Source of the DNA: Bifidobacterium breve
GTDB taxonomy: Bacteria; Actinomycetota; Thermoleophilia; Miltoncostaeales; Miltoncostaeaceae
Direction of reading: 5' to 3'
Length of the DNA stretch: 64,000 nt
Assembly (NCBI GenBank): GCA_945861935.1
Contig: CAMAVU010000002.1
Coordinates: 1-64,000, forward strand
Each line of letters begins with the position of its first letter. Within the stretch, counting starts at the first letter, position 1. Positions 1 through 64,000 of this stretch are shown in pieces. The notes beneath the pieces were generated by a model. That model made no database searches, had not been told where the DNA came from, and saw only the letters and a list, made by a program, of their open reading frames with translations. The position numbers and the translations under genes were made by a program.

Positions 1-220
1 CCTTCATCTCGATCAGGCATACCCGGGGCCACAGCAAGTCCAGGAACCGTCCCGACTGGGCCTGCTCGAATGCTGCGACCGCCCGGCGCTCCTGGCCGTA
101 GCACGCGAACAACTCGTTGCAGAACGTCTGCGCCTCGGCGCGCTCGGACCCCTCGTACACGCTCCACTTGGCCGCGAACGGCTGGAGACGTCGGCGGATA
201 TCCTCGCCCGTCAGGCTCAT
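1..220 (-). CDS. MmeI-like Type IIL restriction-modification protein, N-terminal fragment
   Basis: The gene runs off the left edge, so only the first 73 codons are visible. They look like the N-terminus of Type IIL (MmeI-like) enzymes, single chains joining a PD-(D/E)xK nuclease, an N6-adenine methyltransferase and a target-recognition domain. The helix SERAEAQTFCNELFACYG (about residues 26-43) and the segment FLDLLWPRVCLIEMK (59-73), with the D...ExK nuclease core, are the basis for the call. The ATG has no clear Shine-Dalgarno sequence and lies 16 bp after a small upstream gene, so it is probably translated from that gene's mRNA. The methyltransferase and specificity domains would lie outside the window. 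An orphan fragment cannot be excluded. Confidence 0.72.
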   Translation of the reverse strand, partial: MSLTGEDIRRRLQPFAAKWSVYEGSERAEAQTFCNELFACYGQERRAVAAFEQAQSGRFLDLLWPRVCLIEMK

Positions 221-236
221 GGGGGGCTTGCCCGCG

Positions 237-470
237 TCAGAACAAGGGCTCCCCGTGCGCGACCGGCTCCTTCGGAACAGCGAAGTACGTCTTCTGCATC
301 AGGAGACGGTGCAGGGCCGCCAAGTCCGCGGAGGCGGTGGTGAGCGCATCCACGAGGTGGGCGTCGGCACCATCGCGCGCCAGCGCGGTCGCGGCCCGGT
401 CCGCCCGCTTGCGGGCGTCGGAAATAAACAGCAGAGTCTTCTCGACCTCGGAGAAGTGGGTTTCGTTCAT
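237..470 (-). CDS. small helical protein upstream of the MmeI-like gene
   Basis: A 77-residue protein of unknown function, charged and helical throughout, beginning MNETHFSEVEKTLL, with no signal peptide or recognisable domain. The ATG was chosen over an upstream in-frame start because AGGAGG sits 4 nt before it. It precedes the restriction-modification gene by 16 bp and is probably the first gene of that operon. Small genes next to restriction enzymes are often controllers, but I see no helix-turn-helix signature here, so that role is only a guess. Confidence 0.6.
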   Translation of the reverse strand: MNETHFSEVEKTLLFISDARKRADRAATALARDGADAHLVDALTTASADLAALHRLLMQKTYFAVPKEPVAHGEPLF

Positions 471-590
471 GTCGCCTCCTCGCGAGCCCCATCCTAGGCT
501 CACGCCCGGACGGGCAGTGTGGCCCGCGACGGCCCGTGCGTTCCGGAAGTGTGCGGTAGCGGCAACGCAGGCGCTCCTGGGGCGGCCCCG

Positions 591-1259
591 TCAGTCGAGG
601 GGCCTGCCGCCACGCATGTCGGGGTGGATGCGGATCAGGCGGGGGTCGAGGTCGTCGAGTTCGCGCGCCCGGGCGACGCCGGGCAGGGCGCCGACCCGCT
701 CGTAGTGGGAGGCCAGGGCCGGGCCGCCGAGGCGGATGTCGTCGTAGTGCTGCCAGCCCACGAGCATGTAGGCATAGATGTCGGCGACCCCCGGCTGGTC
801 ACCGGCCAGCCACATGTGGTCGGCGAGCCATGCCTCGAGGTGGGCGCCGTTCCGCCGCATCTGCTCCCGGCCCCCGGCCCGGAGCGACTCCTGCGCCGAC
901 TCATCCGGGGTGAGGTGGGATGCGCCCATGACGGGCCACCACCCGACGTGGAGAGTGTTGGCACACCAGGTGACCCAGCGGTAGTGGTCCGCCCGGGCCG
1001 GGGTCCCCACTGGGGGCGCCAGTCCGGCGTCCGGGAACCGATCGCCGAGCCAGAGCAGGATGGCGCCGGTCTCGGCCAGGCACACGTCGCCATCGCGGAG
1101 GGTGGGCACCCGGAGGAGGGGGTTGGCGGCGGCGAAGCCTGCGGCCTCGTCCCGGCGACGGGGGTGGACGTCCACCACCGCGTAGTCGGCGCCCGCACAT
1201 TCGAGCGCGGCGCGGGCCGCGAACGACGACGACCCGGTGATCTGGAACAGGGTGATCAT
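591..1259 (-). CDS. glutathione S-transferase family protein
   Basis: A 222-residue cytosolic protein with a thioredoxin-like N-terminal half and a helical C-terminal half, in the usual GST order and length. The N-terminus MITLFQITGSSSF, the cis-Pro segment NPLLRVPTL (about 47-55) and the ETGAILLWLGDRF stretch (about 63-75) correspond to the glutathione-site strands of the family. The C-terminal helix holds GVADIYAYMLVGW. The ATG overlaps the stop of the upstream dehydrogenase by 4 bp, so the two are translationally coupled. Actinobacteria often lack glutathione, so the thiol or substrate is uncertain. Confidence 0.82.
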   Translation of the reverse strand: MITLFQITGSSSFAARAALECAGADYAVVDVHPRRRDEAAGFAAANPLLRVPTLRDGDVCLAETGAILLWLGDRFPDAGLAPPVGTPARADHYRWVTWCANTLHVGWWPVMGASHLTPDESAQESLRAGGREQMRRNGAHLEAWLADHMWLAGDQPGVADIYAYMLVGWQHYDDIRLGGPALASHYERVGALPGVARARELDDLDPRLIRIHPDMRGGRPLD

Positions 1260-2101
1260 CGCCCGCTCCCCGGAAGGTCCATGAGCAACCGTGCCACTGC
1301 CCCGTAGTCGAGGGTGCCGTCCACCTGATCGAACAGGCGGCTCACCGGGTCGCCGATCGTGAGCGGCCGCCCCGCCAGCGCCCGTGCGTGGCCAAGGTCC
1401 TTCCGCATGTCACGCGTGCGGAATCCCGGACGGTGGTCGCCGTCCAGCACGCGTGGGAACAGGTGCCGCAACTGCCAGGAGTCGCCCGATGACGCCATGA
1501 GGACACGTGCCAGCACCTCGGGCTCCACCCCGGCCCGCTGGCCGATGCCCAGGGCCTCGGCGGTGCCGGCCGAGATCACGGCCGCGAGGAGGTTGTTCAC
1601 CAACTTCGCCACGAGCCCCGCGCCGACCGGCCCGCAGTGGACACGCCGGGCCGGATCACCAATGAGATCCAGTACCGGTGCGGCGGAGGCCACACCCGCC
1701 TCGGTGCCGCCGCACATGACGGCCAGAGTGCCGGCCTCCGCGCCCAGGGGGCCACCGCTCACCGGGCAGTCGAGGTACTCCGATCCCCCTGCGGCGGCGA
1801 TCGCGGCAGCCTCGCGCGCAGCGACGGGCGCAATCGTGGAGGTGTCGATGATGAGCGGTGGCGGTGCCGGTGCCGCCATTGCCTTGCGCACCACATCGAG
1901 GACGTCCTCGGAGTCGGTGACCGACACGAGGGCGATCGCGGCGCCGTCCACGGCCCCGGCGACGGACGTCGCCGGGGTGGCGGGCAGGCCCTCGGCCTTC
2001 GATCGCGTGCGGGCGAAGACGGTGACGTCGTGGCCACCCGCCGCAAGATTGCGGATCATTCCGGCGCCCATGAGCCCGGCTCCCACCACTGCCACGTGCA
2101 T
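1256..2101 (-). CDS. NAD(P)-dependent 3-hydroxyisobutyrate dehydrogenase family reductase
   Basis: A 281-residue beta-hydroxyacid dehydrogenase. It starts directly with the Rossmann fold (MHVAVVGAGLMGAGMI, GxGxxG). It then shows the substrate-binding motif DCPVSGGPLGAEAGTL and the helix GAGLVAKLVNNLL with the family's catalytic lysine. Members reduce or oxidise small beta-hydroxyacids such as 3-hydroxyisobutyrate or tartronate semialdehyde; the exact substrate cannot be read from sequence. The start was placed at the ATG before the nucleotide fold; longer reading adds an Arg/Pro-rich non-homologous stretch. The gene lies 5 bp after the CPGC-repeat gene, and a TAGGGT box 7 nt before the ATG could drive a leaderless transcript. 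Confidence 0.85.
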   Translation of the reverse strand: MHVAVVGAGLMGAGMIRNLAAGGHDVTVFARTRSKAEGLPATPATSVAGAVDGAAIALVSVTDSEDVLDVVRKAMAAPAPPPLIIDTSTIAPVAAREAAAIAAAGGSEYLDCPVSGGPLGAEAGTLAVMCGGTEAGVASAAPVLDLIGDPARRVHCGPVGAGLVAKLVNNLLAAVISAGTAEALGIGQRAGVEPEVLARVLMASSGDSWQLRHLFPRVLDGDHRPGFRTRDMRKDLGHARALAGRPLTIGDPVSRLFDQVDGTLDYGAVARLLMDLPGSGR

Positions 2102-2106
2102 GCCCG

Positions 2107-2697
2107 TCACCCTAGTCGGCCCCCACCCTCGCCCATGCCCGGTGCCCCGTCGCGGGCCTCGCGCTCGCGGTCGGCACCGGCGGTAAGGCCGCCGCGCCAC
2201 GTGCAGCCGGGGCAGCGCTCCTCACCCTCGAGGTGACCCTCCGCCCAGGCGCGTGCCGCCACCATGGGCAGCACGCGATCGGCGGGTCGTCCCTCCCCGA
2301 GAAGCCCGAGGGCACCAAGGACAATGGACACGAGGATCGGATCGGACGGGGCGGGGAATGGCGGCTCAGGGCCCGGGAGAGCGAGCCGGGGTACCGGTCC
2401 CGCCCCCCCGGATCCGGACGCCGCGGCGATGGCCGCGGCACGGCCCGCGCCCCGCGGGAAGCCGCACGCGCCGTCGCACCCGGGGCAGTGATCCTCGCCA
2501 TCGAGGTGGCCCTCCATCCACGCGTGCACCGCCAGATCCACCACAGCCTGTGCGGAGGAGGTCTCACCGGCGATCCGCGTGGCACGCCCCAGCAGCGCGG
2601 CGAGCACGACCGACGCGGCGTCCGGGGCCGGGGGGACCTCGACGTCCCCCGAGAAGAGCGGGTGGCCGACGGGCCGGAACGGATGGGGAGCGTCCAC
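2107..2697 (-). CDS. tandem-duplicated CPGC-motif protein, unknown function
   Basis: A 196-residue protein made of two copies of one unit of about 55-60 residues. Each copy has a helical stretch followed by a shared signature: AWMEGHLDGEDHCPGCDG in the first and AWAEGHLEGEERCPGCTW in the second. The CPGC motifs could bind a metal or form a redox pair, but I do not recognise the family. The start is taken at a GTG 5 bp after the stop of the upstream membrane-protein gene; no strong ribosome site is visible, so coupling is likely. The copies are joined by a Gly/Ala/Pro-rich linker. No signal peptide or membrane segment. Confidence 0.6.
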   Translation of the reverse strand: MDAPHPFRPVGHPLFSGDVEVPPAPDAASVVLAALLGRATRIAGETSSAQAVVDLAVHAWMEGHLDGEDHCPGCDGACGFPRGAGRAAAIAAASGSGGAGPVPRLALPGPEPPFPAPSDPILVSIVLGALGLLGEGRPADRVLPMVAARAWAEGHLEGEERCPGCTWRGGLTAGADREREARDGAPGMGEGGGRLG

Positions 2698-2702
2698 CGG
2701 GT

Positions 2703-3494
2703 TCAGACGGCAGTGCGCCCGAGGCGCCCGGCCCCCCAACGCCACGCCGCCAGCACAGCGGGCGCCAGGGCGAGCGCGGCGATGTCGAACAGCACGTAGC
2801 CCGCGGCCGCCCCGCTGGGAGGGTTGCCGTTGCCGATGCCGAGGAACGGAACGCTGGGCTCCCAGTACCAGGTGGACACGTACGTCCCCCAGATCTCGAG
2901 GAAGGCCACGAAGAAGAACACGCCGGCGTAGAGGGCGGGCGCGCGCCCGATGAGCAGGAACACGATGAGGAACGCAATGGCGATGGCGCCCGCCACGTCC
3001 ACCCTGCCGAGCGCTCCGGACAGGCCGACGATGCCCCAGGCACCCGCACCGGCGATCGCGGCGCCCACGACGACGCGCGGGTGTGCCCGTGCCACGCGCG
3101 TCTGGGAGAAGCGGTATCCGGCCAGATACACCAGCCCGTGCCCGGCGGGCACGAACATGGGGAGGTTGCCCAGCCGGTACGCGTACACGCCGAGGAGGAT
3201 CGAGAAGACGACCTCGGCCGTGGTGGCCACCACCACGACCACGACGACCCGGGCGCGATCCAAGGGTTCCAGCGACACGCAGGCCGCGACCAGGACCGCC
3301 CAGGCGACGACCGACAGCAGCACCTGCCAGCCCGGCCCACCGAGGGAGTCGAGCCAGAGGCCGAGCGAGGTGAAGGCCACCAGAAACGGGATGAAGACGC
3401 GCGGACGCGCGAGGCCCGCGACCACGGCGACCCATGGGCGCCCGAGGGCGGGAAGTGGCGACTGCGGTCGCGGCGAGGCGTCGAGGCTGGTCAC
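2703..3494 (-). CDS. polytopic membrane protein, unknown function
   Basis: A 263-residue integral membrane protein with about seven hydrophobic helices and a basic cytoplasmic N-terminus. Helix 3 is extremely valine-rich, and the following segment contains EVVFSILLGVYAYR and MFVPAGHGLVYLAGY, the best-conserved-looking part. No transporter or enzyme signature is recognised. It starts at GTG and sits just upstream of the CPGC-repeat gene (5 bp), so the two products may act together at the membrane. Function cannot be assigned from sequence alone. Confidence 0.7.
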   Translation of the reverse strand: MTSLDASPRPQSPLPALGRPWVAVVAGLARPRVFIPFLVAFTSLGLWLDSLGGPGWQVLLSVVAWAVLVAACVSLEPLDRARVVVVVVVATTAEVVFSILLGVYAYRLGNLPMFVPAGHGLVYLAGYRFSQTRVARAHPRVVVGAAIAGAGAWGIVGLSGALGRVDVAGAIAIAFLIVFLLIGRAPALYAGVFFFVAFLEIWGTYVSTWYWEPSVPFLGIGNGNPPSGAAAGYVLFDIAALALAPAVLAAWRWGAGRLGRTAV

Positions 3495-3554
3495 GGTGAC
3501 GGGGCCAGAGCCGGCCGTATTCCCGGGCGGGGGGATCGGCGGTCCGGGAGACGA

Positions 3555-3737
3555 CTAGCCCTCGCGGGGCTCCTCGGCATCGGCCTCCATGGACCGGGCC
3601 GCGTCGGCGGGCACCTCGGCCCGGGCGCGCTCCTCAGCCTTCTCGAGCGCCTCGATCGCGTCGAGGCGCGACAGGACGTCGTCCCCGCCCTCCATGGTCC
3701 GGAAACTGCTCCGGCGCTCCCGCTTCGCCTTCGCCAT
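3555..3737 (-). CDS. small charged protein downstream of the NUDIX gene
   Basis: A 60-residue, highly charged protein: basic N-terminus (MAKAKRERRSSF), then a helical heptad-like Glu/Ala/Arg segment and an acidic tail. Its ATG overlaps the NUDIX stop codon as TGATG and has GGGGAGG 5 nt upstream, good evidence that it is translated. No known family. Cytosolic; possibly a short coiled coil. Confidence 0.6.
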   Translation of the reverse strand: MAKAKRERRSSFRTMEGGDDVLSRLDAIEALEKAEERARAEVPADAARSMEADAEEPREG

Positions 3738-4207
3738 CAGAACCTCCCCGTTTGCGAGGGAGATCGTACTCGCCTGCCGCGGCGTTTCCGGAGTGCACGG
3801 TGCCCCGGACGGCCGACGCGAGCGGTGGCCAGCGCCGTGACCAGACGCTCGTCGGCGGGCGGGAAGGCGTAGGACGGCAGGTCCTCGCAGCGCACCCACC
3901 GGAACTGCGGGCTGACCAGGGCACGCGGGCGTTGCCCCGGGGGGTACGAGCATTCGTAGAAGCGCAGACGGAGGCGACCGGCGGCCTCCTGCCAGATCAT
4001 CCGGGGTGCGACGACCTCGATCCCAAGTTCCTCGCGCAACTCACGCCGGAGTGCCTCGATGTCCCCCTCCCCCGGGTCGCGCTTGCCACCGGGGAACTCC
4101 CATCGCCCGGCGTGGCCCGAGCCATCGGGGCGCTGAGTGATGAGAACCCACGGGCCCTGCCGGATGACCGCCGCCACCACGACGATGATCTGGCCGCGCC
4201 GTCTCAT
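3737..4207 (-). CDS. NUDIX hydrolase, MutT-like
   Basis: A 156-residue hydrolase with a perfect Nudix box (GX5EX7REUXEEXGU) at residues 41-63: GKRDPGE, then GDIEALR, then RELREELGI. The preceding WEFPGGK is typical of MutT/8-oxo-dGTPase-like members, which remove oxidised nucleotides from the precursor pool. The C-terminal about 25 residues are a basic Arg/Lys tail. It overlaps the mutY stop by 4 bp (ATGA), so nucleotide-pool cleaning and 8-oxoG:A mismatch repair are encoded together. Other pyrophosphate-linked substrates remain possible. Confidence 0.83.
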   Translation of the reverse strand: MRRRGQIIVVVAAVIRQGPWVLITQRPDGSGHAGRWEFPGGKRDPGEGDIEALRRELREELGIEVVAPRMIWQEAAGRLRLRFYECSYPPGQRPRALVSPQFRWVRCEDLPSYAFPPADERLVTALATARVGRPGHRALRKRRGRRVRSPSQTGRF

Positions 4208-5001
4208 CGTGCGCTTCCCGCAGACACCAGAAGCGATCCCCGGCGGTCGGCGAGTCCCTCCGCCACCAGGCCCTCGGCCGCCTCGGGATCGGACGCCACG
4301 GGGACCCGGCCATCCTCCGCCAGCGCACGCAGCAGGAACCCCCGCCGCTGGCGCAGGGACCCCTCGTAGCGGGCCTGCCGCCGGGTGCGCGGCGTGACCT
4401 CGTCCACCACGCCCGCATCGGCGGCGGGGCACCCGGCGCGCACCGGGCACCCGCCATCGCACCGCGGGGCACGGGCACGGCAGTATTCCCGCCCGAGGTC
4501 CATCATCGCCTGCCCGGCGTCCCACGCGCGCCCGCGGGGTGCCCCGGGCCAGCCGCCGGGAAAGCGCCGCGCCACGACCCGGCGAACGTTCACGTCCCCG
4601 GGGAGGACCTGCTGCCCATCGGCGAAGCAACGCAGGGCGTCCGCCGTGTATGCGCCGACGCCCGGGAGGTCCTCGTAGCGATCGGAGGACGGCCATCCCG
4701 AGGCCGTGACGATGGTGGCGATCGCGTGCAGGTGGCGTGCCCGCCGCGGGTACCCCAGACCCTGCCACGCCGCAAGCGCGTCGCCCACCGTCGCCGCGGC
4801 CAGGTCTGCGGGGACCGGCCAACGGCGCATCCACTGGTTGTAGTACGGGATGACCCTCGATACCGGCGTGGCCTGCAGCATCACCTCCGACACCAGCACC
4901 GCCCACCGATCGCGTGTGCGGCGCCAGGGCAGGTCAGCACCCTCACGGCGGAACCATCCGACGAGGTCACGCACTGCGTTGGTGTCGGGTCCGGGGGTCA
5001 C
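4204..5001 (-). CDS. mutY: A/G-specific adenine glycosylase
   Basis: A 265-residue base-excision repair glycosylase that removes adenine opposite 8-oxoguanine. Visible in order: DLPWRR, SEVMLQATPVSRVIPYY with the catalytic Glu, the helix-hairpin-helix LPGVGAYTADAL, and DVNVRRVVAR with the catalytic Asp. A cysteine cluster for a 4Fe-4S centre and a short actinobacterial-type C-terminal tail (YEGSLRQRRGFLL) follow. Two oddities: the cluster reads C-x6-C-x3-C-x5-C instead of C-x6-C-x2-C-x5-C, and the usual MLQQT is MLQAT. The GTG start was chosen because it gives the normal family N-terminus and avoids overlap with the exonuclease gene. Confidence 0.86.
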   Translation of the reverse strand: MTPGPDTNAVRDLVGWFRREGADLPWRRTRDRWAVLVSEVMLQATPVSRVIPYYNQWMRRWPVPADLAAATVGDALAAWQGLGYPRRARHLHAIATIVTASGWPSSDRYEDLPGVGAYTADALRCFADGQQVLPGDVNVRRVVARRFPGGWPGAPRGRAWDAGQAMMDLGREYCRARAPRCDGGCPVRAGCPAADAGVVDEVTPRTRRQARYEGSLRQRRGFLLRALAEDGRVPVASDPEAAEGLVAEGLADRRGSLLVSAGSAR

Positions 5002-5032
5002 GGGGTGAGTCTCCCACGCCCGGGCAGCGCGC

Positions 5033-5917
5033 TCACGCTGCTGCTGCTGCCTCCGCACCCCCGCGCGCCCTCTGACCAGCGCCATGCTGGCCGAGGTGCA
5101 TCGCCGCATCGAGCGTGGTGCCGGCTCCCACCGTCAGAAGGCCGATCAGCGCGATCAGGACGTGCGCTGTGGCCTCGGCGTCGTCGAGCGCCCGGTGGGA
5201 CGGACGCACCGAGGCGCGCGCCCAGTGTGCGAGGGTCGCGAGGTCATGGCGCGGCACCACCCCGGCAAGCAGACGGCGCGACAGGACGAGCGTGTCGAGC
5301 CATGGCTGCGTGAAGTAGCCATCCCGCAGGCGCAGGCGCTCGTAGTTCAGGAACCCCAGATCGAACGGTGCGTTGTGCGCCACGAGAACGTCCTCACGGG
5401 CGAAGGCGATGAATGCGGGCAACGCGACCTCGATGACCGGCTGCCCCGCCACCATCGCGTCGTTGATGCCGGTGATACCGGTGATGTGGGATGGAATCGG
5501 GTGCTCGGGGTCCACCAGCGTCGAGAACCGCTCCGTGATGCACATCCCCTCCACCCGCACCGCACCGATCTCCGTGATGCCCGACGAGCCCGGGGCACCA
5601 CCCGTGGTCTCGATGTCCACGATGCAGAAGCATGTCGTCGCAAGGGGTGCGAGCTCCCTGGCGCCGCAGGCATCGGCGATGCGCTCGCCATCCCAGGCGA
5701 GACGGGCGTCGCCCGCGGCGATGTCGCCGGCCAGACGCCGCGCAACCGGATCCGGGCACCCCGCGAGGCCGAGCGCCCCAGCGGCGACCTCGCCCGCCGT
5801 CACCGGCCGCCCCTCACGGGTGATCAACGCGCGCACGCGGTCACCGGCCGTGTGGGCGCCCTCGGAGCCGGGCGTGGGCAGTGCGGACGGGATCATCGGC
5901 GGCGCAGGGTCTCCCAT
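5033..5917 (-). CDS. DnaQ-like DEDDh 3'-5' exonuclease
   Basis: A 294-residue protein with an N-terminal region of about 95 residues of unknown role, then a DnaQ/epsilon-type exonuclease domain. The acidic motifs are visible: FCIVDIETTG (Asp101, Glu103), VLVAHNAPFDLGFL, and HRALDDAEAT with the DEDDh His and last Asp. Such proteins proofread DNA polymerase or act in repair; some actinobacterial relatives carry UvrC-like nuclease domains, which this one lacks. TAGGAT lies exactly 8 nt before the ATG, suggesting a leaderless transcript. It precedes the mutY-NUDIX pair, so a repair operon is plausible. Confidence 0.83.
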   Translation of the reverse strand: MGDPAPPMIPSALPTPGSEGAHTAGDRVRALITREGRPVTAGEVAAGALGLAGCPDPVARRLAGDIAAGDARLAWDGERIADACGARELAPLATTCFCIVDIETTGGAPGSSGITEIGAVRVEGMCITERFSTLVDPEHPIPSHITGITGINDAMVAGQPVIEVALPAFIAFAREDVLVAHNAPFDLGFLNYERLRLRDGYFTQPWLDTLVLSRRLLAGVVPRHDLATLAHWARASVRPSHRALDDAEATAHVLIALIGLLTVGAGTTLDAAMHLGQHGAGQRARGGAEAAAAA

Positions 5918-6019
5918 CGGGATGGATCCTACGAATGGGTCCCGACGCGCAAGGGGCCGGCGCGCCCTCCAGGGGTAGCCGGTCGGCCGGACCGGCCCGC
6001 TGCCGGGGGGATCGCCCGG

Positions 6020-7063
6020 CTACCGGCGGACGCGGCGGGGTACCGTCGCCCTCGCCGCCACCTTGACACCCGGCATCGCCACTGCGACCACCAGGCGCCC
6101 GGCCCGACGGGGCACGGCGAGGAGTGCCTTGCCGTCGGGACGGCTCGTGGTGGTGACGCCCTTCCCGTTGGGAAGGCGTGCCCGCAGGGTGACGCCGGAC
6201 ATCGTCGCTCCCGCGGCGTCGCGGACCGTTGCGATCCAGAGGTCGCCGCGCGTCGGATCGATTCCTGCGCGCTGGGTGAGGGCGCGTCCGCCCCGGGTGA
6301 GCACGACCGTGTGGGGCACCGGAACGGGTGCGGCGCCCACGCCTGCGCAAATGGGGCCGGGGTCGCCCAGACCCGCGTACTGGAAGATGGCCCCGCCGAT
6401 GGCCTCGGCCATCTTCTGGCGGACGTCCGGCTGCGCGAGGAGCGCGACGTCCGGCTCGGCCGAGAGAAACCCGCCCTCCACCAGGATGGAGGGCATGGTG
6501 GTGTTCCGGAGGACGTAGAAGGAGCGCTCCTTGACGCCACGGTCCGGCAGGCCCAGACACAGGACCAGGTTGCGCTGGACACCCGCCGCCAGCAAGTGGG
6601 TGACCTCGGGTGCCCCGGCCTTCAGGTAGGTCTCGGTGCCGGACGCAGTCGTGTGCGCGCTGTTCTGGTGGATCGAGACGAAGAGGGTCACAGCGGCGGC
6701 GTTGGCGGCGTCCGTGCGCGCCTTCAGATCGGCCTCCTGGTTCACATAGGGCACGTCGCCGCCCGCGTTGTCGGTCGAGCGCGTCATCAGGGTGGGGAAC
6801 TGCCGTGCCAGAAGCCACGCATTCAGGCGCATCGCGACATCGAGGTTGGCATCCTTCTCGTAGATCACCGGTCGCAACTGTGCGTTGAAGCGGGGCGGCA
6901 GGCCCGTCTCCGCACCCGGGGGCAGGATCCCCACGGCGCCGGAGTCGTCCCCGCCGTGCCCCGGGTCGATCGCGACCACGGGCAGGGAGGCTGCGGTGGA
7001 AGCCGCGATCAGGGATGCCAGGAGCGCGGTCAGGAATGTCCGTCGGTGCCACACGGCGGTCAT
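6020..7063 (-). CDS. secreted N-acetylmuramoyl-L-alanine amidase (Amidase_3)
   Basis: A 347-residue exported cell-wall hydrolase that cleaves the amide bond between muramic acid and the stem peptide. After a signal peptide (residues about 9-28) it has VVAIDPGHGGDDSGAVG with the first zinc His, IYEKDANLDVAMRL with the zinc Glu, FVSIHQNSA with the second zinc His, and SILVEGGFLS with the catalytic Glu. The last about 110 residues form a beta-rich, basic region (TVRDAAGATMSGVTLRARL), perhaps a wall-binding domain. The start was set at the ATG just before the signal peptide. It is divergent from the propeller gene, with 91 bp between them. Confidence 0.87.
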   Translation of the reverse strand: MTAVWHRRTFLTALLASLIAASTAASLPVVAIDPGHGGDDSGAVGILPPGAETGLPPRFNAQLRPVIYEKDANLDVAMRLNAWLLARQFPTLMTRSTDNAGGDVPYVNQEADLKARTDAANAAAVTLFVSIHQNSAHTTASGTETYLKAGAPEVTHLLAAGVQRNLVLCLGLPDRGVKERSFYVLRNTTMPSILVEGGFLSAEPDVALLAQPDVRQKMAEAIGGAIFQYAGLGDPGPICAGVGAAPVPVPHTVVLTRGGRALTQRAGIDPTRGDLWIATVRDAAGATMSGVTLRARLPNGKGVTTTSRPDGKALLAVPRRAGRLVVAVAMPGVKVAARATVPRRVRR

Positions 7064-7140
7064 ATAACCCGCTGGCCCGGCGTCGGGTCGGGCGTGTGTC
7101 GCGCGGGCACCTCCGTGGCGGGGTGCGCCGGGACCGCCGG

Positions 7141-7146
7141 TACCCT
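7141..7146 (+). promoter_or_regulatory. -10 element (TACCCT) for the secreted propeller gene
   Basis: TACCCT lies exactly 8 nt before the ATG at 7155, the same spacing as at several other genes here, and there is no Shine-Dalgarno sequence. This predicts a leaderless mRNA. No convincing -35 box is visible. Confidence 0.45.
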
Positions 7147-7154
7147 CATCCCCC

Positions 7155-8963
7155 ATGCCGCGCCGACGCACGATGGCTCTGGCCGCCGGGGTGCTGGCCG
7201 CCATCCCCATCGCCGCCTCCGGGGCAACCGGTGACGTCAGCCGTCAGGGCTTCCTGCCCACGGGGGTACCCGCCGCGACCGACGTGGAGGGCGCCGCGTT
7301 CTCCGCGGAGGGCAGGCACCTCCTCATCACATCCACCGCACCGCTGAGCGGGGTCCCGACCGGAGGGTTCCGCCAGTTGTTCGTGCGCGATCTCGTCACC
7401 GGCCGTGCGCGCATGGCCTCCGCAAGCGCCACCGGGGAAGCGGCCGATGCAGCGGTTGACGATGATGCCGGCGCGCGCACCTACGGCGTGTCCGGGGACG
7501 GACGGTTCGTGGTGTTCTCATCCACGGCGCGAAATCTGGTGGCCGACGACGAGAACGGCTCGGCCCGGGACGTGTTCCGCAAGGACATGCGGACAGGCCG
7601 CATCATCATCGTGTCGCGGGACCACCGGGGTGCCCAGCCCGAAGACGGGGTCACGGGCCAGCCTTCCATGTCCGCCGACGGCTCGAGGGTGGCGTTCACG
7701 TCGGCGACGGCATCACTCACTCCCGCCGACCGCAACAGCGCCCGCGACGTGTACCTAGCCGACCTCCGGGCCCGCTCGCTCGTCCTCATCTCCCGCACCC
7801 GATCCGGGGAGCAGTCGCCCGGGGCGACGGACCACCCATCCATCAGCGCCGACGGGCGGTCGGTCGCCTTTCAGGGAACCGCGGCGGCCTCGGTGCTCGC
7901 CGCGGACGACCTCGACGGACACGGCGACGTGTACGTGGCCCGGCCCGCATCACGGACCATCGAGGTGGCGAGCCTGCCTGCCGGGGGAACAGACGACGGC
8001 ACCTCCACGCTGCCGTCCCTCTCGGGCAACGGCTCGCTTGTGGCCTTCGCGTCCACCTCACGTCTGGTGCCGGGCGACCCGACCGCCGCCGCCGACGCAT
8101 ACGTGCGCGACACCGCAGCCGGGACCACGCGGCGGGCCTCCGACCAGGACATCTCCGGTGGACCCGTCATCAGTACCAACGGCACACGGGTGGCCTTCAC
8201 CGGCACCACCGATGTGCATGTGCGCACGCTCGCGACCGATGGGCTGTACCGCGCGTCGCGCACTGCCGGCGGCGGCACCCCGGCACCACCCAGCACGCGG
8301 GCGGCCATCAGTGGTACAGGGGGCCTGGCGTCGTTCACCAACTCGGACGACCCATCGGGTCCGGCGGATGTATTCGTGACCGATCTCGACCCCGTCCCCG
8401 CGTCCGTTCCCGGCATCACGGCCCGGGCGACATCGGTCGGCCAGCGCGTGACCGTGGCCGGCCATGCGTCCGACCCCGCCGGCATCACCGACGTGACGGT
8501 CGGGGGCCGCACGGCGCGGGTGGCCGATGACGGCGCCTACGCGGTGTCGTTCATCGCGCGGGTGGGCATCGCGGAGGTGACCGTGAGGGTCACGACGGGA
8601 GTCGGGACCACGGGGGCAACGACTGTCGTGGTCACCCGCGACCCGCGGTCACGTGGCGTGGCCACCGTCGCCCTGCGGCCACGTGATCTCACGGCGACGG
8701 TGGTGCGGCCGTGGGTCCGTGCCTCCTTCGTTCTACCGGTCGCCGCAGCCTGGCGCATCGAACTGCGCCAGCGCGTTCCCGGCGCGACCGGCGCGGCCTC
8801 CTTCCGGATGCTCGCCCACCGCTCGGGCCCGCCGTCCACGGGCGCCCGCATCACGCGCCTGCGCCTACCGGCGGGAACAGCGCCCGGCCCGTATCAGGTG
8901 CGCGTTCTCACATCGTCCGCTCTGGGACTCGGGACGACTGCGCGTACGATCACCGTCCCATGA
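7155..8963 (+). CDS. secreted TolB/PD40-like beta-propeller protein
   Basis: A 602-residue exported protein. A twin-arginine-like basic start (MPRRRTMALAAGVLAA) precedes a signal cleavage region near residue 25. Residues about 45-400 contain repeated propeller blades with phrases such as SGDGRFVVFSSTA, SADGSRVAFTSATA, SADGRSVAFQGTA and SGNGSLVAFASTS, each followed by an RDVYLAD-type strand. The C-terminal 200 residues resemble an Ig-like domain (TDVTVGGRTARV). Such proteins usually sense or bind extracellular ligands; no enzymatic residues are recognised. Its stop overlaps the ATG of the next gene. Confidence 0.8.
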   Translation: MPRRRTMALAAGVLAAIPIAASGATGDVSRQGFLPTGVPAATDVEGAAFSAEGRHLLITSTAPLSGVPTGGFRQLFVRDLVTGRARMASASATGEAADAAVDDDAGARTYGVSGDGRFVVFSSTARNLVADDENGSARDVFRKDMRTGRIIIVSRDHRGAQPEDGVTGQPSMSADGSRVAFTSATASLTPADRNSARDVYLADLRARSLVLISRTRSGEQSPGATDHPSISADGRSVAFQGTAAASVLAADDLDGHGDVYVARPASRTIEVASLPAGGTDDGTSTLPSLSGNGSLVAFASTSRLVPGDPTAAADAYVRDTAAGTTRRASDQDISGGPVISTNGTRVAFTGTTDVHVRTLATDGLYRASRTAGGGTPAPPSTRAAISGTGGLASFTNSDDPSGPADVFVTDLDPVPASVPGITARATSVGQRVTVAGHASDPAGITDVTVGGRTARVADDGAYAVSFIARVGIAEVTVRVTTGVGTTGATTVVVTRDPRSRGVATVALRPRDLTATVVRPWVRASFVLPVAAAWRIELRQRVPGATGAASFRMLAHRSGPPSTGARITRLRLPAGTAPGPYQVRVLTSSALGLGTTARTITVP

Positions 8964-9328
8964 TCTTCCCGCTCAGGACCTCGCACTGGACGCGGTGCCT
9001 CACATCCACAACGGGACCGTTCGAGGCCGAGGTGTCGGACGACGCGGTGCTGGTGCGAATGGGCTGGGTCGGGCACGTGGACATCCCCATCGCCTCCGTG
9101 GAACGCATCCGGACACACCGGTGGCCCTGGTGGGCGGGCGTGGGAGTGCGCATCGCCAAGGGGATGGTCGTGTTCGCGCCGGCCCCCGGTCAGGGCGTGC
9201 TCATCGAGACGAGCGTTCCCGTGACGGCCCACACGCCCCTGGCATGGAAGACCAGACGCGTGCTGGTGGTCGCCGAGGATCCCGCCGCGCTCGCCGAGGC
9301 CGTGGCCGACCGGCGCGCGCAGAACTAG
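8960..9328 (+). CDS. conserved-looking small protein, PH-like fold possible
   Basis: A 122-residue protein whose ATG overlaps the stop of the propeller gene (ATGA), so it is translated from the same mRNA. It is beta-rich with several Trp residues (GWVGHVDIPIASVERI, RWPWWAGVGVRI) and lacks a signal peptide. The pattern recalls small bacterial PH-like domains that sit at the membrane face, but I cannot name a family. It ends 3 bp from the convergent VOC gene. Confidence 0.65.
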   Translation: MIFPLRTSHWTRCLTSTTGPFEAEVSDDAVLVRMGWVGHVDIPIASVERIRTHRWPWWAGVGVRIAKGMVVFAPAPGQGVLIETSVPVTAHTPLAWKTRRVLVVAEDPAALAEAVADRRAQN

Positions 9329-9331
9329 GCG

Positions 9332-9685
9332 CTACCCCTGCATCTCCACCGCCACGAGGCGGTTGTCGTCGGGGTCGAGGAACTCCATCGAGAGGGCGCC
9401 GCCCATGTCCTCGATGGGGTCCTTCTTCACGCCGGCCGCCTCAAGGGCGGCCTCGAGTGCCCGCAGGTCGCTGGTGAGGAAGGTCACGACGGCGCCACCC
9501 TGATGCGGCGTGGTGGCCAACTCGCCGAACAGGCCGATTTCCGTGCCGCCGACCGTGAACTGCGCCCAGTCGTTCCCGGCGCGGCGGCTGAGATCGAGCC
9601 CGAGGACGCCCTCGTAGAACGCCACGGAGCGGTTCATGTTGCACACCCCGTAGAAGACGACATCCACGCCCTCGATGAGTCCCAC
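9332..9685 (-). CDS. VOC family (glyoxalase/bleomycin-resistance) protein
   Basis: A 117-residue single-domain vicinal-oxygen-chelate protein with the paired beta-alpha-beta-beta-beta modules. The N-terminal module has VVFYGVCNMNRSVAFYEGVL. The second has AVVTFLTSDLRALEAALEAAG and ends MEFLDPDDNRLVAVE, where the Glu is a normal metal ligand of the family. Substrate is unknown; members include glyoxalases, dioxygenases and antibiotic-binding proteins. GTG start with a GGGGGAG stretch upstream. It is divergent from the permease gene. Confidence 0.8.
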   Translation of the reverse strand: MGLIEGVDVVFYGVCNMNRSVAFYEGVLGLDLSRRAGNDWAQFTVGGTEIGLFGELATTPHQGGAVVTFLTSDLRALEAALEAAGVKKDPIEDMGGALSMEFLDPDDNRLVAVEMQG

Positions 9686-9787
9686 GCCCTGCTCCCCCGT
9701 CGGTCATATCCCCCGCGCAGGGGCTTGGCGTCGCGATGCTACCGGCGCGGGAGTACGATGCCGCGCCGAATGGGGACGGGGTAGAAA

Positions 9788-11749
9788 GTGGCCATCCGGC
9801 GCCGCAGGCGCGAGCGGATGGAGAGGGTCGTCGGGGCGCCCGGGCTGTGGGCCACCGCGTACGGAAACGTCGGCTCATCCATCTATTACGCCCTTGGTCT
9901 GGTGGCGGCGTATTCCCTCGGGCTCACGCCGCTGGTCTTCCTGTTCGCGGGCCTCATCTTCGCGGCGACGGCCGTCTCGTACACCGAGGGCACCGCGATG
10001 TTCCCCGAGGCCGGCGGGTCGTCCTCATTCGCGCGCCATGCGTTCAACGAAGGTGCGGCGTTCGGGGCGGCCTGGGGCCAGATGCTCAACTACATCATCA
10101 CGATCGCCATCTCGGCGTTCTTCGTCCCGCACTACCTGGGCGTGTTCTGGGAGCCGCTCAAGTCGAACCCGTGGGACATCATCGCCGGCATCGGCGTGGT
10201 GGCCCTGCTCGCCCTCCTCAACATCGTGGGCATCCGGGAGGCCGCCAAACTGAACCTGGGGCTGGCCATCCTGGATCTGGGCACGCAGATCCTGCTGGTG
10301 ATCGTGGGGCTGGTGGTCCTGTTCTCGCCCACCACCGTCTGGGACAACATCGTGTGGGGGGTCGCCCCCACGTGGACGAACGTGGTCATCGGCGTGACCC
10401 TCGCCATGATCGCCTACACGGGCATCGAGACCATCTCGAACATGGCCGAGGAGGCCCAGGTGCCGGAGCGCACCATCCCTGCCTCCATCCGCGCAACGGT
10501 CATCACCGTGCTGGTCATGTACGCGCTCATCCCGATGGTGGCGCTGTCCGCGCTGCCGGTCACGCGTCAGGCTGACGGCACCTACGCGACCGAACTCGGC
10601 ACCACCTACGCAGGCGACCCGATCCTGGGAATCGTGGAGCAATTCGGGTTCTCGGGCGCCATCCGGGACATCGTCATCGGCTTCGTCGGCATCCTGGCTG
10701 CCACGATCCTGATGATCGCCACGAACGCGGGAATCATCGGCGTGTCGCGCCTGACATACGCGATGGGCTCCCACCGGCAGTTGCCCGCGGCGGTCCGCCG
10801 CCTCCACCCGCGCTTCAACACGCCGGCCGTGGCCATCATCATCTTCTGCACGGTCGCCGCGCTGGTGATGATCCCCGGCCAGGCCGTCTTCCTGTCCAAC
10901 CTCTACGCGTTCGGCGCGATGCTGTCGTTCAGCATCGCCCACCTCGCGATCATCTGGATGCGCTGGAAGCGTCCCGAGATGAGGCGGCCGTACCGCGGCA
11001 GGCCCAGCCTCTCGGTCCGGGGACGCAGTATCCCCCTGTTCGCGATCTTCGGGCTGCTCGGAACCGGAGGCGCTCTGGTGGCCGTGCTCGTCCTCCGCCC
11101 CGACGCACGCTGGGTGGGCCTCGCCTGGATGGTCGGGGGCATGCTGATGTACATCGTCTACCGGCGCCACATCGGCGTGCCGTGGACGCAGACGGCCACG
11201 CTGGAGCGCCGGGAGCTCACGCTCGAGGTGGATGTCGCGTACACGAAGATCCTCGTGCCCGTGGTGGCGACCGAGTCGTCGGAGGAGATGATGGCGACCG
11301 CCGGCAAACTGGCCGCCGACCGGGGCGTGAGTATCCACGCGATCACCGTGGTCGAGGTGCCCGTGGAGTTGCCCCTCGATGCCGAGATGCCACGCGAGCA
11401 ACGGGGGGCCGAGCAACTGCTCGCCCACGCCCGCCAGATCGCCGAGGAATACGGGGCCGCGGTTGAGACCACGGTGGTCCACGGCCGGCAGGCCGGGCGC
11501 GCAATCGTGGAGGAGGCGCGCCGGATGAAGGCCGAGGTCATCATGATGGGCATCGCACGGAAGCGGCGACTGGGCGAGCACATATTCGGGCGCACCGTGG
11601 ACTACGTGCTGCGCCACGCCCCGTGCCGCGTCGTCATCGCCAGCGATGCGGCGGCGCCCGGCACCACGTCGTCGGACCCCATCGGCGCGGCACATCCGGA
11701 GGCGGTCGGGGGCACCCCGGCGGCCCCGCAGAACGCCGACAAGGCCTGA
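9788..11749 (+). CDS. APC-family amino acid permease with C-terminal universal-stress domain
   Basis: A 653-residue protein. Residues about 15-465 form a 12-helix APC transporter; GLWATAYGNVGSSIYYALG carries the glycine-rich first helix of the substrate and cation site. After helix 12 the cytoplasmic tail holds a UspA fold: ILVPVVATESSEEMMATAG at its start and VIMMGIARKRRLGEHIFG with a GxG-type nucleotide loop near the end. Fusions of this kind suggest that transport is tied to nucleotide or stress sensing. GTG start after a GGGG stretch; a TACGAT box about 30 nt upstream could be its promoter. Substrate cannot be predicted. Confidence 0.85.
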   Translation: MAIRRRRRERMERVVGAPGLWATAYGNVGSSIYYALGLVAAYSLGLTPLVFLFAGLIFAATAVSYTEGTAMFPEAGGSSSFARHAFNEGAAFGAAWGQMLNYIITIAISAFFVPHYLGVFWEPLKSNPWDIIAGIGVVALLALLNIVGIREAAKLNLGLAILDLGTQILLVIVGLVVLFSPTTVWDNIVWGVAPTWTNVVIGVTLAMIAYTGIETISNMAEEAQVPERTIPASIRATVITVLVMYALIPMVALSALPVTRQADGTYATELGTTYAGDPILGIVEQFGFSGAIRDIVIGFVGILAATILMIATNAGIIGVSRLTYAMGSHRQLPAAVRRLHPRFNTPAVAIIIFCTVAALVMIPGQAVFLSNLYAFGAMLSFSIAHLAIIWMRWKRPEMRRPYRGRPSLSVRGRSIPLFAIFGLLGTGGALVAVLVLRPDARWVGLAWMVGGMLMYIVYRRHIGVPWTQTATLERRELTLEVDVAYTKILVPVVATESSEEMMATAGKLAADRGVSIHAITVVEVPVELPLDAEMPREQRGAEQLLAHARQIAEEYGAAVETTVVHGRQAGRAIVEEARRMKAEVIMMGIARKRRLGEHIFGRTVDYVLRHAPCRVVIASDAAAPGTTSSDPIGAAHPEAVGGTPAAPQNADKA

Positions 11750-11802
11750 TCAGGTGACAATCACACAACAAGTTTACGATTACCCGCACATGTGATCGTG
11801 AC

Positions 11803-11832
11803 ACTTCGTGGCACCCGCCACGAAGTCGCTTT
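11803..11832 (+). terminator. Rho-independent terminator of the permease gene
   Basis: A perfect 10-bp stem (11803-11812 with 11817-11826) around an ACCC loop, followed by CGCTTT and further pyrimidines. It lies about 50 bp after the permease stop and before the MFS promoter. Confidence 0.7.
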
Positions 11833-11887
11833 CTCCCTTTCCCATGGGATGTACGTAGCCGGTTACCCCTCCCAGCGGCATGGTCCG

Positions 11888-11903
11888 GCACAAGCGCTTG
11901 TGC
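11888..11903. promoter_or_regulatory. 16-bp perfect palindrome, candidate operator
   Basis: GCACAAGCGCTTGTGC is fully symmetric and ends 13 bp before the -35 box of the MFS exporter gene. Size and position fit a dimeric regulator site. No regulator gene adjoins it. Confidence 0.5.
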
Positions 11904-11916
11904 GGTTCGTGTCAAA

Positions 11917-11945
11917 TTGACGGGAACCCGGGATGCCGTTACGGT
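11917..11945 (+). promoter_or_regulatory. promoter of the MFS exporter gene
   Basis: TTGACG (11917-11922), a 17-bp spacer, and TACGGT (11940-11945), then 8 nt to the ATG. Spacing and both boxes fit the housekeeping sigma factor, and the transcript would be leaderless. This also decides the start codon of the gene. Confidence 0.7.
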
Positions 11946-11953
11946 CGTCCTGC

Positions 11954-13189
11954 ATGAAGACCGGCCCCAGGAACCCGCTTCTCCGATCCCGTGATGGGGT
12001 CGCCCTGCTCGTGACGCAGGCGGCCCACGCGTTGGCGCAGGGCATGCTCACCGTCATCATCCCCTGGCTCATCCTCGAGCAGGGCGGGTCGGCGTCTCAG
12101 GCTGCGATCGGGTTCGCGATCACCTTCGTGCCCTTCCTGTTCCTGGCCGGGCCCGCGGGCCTCGCCGGCGACCGCCTCGCACGGCGCCCGCTGCTCGGCA
12201 GCGCGCTCGCCCTCGGCACGGTGATGGCCGCCGCCATCGCGGTGCTCGTCGCGGCCGGCACCCCGGGCGTTCCGCTCCTCTACCTCGCGGCCTTCCTCAT
12301 CGGCTCCGTCCGGGTGTTCGTGGACGCCGCCATGTTCGGTGCCCTCGCCGCCGTGGCCGCGCGCGACGAGATGATGCCGGCGCAGGCGGCTCTCGCGCAG
12401 GCATTCAACCTCGGGTACTTCGGCGGCCCGGCCCTCGCCGGTCTGGCATTGGTGGTGGGTGCCGGTACCGCGATGTGGATCGTCGCGGGGGCGCTGCTGG
12501 TCGCCGGTGCCGCCGCCGGATCGGGCTCCAGCCGTCTGGACGAGCGCGTGGCAACAGGGCCCAGGCCCTCGCTCCGACTGGGGCTGGCCTTCCTCTTCCT
12601 GTCACGTGGCCTGCGCGTGCTGGCACTCACCGGGCTGGCCTGGAGCATCGCCTCGGGGGCCGCCATCAGTCTGGCGGTGCCGCACCTGCGGAATGGTCTG
12701 GGTGTGTCCGGGGGAGCGCTCGCGGCGGTGCTCGGTGCCGGCGTGGCCTGCATGATGCTCGCCACCCCCATCATCACGCGCCTCGACCAGCGCCACGCCG
12801 ACGAGACGATCATCGTGCTCGCGTGCGCCGCGTACGTCGTGCCCGCCCTCGCCATGGCACTGGTTCCGGGCGTGATGGGCACCGCCCTCGCCTACGCCCC
12901 GCTGATGCTTGCCAACGCCATCTGCGCAGCCGCGCTCATGGGCGCGCGTGCCCGGCGGGTGCCCCGCTCGATGCAGGCACTGGCCGGGGTTGCGGGCCGC
13001 ACCCTGGTGATGGCCGGCCTCGCCGTCGGCGCCGCCCTCGGCGGCTTCGCCGCCGACTGGGTGGGGTCGCGGGGGGCCTATGCCCTGGTGGCGGGCGCGC
13101 TGGCGCTGACGGCCCTCGGGGCCCGCCCGGCACTGATGCGTGCTCGCGAGCGCCGCCTCCGCGGCCGCGCCGCACCCGCCCGCACGTAA
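11954..13189 (+). CDS. MFS transporter, drug-efflux-like
   Basis: A 411-residue inner-membrane protein with 12 predicted helices, in the range of macrolide/multidrug exporters. FVPFLFLAGPAGLAGDRLARR in the loop between helices 2 and 3 matches the MFS motif A region (GxLaDrxGrr). The first in-frame ATG was not used because the promoter places the transcription start at the second. Followed 47 bp later by an SRPBCC gene that shares the terminator. The upstream palindrome suggests repression relieved by a ligand. The substrate is unknown. Confidence 0.8.
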   Translation: MKTGPRNPLLRSRDGVALLVTQAAHALAQGMLTVIIPWLILEQGGSASQAAIGFAITFVPFLFLAGPAGLAGDRLARRPLLGSALALGTVMAAAIAVLVAAGTPGVPLLYLAAFLIGSVRVFVDAAMFGALAAVAARDEMMPAQAALAQAFNLGYFGGPALAGLALVVGAGTAMWIVAGALLVAGAAAGSGSSRLDERVATGPRPSLRLGLAFLFLSRGLRVLALTGLAWSIASGAAISLAVPHLRNGLGVSGGALAAVLGAGVACMMLATPIITRLDQRHADETIIVLACAAYVVPALAMALVPGVMGTALAYAPLMLANAICAAALMGARARRVPRSMQALAGVAGRTLVMAGLAVGAALGGFAADWVGSRGAYALVAGALALTALGARPALMRARERRLRGRAAPART

Positions 13190-13236
13190 GGCCCCGACCG
13201 CGGGCCGCTGCCCCCGCCATGCGCGATCATCCCCGC

Positions 13237-13647
13237 ATGGGATCAGACTTCGCAGTCGAGATCGTCCTCGCGGTGCCTGCCGACCATGCGTGGACCCTGG
13301 TGGGCGACCCGTGCGGGGTCACGCGCTGGTATCCGCTCTACCTCTCATGCACCGTTGACGGTGCGACCCGCACGCTGGAGCGTGCCGATGGTGCGGTCGT
13401 GGTTGAGGACCTGCTCTCCCGGGATGACGAGGCCATGACCTACCGCTACGCCGTCACGGCGGGGCTGCCCCTCGCGGAGCACGAGGCCTCGTTCACCGTC
13501 GTCCCCACAGGGACCGGATGCCGCGTGGTGTGGCGCACCCACGCGGTGCACGAGGATGCCTCGATCAACATGGAGGAGCGGCTTGCCGATCGGCAGCGGG
13601 ACGCCCTCGAGGGTCTGAGAGCGGTGCTGGAGGGCTCCGGCTCCTGA
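13237..13647 (+). CDS. SRPBCC-family (polyketide cyclase/dehydrase-like) protein
   Basis: A 136-residue single-domain protein with the helix-grip fold of the SRPBCC superfamily: FAVEIVLAVPADHAWTLVGD at the start, a set of antiparallel strands with alternating charged residues (TLERADGAVVVEDLL), and a long C-terminal helix. These domains bind lipophilic ligands in a cavity. An in-frame ATG 18 bp upstream is possible. No operon partner other than the MFS exporter, so ligand handling linked to export is a reasonable guess. Confidence 0.72.
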   Translation: MGSDFAVEIVLAVPADHAWTLVGDPCGVTRWYPLYLSCTVDGATRTLERADGAVVVEDLLSRDDEAMTYRYAVTAGLPLAEHEASFTVVPTGTGCRVVWRTHAVHEDASINMEERLADRQRDALEGLRAVLEGSGS

Positions 13648-13689
13648 GGCACGTTCCCGCGCGACCGCGATTCTTCGATGTGTCTTACG

Positions 13690-13713
13690 GCGCTCTTGCA
13701 GAGCGCTGATTTC
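13690..13713 (+). terminator. Rho-independent terminator after the MFS-SRPBCC pair
   Basis: GCGCTCT and AGAGCGC form a perfect 7-bp stem with a TGC loop, followed by TGATTTC. It lies 42 bp after the SRPBCC stop and 50 bp before the next gene. Confidence 0.55.
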
Positions 13714-13763
13714 GGTGCCCGACGATGCAGGGCGACCGAACCCCGAGACCAAGGAGAACGACC

Positions 13764-14642
13764 ATGAAGACCCGGAACACGCGCATCGCCGGACTTGCGG
13801 GGGCCGCCATGCTGGTGGCTGGTGGGATCACCGGCGCGTTCGCGGCCACCGCGGGCCAGGACGACCCGGCGGGGGACCTCGCCAGCGCCCTCTCCACGCG
13901 CACCGGCGAGCAGATCACGTCGGCGGACGTGAAGGGCGCGTTCACGGACGTGCTGGAGGAGCGCCTGCGGGAGGGCGTGGCTGCCGGGCGCATCACCCAG
14001 GCCCAGGCGGACGAGATGCTGAAGCGCGCGCAGGACTCACCCCTTCCGGGTATGGGCCGCGGAGGCCCCGGTCCCCACCACGGGCGCGGCATGAACGGGG
14101 TGGCCGAGGCGGTGGCAAAGACCCTGGGCATGACCACCGACGCACTGCATCAGGCCCGGGAGCAGGGGATGACCATGGCTCAGGTGGCGGAGTCGAAGGG
14201 CGTGAGCCGTGCCAACCTCATCGCCACGGTGACCGCGGCCATCGAGGCGGGTGCCCGCGGGGCCGACCTGACGGACGCCCGGACGGCACAGATCGCCACG
14301 AACATCGTGGACGGCAAGGGTGGACCCGGTGGGGGCGAGCGTGGCGGCCCCGGTGGGGGCGCGATCAGGGAGACCCTGGCCAAGGCACTCGGCATCAGCA
14401 ACGACGCCCTGCGCTCGGCGGTCGAAGCGGGTACGACCCCCGCTGACGTTGCGAGAGCGGAGGGCGTGGACGTCGCCACCGTGGTGGATGCCGTCGCGGC
14501 GGTGCTGAAGGAGCACGGACCGCCATCCGGCGCCGAACCCCGGACCGACGCCACGCTGGAGCAGATGGCCACCAACATCGTGAACGGCACCGGCCCGCGC
14601 GGGAACCACCCGGGCGGCCACATGCCGCCGTCGGGGCGGTGA
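13764..14642 (+). CDS. secreted Gly-rich repeat protein
   Basis: A 292-residue exported protein with a signal peptide (about residues 1-28, ending GAFAATAG). It has an N-terminal ADEMLKRAQ-type helical module, then two copies of a unit of about 70 residues. Copy 1 has VAKTLGMTTDALHQAREQG and ends QIATNIVDG; copy 2 has LAKALGISNDALRSAVEAG and ends QMATNIVNG. Gly/Pro/His linkers separate them. Similar LGxxxDxLxxA units occur in many actinobacterial exported proteins of unknown function. AGGAGA sits 6 nt before the ATG and fixes the start. It lies 174 bp upstream of the two-component pair and may be its regulated or sensed partner. Confidence 0.7.
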   Translation: MKTRNTRIAGLAGAAMLVAGGITGAFAATAGQDDPAGDLASALSTRTGEQITSADVKGAFTDVLEERLREGVAAGRITQAQADEMLKRAQDSPLPGMGRGGPGPHHGRGMNGVAEAVAKTLGMTTDALHQAREQGMTMAQVAESKGVSRANLIATVTAAIEAGARGADLTDARTAQIATNIVDGKGGPGGGERGGPGGGAIRETLAKALGISNDALRSAVEAGTTPADVARAEGVDVATVVDAVAAVLKEHGPPSGAEPRTDATLEQMATNIVNGTGPRGNHPGGHMPPSGR

Positions 14643-14816
14643 GCGGGGACCGGACCCGGGCACGGATCACCGGCAGCAGACAGCGCTCGACGGCACAGTG
14701 ATCGTCCTTACCGGCACTGACCCACAGTGGCATCCGCTCCGGCCGGGGATGCCCCTGCGGGTCGGTGCCGGAGACCCACTCAGACGCGCGCAGGGTGGGT
14801 CCGGCACACTCGTGAC

Positions 14817-15497
14817 ATGAGGATCCTGATCGCCGACGACGACGAGGCGGTCCGCACGGCGGTGCGGCGGGCACTCCTGCTGGCCGGGTATGAGGTGGAG
14901 ATGGCGGCGGATGGCGACGAGGCCCTGGCGTCGCTGGCCGAGCGCGCCCCCGATGCCGTCCTGCTCGACGTGATGATGCCCGGCGTGGACGGCATCGAGG
15001 TGTGCCGGCGGCTGCGCTCCGCCGGCGACGCGACCCCGGTACTCATGCTCACCGCCCGCGACGCCGTCGGAGACCGGGTGGCGGGACTCGACGCAGGCGC
15101 AGACGACTATCTGGTGAAACCGTTCGCCCTCCAGGAACTGCTCGCGCGGTTGCGGGCCCTGCTCCGGCGCACGGCTGTGCAGAACGGCGACGAGGGCAAC
15201 GTGCTGAGATTCGACAACCTGTCCCTCGACCCGGTGGGGCACGTCGCCCAGCGCGGGGGCAGGCAGATCACCCTCACCCGCACCGAGTTCACGCTCCTCG
15301 AGTTGTTCCTGCGCAACCCCCGTGTGGTCCTCACCCGGTCGGTCATCCACGAGCGGGTGTGGGGCTACGACTTCGGCCCCGCCTCGAACTCGCTCGGCGT
15401 ATATGTGGGTTACCTCCGCCGCAAACTCGAGGAGGATGGCGAGGCGCGGCTCATCCATACGGTGCGCGGGGTCGGCTACGTGCTGCGCGGGTCATGA
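14817..15497 (+). CDS. OmpR/PhoB-family response regulator, MprA-like
   Basis: A 226-residue DNA-binding regulator. The receiver domain shows [16 protein letters not shown] (acidic pocket), phosphoacceptor Asp in [13 protein letters not shown] (about residue 52), VLMLTARD with the conserved Thr, and DDYLVKPF with the conserved Lys. The C-terminal winged helix has [22 protein letters not shown] cut here by two strands and ends in GVGYVLRGS. The stop overlaps the kinase ATG (ATGA). In mycobacterial MprA-MprB, the closest named pair, the system answers envelope stress; here the target genes are unknown. Confidence 0.88.
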
Positions 15498-16849
15498 CGA
15501 TCCGTCGCAGGCTCGCGATCACGTCCGCGGTGGCAGTGGCGATCGCGGTGGCGGGTGCGTCGCTGGCCAGCTACGTCGCGGTTCGCGCGAGTCTGCTCGC
15601 TGACGTGGACGACTCCCTGCGAGCCCAGATGGAGCGCGTGACGCAGATGGGAGTACGGGCGCTGCCGGGTCCGGGGCTGGTCCGCCGGGGCGCGCGCTTC
15701 GGCGGACCCCCGATGTACTCGCATGTCGTGACCCCGACCAGCACCCTCGCTGCCGCCGGTGGTGGACAGGACAACGGTGAGTCCGCGAGCGACGTCCGGC
15801 TGCCCGTCACCGAACGCGACCGCGCCGTCGCCGATGGCTCGGCACCCGCGTACTTCTGGGACGCCGACGTGCACGGGGTTCCTATCCGCGGCCTCACCGG
15901 GCCCCTGGCGACCGGGGTCGCGATCGAACTGGCCCGGCCCGTGGAGGAGGTGCAGTCGGCCCTCGCCAGTCTTGGCATCATCCTGCTGGTGGTGACCGGG
16001 GCGGGCATCGCTGCCGGGGCCGGTCTCGGCTGGGCCGTCTCGGGGCGCGCGCTCCGGCCGGTTACCCGATTCACCGCCGACACCGAGGCGCTCGCCGATG
16101 CCGACGACATCTCGCGCCGGCTGCCGGTGGCAGGGGACGACGAGATCGCCCGCCTCGCCCGTGTGTTCAACAGCACGCTTGACCGGCTCGAGTCGTCGGC
16201 CGATGCCCAGCGGCGCCTCGTCGCCGATGCATCCCACGAACTCCGCACCCCGCTGGCATCCCTGCGCGCCAACATCGAGGTCCTGCAGCAGCCGGGCAGC
16301 CTGCCGGCACAGGAGCACGACGCCCTGCTCCGGGACGTGGTTGAGCAGACCGAGGAGCTCGGCGCGCTCGTCACCGACATCGTGCGCGCCGGGGAGACCG
16401 AGGTGCGCGAGGACGAGGCCCAGGACGTACGCCTCGACGAGGTCGTGGCGCACGTCATCGCACGCGTTCTGCGGCTGCACCCCGGCGTGACGGTCCGCCG
16501 CGACCTCTCCCCCACCGTCATTGACGGCGTGCCCGAGCGGCTGCACCGACTGGTGGCGAACCTGCTCGACAACGCCGTCAAGTGGACCCCCCCGGGCCAG
16601 CCCATCGACGTCACCCTCCACGACCGGGTGCTCGTGGTCCGCGACCACGGACCCGGCTTCGCCGAGGAGGATCTGCCGCACGTGTTCGAGCGCTTCTACC
16701 GGTCAGACGAGGCGCGGGGCAAGCCCGGCTCAGGCCTCGGCCTCGCCATCGTGCGCCAGGTCGCGGCGATGCACGGCGCCACAGTGACCGCAGGCAACGC
16801 CCCCGGGGGCGGGGGCATCGTGAGCGTGACCTTCCCCGGCGGGCGGTAG
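15494..16849 (+). CDS. sensor histidine kinase, MprB-like
   Basis: A 451-residue membrane kinase. One helix near residues 8-28, an extracytoplasmic loop of about 120 residues, and a second helix near 155-178 are followed by HAMP. The HisKA motif [16 protein letters not shown] carries the phosphorylated His, and the ATPase domain has [12 protein letters not shown] (N box), VRDHGPGF (G1) and GSGLGLAIV (G2). The periplasmic loop is proline- and glycine-rich with no known sensor fold. It phosphorylates the response regulator encoded immediately upstream. Downstream lies 228 bp with no gene I can support. Confidence 0.88.
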
Positions 16850-17077
16850 GGGCCCCAAGACGGCCCTCGGGACGCACCACCGCAACAAACTCCCCGATCA
16901 GGTCCACCGAATGGTCGTGGGAGGAGCGGACACGCACGCCTGACCTGCCGGGGTCCATCCTCTTGCCGGTGACGAGAGGGGAACCCTCGAACGGTGGTGC
17001 ACGGAGTCGGCATGCCCCTCGTGGTCAACCCGGGTCATCCCCGGGGTGGCCAGAGCCCCTGGCGCCCCGGGGGTGCG

Positions 17078-18268
17078 CTACTTCACCCGCTTGACCCTCA
17101 CAGACTGGGCCACCACCACATTGCTCGCCGAGAGCGCCGTGGTGGTGATGTGCCAGGTGCCCTTCGAGAGGCGGATCGTGCAGGTGAACGTGCGCTTCGT
17201 CTGTTTGCCCTTGCCGGTGGTCGTGATGCGGCAGCGCCCCTTTGCGATCTTGGGCCGGGGTACTGCGAGGGAAGGTGACATCGCGGTCCCCCCGGCTGCG
17301 GTGATGGCGGTCTGGGTGATGCGCGTCGCCCGGGGGGGAGCCGTGCCCCGGGTCGTGCCTGTGGTTCCCCGCCACATGGGTGCGAGGGTGCGAAGAGCAG
17401 GCGGCACCACAGGCACCACAGGCACCACAGGCACCACAGGCACAACCGGAACCTCGGGCACAACCGGAACCTCGGGCACAACCGGCAAGGGGGAGGTCAC
17501 CGCACCCGATGGGGCCGACGCCACCGAGATGGCGTGGCCATCGGTGGATGTCGCGGTGAAGGTGTAGGGGGTGCCATTGGTGAGTCCCGTGACGGTGCAG
17601 GTGCCCGACGAACCGCTCACGGTGCATGACCTGGCGTGGTCCTCAACCGCGGTGATGGTGAATGAGGTGGGGGCCGGGCCAAGCGACGGGGTGGTGACGC
17701 TCAGCGTTGCAGACCCTGAGCCGGCGACCCCGGTGGGGGGGCCGGGTGCTGGCATCCAGTGGCCGAGGAGAAGGCCGTTCCAAGGGGCGGTGCCAAAGCC
17801 CGAGGCACCCCAGAACCGATAGGCGGTTGCCCCTGTGCCCACCTCCCAGAACGCGGCGGTTGCAACGACAGGGGCAGTGCCGGTGAAGAAGACTTCGGTG
17901 AGAGCGCTTGCATACCGGAACGCCATGTTGCCGATAAAGGTCACGCTGCCCGGGATGGTGATGCGTCTCAGGTTGGTGGCGTAAATGAATGCGCCGCCGC
18001 CGATCGAGGTGACGCCGTCGGGGATGGTGATGCCGGTGAGGCCGCTTGCCCCCTGGAAAGCGGCGGCGGCGATCGAGGTCACGCCACTCGGGATCACCAC
18101 CGACCCGGTGCACGACGCGTTGCCGGTAACCTCATGCGTGCCGTCGTTGATGGTGACCGAGCCGCTTGTCGTGCATGGCTGCGTGCTGCCGACGGCAGAC
18201 GACGGGGCAAGGGCGACCACCAGCGCGGCGACGAGAAGGAGCGGGGCGAGCCCCACACGCTTCGACAT
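17078..18268 (-). CDS. secreted BspA-like leucine-rich repeat protein with VVP-rich linker
   Basis: A 396-residue exported protein. After a signal peptide (about residues 5-30) come BspA-type repeats, e.g. SGVTSIAAAAFQGASGLTG and DGVTSIGGGAFIYATNLRR. Residues about 180-255 form a fibronectin-III-like domain (TLSVTTPSLGPAPTSFTI ... NGTPYTFTATSTDG). A Pro/Val/Glu linker built of VVP and EVP triplets is encoded by a DNA minisatellite, followed by a basic beta-rich C-terminal domain with two Cys (RCRITTTGKGKQ, TFTCTIRLSKG). BspA repeats usually serve in surface adhesion. No cell-wall anchor motif is visible; the C-terminal domain may do this. Confidence 0.75.
   Translation of the reverse strand: MSKRVGLAPLLLVAALVVALAPSSAVGSTQPCTTSGSVTINDGTHEVTGNASCTGSVVIPSGVTSIAAAAFQGASGLTGITIPDGVTSIGGGAFIYATNLRRITIPGSVTFIGNMAFRYASALTEVFFTGTAPVVATAAFWEVGTGATAYRFWGASGFGTAPWNGLLLGHWMPAPGPPTGVAGSGSATLSVTTPSLGPAPTSFTITAVEDHARSCTVSGSSGTCTVTGLTNGTPYTFTATSTDGHAISVASAPSGAVTSPLPVVPEVPVVPEVPVVPVVPVVPVVPVVPPALRTLAPMWRGTTGTTRGTAPPRATRITQTAITAAGGTAMSPSLAVPRPKIAKGRCRITTTGKGKQTKRTFTCTIRLSKGTWHITTTALSASNVVVAQSVRVKRVK
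17405..17485. repeat. 9/18-bp minisatellite encoding the VVP/EVP linker
   Basis: Four copies of CACCACAGG, then two copies of the 18-mer CACAACCGGAACCTCGGG and a final half unit CACAACCGG. Every unit is a multiple of 3, so changes in copy number alter linker length without shifting the frame of the surface protein. Confidence 0.85.
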
Positions 18269-18468
18269 GGCGGTGGCGTGTATCAGGGTCCGGCCTTCCT
18301 GGGCGTATTTCGCAGTCGTGCGTGCGCCGTGCACCGCTGACTACCCCAAGGGTTACGCGCGCTCACGGAGCGGGAGAACGTGCATGCTGGGTGAAGGCTA
18401 TACGCGGAGCCCCGTGTGCTCACTGGATCTTGAGCCTGAGGCACTCGGGGGCCCGGTCGGCGAGGGGC

Positions 18469-18557
18469 GGCAGTGGGAGGGATGCGGGAGCGCCCCTCCC
18501 ACTGCCCGAGGTTTCCGCACGGTCCGGGCACTGCGAACGGGCCCCAGGAGGGGCCCG
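18469..18557. other. two strong hairpins in the 400-bp gap before tRNA-Thr
   Basis: The gap between the surface-protein gene and tRNA-Thr holds no convincing coding sequence. It contains a 12-bp inverted repeat (18469-18480 with 18495-18506, 14-nt loop) and a perfect 8-bp stem with AGGA loop (18538-18545 with 18550-18557). Lying 113 to 201 nt downstream of the tRNA on the minus strand, they could terminate the tRNA transcript, although no T-run follows. Confidence 0.5.
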
Positions 18558-18669
18558 CAGTCGTCGTCGGGAACCCGGGTGGCCCCCCAGACACCGTGGT
18601 GCAGGCTCGCATCGTCCGCGCGGCGGGGTCTGGCCGCTGCCGCCGAGGTCTCTCCAAACCACGCCACCA

Positions 18670-18743
18670 AGCCGGAGGCCGGACTCGAACCGGCGACCCC
18701 CTGTTTACAAGACAGGTGCTCTGGCCATCTGAGCTACTCCGGC
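18670..18743 (-). tRNA. tRNA-Thr (TGT)
   Basis: A complete cloverleaf: acceptor GCCGGAG/CTCCGGC, D arm GCTC/GAGC, anticodon loop CTTGTAA between CCTGT and ACAGG, T arm GCCGG-TTCGAGT-CCGGC. The discriminator base is T and CCA is not encoded. Confidence 0.95.
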
Positions 18744-18757
18744 GTGCAGATGGGGTT

Positions 18758-19167
18758 CTAGTCGACGGCCTCGACGTTGATGCCGGCGTGCTTCCTCACG
18801 TCGGTCGCCAGATCGGCCCCGGAGACCTTCCCCGGCAGGACATGGCGGCCGTACCCCACAACGATCGGGCTCCCGGATTCCCCGGTCGCCCAGACGTCGT
18901 CGGCACTGGCCACCGCGCCGTCCGCCACCGGGTCGCGGGCCTCATCGAGCACCGCGTGCACGTCCGGCATGACGGGGAACAGACCCTCCATCGGGCTGTC
19001 GTCACCCAGAGTCCCGAATATGCGCGGGCACGGGGGTCACGCACGGCCTCATGCACGGCCGGCACCACGAGCGGGGCGTTCTCCTCGTTGCAGCGCTCAA
19101 TGGCGGAGGTCAGGGCGCGGTCCGCGGAGGCGCTGCGCTCGTCGCCGACCACGATGAGTGCGCTCAT
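18758..19167 (-). pseudogene. universal-stress-protein-like gene with a frameshift
   Basis: Two reading frames share one apparent gene. The N-terminal frame (start 19167) begins MSALIVVGDERSASADRAL and runs through VVPAVHEAVRDP; a second frame supplies the C-terminal part GSPIVVGYGRHVLPG to the stop at 18758. Adding one base at the run of five C (plus-strand G at 19032-19036) would join them into a protein of about 136 residues, reading TLGDDSPMEGLF across the join. The two VVG-type strands suggest a small USP-like alpha/beta fold, but that is tentative. It may be a real mutation, a programmed slip, or a sequencing error in a homopolymer. Confidence 0.55.
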
Positions 19168-19241
19168 GACGCTGTGCTTCGAGTGTGCCGGGGATCGGTG
19201 ATCCCCTCAACCGTACCGGACCGGCCGCGAGCAGAAGTCTC

Positions 19242-19258
19242 ACCCTCAAGGTGAGGGT
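19242..19258 (-). terminator. possible terminator after sigH
   Basis: ACCCTCA and TGAGGGT form a perfect 7-bp stem with a 3-nt loop, 12 bp beyond the sigH stop. On the minus strand it is followed by GAGACTTCT rather than a T-run, so termination is likely but weak. Confidence 0.4.
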
Positions 19259-19270
19259 TTGATACGCCCT

Positions 19271-19936
19271 CTACCCGAAGTCGAGGACCTCGCGCTCCTT
19301 CAGGTGGACCTCCACCTTGCGCTTGACCCGCTGAAGAGCGTTGTCCACGCTCTTCGGATTGCACTCGAGCCGCTCGGCGACCTCTTCGTACGACCTTCCC
19401 TCGAGGTACATCGCCAGAACCTGACTCTCGAGCGGGCTCAGTACCCGGCCGAGGGTATCCACCAGACTGCGGATTTCCTCCGTCGAAATGACCTGGTTCA
19501 CGGGGTCGGTCACCGGATCATCTGGAAGGACGTCTGCGAGCGTCGTCTCCTGTTCGCTGCCCGCGCGTGAGTTGCTGAACGACACGTAGGTGTTGAGCGG
19601 CGTGTGCTTGTTCCGGGCCGCGGTCTTGATGGCGGTGATGATCTGCCGGGTCACGCACAGCTCGGCGAAGGAGCGGAAGGATGCCTCGCGTTCCGGTCGG
19701 TAGTCACGGACCGCCTTGAAGAGGCCGATGAGGCCCTCCTGGATGAGATCCTCGGAGTCTCCGCCGGCCAGGAAGTACGCACTCGCCTTGAGACGGACGA
19801 AGCCCCGGTAGCGGGCGATGATCTGGTCCATCGCCTGGGCGTCTCCCGCACATGCCCGGCGCACCAGACCCTCGTCCACGATGTCGACGTATCCCTGCTG
19901 GTCCAGATCTGTTAAGCGGCGGGCGGCGGCACCCAT
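19271..19936 (-). CDS. sigH: RNA polymerase sigma factor, SigH/Spo0H type
   Basis: A 221-residue sigma-70 family factor lacking region 1. Region 2 shows GDSEDLIQEGLIGLFKAVRD and FRSFAELCVTRQIITAIK, nearly the phrase found in Bacillus SigH; region 4 has LSPLESQVLAMYLEGRSYEE and the helix-turn-helix NPKSVDNALQRVKRKV. In Bacillus this factor drives transition-state and early sporulation genes; its role in this lineage is not evident. The start has GGGAG 6 nt upstream; a start 39 bp further up is weaker. It lies downstream of rlmB as in Bacillus, with its own promoter. Confidence 0.9.
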   Translation of the reverse strand: MGAAARRLTDLDQQGYVDIVDEGLVRRACAGDAQAMDQIIARYRGFVRLKASAYFLAGGDSEDLIQEGLIGLFKAVRDYRPEREASFRSFAELCVTRQIITAIKTAARNKHTPLNTYVSFSNSRAGSEQETTLADVLPDDPVTDPVNQVISTEEIRSLVDTLGRVLSPLESQVLAMYLEGRSYEEVAERLECNPKSVDNALQRVKRKVEVHLKEREVLDFG

Positions 19937-20034
19937 GTTGACTCCCGTGTGGCGTCTCGCAGGACCCTTCCCCATCCCTCAACCTTGACCTGACGCTTAC
20001 TCTGAACCTTTGGTTGAAGGTAAGTGATGGGGGA

Positions 20035-20063
20035 TTGATACCGATCGCACAAGCGGCTGTCAA
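20035..20063 (-). promoter_or_regulatory. sigH promoter
   Basis: On the minus strand, TTGACA (20063-20058), a 17-bp spacer and TATCAA (20040-20035) make the best sigma-70 promoter in the window. Transcription would begin near 20028, leaving about 90 nt of leader. The leader contains TCAACC and GGTTGA (20017-20012 and 19984-19979), which could pair. Confidence 0.7.
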
Positions 20064-20183
20064 CCCCTGAGGCCGTATGAGTCGGTGGGGGTGCGGTACG
20101 ACGCCCGTGGGAACGTCGACCTGCACCCCGGCACCGACGCGGGGGGCCGACGCATGTGATGAGTCCCCGGAGGCGACGTAAAC

Positions 20184-20200
20184 CCCCTCTACAGCAGGGG
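20184..20200 (-). terminator. weak terminator downstream of rlmB
   Basis: CCCCT and AGGGG form a short stem with a 7-nt loop, followed on the minus strand by GGTTTACG. It sits about 45 bp after the rlmB stop, consistent with sigH being transcribed separately. The rest of the 310-bp gap holds no gene I can support. Confidence 0.4.
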
Positions 20201-20245
20201 AATGGAGCCCGGGTCGTCGGTGGAAACCCAGGCCCGCGGGGGCCA

Positions 20246-20983
20246 TCAGCCCCCCGAAACCGCCCGGAACGCGAGAACTGCGGCCGCAGTCGAGAGGTTC
20301 AACGACGCGACGTTCCCCGACATGGGGATCCGGACCAAGCGGTGGCAGGCCTCGCGCACGCGCGGCCGGAGACCCGCCCCCTCGGCGCCGAGCACGATCG
20401 CGACGGAGCCATCCCACGACATCTCGCGGTAGTCCTCGCCCTCGTCGGCGTCCGCGCCTGCGGCCCAGCGGCCCGACCCGGGCAGGTCGTTGACGAACGC
20501 CACCACCGAACCGACCCGGGCGATATGCAGGTGCTCGACCGCACCCGACGAGGCCTTGCAGGCGACGGCCGTGATCCCCGGGCTGCCCCGCGACGGAATG
20601 ACCAGCCCGGCGAAGCCCGCGGCATCAACCACGCGTGCGACGGCACCGAGGTTGCGCGGGTCCTGGACCTGGTCCAGGACGATGATCGGGCCATCACCCT
20701 CGAGCACGGCCTGGGGGTCCGCGTAGGGGTACGGCTCGGTGATCGCCACGACGCCCTGGTGGTCGCCGGTGCCGGCCAGGCGCGCCAGATCCTCGCGCCG
20801 CTTCACCACCACCCGCACGCCCGCGAGATCCGGGTCATCCGCGGCCTGCGGGAGCGCCCATACCTCGCTGACCGGGCGGCGCGCGGCGCGGATGAGTTCG
20901 CGCACGGGGTTCCGCCCGTACACGAGCACGGGTCCCTCGTCGTCCTCCGGGCGCGGCGGGCGGCCCTGGCGGCGGGTGCTCAC
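20246..20983 (-). CDS. rlmB: 23S rRNA (guanosine-2'-O-)-methyltransferase
   Basis: A 245-residue SpoU-family enzyme that methylates the ribose of the guanosine equivalent to G2251 in 23S rRNA using S-adenosylmethionine. An N-terminal substrate-binding domain (VYGRNPVRELIRA) is followed by the trefoil-knot domain with its three motifs: DPRNLGAVARV, IVLGAEGAGL and VASLNLSTAAAV. It overlaps the cysS stop by 4 bp with GTG as start, so the pair is coupled. Confidence 0.92.
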   Translation of the reverse strand: MSTRRQGRPPRPEDDEGPVLVYGRNPVRELIRAARRPVSEVWALPQAADDPDLAGVRVVVKRREDLARLAGTGDHQGVVAITEPYPYADPQAVLEGDGPIIVLDQVQDPRNLGAVARVVDAAGFAGLVIPSRGSPGITAVACKASSGAVEHLHIARVGSVVAFVNDLPGSGRWAAGADADEGEDYREMSWDGSVAIVLGAEGAGLRPRVREACHRLVRIPMSGNVASLNLSTAAAVLAFRAVSGG

Positions 20984-22380
20984 GTCGCGGCCACGACTTC
21001 GGGGCCATCTGCGCCGTCGCGCAGTTCGAAGCCGCGGGCGGTGATCTCGGCACGCAGCGCATCGGCGCCGGCGAAGTCCCGCGCCCCGCGGGCCTCCTCG
21101 CGGCGGCGCACGAGGTCGCGAATGTCCTCCGGCACCTCGTCACCCGCTCCGGGAACCGCGAGGCCTGCGAGCCCGAGCATGTCGAGCAGACCCACGAGGC
21201 CCAGACGCACCTCGAGCACCTGCCCCCGGGGCGGGCTGCCCCGCTCAAGTGCCTGATTGATGGCGCGGACCAGATCGAACACGGCGGCCATGGCGCCGGG
21301 GGTGCCGAAGTCGTCGTCCATGCAGTCGACGAAGCGGGTCCGGGCGTCGATCATGGCGGCGGTGAGGGCAGGGTCCGCCTCGTCCCCGGCGCTCCCCACG
21401 GCACGGTCCAGCCCACGCACGGCGTTCCGGATGCGCCTGCACGCCGCCTCGGCCTCCCCCAGCCGGTCATCCGAGAACGGCAGCCGTGAGCGGTAATGAC
21501 TCTGCATGAAGTACGCAATCACCGTGTCGGGGCCCCATCGCCCCACCACGTCAACCAGCAGCGCGATGTTCCCGATGCTCTTGCTCATCTTGCCCTCGGC
21601 GAGTTCGAGCATCTCGTTGTGCATCCAGATGCGCGCGAACGGCGCCCCGTGTGCGCCCTCGCTCTGGGCGATCTCGTTCTCGTGGTGCGGGAACGCCAGA
21701 TCAATGCCACCGCCGTGCACCGCAAAGCCCATGCCGAGTTCGCGCTCTGCCATGGCCGAGCACTCGATGTGCCATCCCGGGCGCCCCGGCCCCCACGGGG
21801 AGTCCCACCAGGCGTCCTCCCCGTCCTTCAGGCCCTTCCACAGGGCGAAGTCGAGTGAGTCCTCCTTCCGCTCCCCGGGGTCGTCGTCGGGCATGTCGTC
21901 CAGATGACGGCCCGACAGGCAGCCGTAGGCGGGGAACGCACGCACGCGGAAGTACACATCGCCACCCACGGCATACGCCAGGTCCCGGTCCACGAGGTTG
22001 CCGATGAGGGCGACGATGTCGTCCATGCAACCTGTGACGAGCGGCTCGGCGTCGGGCCGGCCCAGCCCGAGCAGGTTGGTGTCGTCAATGTACTGGCGGG
22101 TGCACCGCTCGGCGAGCCGCGTGGACGGGATGCCCTCGGCCCGCGCGGCGTCGTAGATCTTGTCGTTGACGTCGGTGACGTTGATGACCAGCCGCGCGCG
22201 CATGCCCCGGCGCTCGAGGTACCGCTTGAGCACGGAGAACACCACGAACGGGCGGGCATTCCCGATGTGGATGCGCGAGTACACCGTCGGCCCGCAGGCG
22301 TAGATGCCGACCACGCCGTCGTCTCCCGCCACCAGGGGCTCGTCATGGCCTGTCAGCGTGGAGTGGAGTCGCAGGCTCAC
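20980..22380 (-). CDS. cysS: cysteinyl-tRNA synthetase
   Basis: A 466-residue class I synthetase. YACGPTVYSRIHIGNARPF carries the first zinc Cys and the HIGH motif as HIGN. WHIECSAM and HGGGIDLAFPHHENE supply the remaining zinc ligands and cysteine pocket, and KMSKSIGN near residue 264 is the KMSKS loop. A helical anticodon-binding region follows; length is normal. Its GTG start overlaps the ispF stop as GTGA, and its stop overlaps rlmB, so ispF, cysS and rlmB form a tight operon. Confidence 0.95.
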   Translation of the reverse strand: MSLRLHSTLTGHDEPLVAGDDGVVGIYACGPTVYSRIHIGNARPFVVFSVLKRYLERRGMRARLVINVTDVNDKIYDAARAEGIPSTRLAERCTRQYIDDTNLLGLGRPDAEPLVTGCMDDIVALIGNLVDRDLAYAVGGDVYFRVRAFPAYGCLSGRHLDDMPDDDPGERKEDSLDFALWKGLKDGEDAWWDSPWGPGRPGWHIECSAMAERELGMGFAVHGGGIDLAFPHHENEIAQSEGAHGAPFARIWMHNEMLELAEGKMSKSIGNIALLVDVVGRWGPDTVIAYFMQSHYRSRLPFSDDRLGEAEAACRRIRNAVRGLDRAVGSAGDEADPALTAAMIDARTRFVDCMDDDFGTPGAMAAVFDLVRAINQALERGSPPRGQVLEVRLGLVGLLDMLGLAGLAVPGAGDEVPEDIRDLVRRREEARGARDFAGADALRAEITARGFELRDGADGPEVVAAT

Positions 22381-22844
22381 CCGGGCACCTCCACGAGCGC
22401 CACGGCGTGGCAGGCGATTCCCTCCCCGCGGCCCGTGAAGCCCATACGGTCCGTGGTCGTGGCGTGCACCGTGACCGGTGCGCCGACGGCGTCACTGAGC
22501 GCGGCCTGCATCGCCTCGCGGTGCGGGGCAAGGCGGGGGATTTCGCACACGACCACGACGTGCACGTTGACGGGCGCGGCGCCCTCCCCCCGGAGGCGCG
22601 CCATCACGTGGGCGATCATCGTCGCCCCGCTCACGCCCTTCCACTCGGGTGCGCCGGGGGGGAAGAGAACGCCGATGTCGGGACCGCCGGTCGCCGCGAG
22701 CAGCGCATCGCACACGGCGTGCGCCATGACGTCGCCGTCGGAGTGGCCCGCGAGTCCCGTGGGGTGATCAATCACCACAAGACCGAGGGCCAGCGGCACC
22801 CCCGGCTCCAGGCGATGCGCATCCACGCCGAGCCCCACCCTCAT
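22377..22844 (-). CDS. ispF: 2-C-methyl-D-erythritol 2,4-cyclodiphosphate synthase
   Basis: A 155-residue enzyme of the MEP isoprenoid pathway, which closes the cyclodiphosphate ring. MRVGLGVDAHRL gives the first metal Asp and His, LAGHSDGDVMAHAVCDAL the third ligand and active-site loop, and GPDIGVLFPP the family's central loop; TTTDRMGFTGRGEGIA is the C-terminal signature. The start is the ATG that overlaps the upstream PHP stop as ATGA; an ATG two codons earlier is possible. Separated from ispD by one gene. Its product ultimately feeds the hopanoid operon in this window. Confidence 0.93.
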   Translation of the reverse strand: MRVGLGVDAHRLEPGVPLALGLVVIDHPTGLAGHSDGDVMAHAVCDALLAATGGPDIGVLFPPGAPEWKGVSGATMIAHVMARLRGEGAAPVNVHVVVVCEIPRLAPHREAMQAALSDAVGAPVTVHATTTDRMGFTGRGEGIACHAVALVEVPG

Positions 22845-23701
22845 GCCCATCGGATCGCCACCTGCGTCGGTTCCCGTGCCTCGAACCGCGTGATCGTCTC
22901 ATAGCCCGCCCCGCGGAGCGCGGCAACGGCGGTCGCGTAGTCCCGGGCCACGTCCTCGGGCCGGTGCGCATCGCTCGCCAGGGTCACCGGCACGCCCGCA
23001 CGGCGGAACGCCAGCAGCCACTCGGGGTCGGGGTAGAGCGCGCGGCACGGCTTTCGCAGGCCCGCGGATGAGCACTCAATCGCCACGCCCGACTCCGCGA
23101 TGGCCGCGACAACCTCGTCGCGGCGGGCCGTGAGGCCGGGTGGCATCGGGGTGCCGAACACCTTGGGAAGGTCGGGGTGGGCCAGCACGTCGAACAGGCC
23201 ACTCGCAGCCGCCGCGGCGAGCTCATCGAGGTACCGGCCCCACGTCGCGTCCGCGCCGAGGGAGTCCCAGCACGGGTAGTCGGGATGGTCCACCGCGAGG
23301 TCGCCGAGCCAGTGCACGGAGCCGAGCACGATGTCGAACGGCTGTGATGCGAGGAGTCCGCGGATGTCGTCCTCGCGCCCCGGGATCCAGTCCATCTCGA
23401 TGCCGATCAGCACGGGCAGCCCCGCCTCGCGGGCGTCCCCCAGCGCCCTGCAGTGCGCCGTCAGATCCTCCGTGGCCTCGCCGCGCCACCACGCATTGGG
23501 GTGCCAGTCCCGGACCTCGCGGAAGCGGTGCACGTGCTCGGTGATGGCGATCTCGCCCACGGCGCGTGCGCGTGCGGCCTCGACGTAGCGGGCGATCCAT
23601 GCGAGGGAGCGCGGGCCACCCACCGCGTCCCACCTCTCGGTGTCGGCGGCGCGGGCCTCCGGGCCATCGGGCTGCAGGTGGAGGTGGTAGTCGGTCAGCA
23701 C
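22841..23701 (-). CDS. PHP-domain phosphatase, histidinol-phosphatase-like
   Basis: A 286-residue metallo-phosphoesterase of the PHP superfamily. LTDYHLHLQPDG has the first HxH metal motif, ITEHVHRFREV the next His, IGIEMDWIPG a metal Glu, DIVLGSVHWLG another His, LAHPDLPKVFG and LASDAHRPEDVA the last ligands. This layout is that of HisK-type histidinol phosphatases. No other his gene is nearby, and the gene lies between ispD and ispF, so another phosphate ester is possible. GTG start, 12 bp before the ispD stop. Confidence 0.82.
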   Translation of the reverse strand: MLTDYHLHLQPDGPEARAADTERWDAVGGPRSLAWIARYVEAARARAVGEIAITEHVHRFREVRDWHPNAWWRGEATEDLTAHCRALGDAREAGLPVLIGIEMDWIPGREDDIRGLLASQPFDIVLGSVHWLGDLAVDHPDYPCWDSLGADATWGRYLDELAAAAASGLFDVLAHPDLPKVFGTPMPPGLTARRDEVVAAIAESGVAIECSSAGLRKPCRALYPDPEWLLAFRRAGVPVTLASDAHRPEDVARDYATAVAALRGAGYETITRFEAREPTQVAIRWA

Positions 23702-23713
23702 CGGCGCGGGACG

Positions 23714-24403
23714 TTACGCGATGCGCCCGGAGCCCAGCAGCACCTCGACGAGCCGCAGGTCGGCCGGTGTCGTGACCTTCGGGTTCGGCCCCCCGGGATC
23801 CACCAGCAGCACGCGGATCCCCCTGCGCCCGACCATCCCCGCGCAGTCGGTGGCGGAGTCGAGTTCGGCATCGTCCGCCTCCGCAAACACCGCCCGTAGG
23901 ACGTCGGCCCTGAACACCTGCGGGGTCTGCGCACCCCAAAGGCCGCTGCGGTCCACTCCACCGTCCACGAACCCGTCCGGGTCGACATGCTTCAGGGTGT
24001 CTGCGACCGGCGCCGCGGCCACGACGGCGTCCGCATGTGCGAGGCACGAGGTGAGCCGGCCCACGAGTTCGGGGGTGATGAGGGGCCGCGCGGCGTCGTG
24101 CACCAGGATGGTCTCCACGCCGTCGGGCAGGGCGGCCAGACCTGCGGCCACGGAACGCTGGCGGCTGGTGCCGCCGGGCACGATTCGATGGATGCGCGCA
24201 CGGGTGCCCACGGCTGCAGCCGTCTCGCGCTCGTGACCGGGCGGGCAAGCGATGACGATCGCGTCCACCCCGGCCACCGCATCCAGCGCGCGCACGGACC
24301 ACGCCACCATCGGCCGCCCCGCCACACGGACGAGGGCCTTGGGCACGTCGGCGCCCAGGCGCTCCCCCGTGCCGGCGGCCACGATGATCGCTCCGGTCGT
24401 CAC
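23714..24403 (-). CDS. ispD: 2-C-methyl-D-erythritol 4-phosphate cytidylyltransferase
   Basis: A 229-residue nucleotidyltransferase that makes CDP-methylerythritol in the MEP pathway. The CTP loop is AIIVAAGTGERLGADVPKAL (Arg and Lys catalytic), with VPGGTSRQRSVAAGL, ILVHDAARPLI and GLWGAQTPQVF in the expected order. The GTG start overlaps the stop of the PIN-TRAM gene by 4 bp, as ispD follows yacL in Bacillus. C-terminal ending is normal. Confidence 0.93.
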   Translation of the reverse strand: MTTGAIIVAAGTGERLGADVPKALVRVAGRPMVAWSVRALDAVAGVDAIVIACPPGHERETAAAVGTRARIHRIVPGGTSRQRSVAAGLAALPDGVETILVHDAARPLITPELVGRLTSCLAHADAVVAAAPVADTLKHVDPDGFVDGGVDRSGLWGAQTPQVFRADVLRAVFAEADDAELDSATDCAGMVGRRGIRVLLVDPGGPNPKVTTPADLRLVEVLLGSGRIA

Positions 24404-25563
24404 GCCCCGGCGGGCGCGAGCCGGGCGAAGATCATCTTGCCCGACGGGTTCTGGATGGCGGAGGTGACCTCCACCAGGACGGGCTCACCACCGACGAGCC
24501 CACGCGCTCCCTCAACCACCACCATCGTCCCGTCATCGAGGTAGCCCACACCCTGGTCGTACTCGCGCCCCGCCCGGATGATCCGCACGCTCAGGCGGTC
24601 GCCCGGCAGTACGGCGGGCTTCAGGGCATTCGCGAGCTCATTGATGTTGAGCACCTCGATCCCGTGGATTCGCGCCACCTTGTTCAGCGCGTAATCCGTG
24701 GTGACGATGGACGCATGCATGTCGCGCGCCAGGGTGACCAGTTTGGCGTCCACACCCTCCCCCGCGACATCGCCGGGGCGTATCTGCACCCGCTGCTGCC
24801 CCGCCGCGCGCATCTCCTCGATCAGGTCGAGGCCGCGTCGGCCCCGCTGGCGCTTCTCGGGATCGGTTGAGTCGGCCACACGGTGGATCTCATCCACCAC
24901 GAAGGCGGGGATGATGATCTGCCCCGGGAGGAACCGGGCGTTGATCACGTCCACGATGCGCCCGTCAATGATGGCGCTCGAATCGATGAGGCGCGGGGGA
25001 ACCGACGCGGCGCTGCGCGACCGGATGCCGACCAGCCGCAGGATGTCCGCGTGCTTGCGGGCTGCGATGCGCGTGAACACATACGCGACGAGCAACACCA
25101 CGGGGAGCAGGAGATACGGGCCCACGACCGGCAGCCGGGCCACGGCGACCCCGGCCAGTGCTGCTGCGACCAGACCCACCACGAGGCCCAGCGCACCGAC
25201 GATCAACTCGCCCGCGGTGCGCTTATCGGCGGCACGGTCGATGGCGCGCATGCGCGACGGCAGCCACCGCGCCACGACGCCGCCGAGGATCCACCCCGCC
25301 AGCGCGCCGAGGGCGATCGCACCGACGTAGGCGAGGTACTGCCACGGTTCGCCGAGTTCACGGGCGACGTTGACCGTGCGCCCCACCTGGAACGCACCGA
25401 GGGCGCCGAGCAGCATGAGGAGGGACTGTGTGACGAGCGCCACGATGCCGCGTGGCTCACGGCCCCGCGGGGGCGGACCCGGGTACGGCAGCGGCACTCG
25501 CGGCCCGGACGCCGGGTCCGCGGCACCCGGCCCTGCGGATTGCTTGTCGGTGGACGTCGTCAT
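24400..25563 (-). CDS. PIN and TRAM domain membrane protein, YacL type
   Basis: A 387-residue protein. The first about 190 residues contain four predicted membrane helices (e.g. IVALVTQSLLMLLGALGAF and YLAYVGAIALGALAGWI). Then comes a PIN nuclease fold, LIDSSAIIDGRIVDV with acidic residues, VVDEIHRVAD, and VTTDYALNKVA, and finally a TRAM RNA-binding domain (DQGVGYLDDGTMVVVEGA). Function in bacteria is unsettled; RNase or regulatory activity is assumed from the domains. The start follows AGGGGGTG and drops an Arg-rich extension. Confidence 0.9.
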   Translation of the reverse strand: MTTSTDKQSAGPGAADPASGPRVPLPYPGPPPRGREPRGIVALVTQSLLMLLGALGAFQVGRTVNVARELGEPWQYLAYVGAIALGALAGWILGGVVARWLPSRMRAIDRAADKRTAGELIVGALGLVVGLVAAALAGVAVARLPVVGPYLLLPVVLLVAYVFTRIAARKHADILRLVGIRSRSAASVPPRLIDSSAIIDGRIVDVINARFLPGQIIIPAFVVDEIHRVADSTDPEKRQRGRRGLDLIEEMRAAGQQRVQIRPGDVAGEGVDAKLVTLARDMHASIVTTDYALNKVARIHGIEVLNINELANALKPAVLPGDRLSVRIIRAGREYDQGVGYLDDGTMVVVEGARGLVGGEPVLVEVTSAIQNPSGKMIFARLAPAGA

Positions 25564-25688
25564 CACCCCCTCGCGCTCCACATGGATTTCACGCCGCCGC
25601 GTCCGCTTCCTGCGGCGCCGGATCGGGCGAGGCCCTGAGGATGGCACGCAGCGCGGGGAACATCACGGTGGGGCCGGTGCACGGGACC

Positions 25689-25709
25689 CCGGGGCCGCCC
25701 AGGCCCCGG
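25689..25709 (-). terminator. GC-rich hairpin after clpC
   Basis: CCGGGGCC and GGCCCCGG pair perfectly with a 5-nt loop, 52 bp beyond the clpC stop. No T-run follows, so it may attenuate rather than end transcription into the PIN-TRAM gene. Confidence 0.4.
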
Positions 25710-25760
25710 CAGCCGGGCGCACAGCGAGGGGGTGCCGCAGACCAGCCGCGGCATCAGCGC

Positions 25761-28298
25761 CTACTCCGCGTCTGCGTCCGCGTCGGCGCCGACCGCGACG
25801 GCCTCGGGAGCGGTCTCGGGGACCTCCGTCGCCGGGGCCGGGGCTACTGCCGGGGCCGCCCGGCGCTCCATCACCATCTTGTCGCCATCGCGGTCGATCA
25901 TGATCGTCACCCCGCCCGAGGGGATCCCGTTCAGGAGTTCATCGGCGAGCGGGTCCTCCAGCAGGCGCTGGATCGCACGGCGAAGGGGCCGTGCGCCCAT
26001 GGCGGGGTCGTACCCCTCCTCGACCAGCAGGTCGCGGGCCGCGTCAGTGAGATGGAAGGTCACACCCTGGTCCACCAGTTGCTTCTGCACCCGGACCAGC
26101 ATCAGATCGATGATCTGCTTGATCTCGTCCTTCGACAGCTGGTGGAACACGATGATCTCGTCGATGCGGTTGAGCAGTTCCGGGCGGAATACCTTCTTCA
26201 ACTCGCCCATGATGCGGCGTTTCATGTCGTCGTAGTCCATGCCGCCACCCTCCGCGGCCACGCTGAAGCCGAGGGGGGTTGAGCGCGTGATGGTGGACGC
26301 ACCGATGTTCGACGTCATGATCACGATGGCGTGGCGGAAGTCGACCTGACGTCCCTGGGCGTCAGTGAGCCGCCCGTCCTCGAGGATCTGAAGGAGGATG
26401 TTGAACACCTCGGGGTGCGCCTTCTCGATCTCGTCGAGCAGCACCACGGAGTACGGCTTCCGCCGCACCTGCTCGGTGAGCTGGCCGCCCTCGTCGTAGC
26501 CGACGTACCCGGGCGGCGAGCCGATGAGGCGCGAGACGGCGTGCTTCTCCATGTACTCCGACATGTCCACCTGGATGAGGGCCTGCTCGTCACCGAACAG
26601 GAACTCGGCGAGGGTGCGCGCGAGTTCGGTCTTGCCGACGCCCGAGGGACCGAGGAAGACGAACGAGCCAGCCGGGCGCTTCGGATCCTTGATGCCCGCG
26701 CGTGCGCGGCGGATGGCACGGCTGGTGGCCGTGATGGCGGCCTCCTGGCCGATGACCCGCTTGTGGAGTTCGTCCTCCATCCTCAGGAGCTTCTGCGTCT
26801 CGGCCTCGGTGAGCTTGAAGACGGGGATGCCCGTCCACATGGAGACGATGTCGGCAATCTCCTCCTCGCCGATGGATGGCCGTGGGGCGTCGTCGGCCTT
26901 CCACTCCCCCTCGAGGTCCCGCTTCTTGTTGGTGAGCCTGCGCTCGGTATCACGGAGGTTGGCGGCCTTCTCGAACTCCTGCGCCTCGATCGCGGCCTCC
27001 TTGTCCTTCCGAACCCCCTCGATCTCCTCCTCGAGTTCACGGAAGCTCGGTGGCGCCGTCATCGTGCGGATGCGCATGCGGCTCGCGGCCTCGTCAATGA
27101 GGTCGATCGCCTTGTCCGGCAGGAAGCGCTCCGAGATGTAGCGGTCCGACAGCACCGACGCGGCGTCGAGGGCCTCGTCGGTGATGGTGACCTTGTGGTG
27201 CTCCTCGTACCGCTCACGCAGGCCGCGCAGGATCTGCTCGGTCTCCTCGAGCGAGGGCTGCTCCACCCGTACCTGCTGGAAGCGGCGCTCCAGCGCCGAG
27301 TCACGCTCGAGGTACTTGCGGTACTCGTCGAGGGTCGTGGCACCGACCGTCTGGAGCTCGCCGCGTGCGAGGGCCGGCTTCAGGATGCTGGCCGCGTCGA
27401 TGGCCCCCTCGGCGGCACCGGCGCCCACAAGGTTGTGGATCTCATCGATGAACAGGATGATGTCGCCCCGCTGGGAGATCTCCTTCATCACCTTCTTCAG
27501 GCGCTCCTCGAACTCCCCGCGGTACTTCGAGCCGGCCACAAGCGCGGCCAGGTCGAGCGTGTAGATCTGCTTGCCGTGCAGCAACTCGGGCACCTGCCCG
27601 GATGCGATGCGCTGCGCAAGCCCCTCGACCACCGCCGTCTTGCCCACGCCGGGCTCGCCGATGAGCACCGGGTTGTTCTTGGTGCGCCGGCCGAGGATCT
27701 GCATGACCCGCTCAATTTCCTTCTGGCGGCCCACCACCGGATCGAGCTTGCCATCGGTGGCCAACTTGGTGAGGTTGCGGCCGAACTGGTCAAGCAGCTT
27801 GCTCGACTTCTTGTCGCCCGACTGGACTCCCGAGCCGCCCGGCCCCTGACCCTGACGACGGCCCGGGCCGGAGAGCATGCGGATGATCTCGTTGCGGATC
27901 TTCTCGGAGTCGGCATCGAAGTCGGCGAGGATGCGTGCTGCCACGCCCTCGTTCTCGCGCACCAGACCGAGGAGGATGTGCTCCGTGCCGATGTAGTTGT
28001 GCCCCAGCGACAGCGCCTCGCGCAGCGCGAGTTCGAGCACCTTCTTGGCCCGCGGGGTGAACGGGATCTGGCCCGAGGTGACCTCCTCGCCCGACCCGAC
28101 AATGCGGATCACCTGGGCGCGCACCTCCTCCACCGTGATCTCAAGGCCCTCGAGCACGCGGGCCGCAAGGCCCTCCTCCTCACGCAGCAGCCCGAGCAGG
28201 ATGTGCTCGGTACCGATGTAGTTGTGCTTGAGGGTCCGCGCCTCTTCCTGTGCCAGGACGACCACCTGACGGGCGCGTTCGGTGAAGCGTTCAAACAT
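25761..28298 (-). CDS. clpC: ATP-dependent Clp protease ATPase subunit ClpC
   Basis: An 845-residue AAA+ unfoldase that feeds proteins to ClpP. It starts [20 protein letters not shown], with two Clp-N repeats each ending in a GTEHILLGL phrase. The first ATPase domain has Walker A GEPGVGKT (about 217), the middle domain contains UVR-like [18 protein letters not shown], and the second ATPase domain has GPSGVGKT (about 550). The ClpP-docking loop lies after [11 protein letters not shown] upstream region, and the tail is Ala/Glu-rich. The ATG upstream in frame was rejected because the family starts at MFERFT. In this region of Bacillus the gene is preceded by ctsR-mcsA-mcsB, absent here. Confidence 0.95.
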
Positions 28299-28355
28299 CG
28301 TGCCTCGATCCTCCCGGGGCCCCACGGGGGAGCCGGTTCTGGCAGACGAGATGAA

Positions 28356-28541
28356 CTACGACGGTAGCACCGGATCCGCCGATCCCCCGCCGGAGCGGTT
28401 GCCGGTGGGGGCAGGCACATCGCACGGCTGCGGCGCGCCCTCGCAGCAGGTCTCCACCTTCCGGTGGCACCGGTCGCACCAGAGGCCGTTGTTCCGCCAG
28501 ACCAGCACGGCATCGCATGCCGGACATCCACCCGTTCCCAT
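28356..28541 (-). CDS. small zinc-ribbon protein upstream of clpC
   Basis: A 61-residue protein with four to six cysteines: CPAC, CDRC and CCEG, separated by a short Trp-rich loop (VLVWRNNGLW). The paired CxxC motifs suggest a zinc ribbon. The C-terminal part is Pro/Gly/Ser-rich. It occupies the place of mcsA, which encodes the zinc-binding activator of ClpC control in Bacillus, but it is far shorter and no McsB kinase adjoins it. The start lacks a good ribosome site, so the exact N-terminus is uncertain. Confidence 0.55.
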   Translation of the reverse strand: MGTGGCPACDAVLVWRNNGLWCDRCHRKVETCCEGAPQPCDVPAPTGNRSGGGSADPVLPS

Positions 28542-28601
28542 CAGGGAAGGATGGCAGGAGCACCCGACGGCGGCGCTCCGGAGGGGCGCCCGGGCGCCGC
28601 T

Positions 28602-29045
28602 CTACTCGGCGGACTCCTCGATGTCGCCTGCGCCGACGGCCACGGGCTCGAGCATGACGTCGCTCACCTCGTCCGCGATGATGTCGCCACCCACGAGATC
28701 AATGCTCTCCTCGGTGACCAGATCCGCGGGCACGACCTCAGGGGCCGCGATCGGCACCGGGTTGGCCGCGCGATGCGCCTTGACGGAGCGATCCTGATCG
28801 GGGTACGGAAGCAGCCCCATCATGCGGGCACGCTTCACGGCCTGCGCCAACTGGGTCTGCTGCCGGCGGGACAGGCCGGTGATGCGACGAGAGCGCAACT
28901 TCCCCCGCTCGGACAGGAAGCGGCGGAGCGACGAGAAGTTCTTCCAGTCGAGCTCCTCGGGGGACAGGAGCGGCCGGCGCTTGCGCGCTGCCGGAACCCC
29001 GCCCTTCTTCTTCTTGATCCGTCCGCGACCGCGCGGCTTCGCCAT
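28602..29045 (-). CDS. rpsR: ribosomal protein bS18 with acidic C-terminal extension
   Basis: A 147-residue protein. Residues 1-85 are a normal zinc-free S18 of the small ribosomal subunit: a basic start (MAKPRGRGRIKKKKGG), then LDWKNFSSLRRFLSERGKL, SRRITGLSRRQQTQLAQAV and KRARMMGLLPY. The last about 60 residues are an extra, strongly acidic tail (e.g. VVPADLVTEESIDLVGGD) not seen in typical S18 proteins of 70-85 residues. The gene stands apart from rpsF, ssb and rplI, its usual companions, and lies between lysS and clpC. Confidence 0.9.
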   Translation of the reverse strand: MAKPRGRGRIKKKKGGVPAARKRRPLLSPEELDWKNFSSLRRFLSERGKLRSRRITGLSRRQQTQLAQAVKRARMMGLLPYPDQDRSVKAHRAANPVPIAAPEVVPADLVTEESIDLVGGDIIADEVSDVMLEPVAVGAGDIEESAE

Positions 29046-29137
29046 GTGACCTTCCGGGTTGGACCTGCTCTACGAAACGGCGCGGGACGCTATCACCTCG
29101 GTGCGCCCTGATGCCAGCGCGGACGGTCCGGGACCCC

Positions 29138-30643
29138 TCAGGTCCTCATCGCCGGGAAGAGGATGACCTCGCGGATCGAATGGCGGTCGGTCAGCAGCAT
29201 CGTCAGCCGGTCGATGCCCAGCCCCAGTCCACCGGTCGGGGGCATTCCGTGCTCGAGCGCCGTGAGGAAGTCCTCATCCGCGGGCTGGGCCTCGTCGTCG
29301 CCCGCCGCCCGATCGGCCTGCAGCATCGCGAACCGTTCGCGCTGGTCGTCGGGATCATTGAGTTCGGAGAAGGCGTTCGCGATCTCCATACCGCCGCAGA
29401 AGGCCTCGAACCGCTCCACCAGCCCCGGGTCGTCCTCGCGCCGCTTCGCGAATGGGGACAACTCGAGGGGATAGTCCATGAGGATCGTGGGCTCCACGAG
29501 CGATGGCTCGAGGGCCTGCGACAGGATCCCGTCCACCAACTTGGACCACGGCGCGCCGTCCGGGGCATCCAGACCGACGGCCCGCATCCGCGCCTGCAGA
29601 TCGGCGGCGTCGCGGTGCTCCATCACGTCGATCCCGCTGGCCTCGCGCAGGGCAGCGATCAGGCCGACCCGCCGCCAGGGAGGGGTCAGGTCGATCTGCC
29701 CGCCCTTCCATGGGACGATCATCCCCCCCGTGGCCTCTACCGCCGCGCGCGAGACCATCTGCTCCAGCATGCCGGCCACGTCCTCGTAGTCGGCATACGC
29801 CTCATAGGTCTCGAGCATCGTGAACTCGGGGTTGTGCTTGAACGACACCCCCTCGTTCCGGAAGTCCTTCCCGAGTTCGTACACCTTCTCCAGGCCGCCC
29901 ACGATGCACCGCTTGAGGTACAGCTCGGTGGCGACGCGCAGGTACAGGTCACGGTCGAGGGCGTTGTGCCGGGTGATGAAGGGGCGGGCGGCCGCGCCGC
30001 CATAGATGGGCTGCAGCGCAGGGGTCTCGACCTCGATGAATCCGCGCTCGTCGAGAAACCGCCGAATGCCGGTGATGGCGTGTGCGCGCGTGACGAACTG
30101 GGCGCGCACATCCTCGGATGCCATCAGGTCGAGGTACCGCTGGCGATAGCGGGTTTCCGGGTCCCTCAGGCCGGCGTGCCGGTCGGGCGGCGGCCTCAGC
30201 GCCTTGGCCAGCATCTCCACCGCATCGGCCGCCACGGAGATCTCACCGCGCCGCGTGCGCACCACCGTGCCGCGCACGCCCACGATGTCGCCCAGATGGG
30301 TGTCGGCGAGGAGCGAGAGCCCCGCATCACCGAGGCGATCGAGCGTGGCCCACACCTGTATCTGCCCGCTGCGGTCCCCGAGGTCGGCGAAGACGGTCCC
30401 GCCCTGGCCCCGGCGCGCCATCAGGCGTCCCGCGATGGCGACGTTCCCTTCCGCCTCGTCACCCGGGGCCAGCGTCTCCCCCACCGCACGCGCGTCGGCC
30501 ACCGGAATGCGCCCGGAGAAGCGGGCGGGGTACGGGTTGATTCCAGCGGCCCTGAGCGCATCCGCCGTGTGGCGGCGATCGGCAATCAGGCGGTCGATGC
30601 CGCCGTCGGCCTCCCCGGCCGCATCCTCATCGGGTGTAGTCAG
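29138..30643 (-). CDS. lysS: lysyl-tRNA synthetase, class II
   Basis: A 501-residue class II synthetase. The OB-fold anticodon domain ([13 protein letters not shown] ... [14 protein letters not shown]) is followed by the catalytic domain with [13 protein letters not shown], motif 2 region [18 protein letters not shown] and motif 3 [13 protein letters not shown]. The first ATG/GTG start (30502) would remove the conserved N-terminal helix; the frame stays open upstream through [17 protein letters not shown] and INPYPARF to CTG at 30643. That CTG overlaps the greA stop as CTGA and has GAGG 7 nt upstream, so CTG is taken as the start. Confidence 0.92.
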
Positions 30644-31119
30644 TCCCCCGCCTCGATCTTGACGACCTGATACTCGACGGGGCCGCGCGGGGTGGAGACG
30701 GTGACCTTGTCGCCCTTCTTGCGCCCGACCAGCGCCTTGCCCAGCGGGCTCTCGTTGGAGACGCGGTCCTGCATGGGATCGGCCTCCGCCGACCCGACGA
30801 GCGCGAAGGCCCGTGTCTTCCTGTCAGCGGTCGTCCGCACCGTCACCTTGGCGCCGATCGACACCGAGCCGGTGTCCACGTCATGGCTGTCCACGACCCG
30901 TGCGTTACGCAGTTGGTGCTCGAGTTGCAGGATGCGCGACTCGACGTGCGCCTGCTCATTCTTGGCGTCGTCGTACTCGGAGTTCTCCGAGATGTCCCCG
31001 AACTCGCGGGCTGTCTTGATCCGCTCGGCGACCTCGCGGCGCTTGTGCGTCGTGAGGTACTCGATCTCCTCCTGGAGTTTGTCGAAGCCCTCCTGCGTAA
31101 GAATGACCTCGCGCTCCAC
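30640..31119 (-). CDS. greA: transcription elongation factor GreA
   Basis: A 159-residue factor that rescues backtracked RNA polymerase by stimulating transcript cleavage. ILTQEGFDKLQEEIEYL begins the N-terminal coiled coil. The acidic tip is GDISENSEYDDAKNEQ, and the C-terminal FKBP-like domain has VSNESPLGKALVGRKKGD and ends [12 protein letters not shown]. The GTG start has an AGGGGGG stretch just upstream and gives the standard length. Its stop overlaps the apparent CTG start of lysS. Confidence 0.94.
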   Translation of the reverse strand: MEREVILTQEGFDKLQEEIEYLTTHKRREVAERIKTAREFGDISENSEYDDAKNEQAHVESRILQLEHQLRNARVVDSHDVDTGSVSIGAKVTVRTTADRKTRAFALVGSAEADPMQDRVSNESPLGKALVGRKKGDKVTVSTPRGPVEYQVVKIEAGD

Positions 31120-31208
31120 TCCAACCCCCCTCGACGATCCCGGCCGTGATTGACGGTCGCGCACCATAACCGAGCGGCTCGGCGCCCCGCAAGAGGCGAC
31201 CGGCACCA

Positions 31209-32300
31209 TCACGCCACCGGCACCGTCAGGCGGCCCACGATCACGGGGTCCGCGTCGTCGTGCCAGATGCGCAGTGCGGACAGCCGCGCCATCGCGCCCT
31301 CGAAGGTGGGCTCGCCCATAAGGGCCTGGATGTCGTCGTCGGCGACCCCCCGCCCGGTCAGGTACCAGGCGTGGAACTTGCGGAGGTAGTGGCAGGCCCG
31401 GTCGGGACCCATCAGCCCCGCGATGTCGCCGCAGAAGTCCATGAGTTCGTCAATAACAGCGCCCAGCGGCGGGCGCGGATCGGCCTCTCCGCGGGCGATG
31501 GCCCCGAGCACCCACGGGTTGCCAAGAGCGGCCCTGCCGATCATCACCGCTGCGGCTCCGGTCCGTTCGAGCGCCTCGCGCGCCCCGGCCGCGTCGGCGA
31601 TGTCGCCGCTGATGATCACCGGCACACCCACCGCCGCCACCACCCTGGCGCTGATCATGTGGTCGGCCGAGCCTGCGTACTCCTCGGCGGCGGCCCTCGG
31701 GTGGATGGTGATGAGCGCCGCGCCCGCGGCCTCGAACCGGCGGGCGTTCTCGGCCGGGTCCTCTTCGTCCGCCCGGAGGCCCCGGCGCATCTTCACCGAC
31801 ACCGGGATCCGCACGGCGTCCGCCATCGCACGCACCACCGCCTCGCCCCGCGCCGGATCACCCAGAAGCGCTGCGCCGGCGCCGGTCCTGAGGACCTTGG
31901 ACACCGGGCATCCCATGTTGATGTCCACCATGTCCGCGCCAGCCTCCTCGACGGCCCGGGCCGCCTCGGCCATCACGCCGGGATCGGCGCCGAAGACCTG
32001 GATGGCCACGGGCTGCTCCCCGTCGCCCAGTTCCAGCATCGCGCGGGTACGCCGGTTGCCGTGGCTGATCCCGTGGGCGGCCACCATCTCCGACACCACG
32101 AGGCCGGCGCCGTGACGCCGTGACTGCGCCCGGAAGGCCCGGTTGCCGATACCGGCGAGAGGGGCCTGCACGACCCGGTTGGGGATGGTCAGGCCACCCA
32201 CGGAGAAGGGCAGCGACAGCGGCCACGGGCCGCCCGTGTGGGGTGGCGCCACCGGTTCCCGCCCGCGCGCCACCACGAGGGCGCGCATGCGCTTCTTCAC
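31209..32300 (-). CDS. dusB: tRNA-dihydrouridine synthase, DusB family
   Basis: A 363-residue FMN enzyme that reduces uridine in the tRNA D loop. The TIM barrel begins at NRVVQAPLAGIGNRAFR; MVDINMGCPVSKVLRTGAGA contains the catalytic Cys; SVKMRRGL and ITIHPRAAAEEYAG are flavin- and substrate-site strands, and IISGDIADAAGA and AVMIGRAALGNPW close the FMN phosphate site. The ATG overlaps the coaX stop (ATGA). Family members follow the fol genes in Bacillus as here. Confidence 0.92.
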   Translation of the reverse strand: MKKRMRALVVARGREPVAPPHTGGPWPLSLPFSVGGLTIPNRVVQAPLAGIGNRAFRAQSRRHGAGLVVSEMVAAHGISHGNRRTRAMLELGDGEQPVAIQVFGADPGVMAEAARAVEEAGADMVDINMGCPVSKVLRTGAGAALLGDPARGEAVVRAMADAVRIPVSVKMRRGLRADEEDPAENARRFEAAGAALITIHPRAAAEEYAGSADHMISARVVAAVGVPVIISGDIADAAGAREALERTGAAAVMIGRAALGNPWVLGAIARGEADPRPPLGAVIDELMDFCGDIAGLMGPDRACHYLRKFHAWYLTGRGVADDDIQALMGEPTFEGAMARLSALRIWHDDADPVIVGRLTVPVA

Positions 32301-33088
32301 CTGCGACGCCCCCGGGCCGACGCCCCGGTGGTGCGCTCGTGGACGATGCGCAGCCCCTCAAGCGTGAGCATGGGCACATGCCGCTCGATGAGCGTGGAGT
32401 GCGGGATGACCAGGGGCGCGAGCCCACCCGTGGCGACGACCAGGGGCTGGGCGCCGAGTTCCACGGAGACACGGCTCACCATTCCATCCACCATCGCTGC
32501 GGCACCGAGCACCAGGCCCGACTGCATGCTCTCGACCGTGTTGCGCCCGATGACCGCGGGTGGGGCGGCCAACTCCACGCGCATCAGACGGGCGGCGCGC
32601 TGCGACAGCGCATCCATCCCGCTGTCCACCCCGGGCGCGATGACGCCACCCAGGAACTCCCCGGCCGCGGAAACGACGTCGAGGGTCGTGGCCGTGCCGA
32701 AGTCCACGACCACGCAGGGGCCGCCGAACAGTGCGTGTGCCGCGACGGCATTGGCAATGCGGTCCGCTCCCACCTCGTGCGGGTTGTCCACAAGCATCGG
32801 CATGCCGGTCCGGACGCCGGGGCCCACCACCACCGCGGGGCGGTCGAGGTAGCGGTCGGCCAGGGCCTGGTAGGCCACCATCAACTCGGGAACGACAGAG
32901 GCGACGACGACGTGGTCCACCTCGGTGAGACTGCCGCCCCGCAACTGCAGGATGTTGTCGTGACTCGCCGCGAGTTCGTCAACCGTGGTGCGGCGGATGC
33001 TCGAGACACGCCAGTCGTGCAGCAACTCCTCCCCCGAGAACAGCCCCGCGACGGTCTGGGAGTTCCCGACGTCGACGGCCAGCAGCAT
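32297..33088 (-). CDS. coaX: type III pantothenate kinase
   Basis: A 263-residue ASKHA-fold kinase that phosphorylates pantothenate, the first step of coenzyme A synthesis. MLLAVDVGNSQTVAGLF gives the phosphate-1 motif, DRIANAVAAHALFG the central region, and VVVDFGTATTLDVV the phosphate-2 motif with GVIAPGVDSGMDAL after it. The start is the ATG at the first strand; it lies 4 bp after the DUF2469 gene. Confidence 0.92.
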   Translation of the reverse strand: MLLAVDVGNSQTVAGLFSGEELLHDWRVSSIRRTTVDELAASHDNILQLRGGSLTEVDHVVVASVVPELMVAYQALADRYLDRPAVVVGPGVRTGMPMLVDNPHEVGADRIANAVAAHALFGGPCVVVDFGTATTLDVVSAAGEFLGGVIAPGVDSGMDALSQRAARLMRVELAAPPAVIGRNTVESMQSGLVLGAAAMVDGMVSRVSVELGAQPLVVATGGLAPLVIPHSTLIERHVPMLTLEGLRIVHERTTGASARGRRR

Positions 33089-33092
33089 CACG

Positions 33093-33431
33093 TCAGGTCC
33101 CGGGTGCGGAGTCGGGCAGCCCGTTGGGCACGGCCTCCGGCTCATCCAGACGCAGGATCTCGATCGTGATGTCCTGGGTCGTGTGGATCTCCACCCTGGG
33201 GATGATGCGGGTGGGGCGGTTCTTGTCCCACACCCAGACATCCTCCATCACGACATGCGACATCGGGTATGCCGCCTGGGGTTCGTCCCGGCGCTCGAGC
33301 CGGTTGCAGAGGTATGTGGCCTCCTGCGTGAGCACGCAGTAGCGGAACAGCGGATACACGTCCGCGTACTCCCGCTTGAGCCGCAGCTCGAGCTCGGCGT
33401 CGTACTCGTCCAGTTCATCGGTGTGCGACAT
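33093..33431 (-). CDS. DUF2469 family protein
   Basis: A 112-residue cytosolic protein. LDEYDAELELRLKREYADV and the later VWVWDKNRPTRIIPRVEI match the DUF2469 family, a short protein typical of actinobacteria with no established function. The Asp/Pro tail is not conserved. It lies between folK and coaX, with 4- to 7-bp gaps, so it is part of the same operon. This is one of the better markers for the phylum. Confidence 0.82.
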   Translation of the reverse strand: MSHTDELDEYDAELELRLKREYADVYPLFRYCVLTQEATYLCNRLERRDEPQAAYPMSHVVMEDVWVWDKNRPTRIIPRVEIHTTQDITIEILRLDEPEAVPNGLPDSAPGT

Positions 33432-33438
33432 GGACGGA

Positions 33439-33960
33439 TTATCCTAGACCTGCTGTCGCCCAGGACCCGTGTCCTCCGGCACCGACCCGGGTGACGGGCT
33501 GGCTATCCGGGGGGATCCGGGCGAGCAGGTCGGCGATGCGGGCGCCCGACGGGAGCACCAGGCCGGGGTCCACCTCGACCAGGGGCACCAGCGCGAAGCG
33601 GCGCTCGTGCAGGCGGGGGTGCGGGATGACCAGATCGGGCGTGTTCCACTCGCCGCCGGCCCATACGAGGAGGTCGATATCGAGCGGGCGGGGGGCCCAG
33701 CGCGGGCCGTGGCCACGGCCGGCCTCGGCCTCCAGGCGCTTCGCCAGTGCCAGCACTGCCCGTGGACCGAGGGACGTCCTCACCCGGCAGGCCGCGTTCA
33801 GGAACCCCGGCTGGTCGGTGACGCCCTGGGGTGCCGTCGCATAGAGGCCGCTTACTGCCTCGACCGCCACTCCCCCCTCCATCAGACGGCGGAGACCCTG
33901 GCGGAGCGAACCCTGCCGGTCGCCCTCATTCGCTCCCAGGCCGAGCCAGATCACGGTCAC
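33439..33960 (-). CDS. folK: 2-amino-4-hydroxy-6-hydroxymethyldihydropteridine diphosphokinase
   Basis: A 173-residue pyrophosphokinase of folate synthesis. The N-terminal strand is VIWLGLGANEGDRQGSL, followed by YATAPQGVTDQPGFLNAA, RPLDIDLLVW with the metal Asp pair, and IPHPRLHERRFALVPL. Start: the GTG overlapping the folB stop as GTGA, which gives a normal N-terminus. It follows folP and folB in the pathway-consistent order. Confidence 0.93.
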   Translation of the reverse strand: MTVIWLGLGANEGDRQGSLRQGLRRLMEGGVAVEAVSGLYATAPQGVTDQPGFLNAACRVRTSLGPRAVLALAKRLEAEAGRGHGPRWAPRPLDIDLLVWAGGEWNTPDLVIPHPRLHERRFALVPLVEVDPGLVLPSGARIADLLARIPPDSQPVTRVGAGGHGSWATAGLG

Positions 33961-34328
33961 GGCGCCTCGCGCTCCCTGCGCAGCGTCACCGCCACATCCC
34001 CGAGCACATGCGGCATCGGGGGCTGTGGCTTCGCCACGGTCACGGTGACCGATCGCACGGCCGGCTCGGCGAGCACGCGATCGGCGATCAGGCGGCACAG
34101 GCGCTCAAGCAGGGCAACGGGCTCCCCCGCAACGATGGCCACCACGTCGTCGGTGACGCCCGCGTAGTCCACGGTGTGGGCGAGGTCGTCGGTGATGCTC
34201 GCGCGGTCGTCGTCGAGGACCATCTCGATGTCGACCACGAATGGCTGGCCACGCGCCCGTTCGACATCGTGCGCGCCGTGGTGCCCGATCACCTCCAGTC
34301 CGCGGATCTTCACCACGACGTCGCTCAT
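33957..34328 (-). CDS. folB: dihydroneopterin aldolase
   Basis: A 123-residue enzyme that splits dihydroneopterin into the hydroxymethyl-pterin used by FolK. VKIRGLEVIGHHGAHDVERA starts the tunnelling fold, VDYAGVTDDVVAIV lies at the interface, and VTVAKPQPPMPHV has the catalytic Lys. The ATG overlaps folP, and the stop overlaps folK. Confidence 0.92.
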   Translation of the reverse strand: MSDVVVKIRGLEVIGHHGAHDVERARGQPFVVDIEMVLDDDRASITDDLAHTVDYAGVTDDVVAIVAGEPVALLERLCRLIADRVLAEPAVRSVTVTVAKPQPPMPHVLGDVAVTLRREREAP

Positions 34329-35155
34329 GCACCGCCCCCACGCACGCCCGCAAAGGCGCGGAGTGCGTCCACGGTCGCGCCGACGTCATGCACCCGCAGG
34401 ACGGCCGCCCCGTTCTCCACGGCCGCGAGACCAGCGCCCACGGACCCTGCCAGCCGGTCGCCCGCCTCGCGCCCGGTCAGCACCCCGACCACGCCCTTGC
34501 GGGACACGCCCACGAGTACCGGGCGGCCCAGTGCGACGATGGCACCCAGCCCACGGAGCAGCGCGACGTTGTGCGCGGCCGATTTGCCGAACCCGATCCC
34601 CGGGTCGAGGATGATCGCCTGCTCGGATACCCCCGCCGACACCGCAGCGGCCATCCGGCCCTCGAGGAATGCCGTGACCTCGGACACCACGTCACCGTAG
34701 CGCGGGTCATCCTGCATCGTCAGGGGCTCGCCGCGCATGTGCATCAGGCAGATCCCGACGCCCCGCCCGGCCACCAGGGGCAGCATGGCGGGATCGGCGC
34801 CCGCGGTGACGTCGTTCACCAGCACCGCCCCGGCATCGAGCGCGAGCGCCGCCACCGAGGCGCGCCGCGTGTCCACCGACAGGGGGGCGGGCGGTGGATC
34901 GTCGCGCAATGCGGCGAGCACCGGGGTGAGGCGCGCGATCTCCACGTCCTCGGACACCGGATACGCGCCCGGACGGGTGCTCTCGGCCCCCACGTCGAGG
35001 ATCACGGCGCCCTCGGCCGCCATCGCCCGTGCCCGGGCGATGGCCACCTGCGGCTCCACGTGGGCGCCCCCGTCGCTGAAGGAGTCCGGCGTGACGTTGA
35101 GGATGCCCATGACGCACGGGGCGTCGAGCCATGTCAGGGGCGGGGTGACGATCAC
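34325..35155 (-). CDS. folP: dihydropteroate synthase
   Basis: A 276-residue TIM-barrel enzyme joining p-aminobenzoate to the pterin, the sulfonamide target. MGILNVTPDSFSDGG is the diphosphate loop; LDVGAESTRPGA, LVNDVTAG, CLMHMRGEP and IILDPGIGFGKS follow in order, and LVGVSRKGVVG holds the catalytic Lys/Arg region. It starts at GTG 96 bp after ftsH. The folE gene that usually adjoins this operon is not present in the window. Confidence 0.93.
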   Translation of the reverse strand: MIVTPPLTWLDAPCVMGILNVTPDSFSDGGAHVEPQVAIARARAMAAEGAVILDVGAESTRPGAYPVSEDVEIARLTPVLAALRDDPPPAPLSVDTRRASVAALALDAGAVLVNDVTAGADPAMLPLVAGRGVGICLMHMRGEPLTMQDDPRYGDVVSEVTAFLEGRMAAAVSAGVSEQAIILDPGIGFGKSAAHNVALLRGLGAIVALGRPVLVGVSRKGVVGVLTGREAGDRLAGSVGAGLAAVENGAAVLRVHDVGATVDALRAFAGVRGGGA

Positions 35156-35251
35156 CGCAGGGTACCCCGGCGGTGGGCTCCGGTACCCCCGCGGTGCGCC
35201 CGGGGTGGGCGGCGATGAGCGCGAGGCACCATGCCGCAGCCCGCAGGCGGA

Positions 35252-37201
<1,950 letters not shown>

Positions 37202-37270
37202 CGGTCAACTCCCGCTCGACGACAGGAGGCGAGGGTAGCAGCGTCCACCCCGCCTACCGCCCCATATGGT

Positions 37271-37795
37271 CTAAGGCAGCGCGCTGATGTAGGGCAGTTC
37301 GCGGTACCGCTCGCCAGCGTCGAGCCCGTACCCGACCACGAAGACATCGGGGAGCCGGAAGCCCACGTAGCGGGTGCGGAGATCCAGACGATCGGCCGCG
37401 GGCTTGCTGAGCAGGGCGCACGTCTCGAGTGAGGCGGGGTCACGGGCAGAGAGGTTGCGCATCAGGTAGCGGAGGGTCCGCCCCGAGTCGATGACGTCCT
37501 CGACCAGCAGCACGTCACGCCCTTCGATGGGCCCGTCGAGGTCCTTCGTGATGCGGACGACCCCCGACGACTGCGTGGCCGAGCCGTACGACGACACCGA
37601 CATGAAGTCGAGCGCGCACGGCACCGTCAGTTCACGCACAAGGTCCGCCGTGAAGAACACCGCACCCTTGAGGATGCCGATGATCAGCAGGTCGCGTCCC
37701 GCGTAGTCGGCGGAGATCTCGGCCGCCATCTCCCGAACGCGTTCGCTCAGCCCTTCCCGCGTGACGACGATCTCGCCCGGCGCGCCGTGGGTCAC
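37271..37795 (-). CDS. hpt: hypoxanthine phosphoribosyltransferase
   Basis: A 174-residue purine-salvage enzyme. IGILKGAVFFTADLVREL gives the pyrophosphate loop, VLLVEDVIDSGRTLRYL the PRPP motif, and FVVGYGLDAGERYRELPYI the base-binding end. GTG start overlapping the tilS stop (GTGA). It lies between tilS and ftsH, the most conserved arrangement of this gene in Gram-positive bacteria. Confidence 0.93.
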   Translation of the reverse strand: MTHGAPGEIVVTREGLSERVREMAAEISADYAGRDLLIIGILKGAVFFTADLVRELTVPCALDFMSVSSYGSATQSSGVVRITKDLDGPIEGRDVLLVEDVIDSGRTLRYLMRNLSARDPASLETCALLSKPAADRLDLRTRYVGFRLPDVFVVGYGLDAGERYRELPYISALP

Positions 37796-39108
37796 GCGGG
37801 AACCGCCGACAGGTGAACGGCGTCCTCACCGGATCGCGCGGCGACATCGGCCGACGGGCGGTGCCCGGCCACCCACACCACGCCCGATGCGTCCACGACC
37901 ACGGGCACCGACGCGCGTCGCCGGGCGGGGACCCCGGCCCCCTGGAGCAGCCGGCCGACGGCCTGGTGCCCACCCCCGGCGAGTGCAATGCGGTCCCCGG
38001 GGCGCACGCCGCGCACCGTCAGCGCCCCGCGCGGGCGCACCCATGCGCCGCCCTGGTCGTCAACGGACGCGACCCCGGGACGCGCGATCACCTCCATCGC
38101 AGGCAGGCGCACGGAGCCGGGTACTGCGAGAGACAGGGGAAGAATGGGCGCGATCAGCACGCCCGATCGTTCGGCACTGAGCACACCCCCGTCAACGGCC
38201 ACGAGCCCGCCGGGCACATCCAGCACCCCGGTGCCCCGGGCCGCGCGTGCAAGGACGGCCGTCACCACCTCGGACGACAGGGCATCGCCCGGAAGCCCGG
38301 CGTCCGCCATCAGCGTGCGTACGAGCAGCCGACGGACAGCGAGCGGCTCCAGCGCCAGCAGCCCGACGTCGAGGCCCTCGTTGCGCCGCACGCGAACGGT
38401 GGCCGCCAGCACCACTGCCCCGACGACCTCGGCCTCGTCGGCGAGCAACTCCGCAAGGCGCGCCACGTTGGCCTGGGCTCCGGGGTGAATGGCCTCCAGG
38501 GCCGGCACGAGACCGTGCCGCACACGCGCACGGGCCGCCCTCGGATCGGCGTTGGTGGGATCGTCCACGAAGGTGACGCCGCGCTCGTCGCACCACGCCC
38601 GCACCTCGGCCCGCGAGACGTCCAGAAGGGGCCGCACCAGTCGGTCGCGGCGCGGCGCAATGCCGAGCGCCCCGGTGCGGCCGGTACCGCGCGCAGCCCG
38701 GAACAGGATGGTCTCCACGTGATCCGTGAGTGTGTGGCCGGTGGCGATGAGGTCCAGACCCTCCTCCGCGCGCACCCTCTCGGCGACCGCCAGCCGGGCG
38801 TCACGGGCCCTCTCCATCGCGGCGGCGCCCGGGGCGAGGCCGAGGGCCTCGACATGGGCGGGCAGGCCCAGCCGATGGGCCTCCGCCACCACGGCGTGGG
38901 ACTCGCCGGCGGCGGCGGCGCGCAGTCCGTGGTCCACCGACAGCACGTGCAGGGGCCCGTCGTGGATCTCGGCCAGGACGTGCATCAGGCACATCGAGTC
39001 CGCACCCCCGGACACCAGAACGACCACGCCCGATCCGGGCGGAAGCAGATCGTGGCGAAGTGCATAGGTGCGAACACGCTCGACGAGGGTCACGCCGGGA
39101 GTATTCAC
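37792..39108 (-). CDS. tilS: tRNA(Ile)-lysidine synthetase
   Basis: A 438-residue enzyme that converts the wobble C of tRNA-Ile(CAU) to lysidine, so that it reads AUA. VVVLVSGGADSMCLMHVL is the PP-loop, followed by LHVLSVDHGLR, IATGHTLTDHVETILFR and VDDPTNADPRAARARVRH. The C-terminal domain contains GVRPGDRIALAGGG. Its ATG overlaps the stop of the thioredoxin-like gene. Confidence 0.92.
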   Translation of the reverse strand: MNTPGVTLVERVRTYALRHDLLPPGSGVVVLVSGGADSMCLMHVLAEIHDGPLHVLSVDHGLRAAAAGESHAVVAEAHRLGLPAHVEALGLAPGAAAMERARDARLAVAERVRAEEGLDLIATGHTLTDHVETILFRAARGTGRTGALGIAPRRDRLVRPLLDVSRAEVRAWCDERGVTFVDDPTNADPRAARARVRHGLVPALEAIHPGAQANVARLAELLADEAEVVGAVVLAATVRVRRNEGLDVGLLALEPLAVRRLLVRTLMADAGLPGDALSSEVVTAVLARAARGTGVLDVPGGLVAVDGGVLSAERSGVLIAPILPLSLAVPGSVRLPAMEVIARPGVASVDDQGGAWVRPRGALTVRGVRPGDRIALAGGGHQAVGRLLQGAGVPARRRASVPVVVDASGVVWVAGHRPSADVAARSGEDAVHLSAVPA

Positions 39109-39647
39109 GACCCGTCGGCCAGCGGCGCCGTGAGGCGGTCGAGGCCGTCTGCCGTGACCGGGCCCACCCAGATCGCGGCGAGGCGCCCCGCCCGGTCGAG
39201 TACGAGGGTGGTCGGCAGGCCGACGACCCCGTAGCCATCCCCCACGGCATCGTCCTCATCGATGCCGAGCGGGAACGTGACCCCGACCTCCTGCGCGAAC
39301 TCCCGGGCGGGACCCGGTGCATTGTTGATGGCGATGCCGACGACCCGGATACCCGGATGCCCGCTCGCGAACTGCTGGACGAGGGGCATCTCCGCCTTGC
39401 ACGGCCCACACCACGACGCCCAGAGGTTCACGACCGTCGGGCGCCGGTCGGGGGTTCCCACGGTGAGTCCGCCGGACCCCGTGAGCCGGGGAACCGTCAC
39501 GGCGATGGCCGCGGGACGATCCACCTCAGGGGTCACCCCGGGCGCCACCCCTCCGGTGCTGGATGAACCGCACCCGCCCGCGAGGGCACCCATGGCGGAA
39601 AGGACGAGCGCGGCGGCGGTCGTGGCGATTCGGCGGCGGGCCTCCAC
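39105..39647 (-). CDS. TlpA-like thioredoxin lipoprotein
   Basis: A 180-residue exported protein. A hydrophobic signal (VEARRRIATTAAALVLSAM) ends in LAGGCGSSS, a likely lipobox, then a thioredoxin fold with LWASWCGPCKAEMPLVQQF (CGPC active site) and the cis-Pro region VVGLPTTLVLDRAGR. It probably reduces disulfides at the cell surface, for example in cytochrome c or wall-protein maturation. GTG start with TAGGCT 7 nt upstream, suggesting a leaderless mRNA. It may head the 20-kb housekeeping run. Confidence 0.85.
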   Translation of the reverse strand: MEARRRIATTAAALVLSAMGALAGGCGSSSTGGVAPGVTPEVDRPAAIAVTVPRLTGSGGLTVGTPDRRPTVVNLWASWCGPCKAEMPLVQQFASGHPGIRVVGIAINNAPGPAREFAQEVGVTFPLGIDEDDAVGDGYGVVGLPTTLVLDRAGRLAAIWVGPVTADGLDRLTAPLADGS

Positions 39648-39699
39648 GGACCCGAGCCTAGCCGGGCGTGCGACCCCGGGGTGTCGTAGCGTCGTGCGC

Positions 39700-40209
39700 G
39701 TGCCATCGGCCCGGGCCACGTCCGCGATCCTTGCCGCAGACCGTCGCGCGGGCGATGCGCTGCGGGCGCGGGCGCGTGCCGTTCCGGGCGGGCATGAGTA
39801 CGCCCGGCTGGCAGCCGACGCCATGGCGCCCGGGTTCCAGGCGCTGGTCGTCGCCCTTCTCGTCCTGCCCGGATCGCGTGCACTCGGCCTGCGGGCCGCG
39901 ATCGCAGCAGTGGCAGCAGGAGCCGCCGCGAAGGCCGCACGGGATGCCATCGACCGACCGCGCCCGGGCACGCGGGCCGACGGGGGCCTGCCGAGCCGGC
40001 ACGCGGCGTCCGCGACGGCGATCGCCCTGGTCATCTCGCGCGAGCGGCCGGTGCTGGGGGCCGTCGCCCAGATGGCGGCGATCGCGGGTTTCGCGGCGAG
40101 GGTGGCCGCAGCCGATCACGATCCGCTCGACGTGGTGGCAGGCGCGGGGGTCGGCGCCACCGTGGCCCGCGTTATGCGGCGGCGGCGGCCCGCCGGAACT
40201 CGCCGGTGA
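39700..40209 (+). CDS. PAP2-family phosphatase, small membrane-associated
   Basis: A 169-residue protein with the phosphatidic-acid phosphatase motifs: KAARDAIDRPRPG (first motif), GLPSRHAASATAIAL (PSGH motif as PSRH) and ARVAAADHDPLDVVAG (His nucleophile region). Members hydrolyse lipid phosphates such as undecaprenyl or prenyl diphosphates. The GTG start was chosen because TAGCGT lies 7 nt upstream; another GTG is two codons earlier. Its 3' end overlaps the convergent GGDEF-like gene by 38 bp. Confidence 0.75.
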   Translation: MPSARATSAILAADRRAGDALRARARAVPGGHEYARLAADAMAPGFQALVVALLVLPGSRALGLRAAIAAVAAGAAAKAARDAIDRPRPGTRADGGLPSRHAASATAIALVISRERPVLGAVAQMAAIAGFAARVAAADHDPLDVVAGAGVGATVARVMRRRRPAGTRR

Positions 40210-41065
40210 TCTGGTCGGCCCCGGAGCCCGCCGCGTCCTGACGCATGAGGTCGCGTGTGAGGTCGGCCCCGGCACGCTCGATCAGCGACGCCGCTTCCGT
40301 GTCGCCGTCCGTCCACTGGGCAACGCCGACCGCCGCCGCCCCCGCGGTGACCCTGAGGCCGTGGCCGCCGCGGATGACGACGCCCTCGAGGGCCATCGCC
40401 ATGCGCTCGCCGAGGTCACGGGCGGCGTCCGCACCGCCGGCGACAAGCGCCACGTAGCGACCCCCGCCCTCATCCGCCAGCACGTCGCTGCCGGACGCCG
40501 CGCCCGTGATCGCGGCCGAACATGCGACGAGGAGTGCGTCGTGGGCCTCCCGTCCGTGAATGCGCCCGACGGAGTCCAGACGGGGCACCGCGACGACGAC
40601 CACCGACACCGGGCTGCCCGCCTCGGCCGCCCGGCGGCAGTCACGATCGGCGACACGGTCGAACACCGGGTGCGGAGCCACTGCCGACCCCCGGTGCACG
40701 CTCCGGACCGGCCAGACGGCGAGACGTGCATCGGCCGTGCGCGTGTGTGCCGCACCGAGGCCGGCGACCACGATGATGGCAAGGAGCCCCGTGGCCACCT
40801 CGGCGCTGGCGACATCGCCCGACGACGCCACCGCGAGGGCAAGCACCGACGCGAGGAGAGTCGCGATCATCCCCGTGCCCCCGGCGAGCGGTGCCGCCAG
40901 CGCCGCCGGCACCACCAGCAGCGGCCACAGCCACCAGGTGCCCAGTGCGACGATGGGACCCACGGTGGCACCCACCAGAACCAGCAGCAGGAACAGGCGA
41001 CGCTGCCGGTACCGCGCGTCGAGGGCGGCATCCGTGACGGTGTCGTGGTCCATGGGGTTCGCCAC
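40172..41065 (-). CDS. membrane protein with a degenerate GGDEF-like domain
   Basis: A 297-residue protein. The first about 120 residues hold three or four membrane helices (LFLLLVLVGATVGPIVAL, PLLVVPAALAAPLAG). From about residue 135 the pattern resembles diguanylate cyclases: FDRVADRDCRRAA, VVVVAVPRLDSVGRIHG, SDVLADEGGGRYVALVAG and RVTAGAAAVGVA. The active loop GG(D/E)EF is GGGRY, so synthesis of cyclic di-GMP is not expected. It may bind a nucleotide as a sensor, or have no second-messenger role. Confidence 0.65.
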   Translation of the reverse strand: MANPMDHDTVTDAALDARYRQRRLFLLLVLVGATVGPIVALGTWWLWPLLVVPAALAAPLAGGTGMIATLLASVLALAVASSGDVASAEVATGLLAIIVVAGLGAAHTRTADARLAVWPVRSVHRGSAVAPHPVFDRVADRDCRRAAEAGSPVSVVVVAVPRLDSVGRIHGREAHDALLVACSAAITGAASGSDVLADEGGGRYVALVAGGADAARDLGERMAMALEGVVIRGGHGLRVTAGAAAVGVAQWTDGDTEAASLIERAGADLTRDLMRQDAAGSGADQITGEFRRAAAAA

Positions 41066-41653
41066 CGGGTGGGGTGGGGAACCAGGGCTCGGTGCCCCGG
41101 TTCAGGGGACCGTAGATGGCGACCCGGACGCCGCCCTCCCGCCCCGGCCCGCTGCCCACGGAGTGCCCGGCGCTGAAGGATCCGCGACAGCCGTCGCGGT
41201 AGCCGTCGCTCGGCGGCGATCACCGCGCACCGCGCCCGGGGTCGTGACCTCCCTCCCTGGCTCCCCGGTGAGGGCGGATCAAACCTGAACGCGCTGTCGA
41301 TCGTCGGTGCGGGAATGACCACGCAACACGCGGCGCTGACGAAGACCCCCGTCCGTCCGCGCGTCGCAGCCGTCGTCCCGGCACCAGGGCGTGCGTATGA
41401 CCGTCAGACAGGTCACGGATCCGCTCACCGGGGTGGGGGTGGTGGGGGTGGTGGTGGTGACTCCTTGATGGCATCCGCGTCAACGTGCACGTCGTCGCGA
41501 TGATCGACGCACCCTCGTGCGATGCACACGTCCCGCCCGACTCCGTACCCACGGTCGGTGACCCCACGGGAATATCCGCGAACCGCACCGACGTCTCCGA
41601 ACCGGCTGAGCGTGCATCCGGCGCGTGATTCACCCGGGACTACGCTGGTCAGC
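41066..41653. other. 588-bp divergent intergenic region with a G-rich tract
   Basis: I see no convincing gene here. A run of clustered guanines (41430-41459, GGGG/GGGGG blocks spaced by T) could form a G-quadruplex or an unusual single-strand structure. The right end holds TACGCT (41641-41646), a -10 box 7 nt before the start of the large secreted protein. A His-rich reading frame on the minus strand across the G tract is an effect of the repeat. Confidence 0.55.
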
Positions 41654-43633
41654 ATGCGTCCCCGGCGTCGAGCCCTCCTCGCGGCCTTTCTTGCCTCGGT
41701 GTTGCTCGCCGTTGCCTCAGGTGCACTGGGACTGGTGGTGCTGTCGGGTGCAGGCGCAACGGTGACGTACACCGAAGACGGGGGTACCGTCATCCCCTTC
41801 CCCGGACTGCTCATCACCGGGTCGGCATCCACCCTTGCGTCGGCGACGGTGTCGGTGACCGCCAACTTCGAGGGCAGCCAGGACCGTCTGGGTTTCACGA
41901 ATAACGGCACCACGATGGGCAACATCGGCGGCGTCTTCAACTCCGGTACGGGAGTGCTCACGCTCACCAGTGCAGGCGCCACCGCCACGACGAACCAGTG
42001 GCACGACGCGCTGCGGTCAACCGTCTATTGGAACACCTCCCAGAACCCGAGTACGTCCAACCGCACGCTCGTCGCAAGGGTCGACGATGGCTCGGGTCCG
42101 AGCGATCCGGTCAGTGCGACCGTGGCCATCACCGCGGTGAACGACGCGCCCGTGGTCACCACCACCACGGGCACGGCCGCCGCCGTGCGCGACACCGCAA
42201 TCCCCGTTGACTCCGCCATCACGGTGAGCGACAGCGACAGCGCCACGCTGGCCAGCGCCACGGTGGCCATCACCATTGGATACCGGGAGGCTCAGGACCG
42301 TCTGGGGCTCGACGCGAATCCATCCACGATGGGAAACGTCACATCGACGTGGAACGCCGGCACCGGGGTGCTCACGCTCACGAGCGCAGGTGGCACCGCC
42401 ACCGTGGCGCAGTGGCAGACGGCGCTACGGGCCGTCACCTACCGCTGTCTCGTGGGGCATCCCGATACCGCTCTGCGCACGGTCTCGTTCACGGCCAACG
42501 ATGGCTTGTTGAGCAGCAACACCGCCACCCGCACGGTATCGGTGGCCGCCATCAACCGGGCACCGGTGCTCACCTCGACGTCGTTCACCAGTCCCGCGAC
42601 CAACCCGATCCCCGTCACCGGGTCGCACTTGTTCACCTCCTATCAGGACGATGTCGATTCGCCCATGGTCAGCGTCACGATCGTGGCGCTGCCGGACGCG
42701 GGCACCCTCACCTACAACGGCAGCCCGGTCACCGTGGGACAGGTGATCCCCGCCGCCAACTGGCTGGGGAACGCCACGCCGAACGTGATCTACACGCCGC
42801 AGGCAGGCGACGTCACCTGGCGCAGCATCACCTACACGGCCTCCGACGGCGCCCTGAGCAGCGGGCAGGCCACGATGACCTTCCGCTTGTACCCGACCGT
42901 TGTCCCTGTGCTCGTCCTCTCAGGTGCCCCCCTCCAGGCCCCCTTCACCGTGGCGGCCGCGATTGATGCGGCTGCCGCCATCACCTGGATCGGTAACCGG
43001 GGCATCGCCGGGGTCACCGTGCAGGTGACAGGGGGGCTGCAGCCGGATGACGTCCTGACGCTGGCCACGGGTATCGATCCGATCGGCAACATCAACGTCA
43101 CCGGAACGTCCGCGGGGTACATCAATCTCCAGAGTGCCGATATCTCGGCCACGCCTGCGGAATGGCAGAACGCCCTGCGGAGGCTCACCATCCGTGCGGT
43201 ATCGGGGCCGGGACTACGCCGCACCGTGACCTTCACGCTCTACTGGCCGGCCGGCCAAGTGGTGGCGACCCGGAGCGTGGACGTGGCACCGGGGACCGAC
43301 GGCCCCGCTGCCCCGGACGGGTCCGGCACGCAAGCGCCCGGCGACACGCCCACCGTGCCCATGCCCGCTGCGTCGGCCACCGCGGCTGCCTGCACGCGTC
43401 GTGCGCTGCGCCTGCGAGCCGGGCAGTCACTGACCGCCGCAGGCATCGCCCGGGCGCGATGCCTGCCCACGGGCACCCGCATCATCGCGGTTGCGCGGAC
43501 CTCGCGACGCATCTGCACCGCGTCGCGCACACACATGAGGGCGGTGCGGGCGGGCACCTGCCGCCTCACCCTGCGAACACCATCGGGGCAGCAGCGCGCT
43601 GCCACGGTGACGGTCCGGCAACGCTCGCCGTAA
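41654..43633 (+). CDS. large secreted beta-repeat protein
   Basis: A 659-residue exported protein. Signal peptide: MRPRRRALLAAFLASVLLA. The body is Thr/Val/Asn-rich beta repeats. Two units of about 110 residues are clearly duplicated, each with QDRLG, a STMGN/TTMGN turn, GVLTLTSAG and a TVSFTANDG-type end; more divergent units follow (YTPQAGDVTW, QWQ/EWQNALRRL). This is the style of cadherin-like or CHU-type adhesion repeats. The C-terminal 100 residues are Arg/Cys-rich (four Cys). ATG chosen because the signal begins there and a -10 box lies 7 nt upstream. Confidence 0.75.
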   Translation: MRPRRRALLAAFLASVLLAVASGALGLVVLSGAGATVTYTEDGGTVIPFPGLLITGSASTLASATVSVTANFEGSQDRLGFTNNGTTMGNIGGVFNSGTGVLTLTSAGATATTNQWHDALRSTVYWNTSQNPSTSNRTLVARVDDGSGPSDPVSATVAITAVNDAPVVTTTTGTAAAVRDTAIPVDSAITVSDSDSATLASATVAITIGYREAQDRLGLDANPSTMGNVTSTWNAGTGVLTLTSAGGTATVAQWQTALRAVTYRCLVGHPDTALRTVSFTANDGLLSSNTATRTVSVAAINRAPVLTSTSFTSPATNPIPVTGSHLFTSYQDDVDSPMVSVTIVALPDAGTLTYNGSPVTVGQVIPAANWLGNATPNVIYTPQAGDVTWRSITYTASDGALSSGQATMTFRLYPTVVPVLVLSGAPLQAPFTVAAAIDAAAAITWIGNRGIAGVTVQVTGGLQPDDVLTLATGIDPIGNINVTGTSAGYINLQSADISATPAEWQNALRRLTIRAVSGPGLRRTVTFTLYWPAGQVVATRSVDVAPGTDGPAAPDGSGTQAPGDTPTVPMPAASATAAACTRRALRLRAGQSLTAAGIARARCLPTGTRIIAVARTSRRICTASRTHMRAVRAGTCRLTLRTPSGQQRAATVTVRQRSP

Positions 43634-43664
43634 TCCCGTCACAGGGTCCGGTCGGCGATCGGAC

Positions 43665-45140
43665 TCAGGGCACGGCCCAGTCGGGCCGGAGGCCGAACCG
43701 CTCGGCCACCGGGGTGAGCACGTCGCCCTCGAGGACCTCGATGTGGTCGAGCGTCACCTGCGACGGATGCCCCACGCCGGTCGCCCGGGCCAGCCGGGTG
43801 ATGTCGCGACGTAGCCCGATGATGTAGGAGGCGGCGCGGACCGACTTGAGGGCCGGGTCAATGCCCCGCTGGCGCCAGGGCGACTGGGTTGCCACGCCGC
43901 TGGGGCACCGGCCGGTGTGGCAGCGCTGCGCCTGGACGCAGCCGATGGAGAGCATCGCCTCGCGCCCCACGTTCACCATGTCGGCGCCCAGCGCGAAGGC
44001 CATAAGGGCCTCGGCGGGCAGGCCCAGCCTGCCGCTGCCGATCCATGTGACCCGGTGCTGGATGCCGCGTTCGGCGAACGCACGGAACGCCCGGGCCTGC
44101 GCGAGCCGGTAGGGCAGGCCCACGTGATCGACGAACGCCAGCGGGCCCGAGCCAGTGCCCCCCTCCCCGCCGTCGACGGTGATGAAGTCAACGCCCCGGA
44201 CACCGCCCTCCATGTGGCGGGCGAGGTCGGCCCAGATGTCAGGGGCACCGACGGCGGACTTTATGCCCACCGGCAGGCCCGTGGCCTCGGCGATGCGCTC
44301 GACCACGTCGAGCAGGGCATCCACGTCGGCGAACTCGGGGTTGCGCGCCGGGCTCATGCAGTCGACACCGGGCTGAACCCCGCGGATTCGCGCCACCTCG
44401 GGGGTCACCTTCGCTCCGGGCAGCAGACCGCCCGCGTTGGGCTTCGCGCCCTGGCTGAGTTTCAACTCGATCGCCCGCACCGGGTGCTCCCCGACGAGGT
44501 CCACCAGTCTCGGCAGGTCCAGTCGCCCAGCAGCGTCCCGCGCCCCGAACCAGCCGCTGCCGAACTGCATCACCAACTCCCCGCCCTGGAGGTGGGAGGG
44601 CGCCAGGCCGCCCTCCCCGGTGTTGTGGAGGCACCCCGCCAGGGCGGCCCCGGCGTTGAGCGACTCGACGGCCCGGGCGGAGAGGGCGCCGAACGACATC
44701 CCCGAGATGTTCACCACCGAGGCCGGCCGGAATGCCTGGGAGCGCCCGCGCGGGCCACCCAGGACCTTGGCCGACGGCAGGGGCCAGTCATCCGGATCCC
44801 CGCCCTCGGGCGGAGGCGCAGCGAATCCCGCCGGGCTGATGAGGAGGTAGCCGGGGGAGCGCTCGAACTCGGCGTCCGTCCCGAAGCCGAAGCTTGCGTT
44901 CTCCCGCTTGGCTGTCGCGTAGATCCAGCGCCGGTCGTTGCGGCTGAAGGGCCGCTCCTCGTCGTTGCTGGTGACGATGTACTGGCGGAATTCCGGCCCG
45001 AAGGACTCAAAGATAAACCGCAGGTGGCCGATGACCGGAAAGATGCGCAGGATCGAGTGCTGGCGCTGGAGCAGGTCGAACACGGCCAGGAGGAGCAGAC
45101 ATCCCCCGATGCCGATCAGCACCCACCACCCGGCCGCCAC
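43665..45140 (-). CDS. FMN-binding glutamate-synthase-like protein with N-terminal membrane helix
   Basis: A 491-residue protein. A membrane helix (WWVLIGIGGCLLLLAVFDL) is followed by a glutamate-synthase large-subunit-like FMN/Fe-S barrel: VVNISGMSFGALSARAVES, LHNTGEGGLAPSH, IELKLSQGAKPNAGG, FITVDGGEGGTGSG and GCVQAQRCHTGRCPSGVATQ, where the Cys cluster binds iron-sulfur. It lacks the amidotransferase domain of true GltB, so it belongs to the separate FMN-binding glutamate synthase family, whose substrate is unclear. GTG start with GGGAGG 6 nt upstream. It is divergent from argF. Confidence 0.85.
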   Translation of the reverse strand: MAAGWWVLIGIGGCLLLLAVFDLLQRQHSILRIFPVIGHLRFIFESFGPEFRQYIVTSNDEERPFSRNDRRWIYATAKRENASFGFGTDAEFERSPGYLLISPAGFAAPPPEGGDPDDWPLPSAKVLGGPRGRSQAFRPASVVNISGMSFGALSARAVESLNAGAALAGCLHNTGEGGLAPSHLQGGELVMQFGSGWFGARDAAGRLDLPRLVDLVGEHPVRAIELKLSQGAKPNAGGLLPGAKVTPEVARIRGVQPGVDCMSPARNPEFADVDALLDVVERIAEATGLPVGIKSAVGAPDIWADLARHMEGGVRGVDFITVDGGEGGTGSGPLAFVDHVGLPYRLAQARAFRAFAERGIQHRVTWIGSGRLGLPAEALMAFALGADMVNVGREAMLSIGCVQAQRCHTGRCPSGVATQSPWRQRGIDPALKSVRAASYIIGLRRDITRLARATGVGHPSQVTLDHIEVLEGDVLTPVAERFGLRPDWAVP

Positions 45141-45226
45141 GATGCCCCTCCCGTCGCATGATCGGACCGATCGTGCCGCATGGCCGCGCGCGGTGCCCTC
45201 GAACGCCGCGATAGGCTCCGCCTGTG

Positions 45227-46165
45227 ATGCCGTATCCGACCAGTCCTGCCCTCGCCGGCAGGTCCCTCCTGAGCCTGATGAACCACCCCGCCGGGGCGGT
45301 GCGGGACATCCTCGACCGTGCCGACGCCCTGAAGGCGGAAGGCGAGTGGCCCGCCGCGCTGTCCGGGCGTGCGGTGGCGTTGATCTTCGAGCAGCCCTCC
45401 ACGCGCACCCGGGTGTCGTTCGAGGTGGGCATTGCCCGGCTGGGGGGACACCCCGTGGTGCTCGCGGGGCGTGACATGCAGTTGGGCCGCGGCGAGACGA
45501 TCGAGGACACCGCGAAGGTGCTGTCACGGTTCGTGGATGCCATCGTCATCCGCACGGTGGACCACGCCAAGGTCGTGGCGCTCGCCGAGCACGCGGACGT
45601 TCCGGTGATCAATGCGCTGACCCATGACCATCACCCATGTCAGGGCCTTGCCGACGTCATGACCATCCGCGAGCGCTTCGGTGACCCACGGGGGCTGCGC
45701 GCCGCGTACGTCGGCGATGGCAACAACTGCTGCCACTCGCTCATGGTGGCGGGCGCGCTACTCGGGATGGAGGTGGTCGCGGGCTGCCCGGAGGGCTACC
45801 TGCCGGACCCCGTCGTGGTGCAGCGCGCCGATGTCATCGCCCGCGAGCACGGCGGCTCGGTGAGCGTGGTCCGGGACCCCCGTGAGGCCGTGGCCGGAGC
45901 CAGGGCCGTCTATACGGACGTCTGGGTATCCATGGGCGACGAGGCCGAGGAGGCGGAGCGCCTGCATGTGTTCGCCCCGTACCGGGTGGACGACGCCCTC
46001 ATGGACGCCGCCGCACCTGATGCGATCGCCCTGCACCCGCTGCCCGCCCACGACGGGCTGGAGATCACACGGGCCGTCTACCACGGACCGCGTTCCGCGG
46101 TGTGGGACGAGGCGGAGAACCGCCTCTACGTGCAGGCGGCACTGCTGATGCACATCCTGGGGTAG
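45227..46165 (+). CDS. ornithine carbamoyltransferase-like protein
   Basis: A 312-residue transcarbamoylase. The carbamoyl-phosphate sites are intact: FEQPSTRTRVSFEVG and THDHHPCQGLAD; the ornithine-type SMG loop is present in DVWVSMGDEAEEA. The catalytic loop reads LHPLPAHDG instead of the usual HCLP of ornithine carbamoyltransferases, so the Cys that binds the ornithine amine is Pro. It may be an ArgF with altered chemistry or an enzyme for another amine. No other arg gene lies nearby. ATG chosen; a GTG one codon earlier is possible, with TAGGCT 6 nt upstream of it. Confidence 0.82.
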   Translation: MPYPTSPALAGRSLLSLMNHPAGAVRDILDRADALKAEGEWPAALSGRAVALIFEQPSTRTRVSFEVGIARLGGHPVVLAGRDMQLGRGETIEDTAKVLSRFVDAIVIRTVDHAKVVALAEHADVPVINALTHDHHPCQGLADVMTIRERFGDPRGLRAAYVGDGNNCCHSLMVAGALLGMEVVAGCPEGYLPDPVVVQRADVIAREHGGSVSVVRDPREAVAGARAVYTDVWVSMGDEAEEAERLHVFAPYRVDDALMDAAAPDAIALHPLPAHDGLEITRAVYHGPRSAVWDEAENRLYVQAALLMHILG

Positions 46166-46174
46166 CCGGGGCCG

Positions 46175-47119
46175 ATGGCGCGGATCCTCTCGGACGACCA
46201 GCCGCGTTCCCGCCCACCGCTCCTCACATACGCCGTCATGGCTGCGTGGGTGGTCATGTGGATCGCCCAGGCCCTGCGCCCGGACGACGGCAACCTGGTG
46301 GACTCGGTGCAGGCCATGGCGTGCCGCTGGGGCATGGTGCCCGAGCACATCGTCGGTGGTGGGGCTGCAGGCGCGGATCCGTGCGTCGTGCTCTCGGCAG
46401 CCCACTCGCCGTGGCTCGAAGTGCTGTCCGCCCAGTTCCTGCATATCTCGTGGTGGCACCTGCTGGGCAACCTGCTCTTCCTCTGGGTCTTCGGGCCGGC
46501 AGTGGAGGAGCGTCTCGGGCGCCTGCGTTTCCTTCCCTTCGCCCTGGGCTGCGCCTATGCGGCATTTCTCGTCGAGGCAATCGCAGACCCGTCCTCGGTG
46601 CAGCCCGTCATCGGGGGATCGGGCGTGGTGGCAACGGTCCTCGGCGCCTATCTCGTCCTCTTCCCCAGAGCCCGGCTGCGGCTCCGCGCCGGACGCCCGT
46701 CACGCACGGGCGGCATTCCCGCGTGGCTGCCGATCACGATCTGGGCGGCCTTCGAGACGGCCGCCGCCCTGTCGGGTGCCAGCCCCGGAGCGGCGCACTG
46801 GCTGCATCTCGCCGGATTCGCGCTGGGCGCTCTGCTGGCCCGTCCTGCCGCAACCGCCCTGCCCTCCGGGCGCGCACCCGCGGCCCCGGTCGAGTGGGTG
46901 CGCGTGACGATCGCCCGTAACCAGCCCGAGGCCGAGTTGATTCAGGCCATTCTGGCCGACGCGGGTATCACGACCTACCTGCGTCGCACGGCGGGATTCG
47001 ACGTGCCCGACTATCTGGCGGGCGGCCCGCGCGACGTCATGGTGCCCGGGACGCAGGCTCTGGAGGCCCATGGGGTCATCAACCCCCACGGGGATGACGT
47101 GCCGCCCTCCGGGCGCTAG
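46175..47119 (+). CDS. rhomboid protease with C-terminal DUF2007-like domain
   Basis: A 314-residue protein. Residues about 15-230 form a rhomboid intramembrane serine protease: HISWWHLLGNLLFLWVFG, the nucleophile region VIGGSGVVATVLGAY (Ser149) and the His helix HWLHLAGFALGALL (His211 or 208). After about residue 240 the cytoplasmic tail has WVRVTIARNQPEAELIQAIL and ADAGITTYLRR, typical of DUF2007 (putative prokaryotic signal-transducing protein). This fusion suggests that proteolysis within the membrane is coupled to a signalling module. It starts 9 bp after argF and its end overlaps the next convergent gene by 4 bp. Confidence 0.85.
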   Translation: MARILSDDQPRSRPPLLTYAVMAAWVVMWIAQALRPDDGNLVDSVQAMACRWGMVPEHIVGGGAAGADPCVVLSAAHSPWLEVLSAQFLHISWWHLLGNLLFLWVFGPAVEERLGRLRFLPFALGCAYAAFLVEAIADPSSVQPVIGGSGVVATVLGAYLVLFPRARLRLRAGRPSRTGGIPAWLPITIWAAFETAAALSGASPGAAHWLHLAGFALGALLARPAATALPSGRAPAAPVEWVRVTIARNQPEAELIQAILADAGITTYLRRTAGFDVPDYLAGGPRDVMVPGTQALEAHGVINPHGDDVPPSGR

Positions 47120-47997
47120 CGACCCAGAACGATCGGGCCGCGTCGCGGAGCCGACCGCCGCCGCCTGACGATTCCTGTGCCCAGCAGCACCGCGCCCACC
47201 ACAAGGCAGGTGATCAGCGCAATCCACCAGTTCCCGAGGATCGCCACGGTCGCCGTCCAGGCGACGTCGCCGGCATCATCGGCCGCAATGGCCGACACCG
47301 AGATGGGTGGCATGACGAGGCGCAGGAGCAGGGGGATGATTGCGATCGCGAGCGAGGCGATGCCCAGCACCCGGAGCATGCGAACACGGTCACCGGCGGC
47401 GGCCACGGCGGCCGCGCCGAGGCCGATGACACCGAGCAGGAGCCAGAGGGGAAGGCTGCGCAGGGTGTCCGCGGCGCCCACGACGGTCTCGACCCAGGCG
47501 GGGACATCACGCTTCTCAACCGTGATCCTGAGGTCCTCACCTGGCGGGATCGCCACCACCAGAGCGGGATTGACCTGCCGCACCTTCTGCTCCACGACGG
47601 GGCGTATCGCCGAGAAGTCGATAGTGACAGGCTGGTCCGGGGCAGCCTGGTAGGCCTCGCGCATCCGCTCGATGGCCGGACCCATCAGGCCCGGGAACTC
47701 GGCGGACTGCAACGCCGCCGAGAGATGGGCGCTCATCTCGTCGTGCGCTGCGGTGGTGAGGTCAATGCCCTGCCCGGCCCCGAACGAATCCACCGTGGCC
47801 AGCAGGGCGTCGGTGACCGCCACGGAACCCGCCGGGCTCTGGATGACCTCGACGGTGACCTCGGCGAACCCGCTCGGGTCCGTTACGCGGGTGGTAACGG
47901 TCCAGACCAGGACGGCCGCGAGCCACATCGTGACCGCCAGCACTGCGGCCGCGGCCGCAGTGGCCCGGCGCGACGTGGACGTGTGTTTCCTGCCCAT
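47116..47997 (-). CDS. membrane protein with a large extracytoplasmic domain
   Basis: A 293-residue protein of unknown function. One helix near residues 15-38, an outside domain of about 150 residues (VTVEVIQSPAGSVAVTDALL, DLRITVEKRDVPAWVETV), and three more helices (SLPLWLLLGVIGLGAAAV, LAIAIIPLLLRLVM, WIALITCLVVGAVLLG) before an Arg-rich tail. TTGACA and TCAGGT are spaced 17 bp, with the -10 box exactly 8 nt before this ATG, which supports the chosen start over a GTG six codons earlier. Confidence 0.68.
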   Translation of the reverse strand: MGRKHTSTSRRATAAAAAVLAVTMWLAAVLVWTVTTRVTDPSGFAEVTVEVIQSPAGSVAVTDALLATVDSFGAGQGIDLTTAAHDEMSAHLSAALQSAEFPGLMGPAIERMREAYQAAPDQPVTIDFSAIRPVVEQKVRQVNPALVVAIPPGEDLRITVEKRDVPAWVETVVGAADTLRSLPLWLLLGVIGLGAAAVAAAGDRVRMLRVLGIASLAIAIIPLLLRLVMPPISVSAIAADDAGDVAWTATVAILGNWWIALITCLVVGAVLLGTGIVRRRRSAPRRGPIVLGR

Positions 47998-48005
47998 TGC
48001 CGGGT

Positions 48006-48034
48006 ACCTGACCACCCCGGTGCCCGGGTGTCAA
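48006..48034 (-). promoter_or_regulatory. promoter of the membrane-protein gene at 47997
   Basis: TTGACA (48034-48029), a 17-bp spacer, TCAGGT (48011-48006), then 8 nt to the ATG. The -35 box is perfect; the -10 lacks the conserved A at position 2. The spacing to the start predicts a leaderless transcript. Confidence 0.5.
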
Positions 48035-48115
48035 GCACCCGGGCCGCCCCGCCCCTGCCCTGCGCCCCGCAACAACGCGTCTGGATCTACGGGACCCGCG
48101 TGTTCAGTTACACCG

Positions 48116-48143
48116 TGTGACGCATGTACGTGGCATATACGAT
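48116..48143 (+). promoter_or_regulatory. promoter of the small basic protein gene
   Basis: TGTGAC (48116-48121), a 16-bp spacer and TACGAT (48138-48143), about 30 nt before a Shine-Dalgarno-led ATG. It is one of the few genes here with a normal short leader. Confidence 0.4.
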
Positions 48144-48174
48144 GAGCACGCGGCCAACGAGCAGGAGATACACC

Positions 48175-48630
48175 ATGACCGAGCAGCCCCACATGCCGGG
48201 TGGCCCCGCCGCTCCCGCTGATCAGGCCACCGACACGAGCGCCGGCGCCGTGCCGCGGGGCGGTATTGCCGACGCCATTTTCGTCGAGGTCCAACAGATG
48301 ACGGCGAACGGCGCGATGTCGAAGAACGACGCCTTCGAGGCCATCTCGGCGCGCTCGGGACGCCGGGCCGGCACGGTCGCCGCCAACTACTACAGCGTCG
48401 CCCGCAAACGGGGCGCGATCCTGCAGCCGCGCACCCGGCGGAGCGGGACGCCCACGGCGGTGCCGGACGCCCGCACCGGTGGCGGGGCGCAGTTGGCGGT
48501 GAGCCGTCTGGAAGAAGCGGTCGGGGACCTGTCACGTCTCGTCCGCGAGCAGGAGGCCGAGTTGGCGGACCTTCGCGTGCAGGTGACGCAGTTCGACCGG
48601 CTCAAGGCGCTCATCGCAACAGCCGGATAG
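48175..48630 (+). CDS. small basic/coiled-coil protein, possibly DNA-binding
   Basis: A 151-residue protein in three parts: a disordered Pro/Ala N-terminus; a basic helical middle (IFVEVQQMTANGAMSKNDAF then ARSGRRAGTVAANYYSVARK) resembling a helix-turn-helix of a nucleoid or transcription factor; and a C-terminal coiled coil with heptads (RLEEAVGDLSRLVREQEAEL). The coiled coil would mediate dimers, the basic part DNA contact. AGGAG lies 7 nt before the ATG, which fixes the start. I cannot name a family. Confidence 0.65.
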   Translation: MTEQPHMPGGPAAPADQATDTSAGAVPRGGIADAIFVEVQQMTANGAMSKNDAFEAISARSGRRAGTVAANYYSVARKRGAILQPRTRRSGTPTAVPDARTGGGAQLAVSRLEEAVGDLSRLVREQEAELADLRVQVTQFDRLKALIATAG

Positions 48631-48651
48631 GGCCGGGCCCGCGCCGGTGCG

Positions 48652-49674
48652 TCAGTCCATCCGGACGGGGCGCTTCTCGCCGGATCCCGCGCGCAGGATG
48701 CCGGGCACCTCGTCAAGGGTGACCTCGTCGCCGATGAGCGCGTCGTAGGGCGCGTCACCAGCCGCGAGGTGCCCGAGGGCCGCACGGACCGCCTCGGGTG
48801 TGTGGTGGTACGAACCCCGGATCGTGAGCTCCTGATAGTGCAACGGGAAGGTCGGCAACGTCACGGTGGTGCCGGGGGCGCAGCCCCCGTAGACGAGGAC
48901 CTCTCCCCCGGGGCGGGCGATGGCCACGGCGGCCTCCCAGGCCCCGGGCCGGCCCACGGCCTCCACCACGGCATCAGGACCGCGTCCGGCGCCATGGGCC
49001 GCGCGCACCGCCGCGATGGCATCGGGATCGCGCGGGGCGTCCATCACCCGCGCGGCGCCGAAGCGGACCGCGCGCGCGCGGCGCTCCTCATGAGGGTCGC
49101 AGATCGTTACCAGACAGCCCCGGGCGGCGAGCAACGCGGTGATGAGGGTCCCCTGCACGCCGCCTCCCAGCACCACCACCTCATCCCCGGGTCCGGCCGT
49201 GACGCGCTCGACCCCACGCACCGCGCAGGCCAGGGGCTCAACCATCGCCGCCCGCTCGGGCGCGACTCCGGCGGGCAGCGGCAGCATGTTGCGCTCGACG
49301 ATGCGCGCCGGCACGAGCAGATACTCCGCGAAGGCTCCGGTCAGGTACACAATCGCCTCGCAGAGCGATGGCCGGCCCGCGACGCACGGCGGACATGCCC
49401 CGCAGGGCGCCGAGTTGGCCACGACCACCGCGTCGCCCTCGTGCACGTCCGCCACGCCGGGACCGATCGCCGAGACCACGCCGGCGGCCTCGTGGCCGAA
49501 GGGCGCAGGAGGCGGGGGCAGAGCGGGATGCTGCCCCTGACGGAGCATCTTCGCATCGGTGGCGCAGGTGAGCGCACGGGTCACCCGCAGCACAACCTCC
49601 CCGGGGCCTGGCCGGGGCACGGGGACATCCTCGAGGCGGAGGTCATCGGGACCATGGAGCACGAGCGCGCGCAT
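48652..49674 (-). CDS. zinc-dependent alcohol dehydrogenase family protein
   Basis: A 340-residue medium-chain dehydrogenase. TCATDAKM contributes the first zinc Cys, PFGHEAAGVV the His and Glu, and GACPPCVAGRPSLC the structural-zinc Cys set. The Rossmann fold is VVVLGGGVQGTLITALL, and YHHTPEAVRAAL lies at the C-terminal substrate region, as in sorbitol/threonine dehydrogenase-like members. The substrate is unknown. Its start lies only 37 bp from the divergent prenyl synthase, and each has its own -10 box. Confidence 0.85.
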   Translation of the reverse strand: MRALVLHGPDDLRLEDVPVPRPGPGEVVLRVTRALTCATDAKMLRQGQHPALPPPPAPFGHEAAGVVSAIGPGVADVHEGDAVVVANSAPCGACPPCVAGRPSLCEAIVYLTGAFAEYLLVPARIVERNMLPLPAGVAPERAAMVEPLACAVRGVERVTAGPGDEVVVLGGGVQGTLITALLAARGCLVTICDPHEERRARAVRFGAARVMDAPRDPDAIAAVRAAHGAGRGPDAVVEAVGRPGAWEAAVAIARPGGEVLVYGGCAPGTTVTLPTFPLHYQELTIRGSYHHTPEAVRAALGHLAAGDAPYDALIGDEVTLDEVPGILRAGSGEKRPVRMD

Positions 49675-49682
49675 GGCGGCCG

Positions 49683-49703
49683 ACGGTACCAGCCGGGTAC
49701 CCT
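49683..49703. promoter_or_regulatory. paired divergent -10 elements for the dehydrogenase and hopanoid operon
   Basis: In a 37-bp gap, TACCGT on the minus strand (49688-49683) lies 8 nt before the dehydrogenase ATG, and TACCCT on the plus strand (49698-49703) lies 8 nt before the prenyl synthase ATG. Both would give leaderless mRNAs. Their cores sit about 10 bp apart, so the two promoters probably compete. Confidence 0.55.
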
Positions 49704-49711
49704 GCGCCCCG

Positions 49712-50635
49712 ATGAGCGACCCCACCGAGAGCACCATCCACGCCCGATATCCCGAGCACCTGCGCCAGCAGGTGGACGCGTACCTGGACGCCCTGTGGTT
49801 TGACGCCGGAGATGCCGGCGAGGTGGCAGACGCGCACGGCACCGAGGGCCTCGTCGAAGCGATGCGGTATTCACTGCTCGCCGGGGGGAAGCGCATCCGT
49901 CCGGTGCTGGCCCTTGCCACCGCAGAGTCGCTCGGCCGCGACCCGGCCGAGATCATGCCGTCGGCCGCCGCGATCGAGTTGGTGCACACGTATTCGCTCA
50001 TCCACGACGACCTCCCCGCGATGGACGACGACGACCTGCGCCGCGGGATGCCCACCTGCCACACGGTCTATGGGGACGACGTGGCGATCCTCGCCGGCGA
50101 CGCGCTGTTCGCCGAGGCCGTGCGCCTGGTGTGCGAGCACCAGCCGGGCGGCCCGGAGGTGAAGGTTGGGATCCTGAGGGAACTCAGTACCGCGACGGGT
50201 GTGACCGGCATGGTGGGGGGCCAGTTCCTCGACCTCACGGGTGCGGGCGGGCGGGGGGCCGACGCCCTGACCGCGATGCACGCGCTCAAGACCGGCCGGC
50301 TGATGGCCGTATCGGTGCACATCGCTCTGGTGCTCGCCCCCCCGCCCGCCGCCCAGGACCGGATCTACCGGGCCTTCGCGAGCGAGTTGGGCCTGCTCTT
50401 CCAGATCGTGGATGACATCCTCGACGTGGACGGGTCCGAGGAGGTGCTCGGGAAGGCCGTCGGTGCCGACGAGCGCATGGGCAAGGTCACCTACACCAGC
50501 CTCCACGGCATGGATCGGGCTCGTGCGCTGGCCGCGGAGTCGCATGCGCGCGCGATGGCCCTGCTCGGGGACCTTCCGGGCCCGGTGGACGACCTGGCCG
50601 CCATCACCGACGCCGCCTTCGCGCGGCAGCGCTAG
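49712..50635 (+). CDS. ispA: polyprenyl (farnesyl-type) diphosphate synthase
   Basis: A 307-residue trans-prenyltransferase, first gene of the hopanoid operon. GGKRIRPVLALATAES lies before the first Asp-rich motif HDDLPAMDDDDLRRG (about 98-113), which binds the diphosphate of the allylic substrate; the second is QIVDDILDVDG. The short-chain (C15) specificity is expected from the bulky TYSL residues ahead of the first motif and from the operon. The product, FPP, would supply HpnD. The symbol is by analogy; a geranylgeranyl-type product cannot be excluded. Confidence 0.85.
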   Translation: MSDPTESTIHARYPEHLRQQVDAYLDALWFDAGDAGEVADAHGTEGLVEAMRYSLLAGGKRIRPVLALATAESLGRDPAEIMPSAAAIELVHTYSLIHDDLPAMDDDDLRRGMPTCHTVYGDDVAILAGDALFAEAVRLVCEHQPGGPEVKVGILRELSTATGVTGMVGGQFLDLTGAGGRGADALTAMHALKTGRLMAVSVHIALVLAPPPAAQDRIYRAFASELGLLFQIVDDILDVDGSEEVLGKAVGADERMGKVTYTSLHGMDRARALAAESHARAMALLGDLPGPVDDLAAITDAAFARQR

Positions 50636-50729
50636 CCGCCACCCCGCCCGGGGACCCTGCACGGCATGGCGCCGGTGCGTTGATTACCGTTCAGGCGTCC
50701 CCAACCGCCCTCGCCGTCAGGAACCACCG

Positions 50730-51737
50730 GTGCCACGACGTCCGCTGTCACTCGAACTCGGGATGGCCACGTACATCGCAAAGAAGAAGCTCCTCGAACG
50801 GAAGGAGCGCTTCCCGTTCACCCTGATGCTCGAGCCCCTTGAGTTATGCAACCTCGCCTGCACCGGATGCGGTCGGATTCAGGAGTACAAGGACGTGTTC
50901 CACAAGCGGCTCACCGTGGAGCAGTGCCTGAGCGTGGCCGAGGAATGCGGCGCCCCCATCGTGAACATCCCCGGCGGGGAGCCGCTCATCCACCAGCAGA
51001 TCGGCGAGATCGTCCACGGCATCATCGACCAAGGGCGCTTCGTGTACCTGTGCACGAACGGCATCCTCATGGAGCGGGCCTTCGAACGCATCACCCCCGT
51101 GAAGCGCTTCGCGTTCGTGGTCCACATTGACGGCATGGAGTCGGTGCACGACCACGCCGTGGACCGGCAGGGCGTGTTCAAGAAGGCCACGGGACACATG
51201 CGCGAGGCGATCGAGCGCGGCTACCGCGTGTGCACCAACACCACGATCTTCCGCGGCACCCCCGCCGAGGAGTACGTCGATCTGTTCATGTATCTCAAGG
51301 ACATGGGCGTGGAGGGATGCATCACGTCCCCGGGCTACGACTACGCGTCGGTCACCCGTGACCGCGACCAGTTCCTCGCACGTACCGAGGCTCAGGCGCT
51401 CTACACCGAGGTCCACGCGCGGTGCGAGGGTCTGGATATCCCGTTCTACAACAACCCCCTGTTCCATGAGTTCCTTCAGGGCAACCGGGAGTACCGGTGC
51501 TCGGCGTGGAGCATGCCCACCTACACCGTGGAGGGCTGGCGGTCCCCGTGCTACCTGCTGGCCGACGCGCACGTGCAGAGCATGAAGGAGTTGTTCGAGG
51601 GCACCGACTGGGAGAGTTACGGGACCGGCCGCGACCCCCGGTGCGCCAACTGTCTCATGCACTGCGGCTACGAGGCCAGCACGATCCTCGATGCCATGTC
51701 CAGTCCCCGGGACCTGCTCGCGCTCGCCCGCGGGTAG
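50730..51737 (+). CDS. hpnH: adenosyl-hopene transferase HpnH
   Basis: A 335-residue radical SAM enzyme that adds the 5'-deoxyadenosyl radical to hopene, giving adenosylhopane. LEPLELCNLACTGCGRI contains the radical cluster Cys40, Cys44 and Cys47; NIPGGEPLIHQQIG and VYLCTNGILMERA are SAM-contact strands, and a Cys-rich C-terminal region follows (CANCLMHCGYEAS). GTG start after AGGA. It is followed 18 bp later by hpnG, the next step. Confidence 0.92.
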   Translation: MPRRPLSLELGMATYIAKKKLLERKERFPFTLMLEPLELCNLACTGCGRIQEYKDVFHKRLTVEQCLSVAEECGAPIVNIPGGEPLIHQQIGEIVHGIIDQGRFVYLCTNGILMERAFERITPVKRFAFVVHIDGMESVHDHAVDRQGVFKKATGHMREAIERGYRVCTNTTIFRGTPAEEYVDLFMYLKDMGVEGCITSPGYDYASVTRDRDQFLARTEAQALYTEVHARCEGLDIPFYNNPLFHEFLQGNREYRCSAWSMPTYTVEGWRSPCYLLADAHVQSMKELFEGTDWESYGTGRDPRCANCLMHCGYEASTILDAMSSPRDLLALARG

Positions 51738-51755
51738 GCGATTCAGACCGTCCCG

Positions 51756-52412
51756 ATGCGTCACGGCGTTGTCGCGCTCCTCTGCGCCGTGCCCGCGGAG
51801 GAGCGGCTGCTCCGTCGCTTTGCGGGGCCGGACGTGCGGATCGTCGTCACCGGCATGGGCCCGGGCCCGGCCGAGCGCTCCGCCCGGCACGCCATCGCAG
51901 ACGGTGCGTCGTTCGCCATCTCCGTCGGCTTCTGCGGGGCCCTTGACCCGGCGCTCGAACGGGGCGACGTGGTGATCCCCGTGAGCGTGCGCGACTGGGC
52001 AACGGGGGATGCGTGGCCATGCGATGCCGCGCTGGCCCGGGGCGCAGGCACACCCCGCGGCACGCTCGTGACCACCGACCATGTGGTGTCGGGGCCCGGC
52101 GAGCGCACGCGGCTCGTCGGTCTGGCCGTGGACATGGAAAGCGCCGGCGCGGCGCGCGCATGTGCGCAGGCGGGCGTGCCATTCGCCGCGATCCGGGCGG
52201 TCACCGACCGGATGGACGACGTCCTGCCCGACCTTGACGGGGTCGTCGATGGCAGTGGCAACGTGCACCCGCTCCGCGTGCTGCGGCGACTCGCCACCCG
52301 GCCATCGGACATCGCGGCATGGGCGCGGCTGGCCCGCGGGGCCCGGGCAGCGCGCCAGAGCCTCGTGCCCGCCGTTGCCGCAGCGCTCGCCGGGGAGGCC
52401 ATGGCCGCGTGA
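51756..52412 (+). CDS. hpnG: hopanoid-associated nucleoside phosphorylase HpnG
   Basis: A 218-residue nucleoside-phosphorylase-fold protein that removes adenine from adenosylhopane to give ribosylhopane. ALLCAVPAEERLLRRF, SVGFCGALDPALERGD and VDMESAGAARACAQAG (ribose-site Glu) follow the family order, and AIRAVTDRMDDVLPD closes the base pocket. The stop overlaps the cyclase start (GTGA). Confidence 0.86.
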   Translation: MRHGVVALLCAVPAEERLLRRFAGPDVRIVVTGMGPGPAERSARHAIADGASFAISVGFCGALDPALERGDVVIPVSVRDWATGDAWPCDAALARGAGTPRGTLVTTDHVVSGPGERTRLVGLAVDMESAGAARACAQAGVPFAAIRAVTDRMDDVLPDLDGVVDGSGNVHPLRVLRRLATRPSDIAAWARLARGARAARQSLVPAVAAALAGEAMAA

Positions 52413-54289
52413 CGAGCCGCGTCGCCCCTCAGGAGTTGCAGGCAACTGCCCGGAGCGCGGCCGACCGGGGCGCCCGGCACCTTCGCGACCTCCAGGATCC
52501 CGATGGCTTCTGGTGGGGCGAACTCGAGTCGAACGCCTCGATCACCGCCGAGCAGTTGTTCCTGCTCGAGGCCCTGGGCCGCGCCACGGAGGACGACCGC
52601 CGGGAGATCGCCGCCGAACTCCTGGCGACGCAGGGAGAGGACGGCGGGTGGCCCATCTGGTTCGGGGCCCCCGGTGACCTGAGCATCACCGTCGAGGCGT
52701 GGTACGCGCTGCGCCTCGCGGGCATTCCGGCGGACTCCGAGCCGATGCGCCGGGCCCGCGATTGCATCCTCGCGCTGGGCGGCGCCAATCGCGCGCGCTT
52801 CTTCACGCGGCTGTGGCTGGCCGTGCTCGGCAAGTACCCGTGGGAGGCGCTGCCCGCCGCTCCGCCCGAGTTGATGCTGCTGCCCCCGCGGGCGCCACTG
52901 TCGGTGTACCGGTTCGCCTCCTGGGCCAGGGGCACGTTCGTGCCGATGCTGGTCGTCCTGGCGCGTCACCCGACGTTCCCGCAGGCCCCCTCCATCGAGG
53001 AGATCTTCGCCGAGGCACCGGGCAGCATCGAGGGGTCGGTGCCGCGCGCGCCGGGCCCGCTCACGCAGATGATGACCCGGCTCATGCCCCTGGCCCGGGC
53101 ATATAACCGGCATCCGGTCCCCCCGCTCAGGCGCGCATCGGAACGGCGCATCCGGGACTGGATCCTTGACCGCCAGGAGGCCGATGGGTCATGGGCGGGC
53201 ATCCAGCCACCGTGGGTCTATTCGATCATCGCCCTGCACTCGTTGGGCATGCCGCTCGACCATCCCGTCATCGAGCGGGCGCTTGATGGCTTCTCGACGT
53301 TCGCGCTCAGGCGCGATGGACGCCTGCGCATCCAATCCTGCATCTCCCCGATCTGGGACACGTGCCTGGCGGCCATCGCCCTCCACGACTCGGGCACCGC
53401 CGATGATGACGACGCCATCGAACGCGCACGGGACTGGCTGCTGGCCCGTGAGGTCACCCGCGCGGGCGACTGGCAGCAGATCCCCCGCCGCGGCGAGGCA
53501 GGGGGGTGGGCCTTCGAGTTCCACAACGAGTGGTACCCCGACACCGACGACACGGCGGAGGTGCTGATCGCGCTCATCCGGTCGGGCGTACCCCCCGACG
53601 ACGGAGCAGTGCTGCGTGCCGTTGACTGGCTGCTGACAATGCAGAGCGCGGGTGGTGGATGGGCGGCATTCGACACCGACAACACCAGCGGGCTCGTCGG
53701 CCAGTTCCCCGTATGCGACTTCGGCGAGGTCACCGATCCCCCGACCGAGGACGTCACAGCGCACGTACTCGAGGCGCTGGTCACATGCGGGGTGCCGACG
53801 GGACACCCCGCGATCGGTGCCGGCCTCGAGTACCTGCGGCGTATGCAGCGGACGGATGGATCATGGTGGGGGCGGTGGGGCGTGAACCACGTGTACGGCA
53901 CCGGTGCGGTCCTGCCGGCACTGGCCGCATGCGGGGTGGACATGGGCGAATCGTGGGTGCGCCGGGCGGTGGGATGGCTGGCGATGTGCCAGAACGCTGA
54001 CGGCGGATGGGGCGAGGACATCGAGAGCTACAGGGACCCTGCCCTCGCCGGCATTGGCCCCTCCACGGCCTCGCAAACCGCATGGGCGCTCATGGGCCTC
54101 ATGGCGGCGGACCGGGACCATGAGTCGATCCCCAACGGGATCGCGTGGCTGGTGCACGGGCAGCGCGCCGACGGCGGATGGGACGAGGACGCGTTCACGG
54201 GTACCGGGTTCCCGCTCGACTTCATGATCAAGTACCACTACTACCGGCTGTACTTCCCGGTCATGGCGCTCGGCCGCTACGCGGCGTGA
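52409..54289 (+). CDS. shc: squalene-hopene cyclase
   Basis: A 626-residue peripheral membrane enzyme that folds squalene into hopene and hopanol. The catalytic acid motif is YPDTDDTAEV (Asp at about 378-381, where the Alicyclobacillus enzyme has DVDD). QW-type repeats are spread through the chain: EDGGWPIW, DGSWAG, GGWAFEF, SAGGGWAAFD, DGSWWGRW and ADGGWGED. The active-site floor is in the WGVNHVYGTG phrase. The GTG start overlaps hpnG and the stop overlaps hpnC, so production of the cyclase is tied to both neighbours. Confidence 0.95.
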   Translation: MTSRVAPQELQATARSAADRGARHLRDLQDPDGFWWGELESNASITAEQLFLLEALGRATEDDRREIAAELLATQGEDGGWPIWFGAPGDLSITVEAWYALRLAGIPADSEPMRRARDCILALGGANRARFFTRLWLAVLGKYPWEALPAAPPELMLLPPRAPLSVYRFASWARGTFVPMLVVLARHPTFPQAPSIEEIFAEAPGSIEGSVPRAPGPLTQMMTRLMPLARAYNRHPVPPLRRASERRIRDWILDRQEADGSWAGIQPPWVYSIIALHSLGMPLDHPVIERALDGFSTFALRRDGRLRIQSCISPIWDTCLAAIALHDSGTADDDDAIERARDWLLAREVTRAGDWQQIPRRGEAGGWAFEFHNEWYPDTDDTAEVLIALIRSGVPPDDGAVLRAVDWLLTMQSAGGGWAAFDTDNTSGLVGQFPVCDFGEVTDPPTEDVTAHVLEALVTCGVPTGHPAIGAGLEYLRRMQRTDGSWWGRWGVNHVYGTGAVLPALAACGVDMGESWVRRAVGWLAMCQNADGGWGEDIESYRDPALAGIGPSTASQTAWALMGLMAADRDHESIPNGIAWLVHGQRADGGWDEDAFTGTGFPLDFMIKYHYYRLYFPVMALGRYAA

Positions 54290-55152
54290 CCACCGGGGGG
54301 GCAGATGCCCGGGCCGGGCAGATCGTCCGGGCGCACGACGAGAACTTCCCGGTCGCGTTCCTGCTCGCGCCACGCGATGTCCGCGCCGACATGCGTGCGC
54401 TCTACGCATACTGCCGCGTCACCGATGACATCGGCGATTCCGGTGTCACGACAGCCGATGCGCGGCTGCAGGCACTCGACGCCTGGGAGCACGGACTCTT
54501 CGCCGCAGTGGACGGGCACGGCGACGATCCCGTGCTGATCGGCGTGGCGGATGTCATCCGCCGGCGCGGGCTGGCGATTGACCCTTTCACGCGGCTGATC
54601 GAGGCCAACCGGATGGACCAACGCGTGTCACGGTGGGTGTCGCACGATGACCTTCTGGAGTACTGCACCTTCTCCGCAACGCCCGTCGGGCGCATGGTGC
54701 TGGGCGTACTCGGCATTGCCGACCAGAGACGCCTGGCCCTCTCCGACGCGACATGCACGGGGCTCCAGCTCGCCAACTTCTGGCAGGACCTGCGCCGGGA
54801 CCTTGACGAGCGTGACCGGGTGTATCTCCCCCGCAACGACATGGCGATCTTCGGGGTGGTGGTGGACGACCTGCGAGCGGGCAGCGCCTCGCCCGCGCTC
54901 TGCGAACTCGTGCGGATGGAGGTCGGGCGTGCCCGTGCCCTGCTGGTGCAGGGCACGCCGCTCCGGGCGCTGGTGCCCCGGCGCGTGCGCCTCGACATCG
55001 GGATGTTCACGGCCGGTGGGCTGTGGGTGTGCGACCACATCGCCGCACAGGGGTACGACACGGTCACCGGGCGCCCCGCCCCCGGTGCACGGGGGCGGGC
55101 AGGTATGGCCAGCGGCGTCATATGGCGCCTGATGAGGGGTGGACGCGCATGA
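54286..55152 (+). CDS. hpnC: hydroxysqualene synthase HpnC
   Basis: A 288-residue isoprenoid-synthase-fold protein that turns presqualene diphosphate into hydroxysqualene. NFPVAFLLAPRDVRADMRAL and YCRVTDDIGDSG give the first Asp-rich motif; LQLANFWQDLRRDLDERDR carries the second. Starts GTG overlapping the cyclase stop (GTGA) and ends overlapping hpnD (ATGA). Confidence 0.92.
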   Translation: MTTGGADARAGQIVRAHDENFPVAFLLAPRDVRADMRALYAYCRVTDDIGDSGVTTADARLQALDAWEHGLFAAVDGHGDDPVLIGVADVIRRRGLAIDPFTRLIEANRMDQRVSRWVSHDDLLEYCTFSATPVGRMVLGVLGIADQRRLALSDATCTGLQLANFWQDLRRDLDERDRVYLPRNDMAIFGVVVDDLRAGSASPALCELVRMEVGRARALLVQGTPLRALVPRRVRLDIGMFTAGGLWVCDHIAAQGYDTVTGRPAPGARGRAGMASGVIWRLMRGGRA

Positions 55153-56015
55153 CCGTGGACGAGGCCTACGACCGCTGCACCGCCATCACGCGGGCCGAGG
55201 CCCGCAACTTCTACTTCGGCTTCATCCTGTTGCCCCGTGAGCGGAGACGCGCGATTCACGCCCTGTACGCCTTCAGCAGGCTGTGCGACGACTCGGTTGA
55301 CGACGCGGGCACCCCCGCTGGCAAGGCAGAGGCCGTGAGGGCCCGGCGCCGCGACGTGGAGCGTGTGTATGCGGGTGCCGTACCGGACGACGACCCGGTA
55401 CTGGTGGCGCTCGCCGATGCCATCCGCAGGTTCGGTGTCCCCCGCGGGCCGATGGACGCGCTGGTGGACGGCGTCGCGATGGACCTCGACACAGACCGCT
55501 ACGCGGACTGGCCGGCGCTCAAGGGCTACTGCGACCGGGTAGCGGGCGCCGTCGGGGTGCTGTCGCTCCACGTCTTCGGGTTCCAGGACCCCTCGGCCGT
55601 CCGCCACGCCGAGGACCTCGGCGTGGCCATGCAGGTGGTGAACATCATGCGCGATGTTCAGGAGGACGCTGGACTCGGACGCATCTACCTGCCGGGGGAT
55701 GAGATGGCAGCGGCCGGGGTGACCGGGGACGACATCCTGGCCGACCGTATGACGCCCGCAATGGGTGCACTGATGGCTGTCCAAGCCGCGCGTGCCCACG
55801 AGTACTTCGCCAACGGCCGGATGCTGCTCCCCCTGCTCGACGTCCGGGCCCGGATGTGCGTGCAGATGCTGGCCTCCCTGTACGGGGACATCCTCGTGCG
55901 GATCGAGGAGCGGGGGTTCGACTACACACGCGGGCGCGTGTCGCTCCCCGGGCGGCGCAAGGCCGCCCTGATGGCGGGCTCGGTCGTGAGGGCCGTCACC
56001 ACGAGGCGGCGCTGA
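55149..56015 (+). CDS. hpnD: presqualene diphosphate synthase HpnD
   Basis: A 288-residue head-to-head prenyltransferase that condenses two FPP molecules into presqualene diphosphate. RNFYFGFILLPRERRRAI, FSRLCDDSVDDAG (first Asp motif), and VVNIMRDVQEDAGLGRIYL (second motif) are in the standard order. Its substrate comes from the prenyl synthase at the head of the operon, and its product goes to HpnC. Confidence 0.93.
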   Translation: MTVDEAYDRCTAITRAEARNFYFGFILLPRERRRAIHALYAFSRLCDDSVDDAGTPAGKAEAVRARRRDVERVYAGAVPDDDPVLVALADAIRRFGVPRGPMDALVDGVAMDLDTDRYADWPALKGYCDRVAGAVGVLSLHVFGFQDPSAVRHAEDLGVAMQVVNIMRDVQEDAGLGRIYLPGDEMAAAGVTGDDILADRMTPAMGALMAVQAARAHEYFANGRMLLPLLDVRARMCVQMLASLYGDILVRIEERGFDYTRGRVSLPGRRKAALMAGSVVRAVTTRRR

Positions 56016-56017
56016 CC

Positions 56018-57343
56018 GTGCGCGGCTGCCGGGTCGTGGTCGCCGGTGCCGGGCTGGCCGGTATCTCCGCAGCGGTCGAGGCCGCATCCCGGGGCGCGCA
56101 GGTGACGCTGGTCGAGCGCCGCCCCTTCCTCGGTGGGAAGACCTTCTCGTTCACCGAACCGCGCACCGGGGTGGAGGTGGACAACGGCCAGCACATCCAT
56201 CTGGGCTGCTGCACCGCGTACATGGCGTTGCTGGAACGGCTGGGTTCCATCCACCTCACCGCCATGCAGCCCGTCCTCCGCGTGGATGTGCGCGACCGGG
56301 CGGGCATGCACGGGGTCCTCGCGGCCGGGCGGCTCCCCGCCCCACTCCATCTCGGACCCTCGTTCGCCCGCTACGGCCTGCTGTCCCCGGCCGAACGGTT
56401 GCGCGCCCTCGGGGCGCTCGGCGCCATCGCGGCTCTCGGCCCGTCGGGGCGGGCGGCACTCGACGACGTCTCCTTCGGCGACTGGCTGCGCGCGCACGGC
56501 CAGCGTGACGCGGCCATCGAGCGGTTCTGGGATGTCGTGATCCTCCCCACGTGTAACGACCGCTCCGACCGGGTGTCCGCAGCCCTGGCGTCGTTCGTCA
56601 TCACCGAGGGACTCATGCGCACACGGCACGGATCGGCAATCGGGTGGGCGGTCACGGGCCTCTCCGCGCTGGTTGATGCGCCCGCCCGGCGTTACCTCAG
56701 CCGACGCGGCGGCGTGGTGCTGACGGGACGGGCGGTGTCCGCCGCCGACGCGGCCGGGGTGACACTGGACGACGGCACAATGGTCGCAGCGGACGCCGTG
56801 GTGCTGGCGCTTCCCCCGGGCCGGACCCACCACGTGTGCCCGCCCGCGCTCCCGGCGGACCCGGGGCTGGGAGAGTCGCCCATCGTCAACGTGCACCTCT
56901 GGTATGACCGGCCGGTACTCGACGGGCCGGTACTGGCAGTCGTGGACAGCCCCGTGCAGTGGATGTTCAACCGCACGGCCATCATGGGCGAGGCCGGGCC
57001 CGGACAGCACGTGGCGCTGTCGCTCTCCGCGGCCCGTTCCGAGATGGGCGTGCCGCGCGCCGATCTGGCCCAGACCATGGACAGCGAGGTCCGGCACCTG
57101 CTGCCCACGGCGCGCCGGGCAACGCTGGACGCATGGGCGGTCACAAAGGACGCCAGCGCCACGTTCGCTCCCGCGCCGGGCCAGGCGCGCCGGCGCCCGG
57201 GCCCCTGCACCCCGGTGCAGGGCGTGGTCCTCGCCGGGACGTGGACCTGCACCGGGTGGCCCGCCACGATGGAGGGGGCTGTGCGCAGCGGGCTCGCGGC
57301 CGTCCGGGAGATCGCCGGGCAGATGTCCGGGGACCACGCCTGA
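56018..57343 (+). CDS. hpnE: hydroxysqualene dehydroxylase HpnE
   Basis: A 441-residue FAD amine-oxidase-family enzyme that reduces hydroxysqualene to squalene. VVVAGAGLAGISAAVEAASR is the dinucleotide loop, LGGKTFSFTEP and VDNGQHIHLGCCTAYM the flavin-site signature typical of HpnE, and VVLAGTWTCTGWPATMEGAV the C-terminal FAD motif. Start: GTG 2 bp after the hpnD stop. A CTG two codons earlier overlaps that stop as CTGA, with GAGG 5 nt upstream, so a CTG start is also possible. It ends the hpn set. Confidence 0.92.
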   Translation: MRGCRVVVAGAGLAGISAAVEAASRGAQVTLVERRPFLGGKTFSFTEPRTGVEVDNGQHIHLGCCTAYMALLERLGSIHLTAMQPVLRVDVRDRAGMHGVLAAGRLPAPLHLGPSFARYGLLSPAERLRALGALGAIAALGPSGRAALDDVSFGDWLRAHGQRDAAIERFWDVVILPTCNDRSDRVSAALASFVITEGLMRTRHGSAIGWAVTGLSALVDAPARRYLSRRGGVVLTGRAVSAADAAGVTLDDGTMVAADAVVLALPPGRTHHVCPPALPADPGLGESPIVNVHLWYDRPVLDGPVLAVVDSPVQWMFNRTAIMGEAGPGQHVALSLSAARSEMGVPRADLAQTMDSEVRHLLPTARRATLDAWAVTKDASATFAPAPGQARRRPGPCTPVQGVVLAGTWTCTGWPATMEGAVRSGLAAVREIAGQMSGDHA

Positions 57344-57483
57344 TGCACCTCCTCCGGGGCGCCTGCGGGCCGGCCGCCGATCACCTCTCCCGGACGCGGT
57401 GCCGACGCGCTGGGGGCACGCCGAGGTGAACGGGTGCTGATCAACCCGGCACACCCCGGGTTCTTCCGCTGGCCGGGCCCGGC

Positions 57484-59310
57484 ATGACCACCCCGCACAG
57501 GCCGGGGGGTGGGAGCACACCCGACCGGGGCCGACCGGCGGGGCCAGGTGCCCGATCGGGTGGCCGCGGCACGCCCCGGGGCGGACGGCGCCGACGTGGC
57601 GGGCGCTCCGCCCCGCCCGGCCGGCGCATGCGCTGGGCCGCGCTGGGCGGCATCGCGGTGCTGCTCATCCTGATCGTCCTCGTGATCGCGGGCGGCGGCG
57701 GCGGAACGGCACCGGGCACGACTGTCCTCGGCATTGACATGGAGGGAACGCCCGCGGAGGTGCAGAAGGCCCTGCAGCGGCGGGCCGCGGAACTGCTCCG
57801 CCGCGAGGTGCGTGTGACCGCGGGAGGCGGTACGGTCGCGGCCGTGAGCCCCGCCGGGGTCGGCGGCTCGGTGGACGTGGACGCCGCCATCCGCGCGGCA
57901 GAGGCCGCCTCCCCCAACCGGCTCGTGCGCGGGCTCCGGGCCATCACGGGCCTGTCTGCACGGGAGGTGCCCGTGCCCGTCATCTACGGGACGGGGTCCC
58001 TCGCCGCGTGGTCGGCGGAGGTCGCGGCCGGTCTCGACCGCCCGGGGGAGAACGCAGTCGTGACGGTTGACGGCACGACGTTCACCGTCACGCCAGCACG
58101 CCCGGGACGAGAGGTCGACCGGCGTGCGCTGGAGTCCGCCCTCGTGGGTGACCTCGCCGCACTTCCCGGCGAGACGCTGCTTCCCATCCACGAGACACAG
58201 CCGGCGCTCACGACCGGGCTGGCACAGGCACAGGTGCAGGAGGCCGGGCAGGTGCTCGCCCGCGGGTCGTCGGTCGTCGTGGACGGTGTTCAGGCCACCC
58301 TGCCCCCGGCCGATGTCGCGCGTGCGATGCGCGTCACGGCCGCCGGCCTGCGCATCGCCGCGTCCGACCTGCAGAGGCCGCTCCATGTGGCCTTTCCCCA
58401 GGGAACCGTGCCCCGCCCGGCCCACTTCGACATCCGGGGGGCACGGGTCATCCTCGTGCCGTCGAGGAGCGGCCGTCTGGTGGATGGCGGGCGTGTGGCG
58501 GCTGGCCTGCTGGGCGACGATCGCCCGGTGCAGTCGGAGTTCGTGGACGTGACACCCACCTTCACCACCGGGAAGGCGAAGGAACTCGGGATCAAGGAGG
58601 AGGTCGGTTCCTACACGACCGCCTATGACCCAGGCCAGCCGCGCGTCACGAACATCCAGCGCGCAGCGCACATCCTGAACGGAACCATCATCCCACCGGG
58701 TGGCACGCTGTCGCTCAACACCGTGCTCGGGAAGCGCACGGCCGACCGCGGATTCGTCCCGGCGCCCATGGTGGCCGACGGCCTCGTGGTGGACGCCGTG
58801 GGCGGCGGGGTGTCGCAGTTGGCGACCACGCTCTTCAACGCCGCATTCGTCGCAGGCTTCCGGCTGGACGAGCACAGGTCGCACCAGTTGTACTTCGAGC
58901 GTTATCCGACGGGTCGCGACGCGACGATCTCGTGGCCCAAGCCCGACCTCAGGGTCACGAACAACTGGCCGGCCGCCGCGCTCGTGCGGGTGTTCGCCGG
59001 ATCGAGCGGCGTGACCGTGGCCATCTACTCCACCTCGTTCGACCGCCGGGTGGAGACCGAGACCAGCGAGCCCTACGACCGCACGAAGCCGAAGACGCGG
59101 CGCATCACCTCGCCGGACCTGAAGAAGGGGAAGAAGGCACTCAAGTCGCGCGGCGCCCCGGGGTTCAGCGTCACGGTGACGCGCCGGGTGTACGAGGGCG
59201 CGCTCCTGAAGGAGGATGGCACCTTCGAAACCGTGTACCTCGCGCCGCCCAGACTGATCCTCGTGGCCGAGGGCACGCCAGGTGCCGAGACCCCGGCGGA
59301 ACCCCAGTAG
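57484..59310 (+). CDS. VanW family protein with PG-binding repeats
   Basis: A 608-residue single-pass membrane protein. A disordered Gly/Arg/Pro N-terminus of about 48 residues leads to one helix (GGIAVLLILIVLVIAGG). Two outside modules with TTVLGIDMEGTPAEVQKAL and TFTVTPARPGREVDRRAL follow, and the VanW domain has SYTTAYDPGQPRVTNIQRAA, IPPGGTLSLNTVLGKRT, VGGGVSQLATTLFNAAF and FERYPTGRDATISWP. Its role is unresolved; members are linked to vancomycin resistance clusters and wall processes. It lies 140 bp after hpnE, and hopanoids also affect the envelope. Confidence 0.88.
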   Translation: MTTPHRPGGGSTPDRGRPAGPGARSGGRGTPRGGRRRRGGRSAPPGRRMRWAALGGIAVLLILIVLVIAGGGGGTAPGTTVLGIDMEGTPAEVQKALQRRAAELLRREVRVTAGGGTVAAVSPAGVGGSVDVDAAIRAAEAASPNRLVRGLRAITGLSAREVPVPVIYGTGSLAAWSAEVAAGLDRPGENAVVTVDGTTFTVTPARPGREVDRRALESALVGDLAALPGETLLPIHETQPALTTGLAQAQVQEAGQVLARGSSVVVDGVQATLPPADVARAMRVTAAGLRIAASDLQRPLHVAFPQGTVPRPAHFDIRGARVILVPSRSGRLVDGGRVAAGLLGDDRPVQSEFVDVTPTFTTGKAKELGIKEEVGSYTTAYDPGQPRVTNIQRAAHILNGTIIPPGGTLSLNTVLGKRTADRGFVPAPMVADGLVVDAVGGGVSQLATTLFNAAFVAGFRLDEHRSHQLYFERYPTGRDATISWPKPDLRVTNNWPAAALVRVFAGSSGVTVAIYSTSFDRRVETETSEPYDRTKPKTRRITSPDLKKGKKALKSRGAPGFSVTVTRRVYEGALLKEDGTFETVYLAPPRLILVAEGTPGAETPAEPQ

Positions 59311-59317
59311 CCCGGAC

Positions 59318-59608
59318 TCAGCCGCCTGCGGAGCGCCGGTCCTGAACCGAGCGGATGCCGTGGTCATCCGGAAGGCCGAGTGCGCGATTGATCGCCTGCA
59401 GCGCGGTGATGCCCTGCTCTGCCACATTGGCACCGGTCCGGGAAGCGGGGCTCACGGCCTTGGGCTCCTCGGCCCCGATGCGCCGACGCTCCACATCCAG
59501 CGCCCACGGCTCCGACAGCACCGGCCACCGGGCCAGGAGCGCCATGTGGCGTGCATCGCGTCCCGCCGCGCCAACGGAGGCACCGCCCCCCGGCGTGTAC
59601 TCGGCCAT
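59318..59608 (-). CDS. small hypothetical protein convergent with the VanW gene
   Basis: A 96-residue protein beginning MAEYTPGGGASVGAAG, with a helical Trp/Arg middle (MALLARWPVLSEPWALDVER) and a helix EQGITALQAINRAL near its C-terminus. No family is recognised. It ends 7 bp from the convergent VanW gene, and its start faces acs. The composition is protein-like, which favours a real gene, but ribosome-site support is only moderate. Confidence 0.5.
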   Translation of the reverse strand: MAEYTPGGGASVGAAGRDARHMALLARWPVLSEPWALDVERRRIGAEEPKAVSPASRTGANVAEQGITALQAINRALGLPDDHGIRSVQDRRSAGG

Positions 59609-59677
59609 CCTCAGGCCCCCCGGGCATGCGTGCGTACACTCATGCCGAGACGATAAGGCATCGGGAGGAGGGTCCCA

Positions 59678-61639
59678 GTGGGTGACGGTTCGCCGGCCAT
59701 CGACGCGCTTCAGCACACGGGGGCCACGTACCCGCCCCCGGCCGCCATCGCCGCGGGCGCCGTGGTGCGCGACCCGGGCGTCTGGGAGCGCGCGGCGGCC
59801 GACCCGATCGCCTGGTGGGAGGAGCAGGCTGGCCATCTGGAGTGGTCGTCCCGATGGACGCGCACGCTGGATGATGACGATGCGCCGTTCTTCCGGTGGT
59901 TCACGGGCGGGACGCTGAACATCGCGACGAACTGCCTCGACCGGCATCTCGCCGAGCGGGGGGAGCGCGTGGCCTTCCACTGGGAGGGCGAGCCCGGCGA
60001 CCGCGTGACCATCACCTACCGCGAACTGCACGCTCGGGTCTCGCGCTTCGCAAACGCGCTGCGCGGCCTCGGGGTCGGGCGCGGTGGCCGGGTGGCGATC
60101 TACATGGGAATGGTCCCCGAACTTCCCATCGCGATGCTGGCATGCGCCCGCATCGGGGCGGCCCACACGGTTGTGTTCGGCGGCTTCTCGGCGCAGGCCC
60201 TGTGCGACCGGATGATTGACTTCGGTGCCACCGTCCTCGTCACGCAGGACGAGGCCTGGCGCGCAGGCAAGACGATTGCGCTCAAGGCCAGTGCCGATCA
60301 GGCGCTCGCCGGCGCGCCCGGCGTCGCCCACGCGGTGGTCTGCCGGCGCACGGGGGGCGACATCAACTGGGTCGAGGGGCGGGACGCGTGGTTCCACGAC
60401 CTCGAGCAGGCGGCAGACCCGGACTGCCCGGCCGAGCCCATGGACGCCGAGCAGATGCTGTTCGCCCTCTACACCTCGGGGACGACCGGGAAGCCCAAGG
60501 GCATCGTGCACACGACCGGCGGGTACCTGACCGGGGCAGCGTCCACCCACCGGATGGTCTTCGACCTCCATGACGACGACATCTACTGGTGCGCAGCAGA
60601 CATCGGGTGGGTCACGGGCCACTCGTACATCGTGTACGGACCCCTCGCCAACGGCGCGACCAGCGTCATGTACGAGGGTGGCCCCGGCTTCCCGGCTCAG
60701 GACCGCCTGTGGCAGATCGTCGAGCGCTACCGGGTGAGCATCCTCTACACGGCCCCGACCGCCATTCGCACGTTCATGAAGTGGGGGGATGCCCTGCCCG
60801 CCGGGCACGACCTGTCATCCATCCGCATCCTCGGCTCGGTGGGCGAGCCCATCAATCCGGAGGCGTGGGAGTGGTACCGCCAGTCAATCGGTGGTGGGCA
60901 GGCGCCGGTGGTGGACACGTGGTGGCAGACCGAAACGGGCAGCATGATGATCAGCCCCCTGCCCGGCCTGAACACCCTCAAGCCGGGGTCCGCTTCGCGA
61001 CCGCTGCCCGGTATCTCCGCGCGGGTGGTCGGCGAGGACGGGCAGGATGTACCGGACGGGCAGGGTGGCTATCTGGTGATTGACCGCCCGTGGCCGTCGA
61101 TGCTGCGGACGCTCCTCGGCGACGACCAGCGGTACGTGGACACGTACTGGAGCCGATTCCCGGGTCTGTATCTGGCCGGCGACGGCTGCCGTATCGACGA
61201 CGACGGGGACTTCTGGCTACTCGGACGCATTGACGACGTGATGAACGTGTCGGGGCACCGGCTCTCGACCATCGAGGTGGAGAGCGCCCTCGTGGACCAC
61301 CCGGCCGTCGCCGAGGCAGCGGTCGTGGGACGAGCCGACCCCATCACGGGCGAGGCCATCGCGGCCTTCGTCACGCTGAGGGACGGGGTGCACGGCGACG
61401 AGGCGCTCATTGCCGCCCTGCGTGAGCACGTGGCCCAGCAGATCGGTCCCATCGCGAAGCCGGCATCCATCGTGCTCACTCCCGACCTGCCCAAGACGCG
61501 GTCGGGGAAGATCATGCGACGTCTGCTCCGCGACGTGTCCGAGCACCGGCAGTTGGGCGACGTGACGACCCTCGCCAACGAGGAGGTCGTGGGGGAGATC
61601 GCTGCGCAGGCAGCGACCAACCCCCACGGCGAGGACTAG
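59678..61639 (+). CDS. acs: acetyl-CoA synthetase, AMP-forming
   Basis: A 653-residue adenylate-forming ligase that converts acetate, ATP and CoA to acetyl-CoA. TSGTTGKPKGIVHTTGGYL is the P-loop, WCAADIGWVTGHSY and VDTWWQTETGSMMI the acetate and adenylate sites, LLGRIDDVMNVSGHRLSTIE the hinge, and LPKTRSGKIMRRLLRD contains Lys611, equivalent to the acetylation-controlled Lys609 of Salmonella. GGAGGAGGG precedes the GTG start. It can supply acetyl-CoA from acetate; no acetylase or deacetylase gene adjoins it. Confidence 0.95.
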   Translation: MGDGSPAIDALQHTGATYPPPAAIAAGAVVRDPGVWERAAADPIAWWEEQAGHLEWSSRWTRTLDDDDAPFFRWFTGGTLNIATNCLDRHLAERGERVAFHWEGEPGDRVTITYRELHARVSRFANALRGLGVGRGGRVAIYMGMVPELPIAMLACARIGAAHTVVFGGFSAQALCDRMIDFGATVLVTQDEAWRAGKTIALKASADQALAGAPGVAHAVVCRRTGGDINWVEGRDAWFHDLEQAADPDCPAEPMDAEQMLFALYTSGTTGKPKGIVHTTGGYLTGAASTHRMVFDLHDDDIYWCAADIGWVTGHSYIVYGPLANGATSVMYEGGPGFPAQDRLWQIVERYRVSILYTAPTAIRTFMKWGDALPAGHDLSSIRILGSVGEPINPEAWEWYRQSIGGGQAPVVDTWWQTETGSMMISPLPGLNTLKPGSASRPLPGISARVVGEDGQDVPDGQGGYLVIDRPWPSMLRTLLGDDQRYVDTYWSRFPGLYLAGDGCRIDDDGDFWLLGRIDDVMNVSGHRLSTIEVESALVDHPAVAEAAVVGRADPITGEAIAAFVTLRDGVHGDEALIAALREHVAQQIGPIAKPASIVLTPDLPKTRSGKIMRRLLRDVSEHRQLGDVTTLANEEVVGEIAAQAATNPHGED

Positions 61640-62268
61640 GCCGGAGCGTCGTCCAGGGACGGCGGCAGGGTCCGCCCCGCCCCCCGCAGACGATCGGCCG
61701 CGTGCGTGCGTGCCGAGCGCACGGCATCACGGGGAGGGGTCAGCCGATGGGCCGCCGCGTACCAGGCGGTGAGCCCCTCGAGGGCAAGGGCGAGGGCGAG
61801 GCGCCCGTCGGCATCCTCGCCAGCGCACTGGTCAATCGCCGCCGCGAGGCCCGCGACGGCGAGGGCGACGGGCGCCGGCGAGCCGATCGTCACGGGTACC
61901 GGTCCGACCGCCGACCGGACCAGCGCCGCAGACACCCGCGGGAGCCCCCGGTCCCCCGACCACCGCACGAGTTCCACGGGCACCAGACCCCGTGTCCGGG
62001 TCGCCACCTCCACCGCGTCTCCGGGCAGGGTTCCGTCGGGGCTGTCTGCGACGGCCGTGGCGACTCTGCGGACCCGCTCGGAAAACGCCCCGACCTCCGA
62101 CTCGTGCGTGCCATGGAATCCCCAGGCAAGGAGGCCGAGGGTCAGGTCGAGCCTGTCCGCACCGGCCGGGCGGCCGGTGCCCCCGCCGGGGAACGCGACC
62201 CGCACCGAGGCCAGCCCGGCCCCGGGCAGCTCCACGTCCACCTCGGCCATCGGCGTGCGGCCGATCAC
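61636..62268 (-). CDS. hypothetical Ala/Gly-rich protein
   Basis: A 210-residue cytosolic protein convergent with acs (4-bp overlap). It combines a beta-rich N-terminal half (VELPGAGLASVRVAFPGG, GAVEVATRTRGLVPVELV-like strands) with helices such as LALALALEGLTAWYAAA in the second half. No domain is recognised. GTG with an AGGGAG upstream was chosen; an ATG six codons later is possible. Composition is that of a real gene for this GC level. Confidence 0.5.
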   Translation of the reverse strand: MIGRTPMAEVDVELPGAGLASVRVAFPGGGTGRPAGADRLDLTLGLLAWGFHGTHESEVGAFSERVRRVATAVADSPDGTLPGDAVEVATRTRGLVPVELVRWSGDRGLPRVSAALVRSAVGPVPVTIGSPAPVALAVAGLAAAIDQCAGEDADGRLALALALEGLTAWYAAAHRLTPPRDAVRSARTHAADRLRGAGRTLPPSLDDAPA

Positions 62269-62400
62269 ACAGATCTCCCTGCGCCACGCCGTTTTCCGGC
62301 CCCCCCGTGCGGGGTACGTCCGGGTCCATTGGTAGCGTCAGCACCACTTCGCAGCGATCGCTGCAGCCTCCGTCCGGAGGTCACCGAAGCGAGGAGACCC

Positions 62401-62679
62401 ATGACCAAGGCCGACTTCGTCAAGCGCGTCGCGCGTGCAGCCGACCTCACCAACGACCAGGCGTCCCGTGCAGTGCAGGCCGTCCTGGACGAGATCGAGC
62501 TCGCCCTCAAGGCCGGAGACGAGGTGCAGTTCTCCGGCTTCGGCAAGTTCTCAGTGTCCCATCGTGCTGCTCGCGAGGGCGTGGATCCCCGCAACCCGGG
62601 CCAGAAGATCCAGATCTCTGCCCGTCGGGTACCACGCTTCCAGGCAGGCGCCCACCTCAAGCGCTCGGTCGCCGGATAG
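62401..62679 (+). CDS. hupB: HU-family nucleoid protein
   Basis: A 92-residue DNA-bending protein. MTKADFVKRVARAADL and FSGFGKFSVSHRAAREG give the dimer body, and DPRNPGQKIQISARRVPRF the DNA-clamping arm with the conserved Asn-Pro. AGGAG lies 4-5 nt before the ATG. It lacks the Lys-rich tail of mycobacterial HupB. The symbol is by family. A very strong terminator follows. Confidence 0.93.
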   Translation: MTKADFVKRVARAADLTNDQASRAVQAVLDEIELALKAGDEVQFSGFGKFSVSHRAAREGVDPRNPGQKIQISARRVPRFQAGAHLKRSVAG

Positions 62680-62693
62680 CAGGTTCCCGGCGA

Positions 62694-62726
62694 CGCCGGG
62701 CGGGTCCCCTGTGGACCCGCCCGGCG
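62694..62726. terminator. strong bidirectional hairpin terminator
   Basis: A perfect 14-bp GC-rich stem (62694-62707 with 62713-62726) closes a CCTGT loop. It separates the HU gene from the convergent tRNA-Leu, and can stop transcription from both sides, although neither flank has a strong T-run. Confidence 0.7.
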
Positions 62727-62737
62727 CGCGAGCATTG

Positions 62738-62821
62738 AGCCGGAGGCGGGATTCGAACCCGCACGCCCCAAGGGGCCAGGGATTTTAAGTCCCCCGCGTC
62801 TACCAGTTCCGCCACTCCGGC
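62738..62821 (-). tRNA. tRNA-Leu (TAA)
   Basis: A class II tRNA with a long variable arm. Acceptor GCCGGAG/CTCCGGC, D arm GCG...CGC with GGAACTGGTAGA between, anticodon loop CTTAAAA, T arm GCGGG-TTCGAAT-CCCGC. CCA is not encoded. The base after the acceptor stem is T, unlike the A73 expected in leucine tRNAs. Confidence 0.92.
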
Positions 62822-62842
62822 CGGAGGGCACGGCCACCGTCG

Positions 62843-63103
62843 TCAGCGCCCGAAGGTCGCCGCGCCCGGCGTGCGATCGATGGAGGTGAGGCGGGTGTGC
62901 TCGACCTTGTGGCACCACTCCTCCTGGAGAATGGGCCAGCGCTTGAGCACCTGCTCATAGCGGATGTGGCGCGTGTTCTCCCCCTTGGAGAAGATCATCC
63001 GCCGGTCATCGCTGGGATCCTCGGTGCGCGCAAGTGCATCCGCCAATCCGGCGACACCGAGGACAGCGCCCTCGTCACGCCCGGTTGTCACCTCCATGCC
63101 CAT
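62843..63103 (-). CDS. small hypothetical protein after ppx/gppA
   Basis: An 86-residue cytosolic protein. The first half is Gly/Ala/Asp-rich; the second half is charged and aromatic (RHIRYEQVLKRWPIL, EEWCHKVEHTRL), with one Cys and three His that could bind a metal. No family is recognised. The ATG lies 11 nt after the upstream stop; TAGACT 8 nt before it could act as a -10 box, but that stretch contains the TAG stop of ppx. An ATG two codons later is equally possible. Confidence 0.55.
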   Translation of the reverse strand: MGMEVTTGRDEGAVLGVAGLADALARTEDPSDDRRMIFSKGENTRHIRYEQVLKRWPILQEEWCHKVEHTRLTSIDRTPGAATFGR

Positions 63104-63114
63104 GGGGGACGAGT

Positions 63115-64000
63115 CTATTCCGCTCTGACGCCACGGCCCGCGGCCACAGCGAGGGCGATGCCGTCGAGCAGATCGCACTCGGACGCCATCAGGCCGTCTG
63201 CGCCGAGCGCCGTGAGCGCACCCAGCAGGATCGCGAGCCCCGGCACGATCACGTTCACGCGGTCGGGGTGGACCCCGGGTGTGCGCGCCCGCTCCCCGGC
63301 CGCCATCGACGCCATGCGCGCGAGGACCTCCTGGACCTCGTCGCGGCCGATACGGGTGCGGTGGACGGCGGCGGGGTCGTAGTGGCCGATCATCACCGCC
63401 GCCAGGGTCGTGACCGTGCCGGCCACCCCGAGCAGCGGGCCATCACCGGTGAACCCGGCGGTGGCACGGGCAACCATCTCCCGTGCCTCGCGGACGATGG
63501 CCTCGACCTCGGCCTTCCGGGGTGGATCCGTCGTGATCATGTCGCCCTGGCGATTCACCCCGAGAGGCAGGCTGACCGAGCGCCGGGGACCCGCCGCATC
63601 GCCCTCCACCACCTCCGTACTGCCCCCGCCGATGTCAATGACCGTGCAGGCCGCCGTGCCGTCGGTCAGTGCCAGCCGCGCGCCCGCAAATGACAGCGCG
63701 GCCTCCTCCTCGCCACCGATCACGCGGAGCGGCACCCCGAGCCGCGTACCCACCAGCGACTCGATGTCCCCTCGGTTCGGTGCCTCGCGGACCGCAGCGG
63801 TGCCAACGGCCGTCACGGGTGGCGAGCCCGCCCGGGCGATGCGCCCCGCGTAGTCGTCGAGGCATGCGCCGAGCCGGGCAAGCGCGCCGTCTGTCACCCG
63901 TCCGTCGGGCCCGGCACCGCGCCGCAGGCCCGTCACGGTGGTCACTCTGGGGCCCACTGCCCCCCCGGGGTCCATCCGCTCCATCAGGAGGAGACGCACG
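63115..64000 (-). CDS. Ppx/GppA phosphatase family protein, N-terminus cut by window
   Basis: About 295 residues of an exopolyphosphatase/pppGpp phosphatase are visible. The N-terminus lies beyond the right edge, since the first residues VRLLLMERM continue the family's DxGTNS-type strand. VTAVGTAAVREAPNRGD, VIGGEEEAALSFAGARL, TVIDIGGGSTEVVEGD and VAGTVTTLAAVMIGHYD are the standard ASKHA motifs. Such enzymes degrade polyphosphate or convert pppGpp to ppGpp; which applies cannot be decided here. Confidence 0.9.
   Translation of the reverse strand, partial: VRLLLMERMDPGGAVGPRVTTVTGLRRGAGPDGRVTDGALARLGACLDDYAGRIARAGSPPVTAVGTAAVREAPNRGDIESLVGTRLGVPLRVIGGEEEAALSFAGARLALTDGTAACTVIDIGGGSTEVVEGDAAGPRRSVSLPLGVNRQGDMITTDPPRKAEVEAIVREAREMVARATAGFTGDGPLLGVAGTVTTLAAVMIGHYDPAAVHRTRIGRDEVQEVLARMASMAAGERARTPGVHPDRVNVIVPGLAILLGALTALGADGLMASECDLLDGIALAVAAGRGVRAE

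Follow-up and report, generated by a model that had tools for sequence, protein, structure and literature searches.

A small gene conserved beside one clade of MmeI-like Type IIL restriction-modification enzymes, with a candidate clamp-binding tail

The gene pair at the contig end

The window analysed here, i.e. the whole stretch of 64,000 nucleotides, comprises bases 1-64000 of contig C2 of a 1.60-Mb genome in 78 contigs. Its edge at base 1 is the contig end and lies inside a gene: An open frame on the reverse strand (2-220) provides the first 73 codons of an MmeI-like Type IIL restriction-modification gene and leaves the window at base 1. This fragment matches Pfam MmeI_N (1.1e-9) and the PADLOC profile REase_MTase_IIG (4.2e-8), and its terminal codons (2-40, reverse strand) specify the nuclease signature D61...E71-M72-K73, with a spacing identical to the D70...E80-M81-K82 given for MmeI (PMC4833311). 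The remaining part of the enzyme was recovered from the same genome by a search with a relative's enzyme, which placed residues 74-901 at C16:29164-31674 (reverse strand), again ending at a contig end. The final 7 bases of C16 equal bases 1-7 of the window, and the joined frame of 915 aa is free of stops; the left-hand gene is thus intact, with its rest on C16, and the truncation considered in a preliminary description of this DNA did not materialize. The assembly break inside the enzyme gene falls exactly at the E-x-K codons, where the two contigs share 7 bases only.

The joined frame scores above the Pfam cut-off for MmeI_N (9.6e-19), MmeI_hel, MmeI_Mtase and MmeI_TRD, uniting a target recognition domain with a helical spacer and a gamma-class adenine methylase in a single chain, and contains the methylase motifs DPACG and NPPF. 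For the MmeI C-terminal domain no match was reported at E 0.01 in the window enzyme, and that of a further locus (L013) lies just below the cut-off. By the membership tests made, these sequence features support placing the window enzyme in Type IIL, a class characterized by methylation of one strand and cleavage about 20 nt away, and the preliminary description was right in recognizing an MmeI-like enzyme of this type from its D...ExK start.

Immediately upstream on the same strand lies a small gene (237-470, reverse strand, stop included), an ATG-to-stop frame of 77 aa whose stop is separated from the enzyme ATG by 16 bp (bases 221-236). An AGGAGG ribosome-binding site (475-480, reverse strand) stands 4 nt before its ATG; the 16-bp gap preceding the enzyme ATG shows nothing of this kind. 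The frame, the AGGAGG site and the AlphaFold2 model discussed below agree with the earlier portrayal of a 77-residue helical protein with an excellent ribosome site 16 bp upstream of the enzyme. In searches of Pfam and other family libraries, the small protein has no match above the curated cut-offs, its PADLOC match being weak (E 0.034); when 33 aligned small proteins were compared with Pfam, NCBIfam, PADLOC and PHROGs, the result was a scatter of weak matches, each in few members.

By gene calls named from reading their translations, the 31.7 kb of C16 to the left of the enzyme hold mostly housekeeping genes (e.g. those read as guaA, guaB, pfkB-like and D-Ala-D-Ala carboxypeptidase-like), and the right flank is likewise mostly housekeeping. 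Neither set of gene calls shows a sign of a defence island around the enzyme, and the wider defence locus once envisaged to the left has no counterpart in these 31.7 kb. Searches of window positions 1-1300 for Rfam families, promoters and terminators returned no match.

Restriction of the small gene to one enzyme clade

We queried 84,980 species genomes with four aligned enzymes and kept the best 80 of 185 relatives; these loci were searched for the small protein with an iterated profile that started from seven of its members. Among these best 80 of 185, the small protein adjoins the enzyme start in 34 loci, and in all 34 the best segment of the enzyme is at least 47% identical to the query. 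Of the 46 loci without it, 43 have enzymes at 41% identity or less, and the other three belong to the same clade by identity: one has a clade enzyme and no match to the small gene (L034), one has a clade enzyme with a sub-threshold candidate only (L051) and one is an enzyme fragment lacking the enzyme start (L057). A tree of the 72 enzymes of at least 800 aa, computed by a quick method with shorter rows left out, recovers one clade of 33 rows (SH-aLRT 99) in which 31 have the small gene, against 0/39 outside it. The members of this clade are mostly Actinomycetota, with one from an Acidobacteria bin (L032). The preliminary description had named co-occurrence of the small protein with MmeI-like genes as a check, and the outcome is positive.

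The same restriction is apparent in two samples of 396 genomes of the phylum. At E 1e-60 these hold 18 MmeI-like places, with the small gene present in 4/4 clade places and in 0/14 others, where only the scanned flanks count and several flanks are short because the match starts inside the enzyme. Counting both copies of one genome (G090), four small genes lie beside an MmeI-like enzyme or are split from one. The remaining matches in the 396 genomes are a copy adjoining a Type ISP enzyme and a frame-broken relic, apart from a weak and probably spurious match in G287; thus, the small protein was not found to be widespread without restriction genes in this sample, the pattern that would have spoken against a pairing. 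In the first case (G043, locus L014), the small gene (9458-9694) has no MmeI-like enzyme and converges, across 1 bp, on a Type ISP gene (9696-12947), which encodes an enzyme of 1083 aa matching Pfam Type_ISP_C (2e-69). A general link between the small gene and Type ISP enzymes was considered and did not hold: G043 is the only one of 14 genomes with a relative of that enzyme in which the scanned flanks contain the small gene. The relic (G065, L015:9994-10264) has no restriction gene recognized nearby.

Plasmid sequences yielded eight small-protein matches, all with an MmeI-like match just downstream on the same strand (8/8 by coordinates, with three records opened); seven come from Rhodococcus and are not independent, five of them belonging to one strain group. 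The eighth is from Frondihabitans and has a shortened enzyme. In the three records opened, the small gene is annotated as 'hypothetical protein'. The window's own small protein, used as the query, found no match among the plasmids. A Rhodococcus plasmid classed as conjugative has its pair next to a lariatin-like lasso peptide cluster (L116:2568-10977). No match was found in a phage collection with one Arthrobacter small protein as the query or in viral contigs with the window small protein; with the enzyme as the query, viral contigs gave two loci, one of them (L108) with the small gene. This 5.3-kb contig of the viral collection carries a pair closely resembling the one in Microbacterium schleiferi (L058), and is perhaps a misfiled bacterial contig.

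The small gene shows the hallmarks of purifying selection, with dN/dS of 0.058-0.385 in 12 informative pairs and a thirteenth with dN of 0 and few changes. Small-protein and enzyme distances are correlated over 32 loci (r 0.87, with 0/2000 permutations as high), in a comparison not controlled for host relatedness. No third gene is conserved with the pair: among 42 flanks compared, no family is common to more than seven, and the families present in five come from closely related Microbacteriaceae. In five loci (L054, L055, L056, L065 and L068) the enzyme frame is broken despite a near-full-length match and the small gene is intact.

That the small gene might be an unrelated one, a neighbour by chance or through a shared mobile element, could be read from the G043 copy beside a Type ISP gene and the solitary G065 relic; nevertheless, with adjacency throughout a clade, in diverse genomes and on plasmids, we find this scarcely credible. 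Dozens of genomes retain the small gene next to the enzyme, it is under purifying selection, and its protein distances follow those of the enzyme; the adjacency exceeds chance. On sequence evidence, it is well supported that small gene and enzyme form a partnership, in which the small gene is inherited with the enzyme clade, and that the small proteins make up a genuine family, for which no library name was found. The edge fragment, ordinary at first sight, proves to belong to a two-gene variant of Type IIL systems that is widespread and whose partner appears undescribed as far as literature searches show. The earlier premise of a single-chain enzyme in need of no partner seems true of most of the Type IIL family, and perhaps not of this clade.

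One kind of partnership, in line with the inhibitor among the earlier suggestions, would be a brake, in which the small protein, produced ahead of the enzyme, keeps the nuclease in check until methylation of the host DNA, in the manner of an antitoxin. The gene order agrees with it, with the small gene upstream, behind a strong ribosome site, and the enzyme starting 16 bp past its stop; so does one locus (L030) with two tandem small genes (3495-3713 and 3761-3982) before a single enzyme, both ending in QLTL and otherwise diverged. However, other MmeI-like enzymes manage without the small gene, and a brake leaves the conserved tail motif described below unexplained; hence, we consider it unlikely. 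An apparent small-protein fusion in L030, indicated by a profile match in a long frame, was rejected as a stop-free read across another gene, the locus in truth having the two tandem genes.

Predicted fold and the C-terminal motif

AlphaFold2, run with 33 sequences, predicts helices at residues 3-32 and 37-62 (mean pLDDT 89), followed by residues 63-77 at low confidence. Thus, the small protein is predicted to be a two-helix hairpin (residues 3-62; 285-464, reverse strand) with a flexible tail and no helix-turn-helix. Comparisons with solved structures gave at best a designed coiled coil by sequence (E 0.0045) and generic hairpins by fold (E 2.0). The predicted fold bears on a transcriptional controller of the C-protein type, which had been among the earlier suggestions: its position upstream of the enzyme gene would suit such a role, but the modelled hairpin without a helix-turn-helix disfavours it, as does the lack of a regulator family match above cut-off, making a controller very improbable.

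We also modelled an artificial read-through chain of 979 residues from one locus (L027, 56 alignment rows), in which a 4-residue linker joins the small protein to its enzyme. Hairpin and enzyme are well predicted in this fused model and tail residues 64-79 have pLDDT <50; the tail is therefore not predicted to dock on the enzyme, as judged by pLDDT in a setting where the 4-residue linker limits the test. Matches of the fused model to the PDB cover mainly residues 237-948 and barely include the hairpin. The clade enzymes have a distinctive end of their own: a Y-x-P-F motif lies within the last 60 residues in 29/33 clade rows versus 0/39 others (two of the four clade enzymes without it being cut by contig ends), and this end is confidently placed in the fused model. 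It might serve as a docking site, although this is a guess.

These features enter into another reading, in which the small protein is a structural subunit: the hairpin would stabilize or dimerize the enzyme and the tail would dock on it, with the clamp uninvolved. It is in keeping with the strict pairing with one enzyme clade, with the clade-specific Y-x-P-F end as a possible docking site and with the account of MmeI as cleaving as a dimer (PMC4833311). Set against these are the disorder of the tail beside the enzyme in the fused model, a test limited by the short linker and by its reliance on pLDDT, and the variation of the tail in length while its end motif is kept. Overall, we judge a purely structural role to be rather unlikely.

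The end of the disordered tail in the window protein is GEPLF (residues 73-77; 240-254, reverse strand), a candidate clamp-binding motif. Tail length varies among the small proteins and a short hydrophobic end motif is usually kept, with LRLI, LRLL, QLPLF, DQTLF, QLTL, QTTL, EPLF, TRMF and LQMF as recurrent forms. Bacterial clamp clients are described as bearing ends akin to QL(S/D)LF, among which considerable variation is allowed (PMC9690074); a tolerant consensus is likewise reported in PMC11109965, where the NucS end has the form [EK]-[LY]-[TR]-L-F. For comparison with these we used 43 tails, dropping two duplicates (L013 and L108) and the frame-broken L015 and keeping one partial (L040) and one sub-threshold (L051) member. 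None of the 43 fits the strict clamp consensus (QL[SD]LF or [EK][LY][TR]LF). A loose pattern, picked after seeing the tails and applied to related rows, fits 32/43 tails versus 6/248 unrelated C-termini from the same loci; further patterns, also chosen post hoc, fit 32/43 versus 0/248 (R2), 34/43 versus 5/248 (R3) and 14/43 versus 14/248 (R5).

NucS itself was found in 12 of the 16 genomes searched, with no match in the window's own genome and three others, and the following comparison is accordingly made without the window genome. NucS ends in xxRLF in 9/9 Actinomycetes with the protein, and in L[TV]LF plus 1-2 residues in 3/3 Thermoleophilia. The small proteins of the same nine Actinomycetes end in LRLI (three), VRLI, LRLL, LRLM, TRLI, TRMF and LQMF, a close likeness (e.g. 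DDLRLF in NucS and DDLRLM in the small protein of L052), while those of the three Thermoleophilia end in IRLAV, QKLVA and QLALGAAS, a looser one. From these sequence likenesses, the small protein may work like a clamp client and is at most a candidate member of that class. In the Acidobacteria bin (L032), small protein and enzyme alike have clamp-like ends (DQTLF and GESVLF, respectively). The idea that the motif moves onto the enzyme's own end where the small gene is absent was not upheld: this is not seen in L034, and the L032 enzyme ends in GESVLF even though its small gene is present.

A possible clamp-linked module and its relation to known systems

Because MmeI-family enzymes methylate one strand only, each replication leaves one daughter duplex wholly unmethylated; the means by which this duplex is distinguished from foreign DNA is described as unclear (PMC4081073), and the passage of the replication fork at asymmetric sites as 'mostly obscure' (PMC12707154). 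An MmeI-family methylase, DnmA, is reported to be enriched at the replisome (PMC9973331). A partner of this sort, conserved and with a tail resembling clamp-binding ends, could explain how such an enzyme spares the freshly replicated DNA of its host. We tentatively favour, at somewhat short of an even chance, a two-gene Type IIL module in which the hairpin would hold the enzyme and the tail the clamp, so that one-strand methylation would be directed to DNA that has just been replicated. Here, the hairpin of the small protein would bind its enzyme and the flexible tail would bind DnaN, the sliding clamp, by its hydrophobic end motif. Tethered to clamps left behind the fork, the enzyme would meet new host DNA first, and might then re-methylate it or refrain from cutting it, and incoming DNA without host clamps would be cut.

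The fuller form of this proposal, that a dedicated adaptor tethers the enzyme to the replication clamp, such that self is known by its clamps and the unmethylated daughter duplex is methylated and not cut, is one we put forward with a good measure of doubt. Most MmeI-like enzymes are without the small gene, and therefore the replication problem must be solved there without the small protein, a point against the clamp model. Also counting against it are the misfit of all 43 tails to the strict consensus, the lack of a NucS match in the window genome, and the two clade loci with no small gene (L034) or a sub-threshold candidate only (L051). Even without the clamp step, a dedicated partner would be new, within the literature searches made, for an enzyme family regarded as self-sufficient.

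Among known systems, MmeI (PDB 5hr4) has the Pfam domain order, the D...ExK signature and the methylase motifs in common with the window-type enzyme, and superimposes on a clade member with a VIA-align Z of 39.3 (rmsd 4.3, 698 aligned). MmeI is described as acting alone, whereas the clade enzymes differ by their dedicated small gene and Y-x-P-F end. NucS/EndoMS with DnaN offers a further parallel as an actinobacterial nuclease with a C-terminal clamp-binding end, similar to the end motif on the small proteins of the same lineages; however, in NucS, which acts in mismatch repair, the motif is part of the nuclease, whereas here the candidate motif is on a separate, putative adaptor. DnmA (YeeA) of Bacillus subtilis is comparable as an MmeI-like methylase enriched at the replisome, but has no nuclease motif, and its neighbours are yeeB and yeeC rather than a small hairpin gene. 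Finally, Dnmt1 with PCNA, where the clamp directs methylation to new DNA (PMC9690074), resembles the proposed model in principle, differing in being a eukaryotic cytosine methylase with the motif within the enzyme itself.
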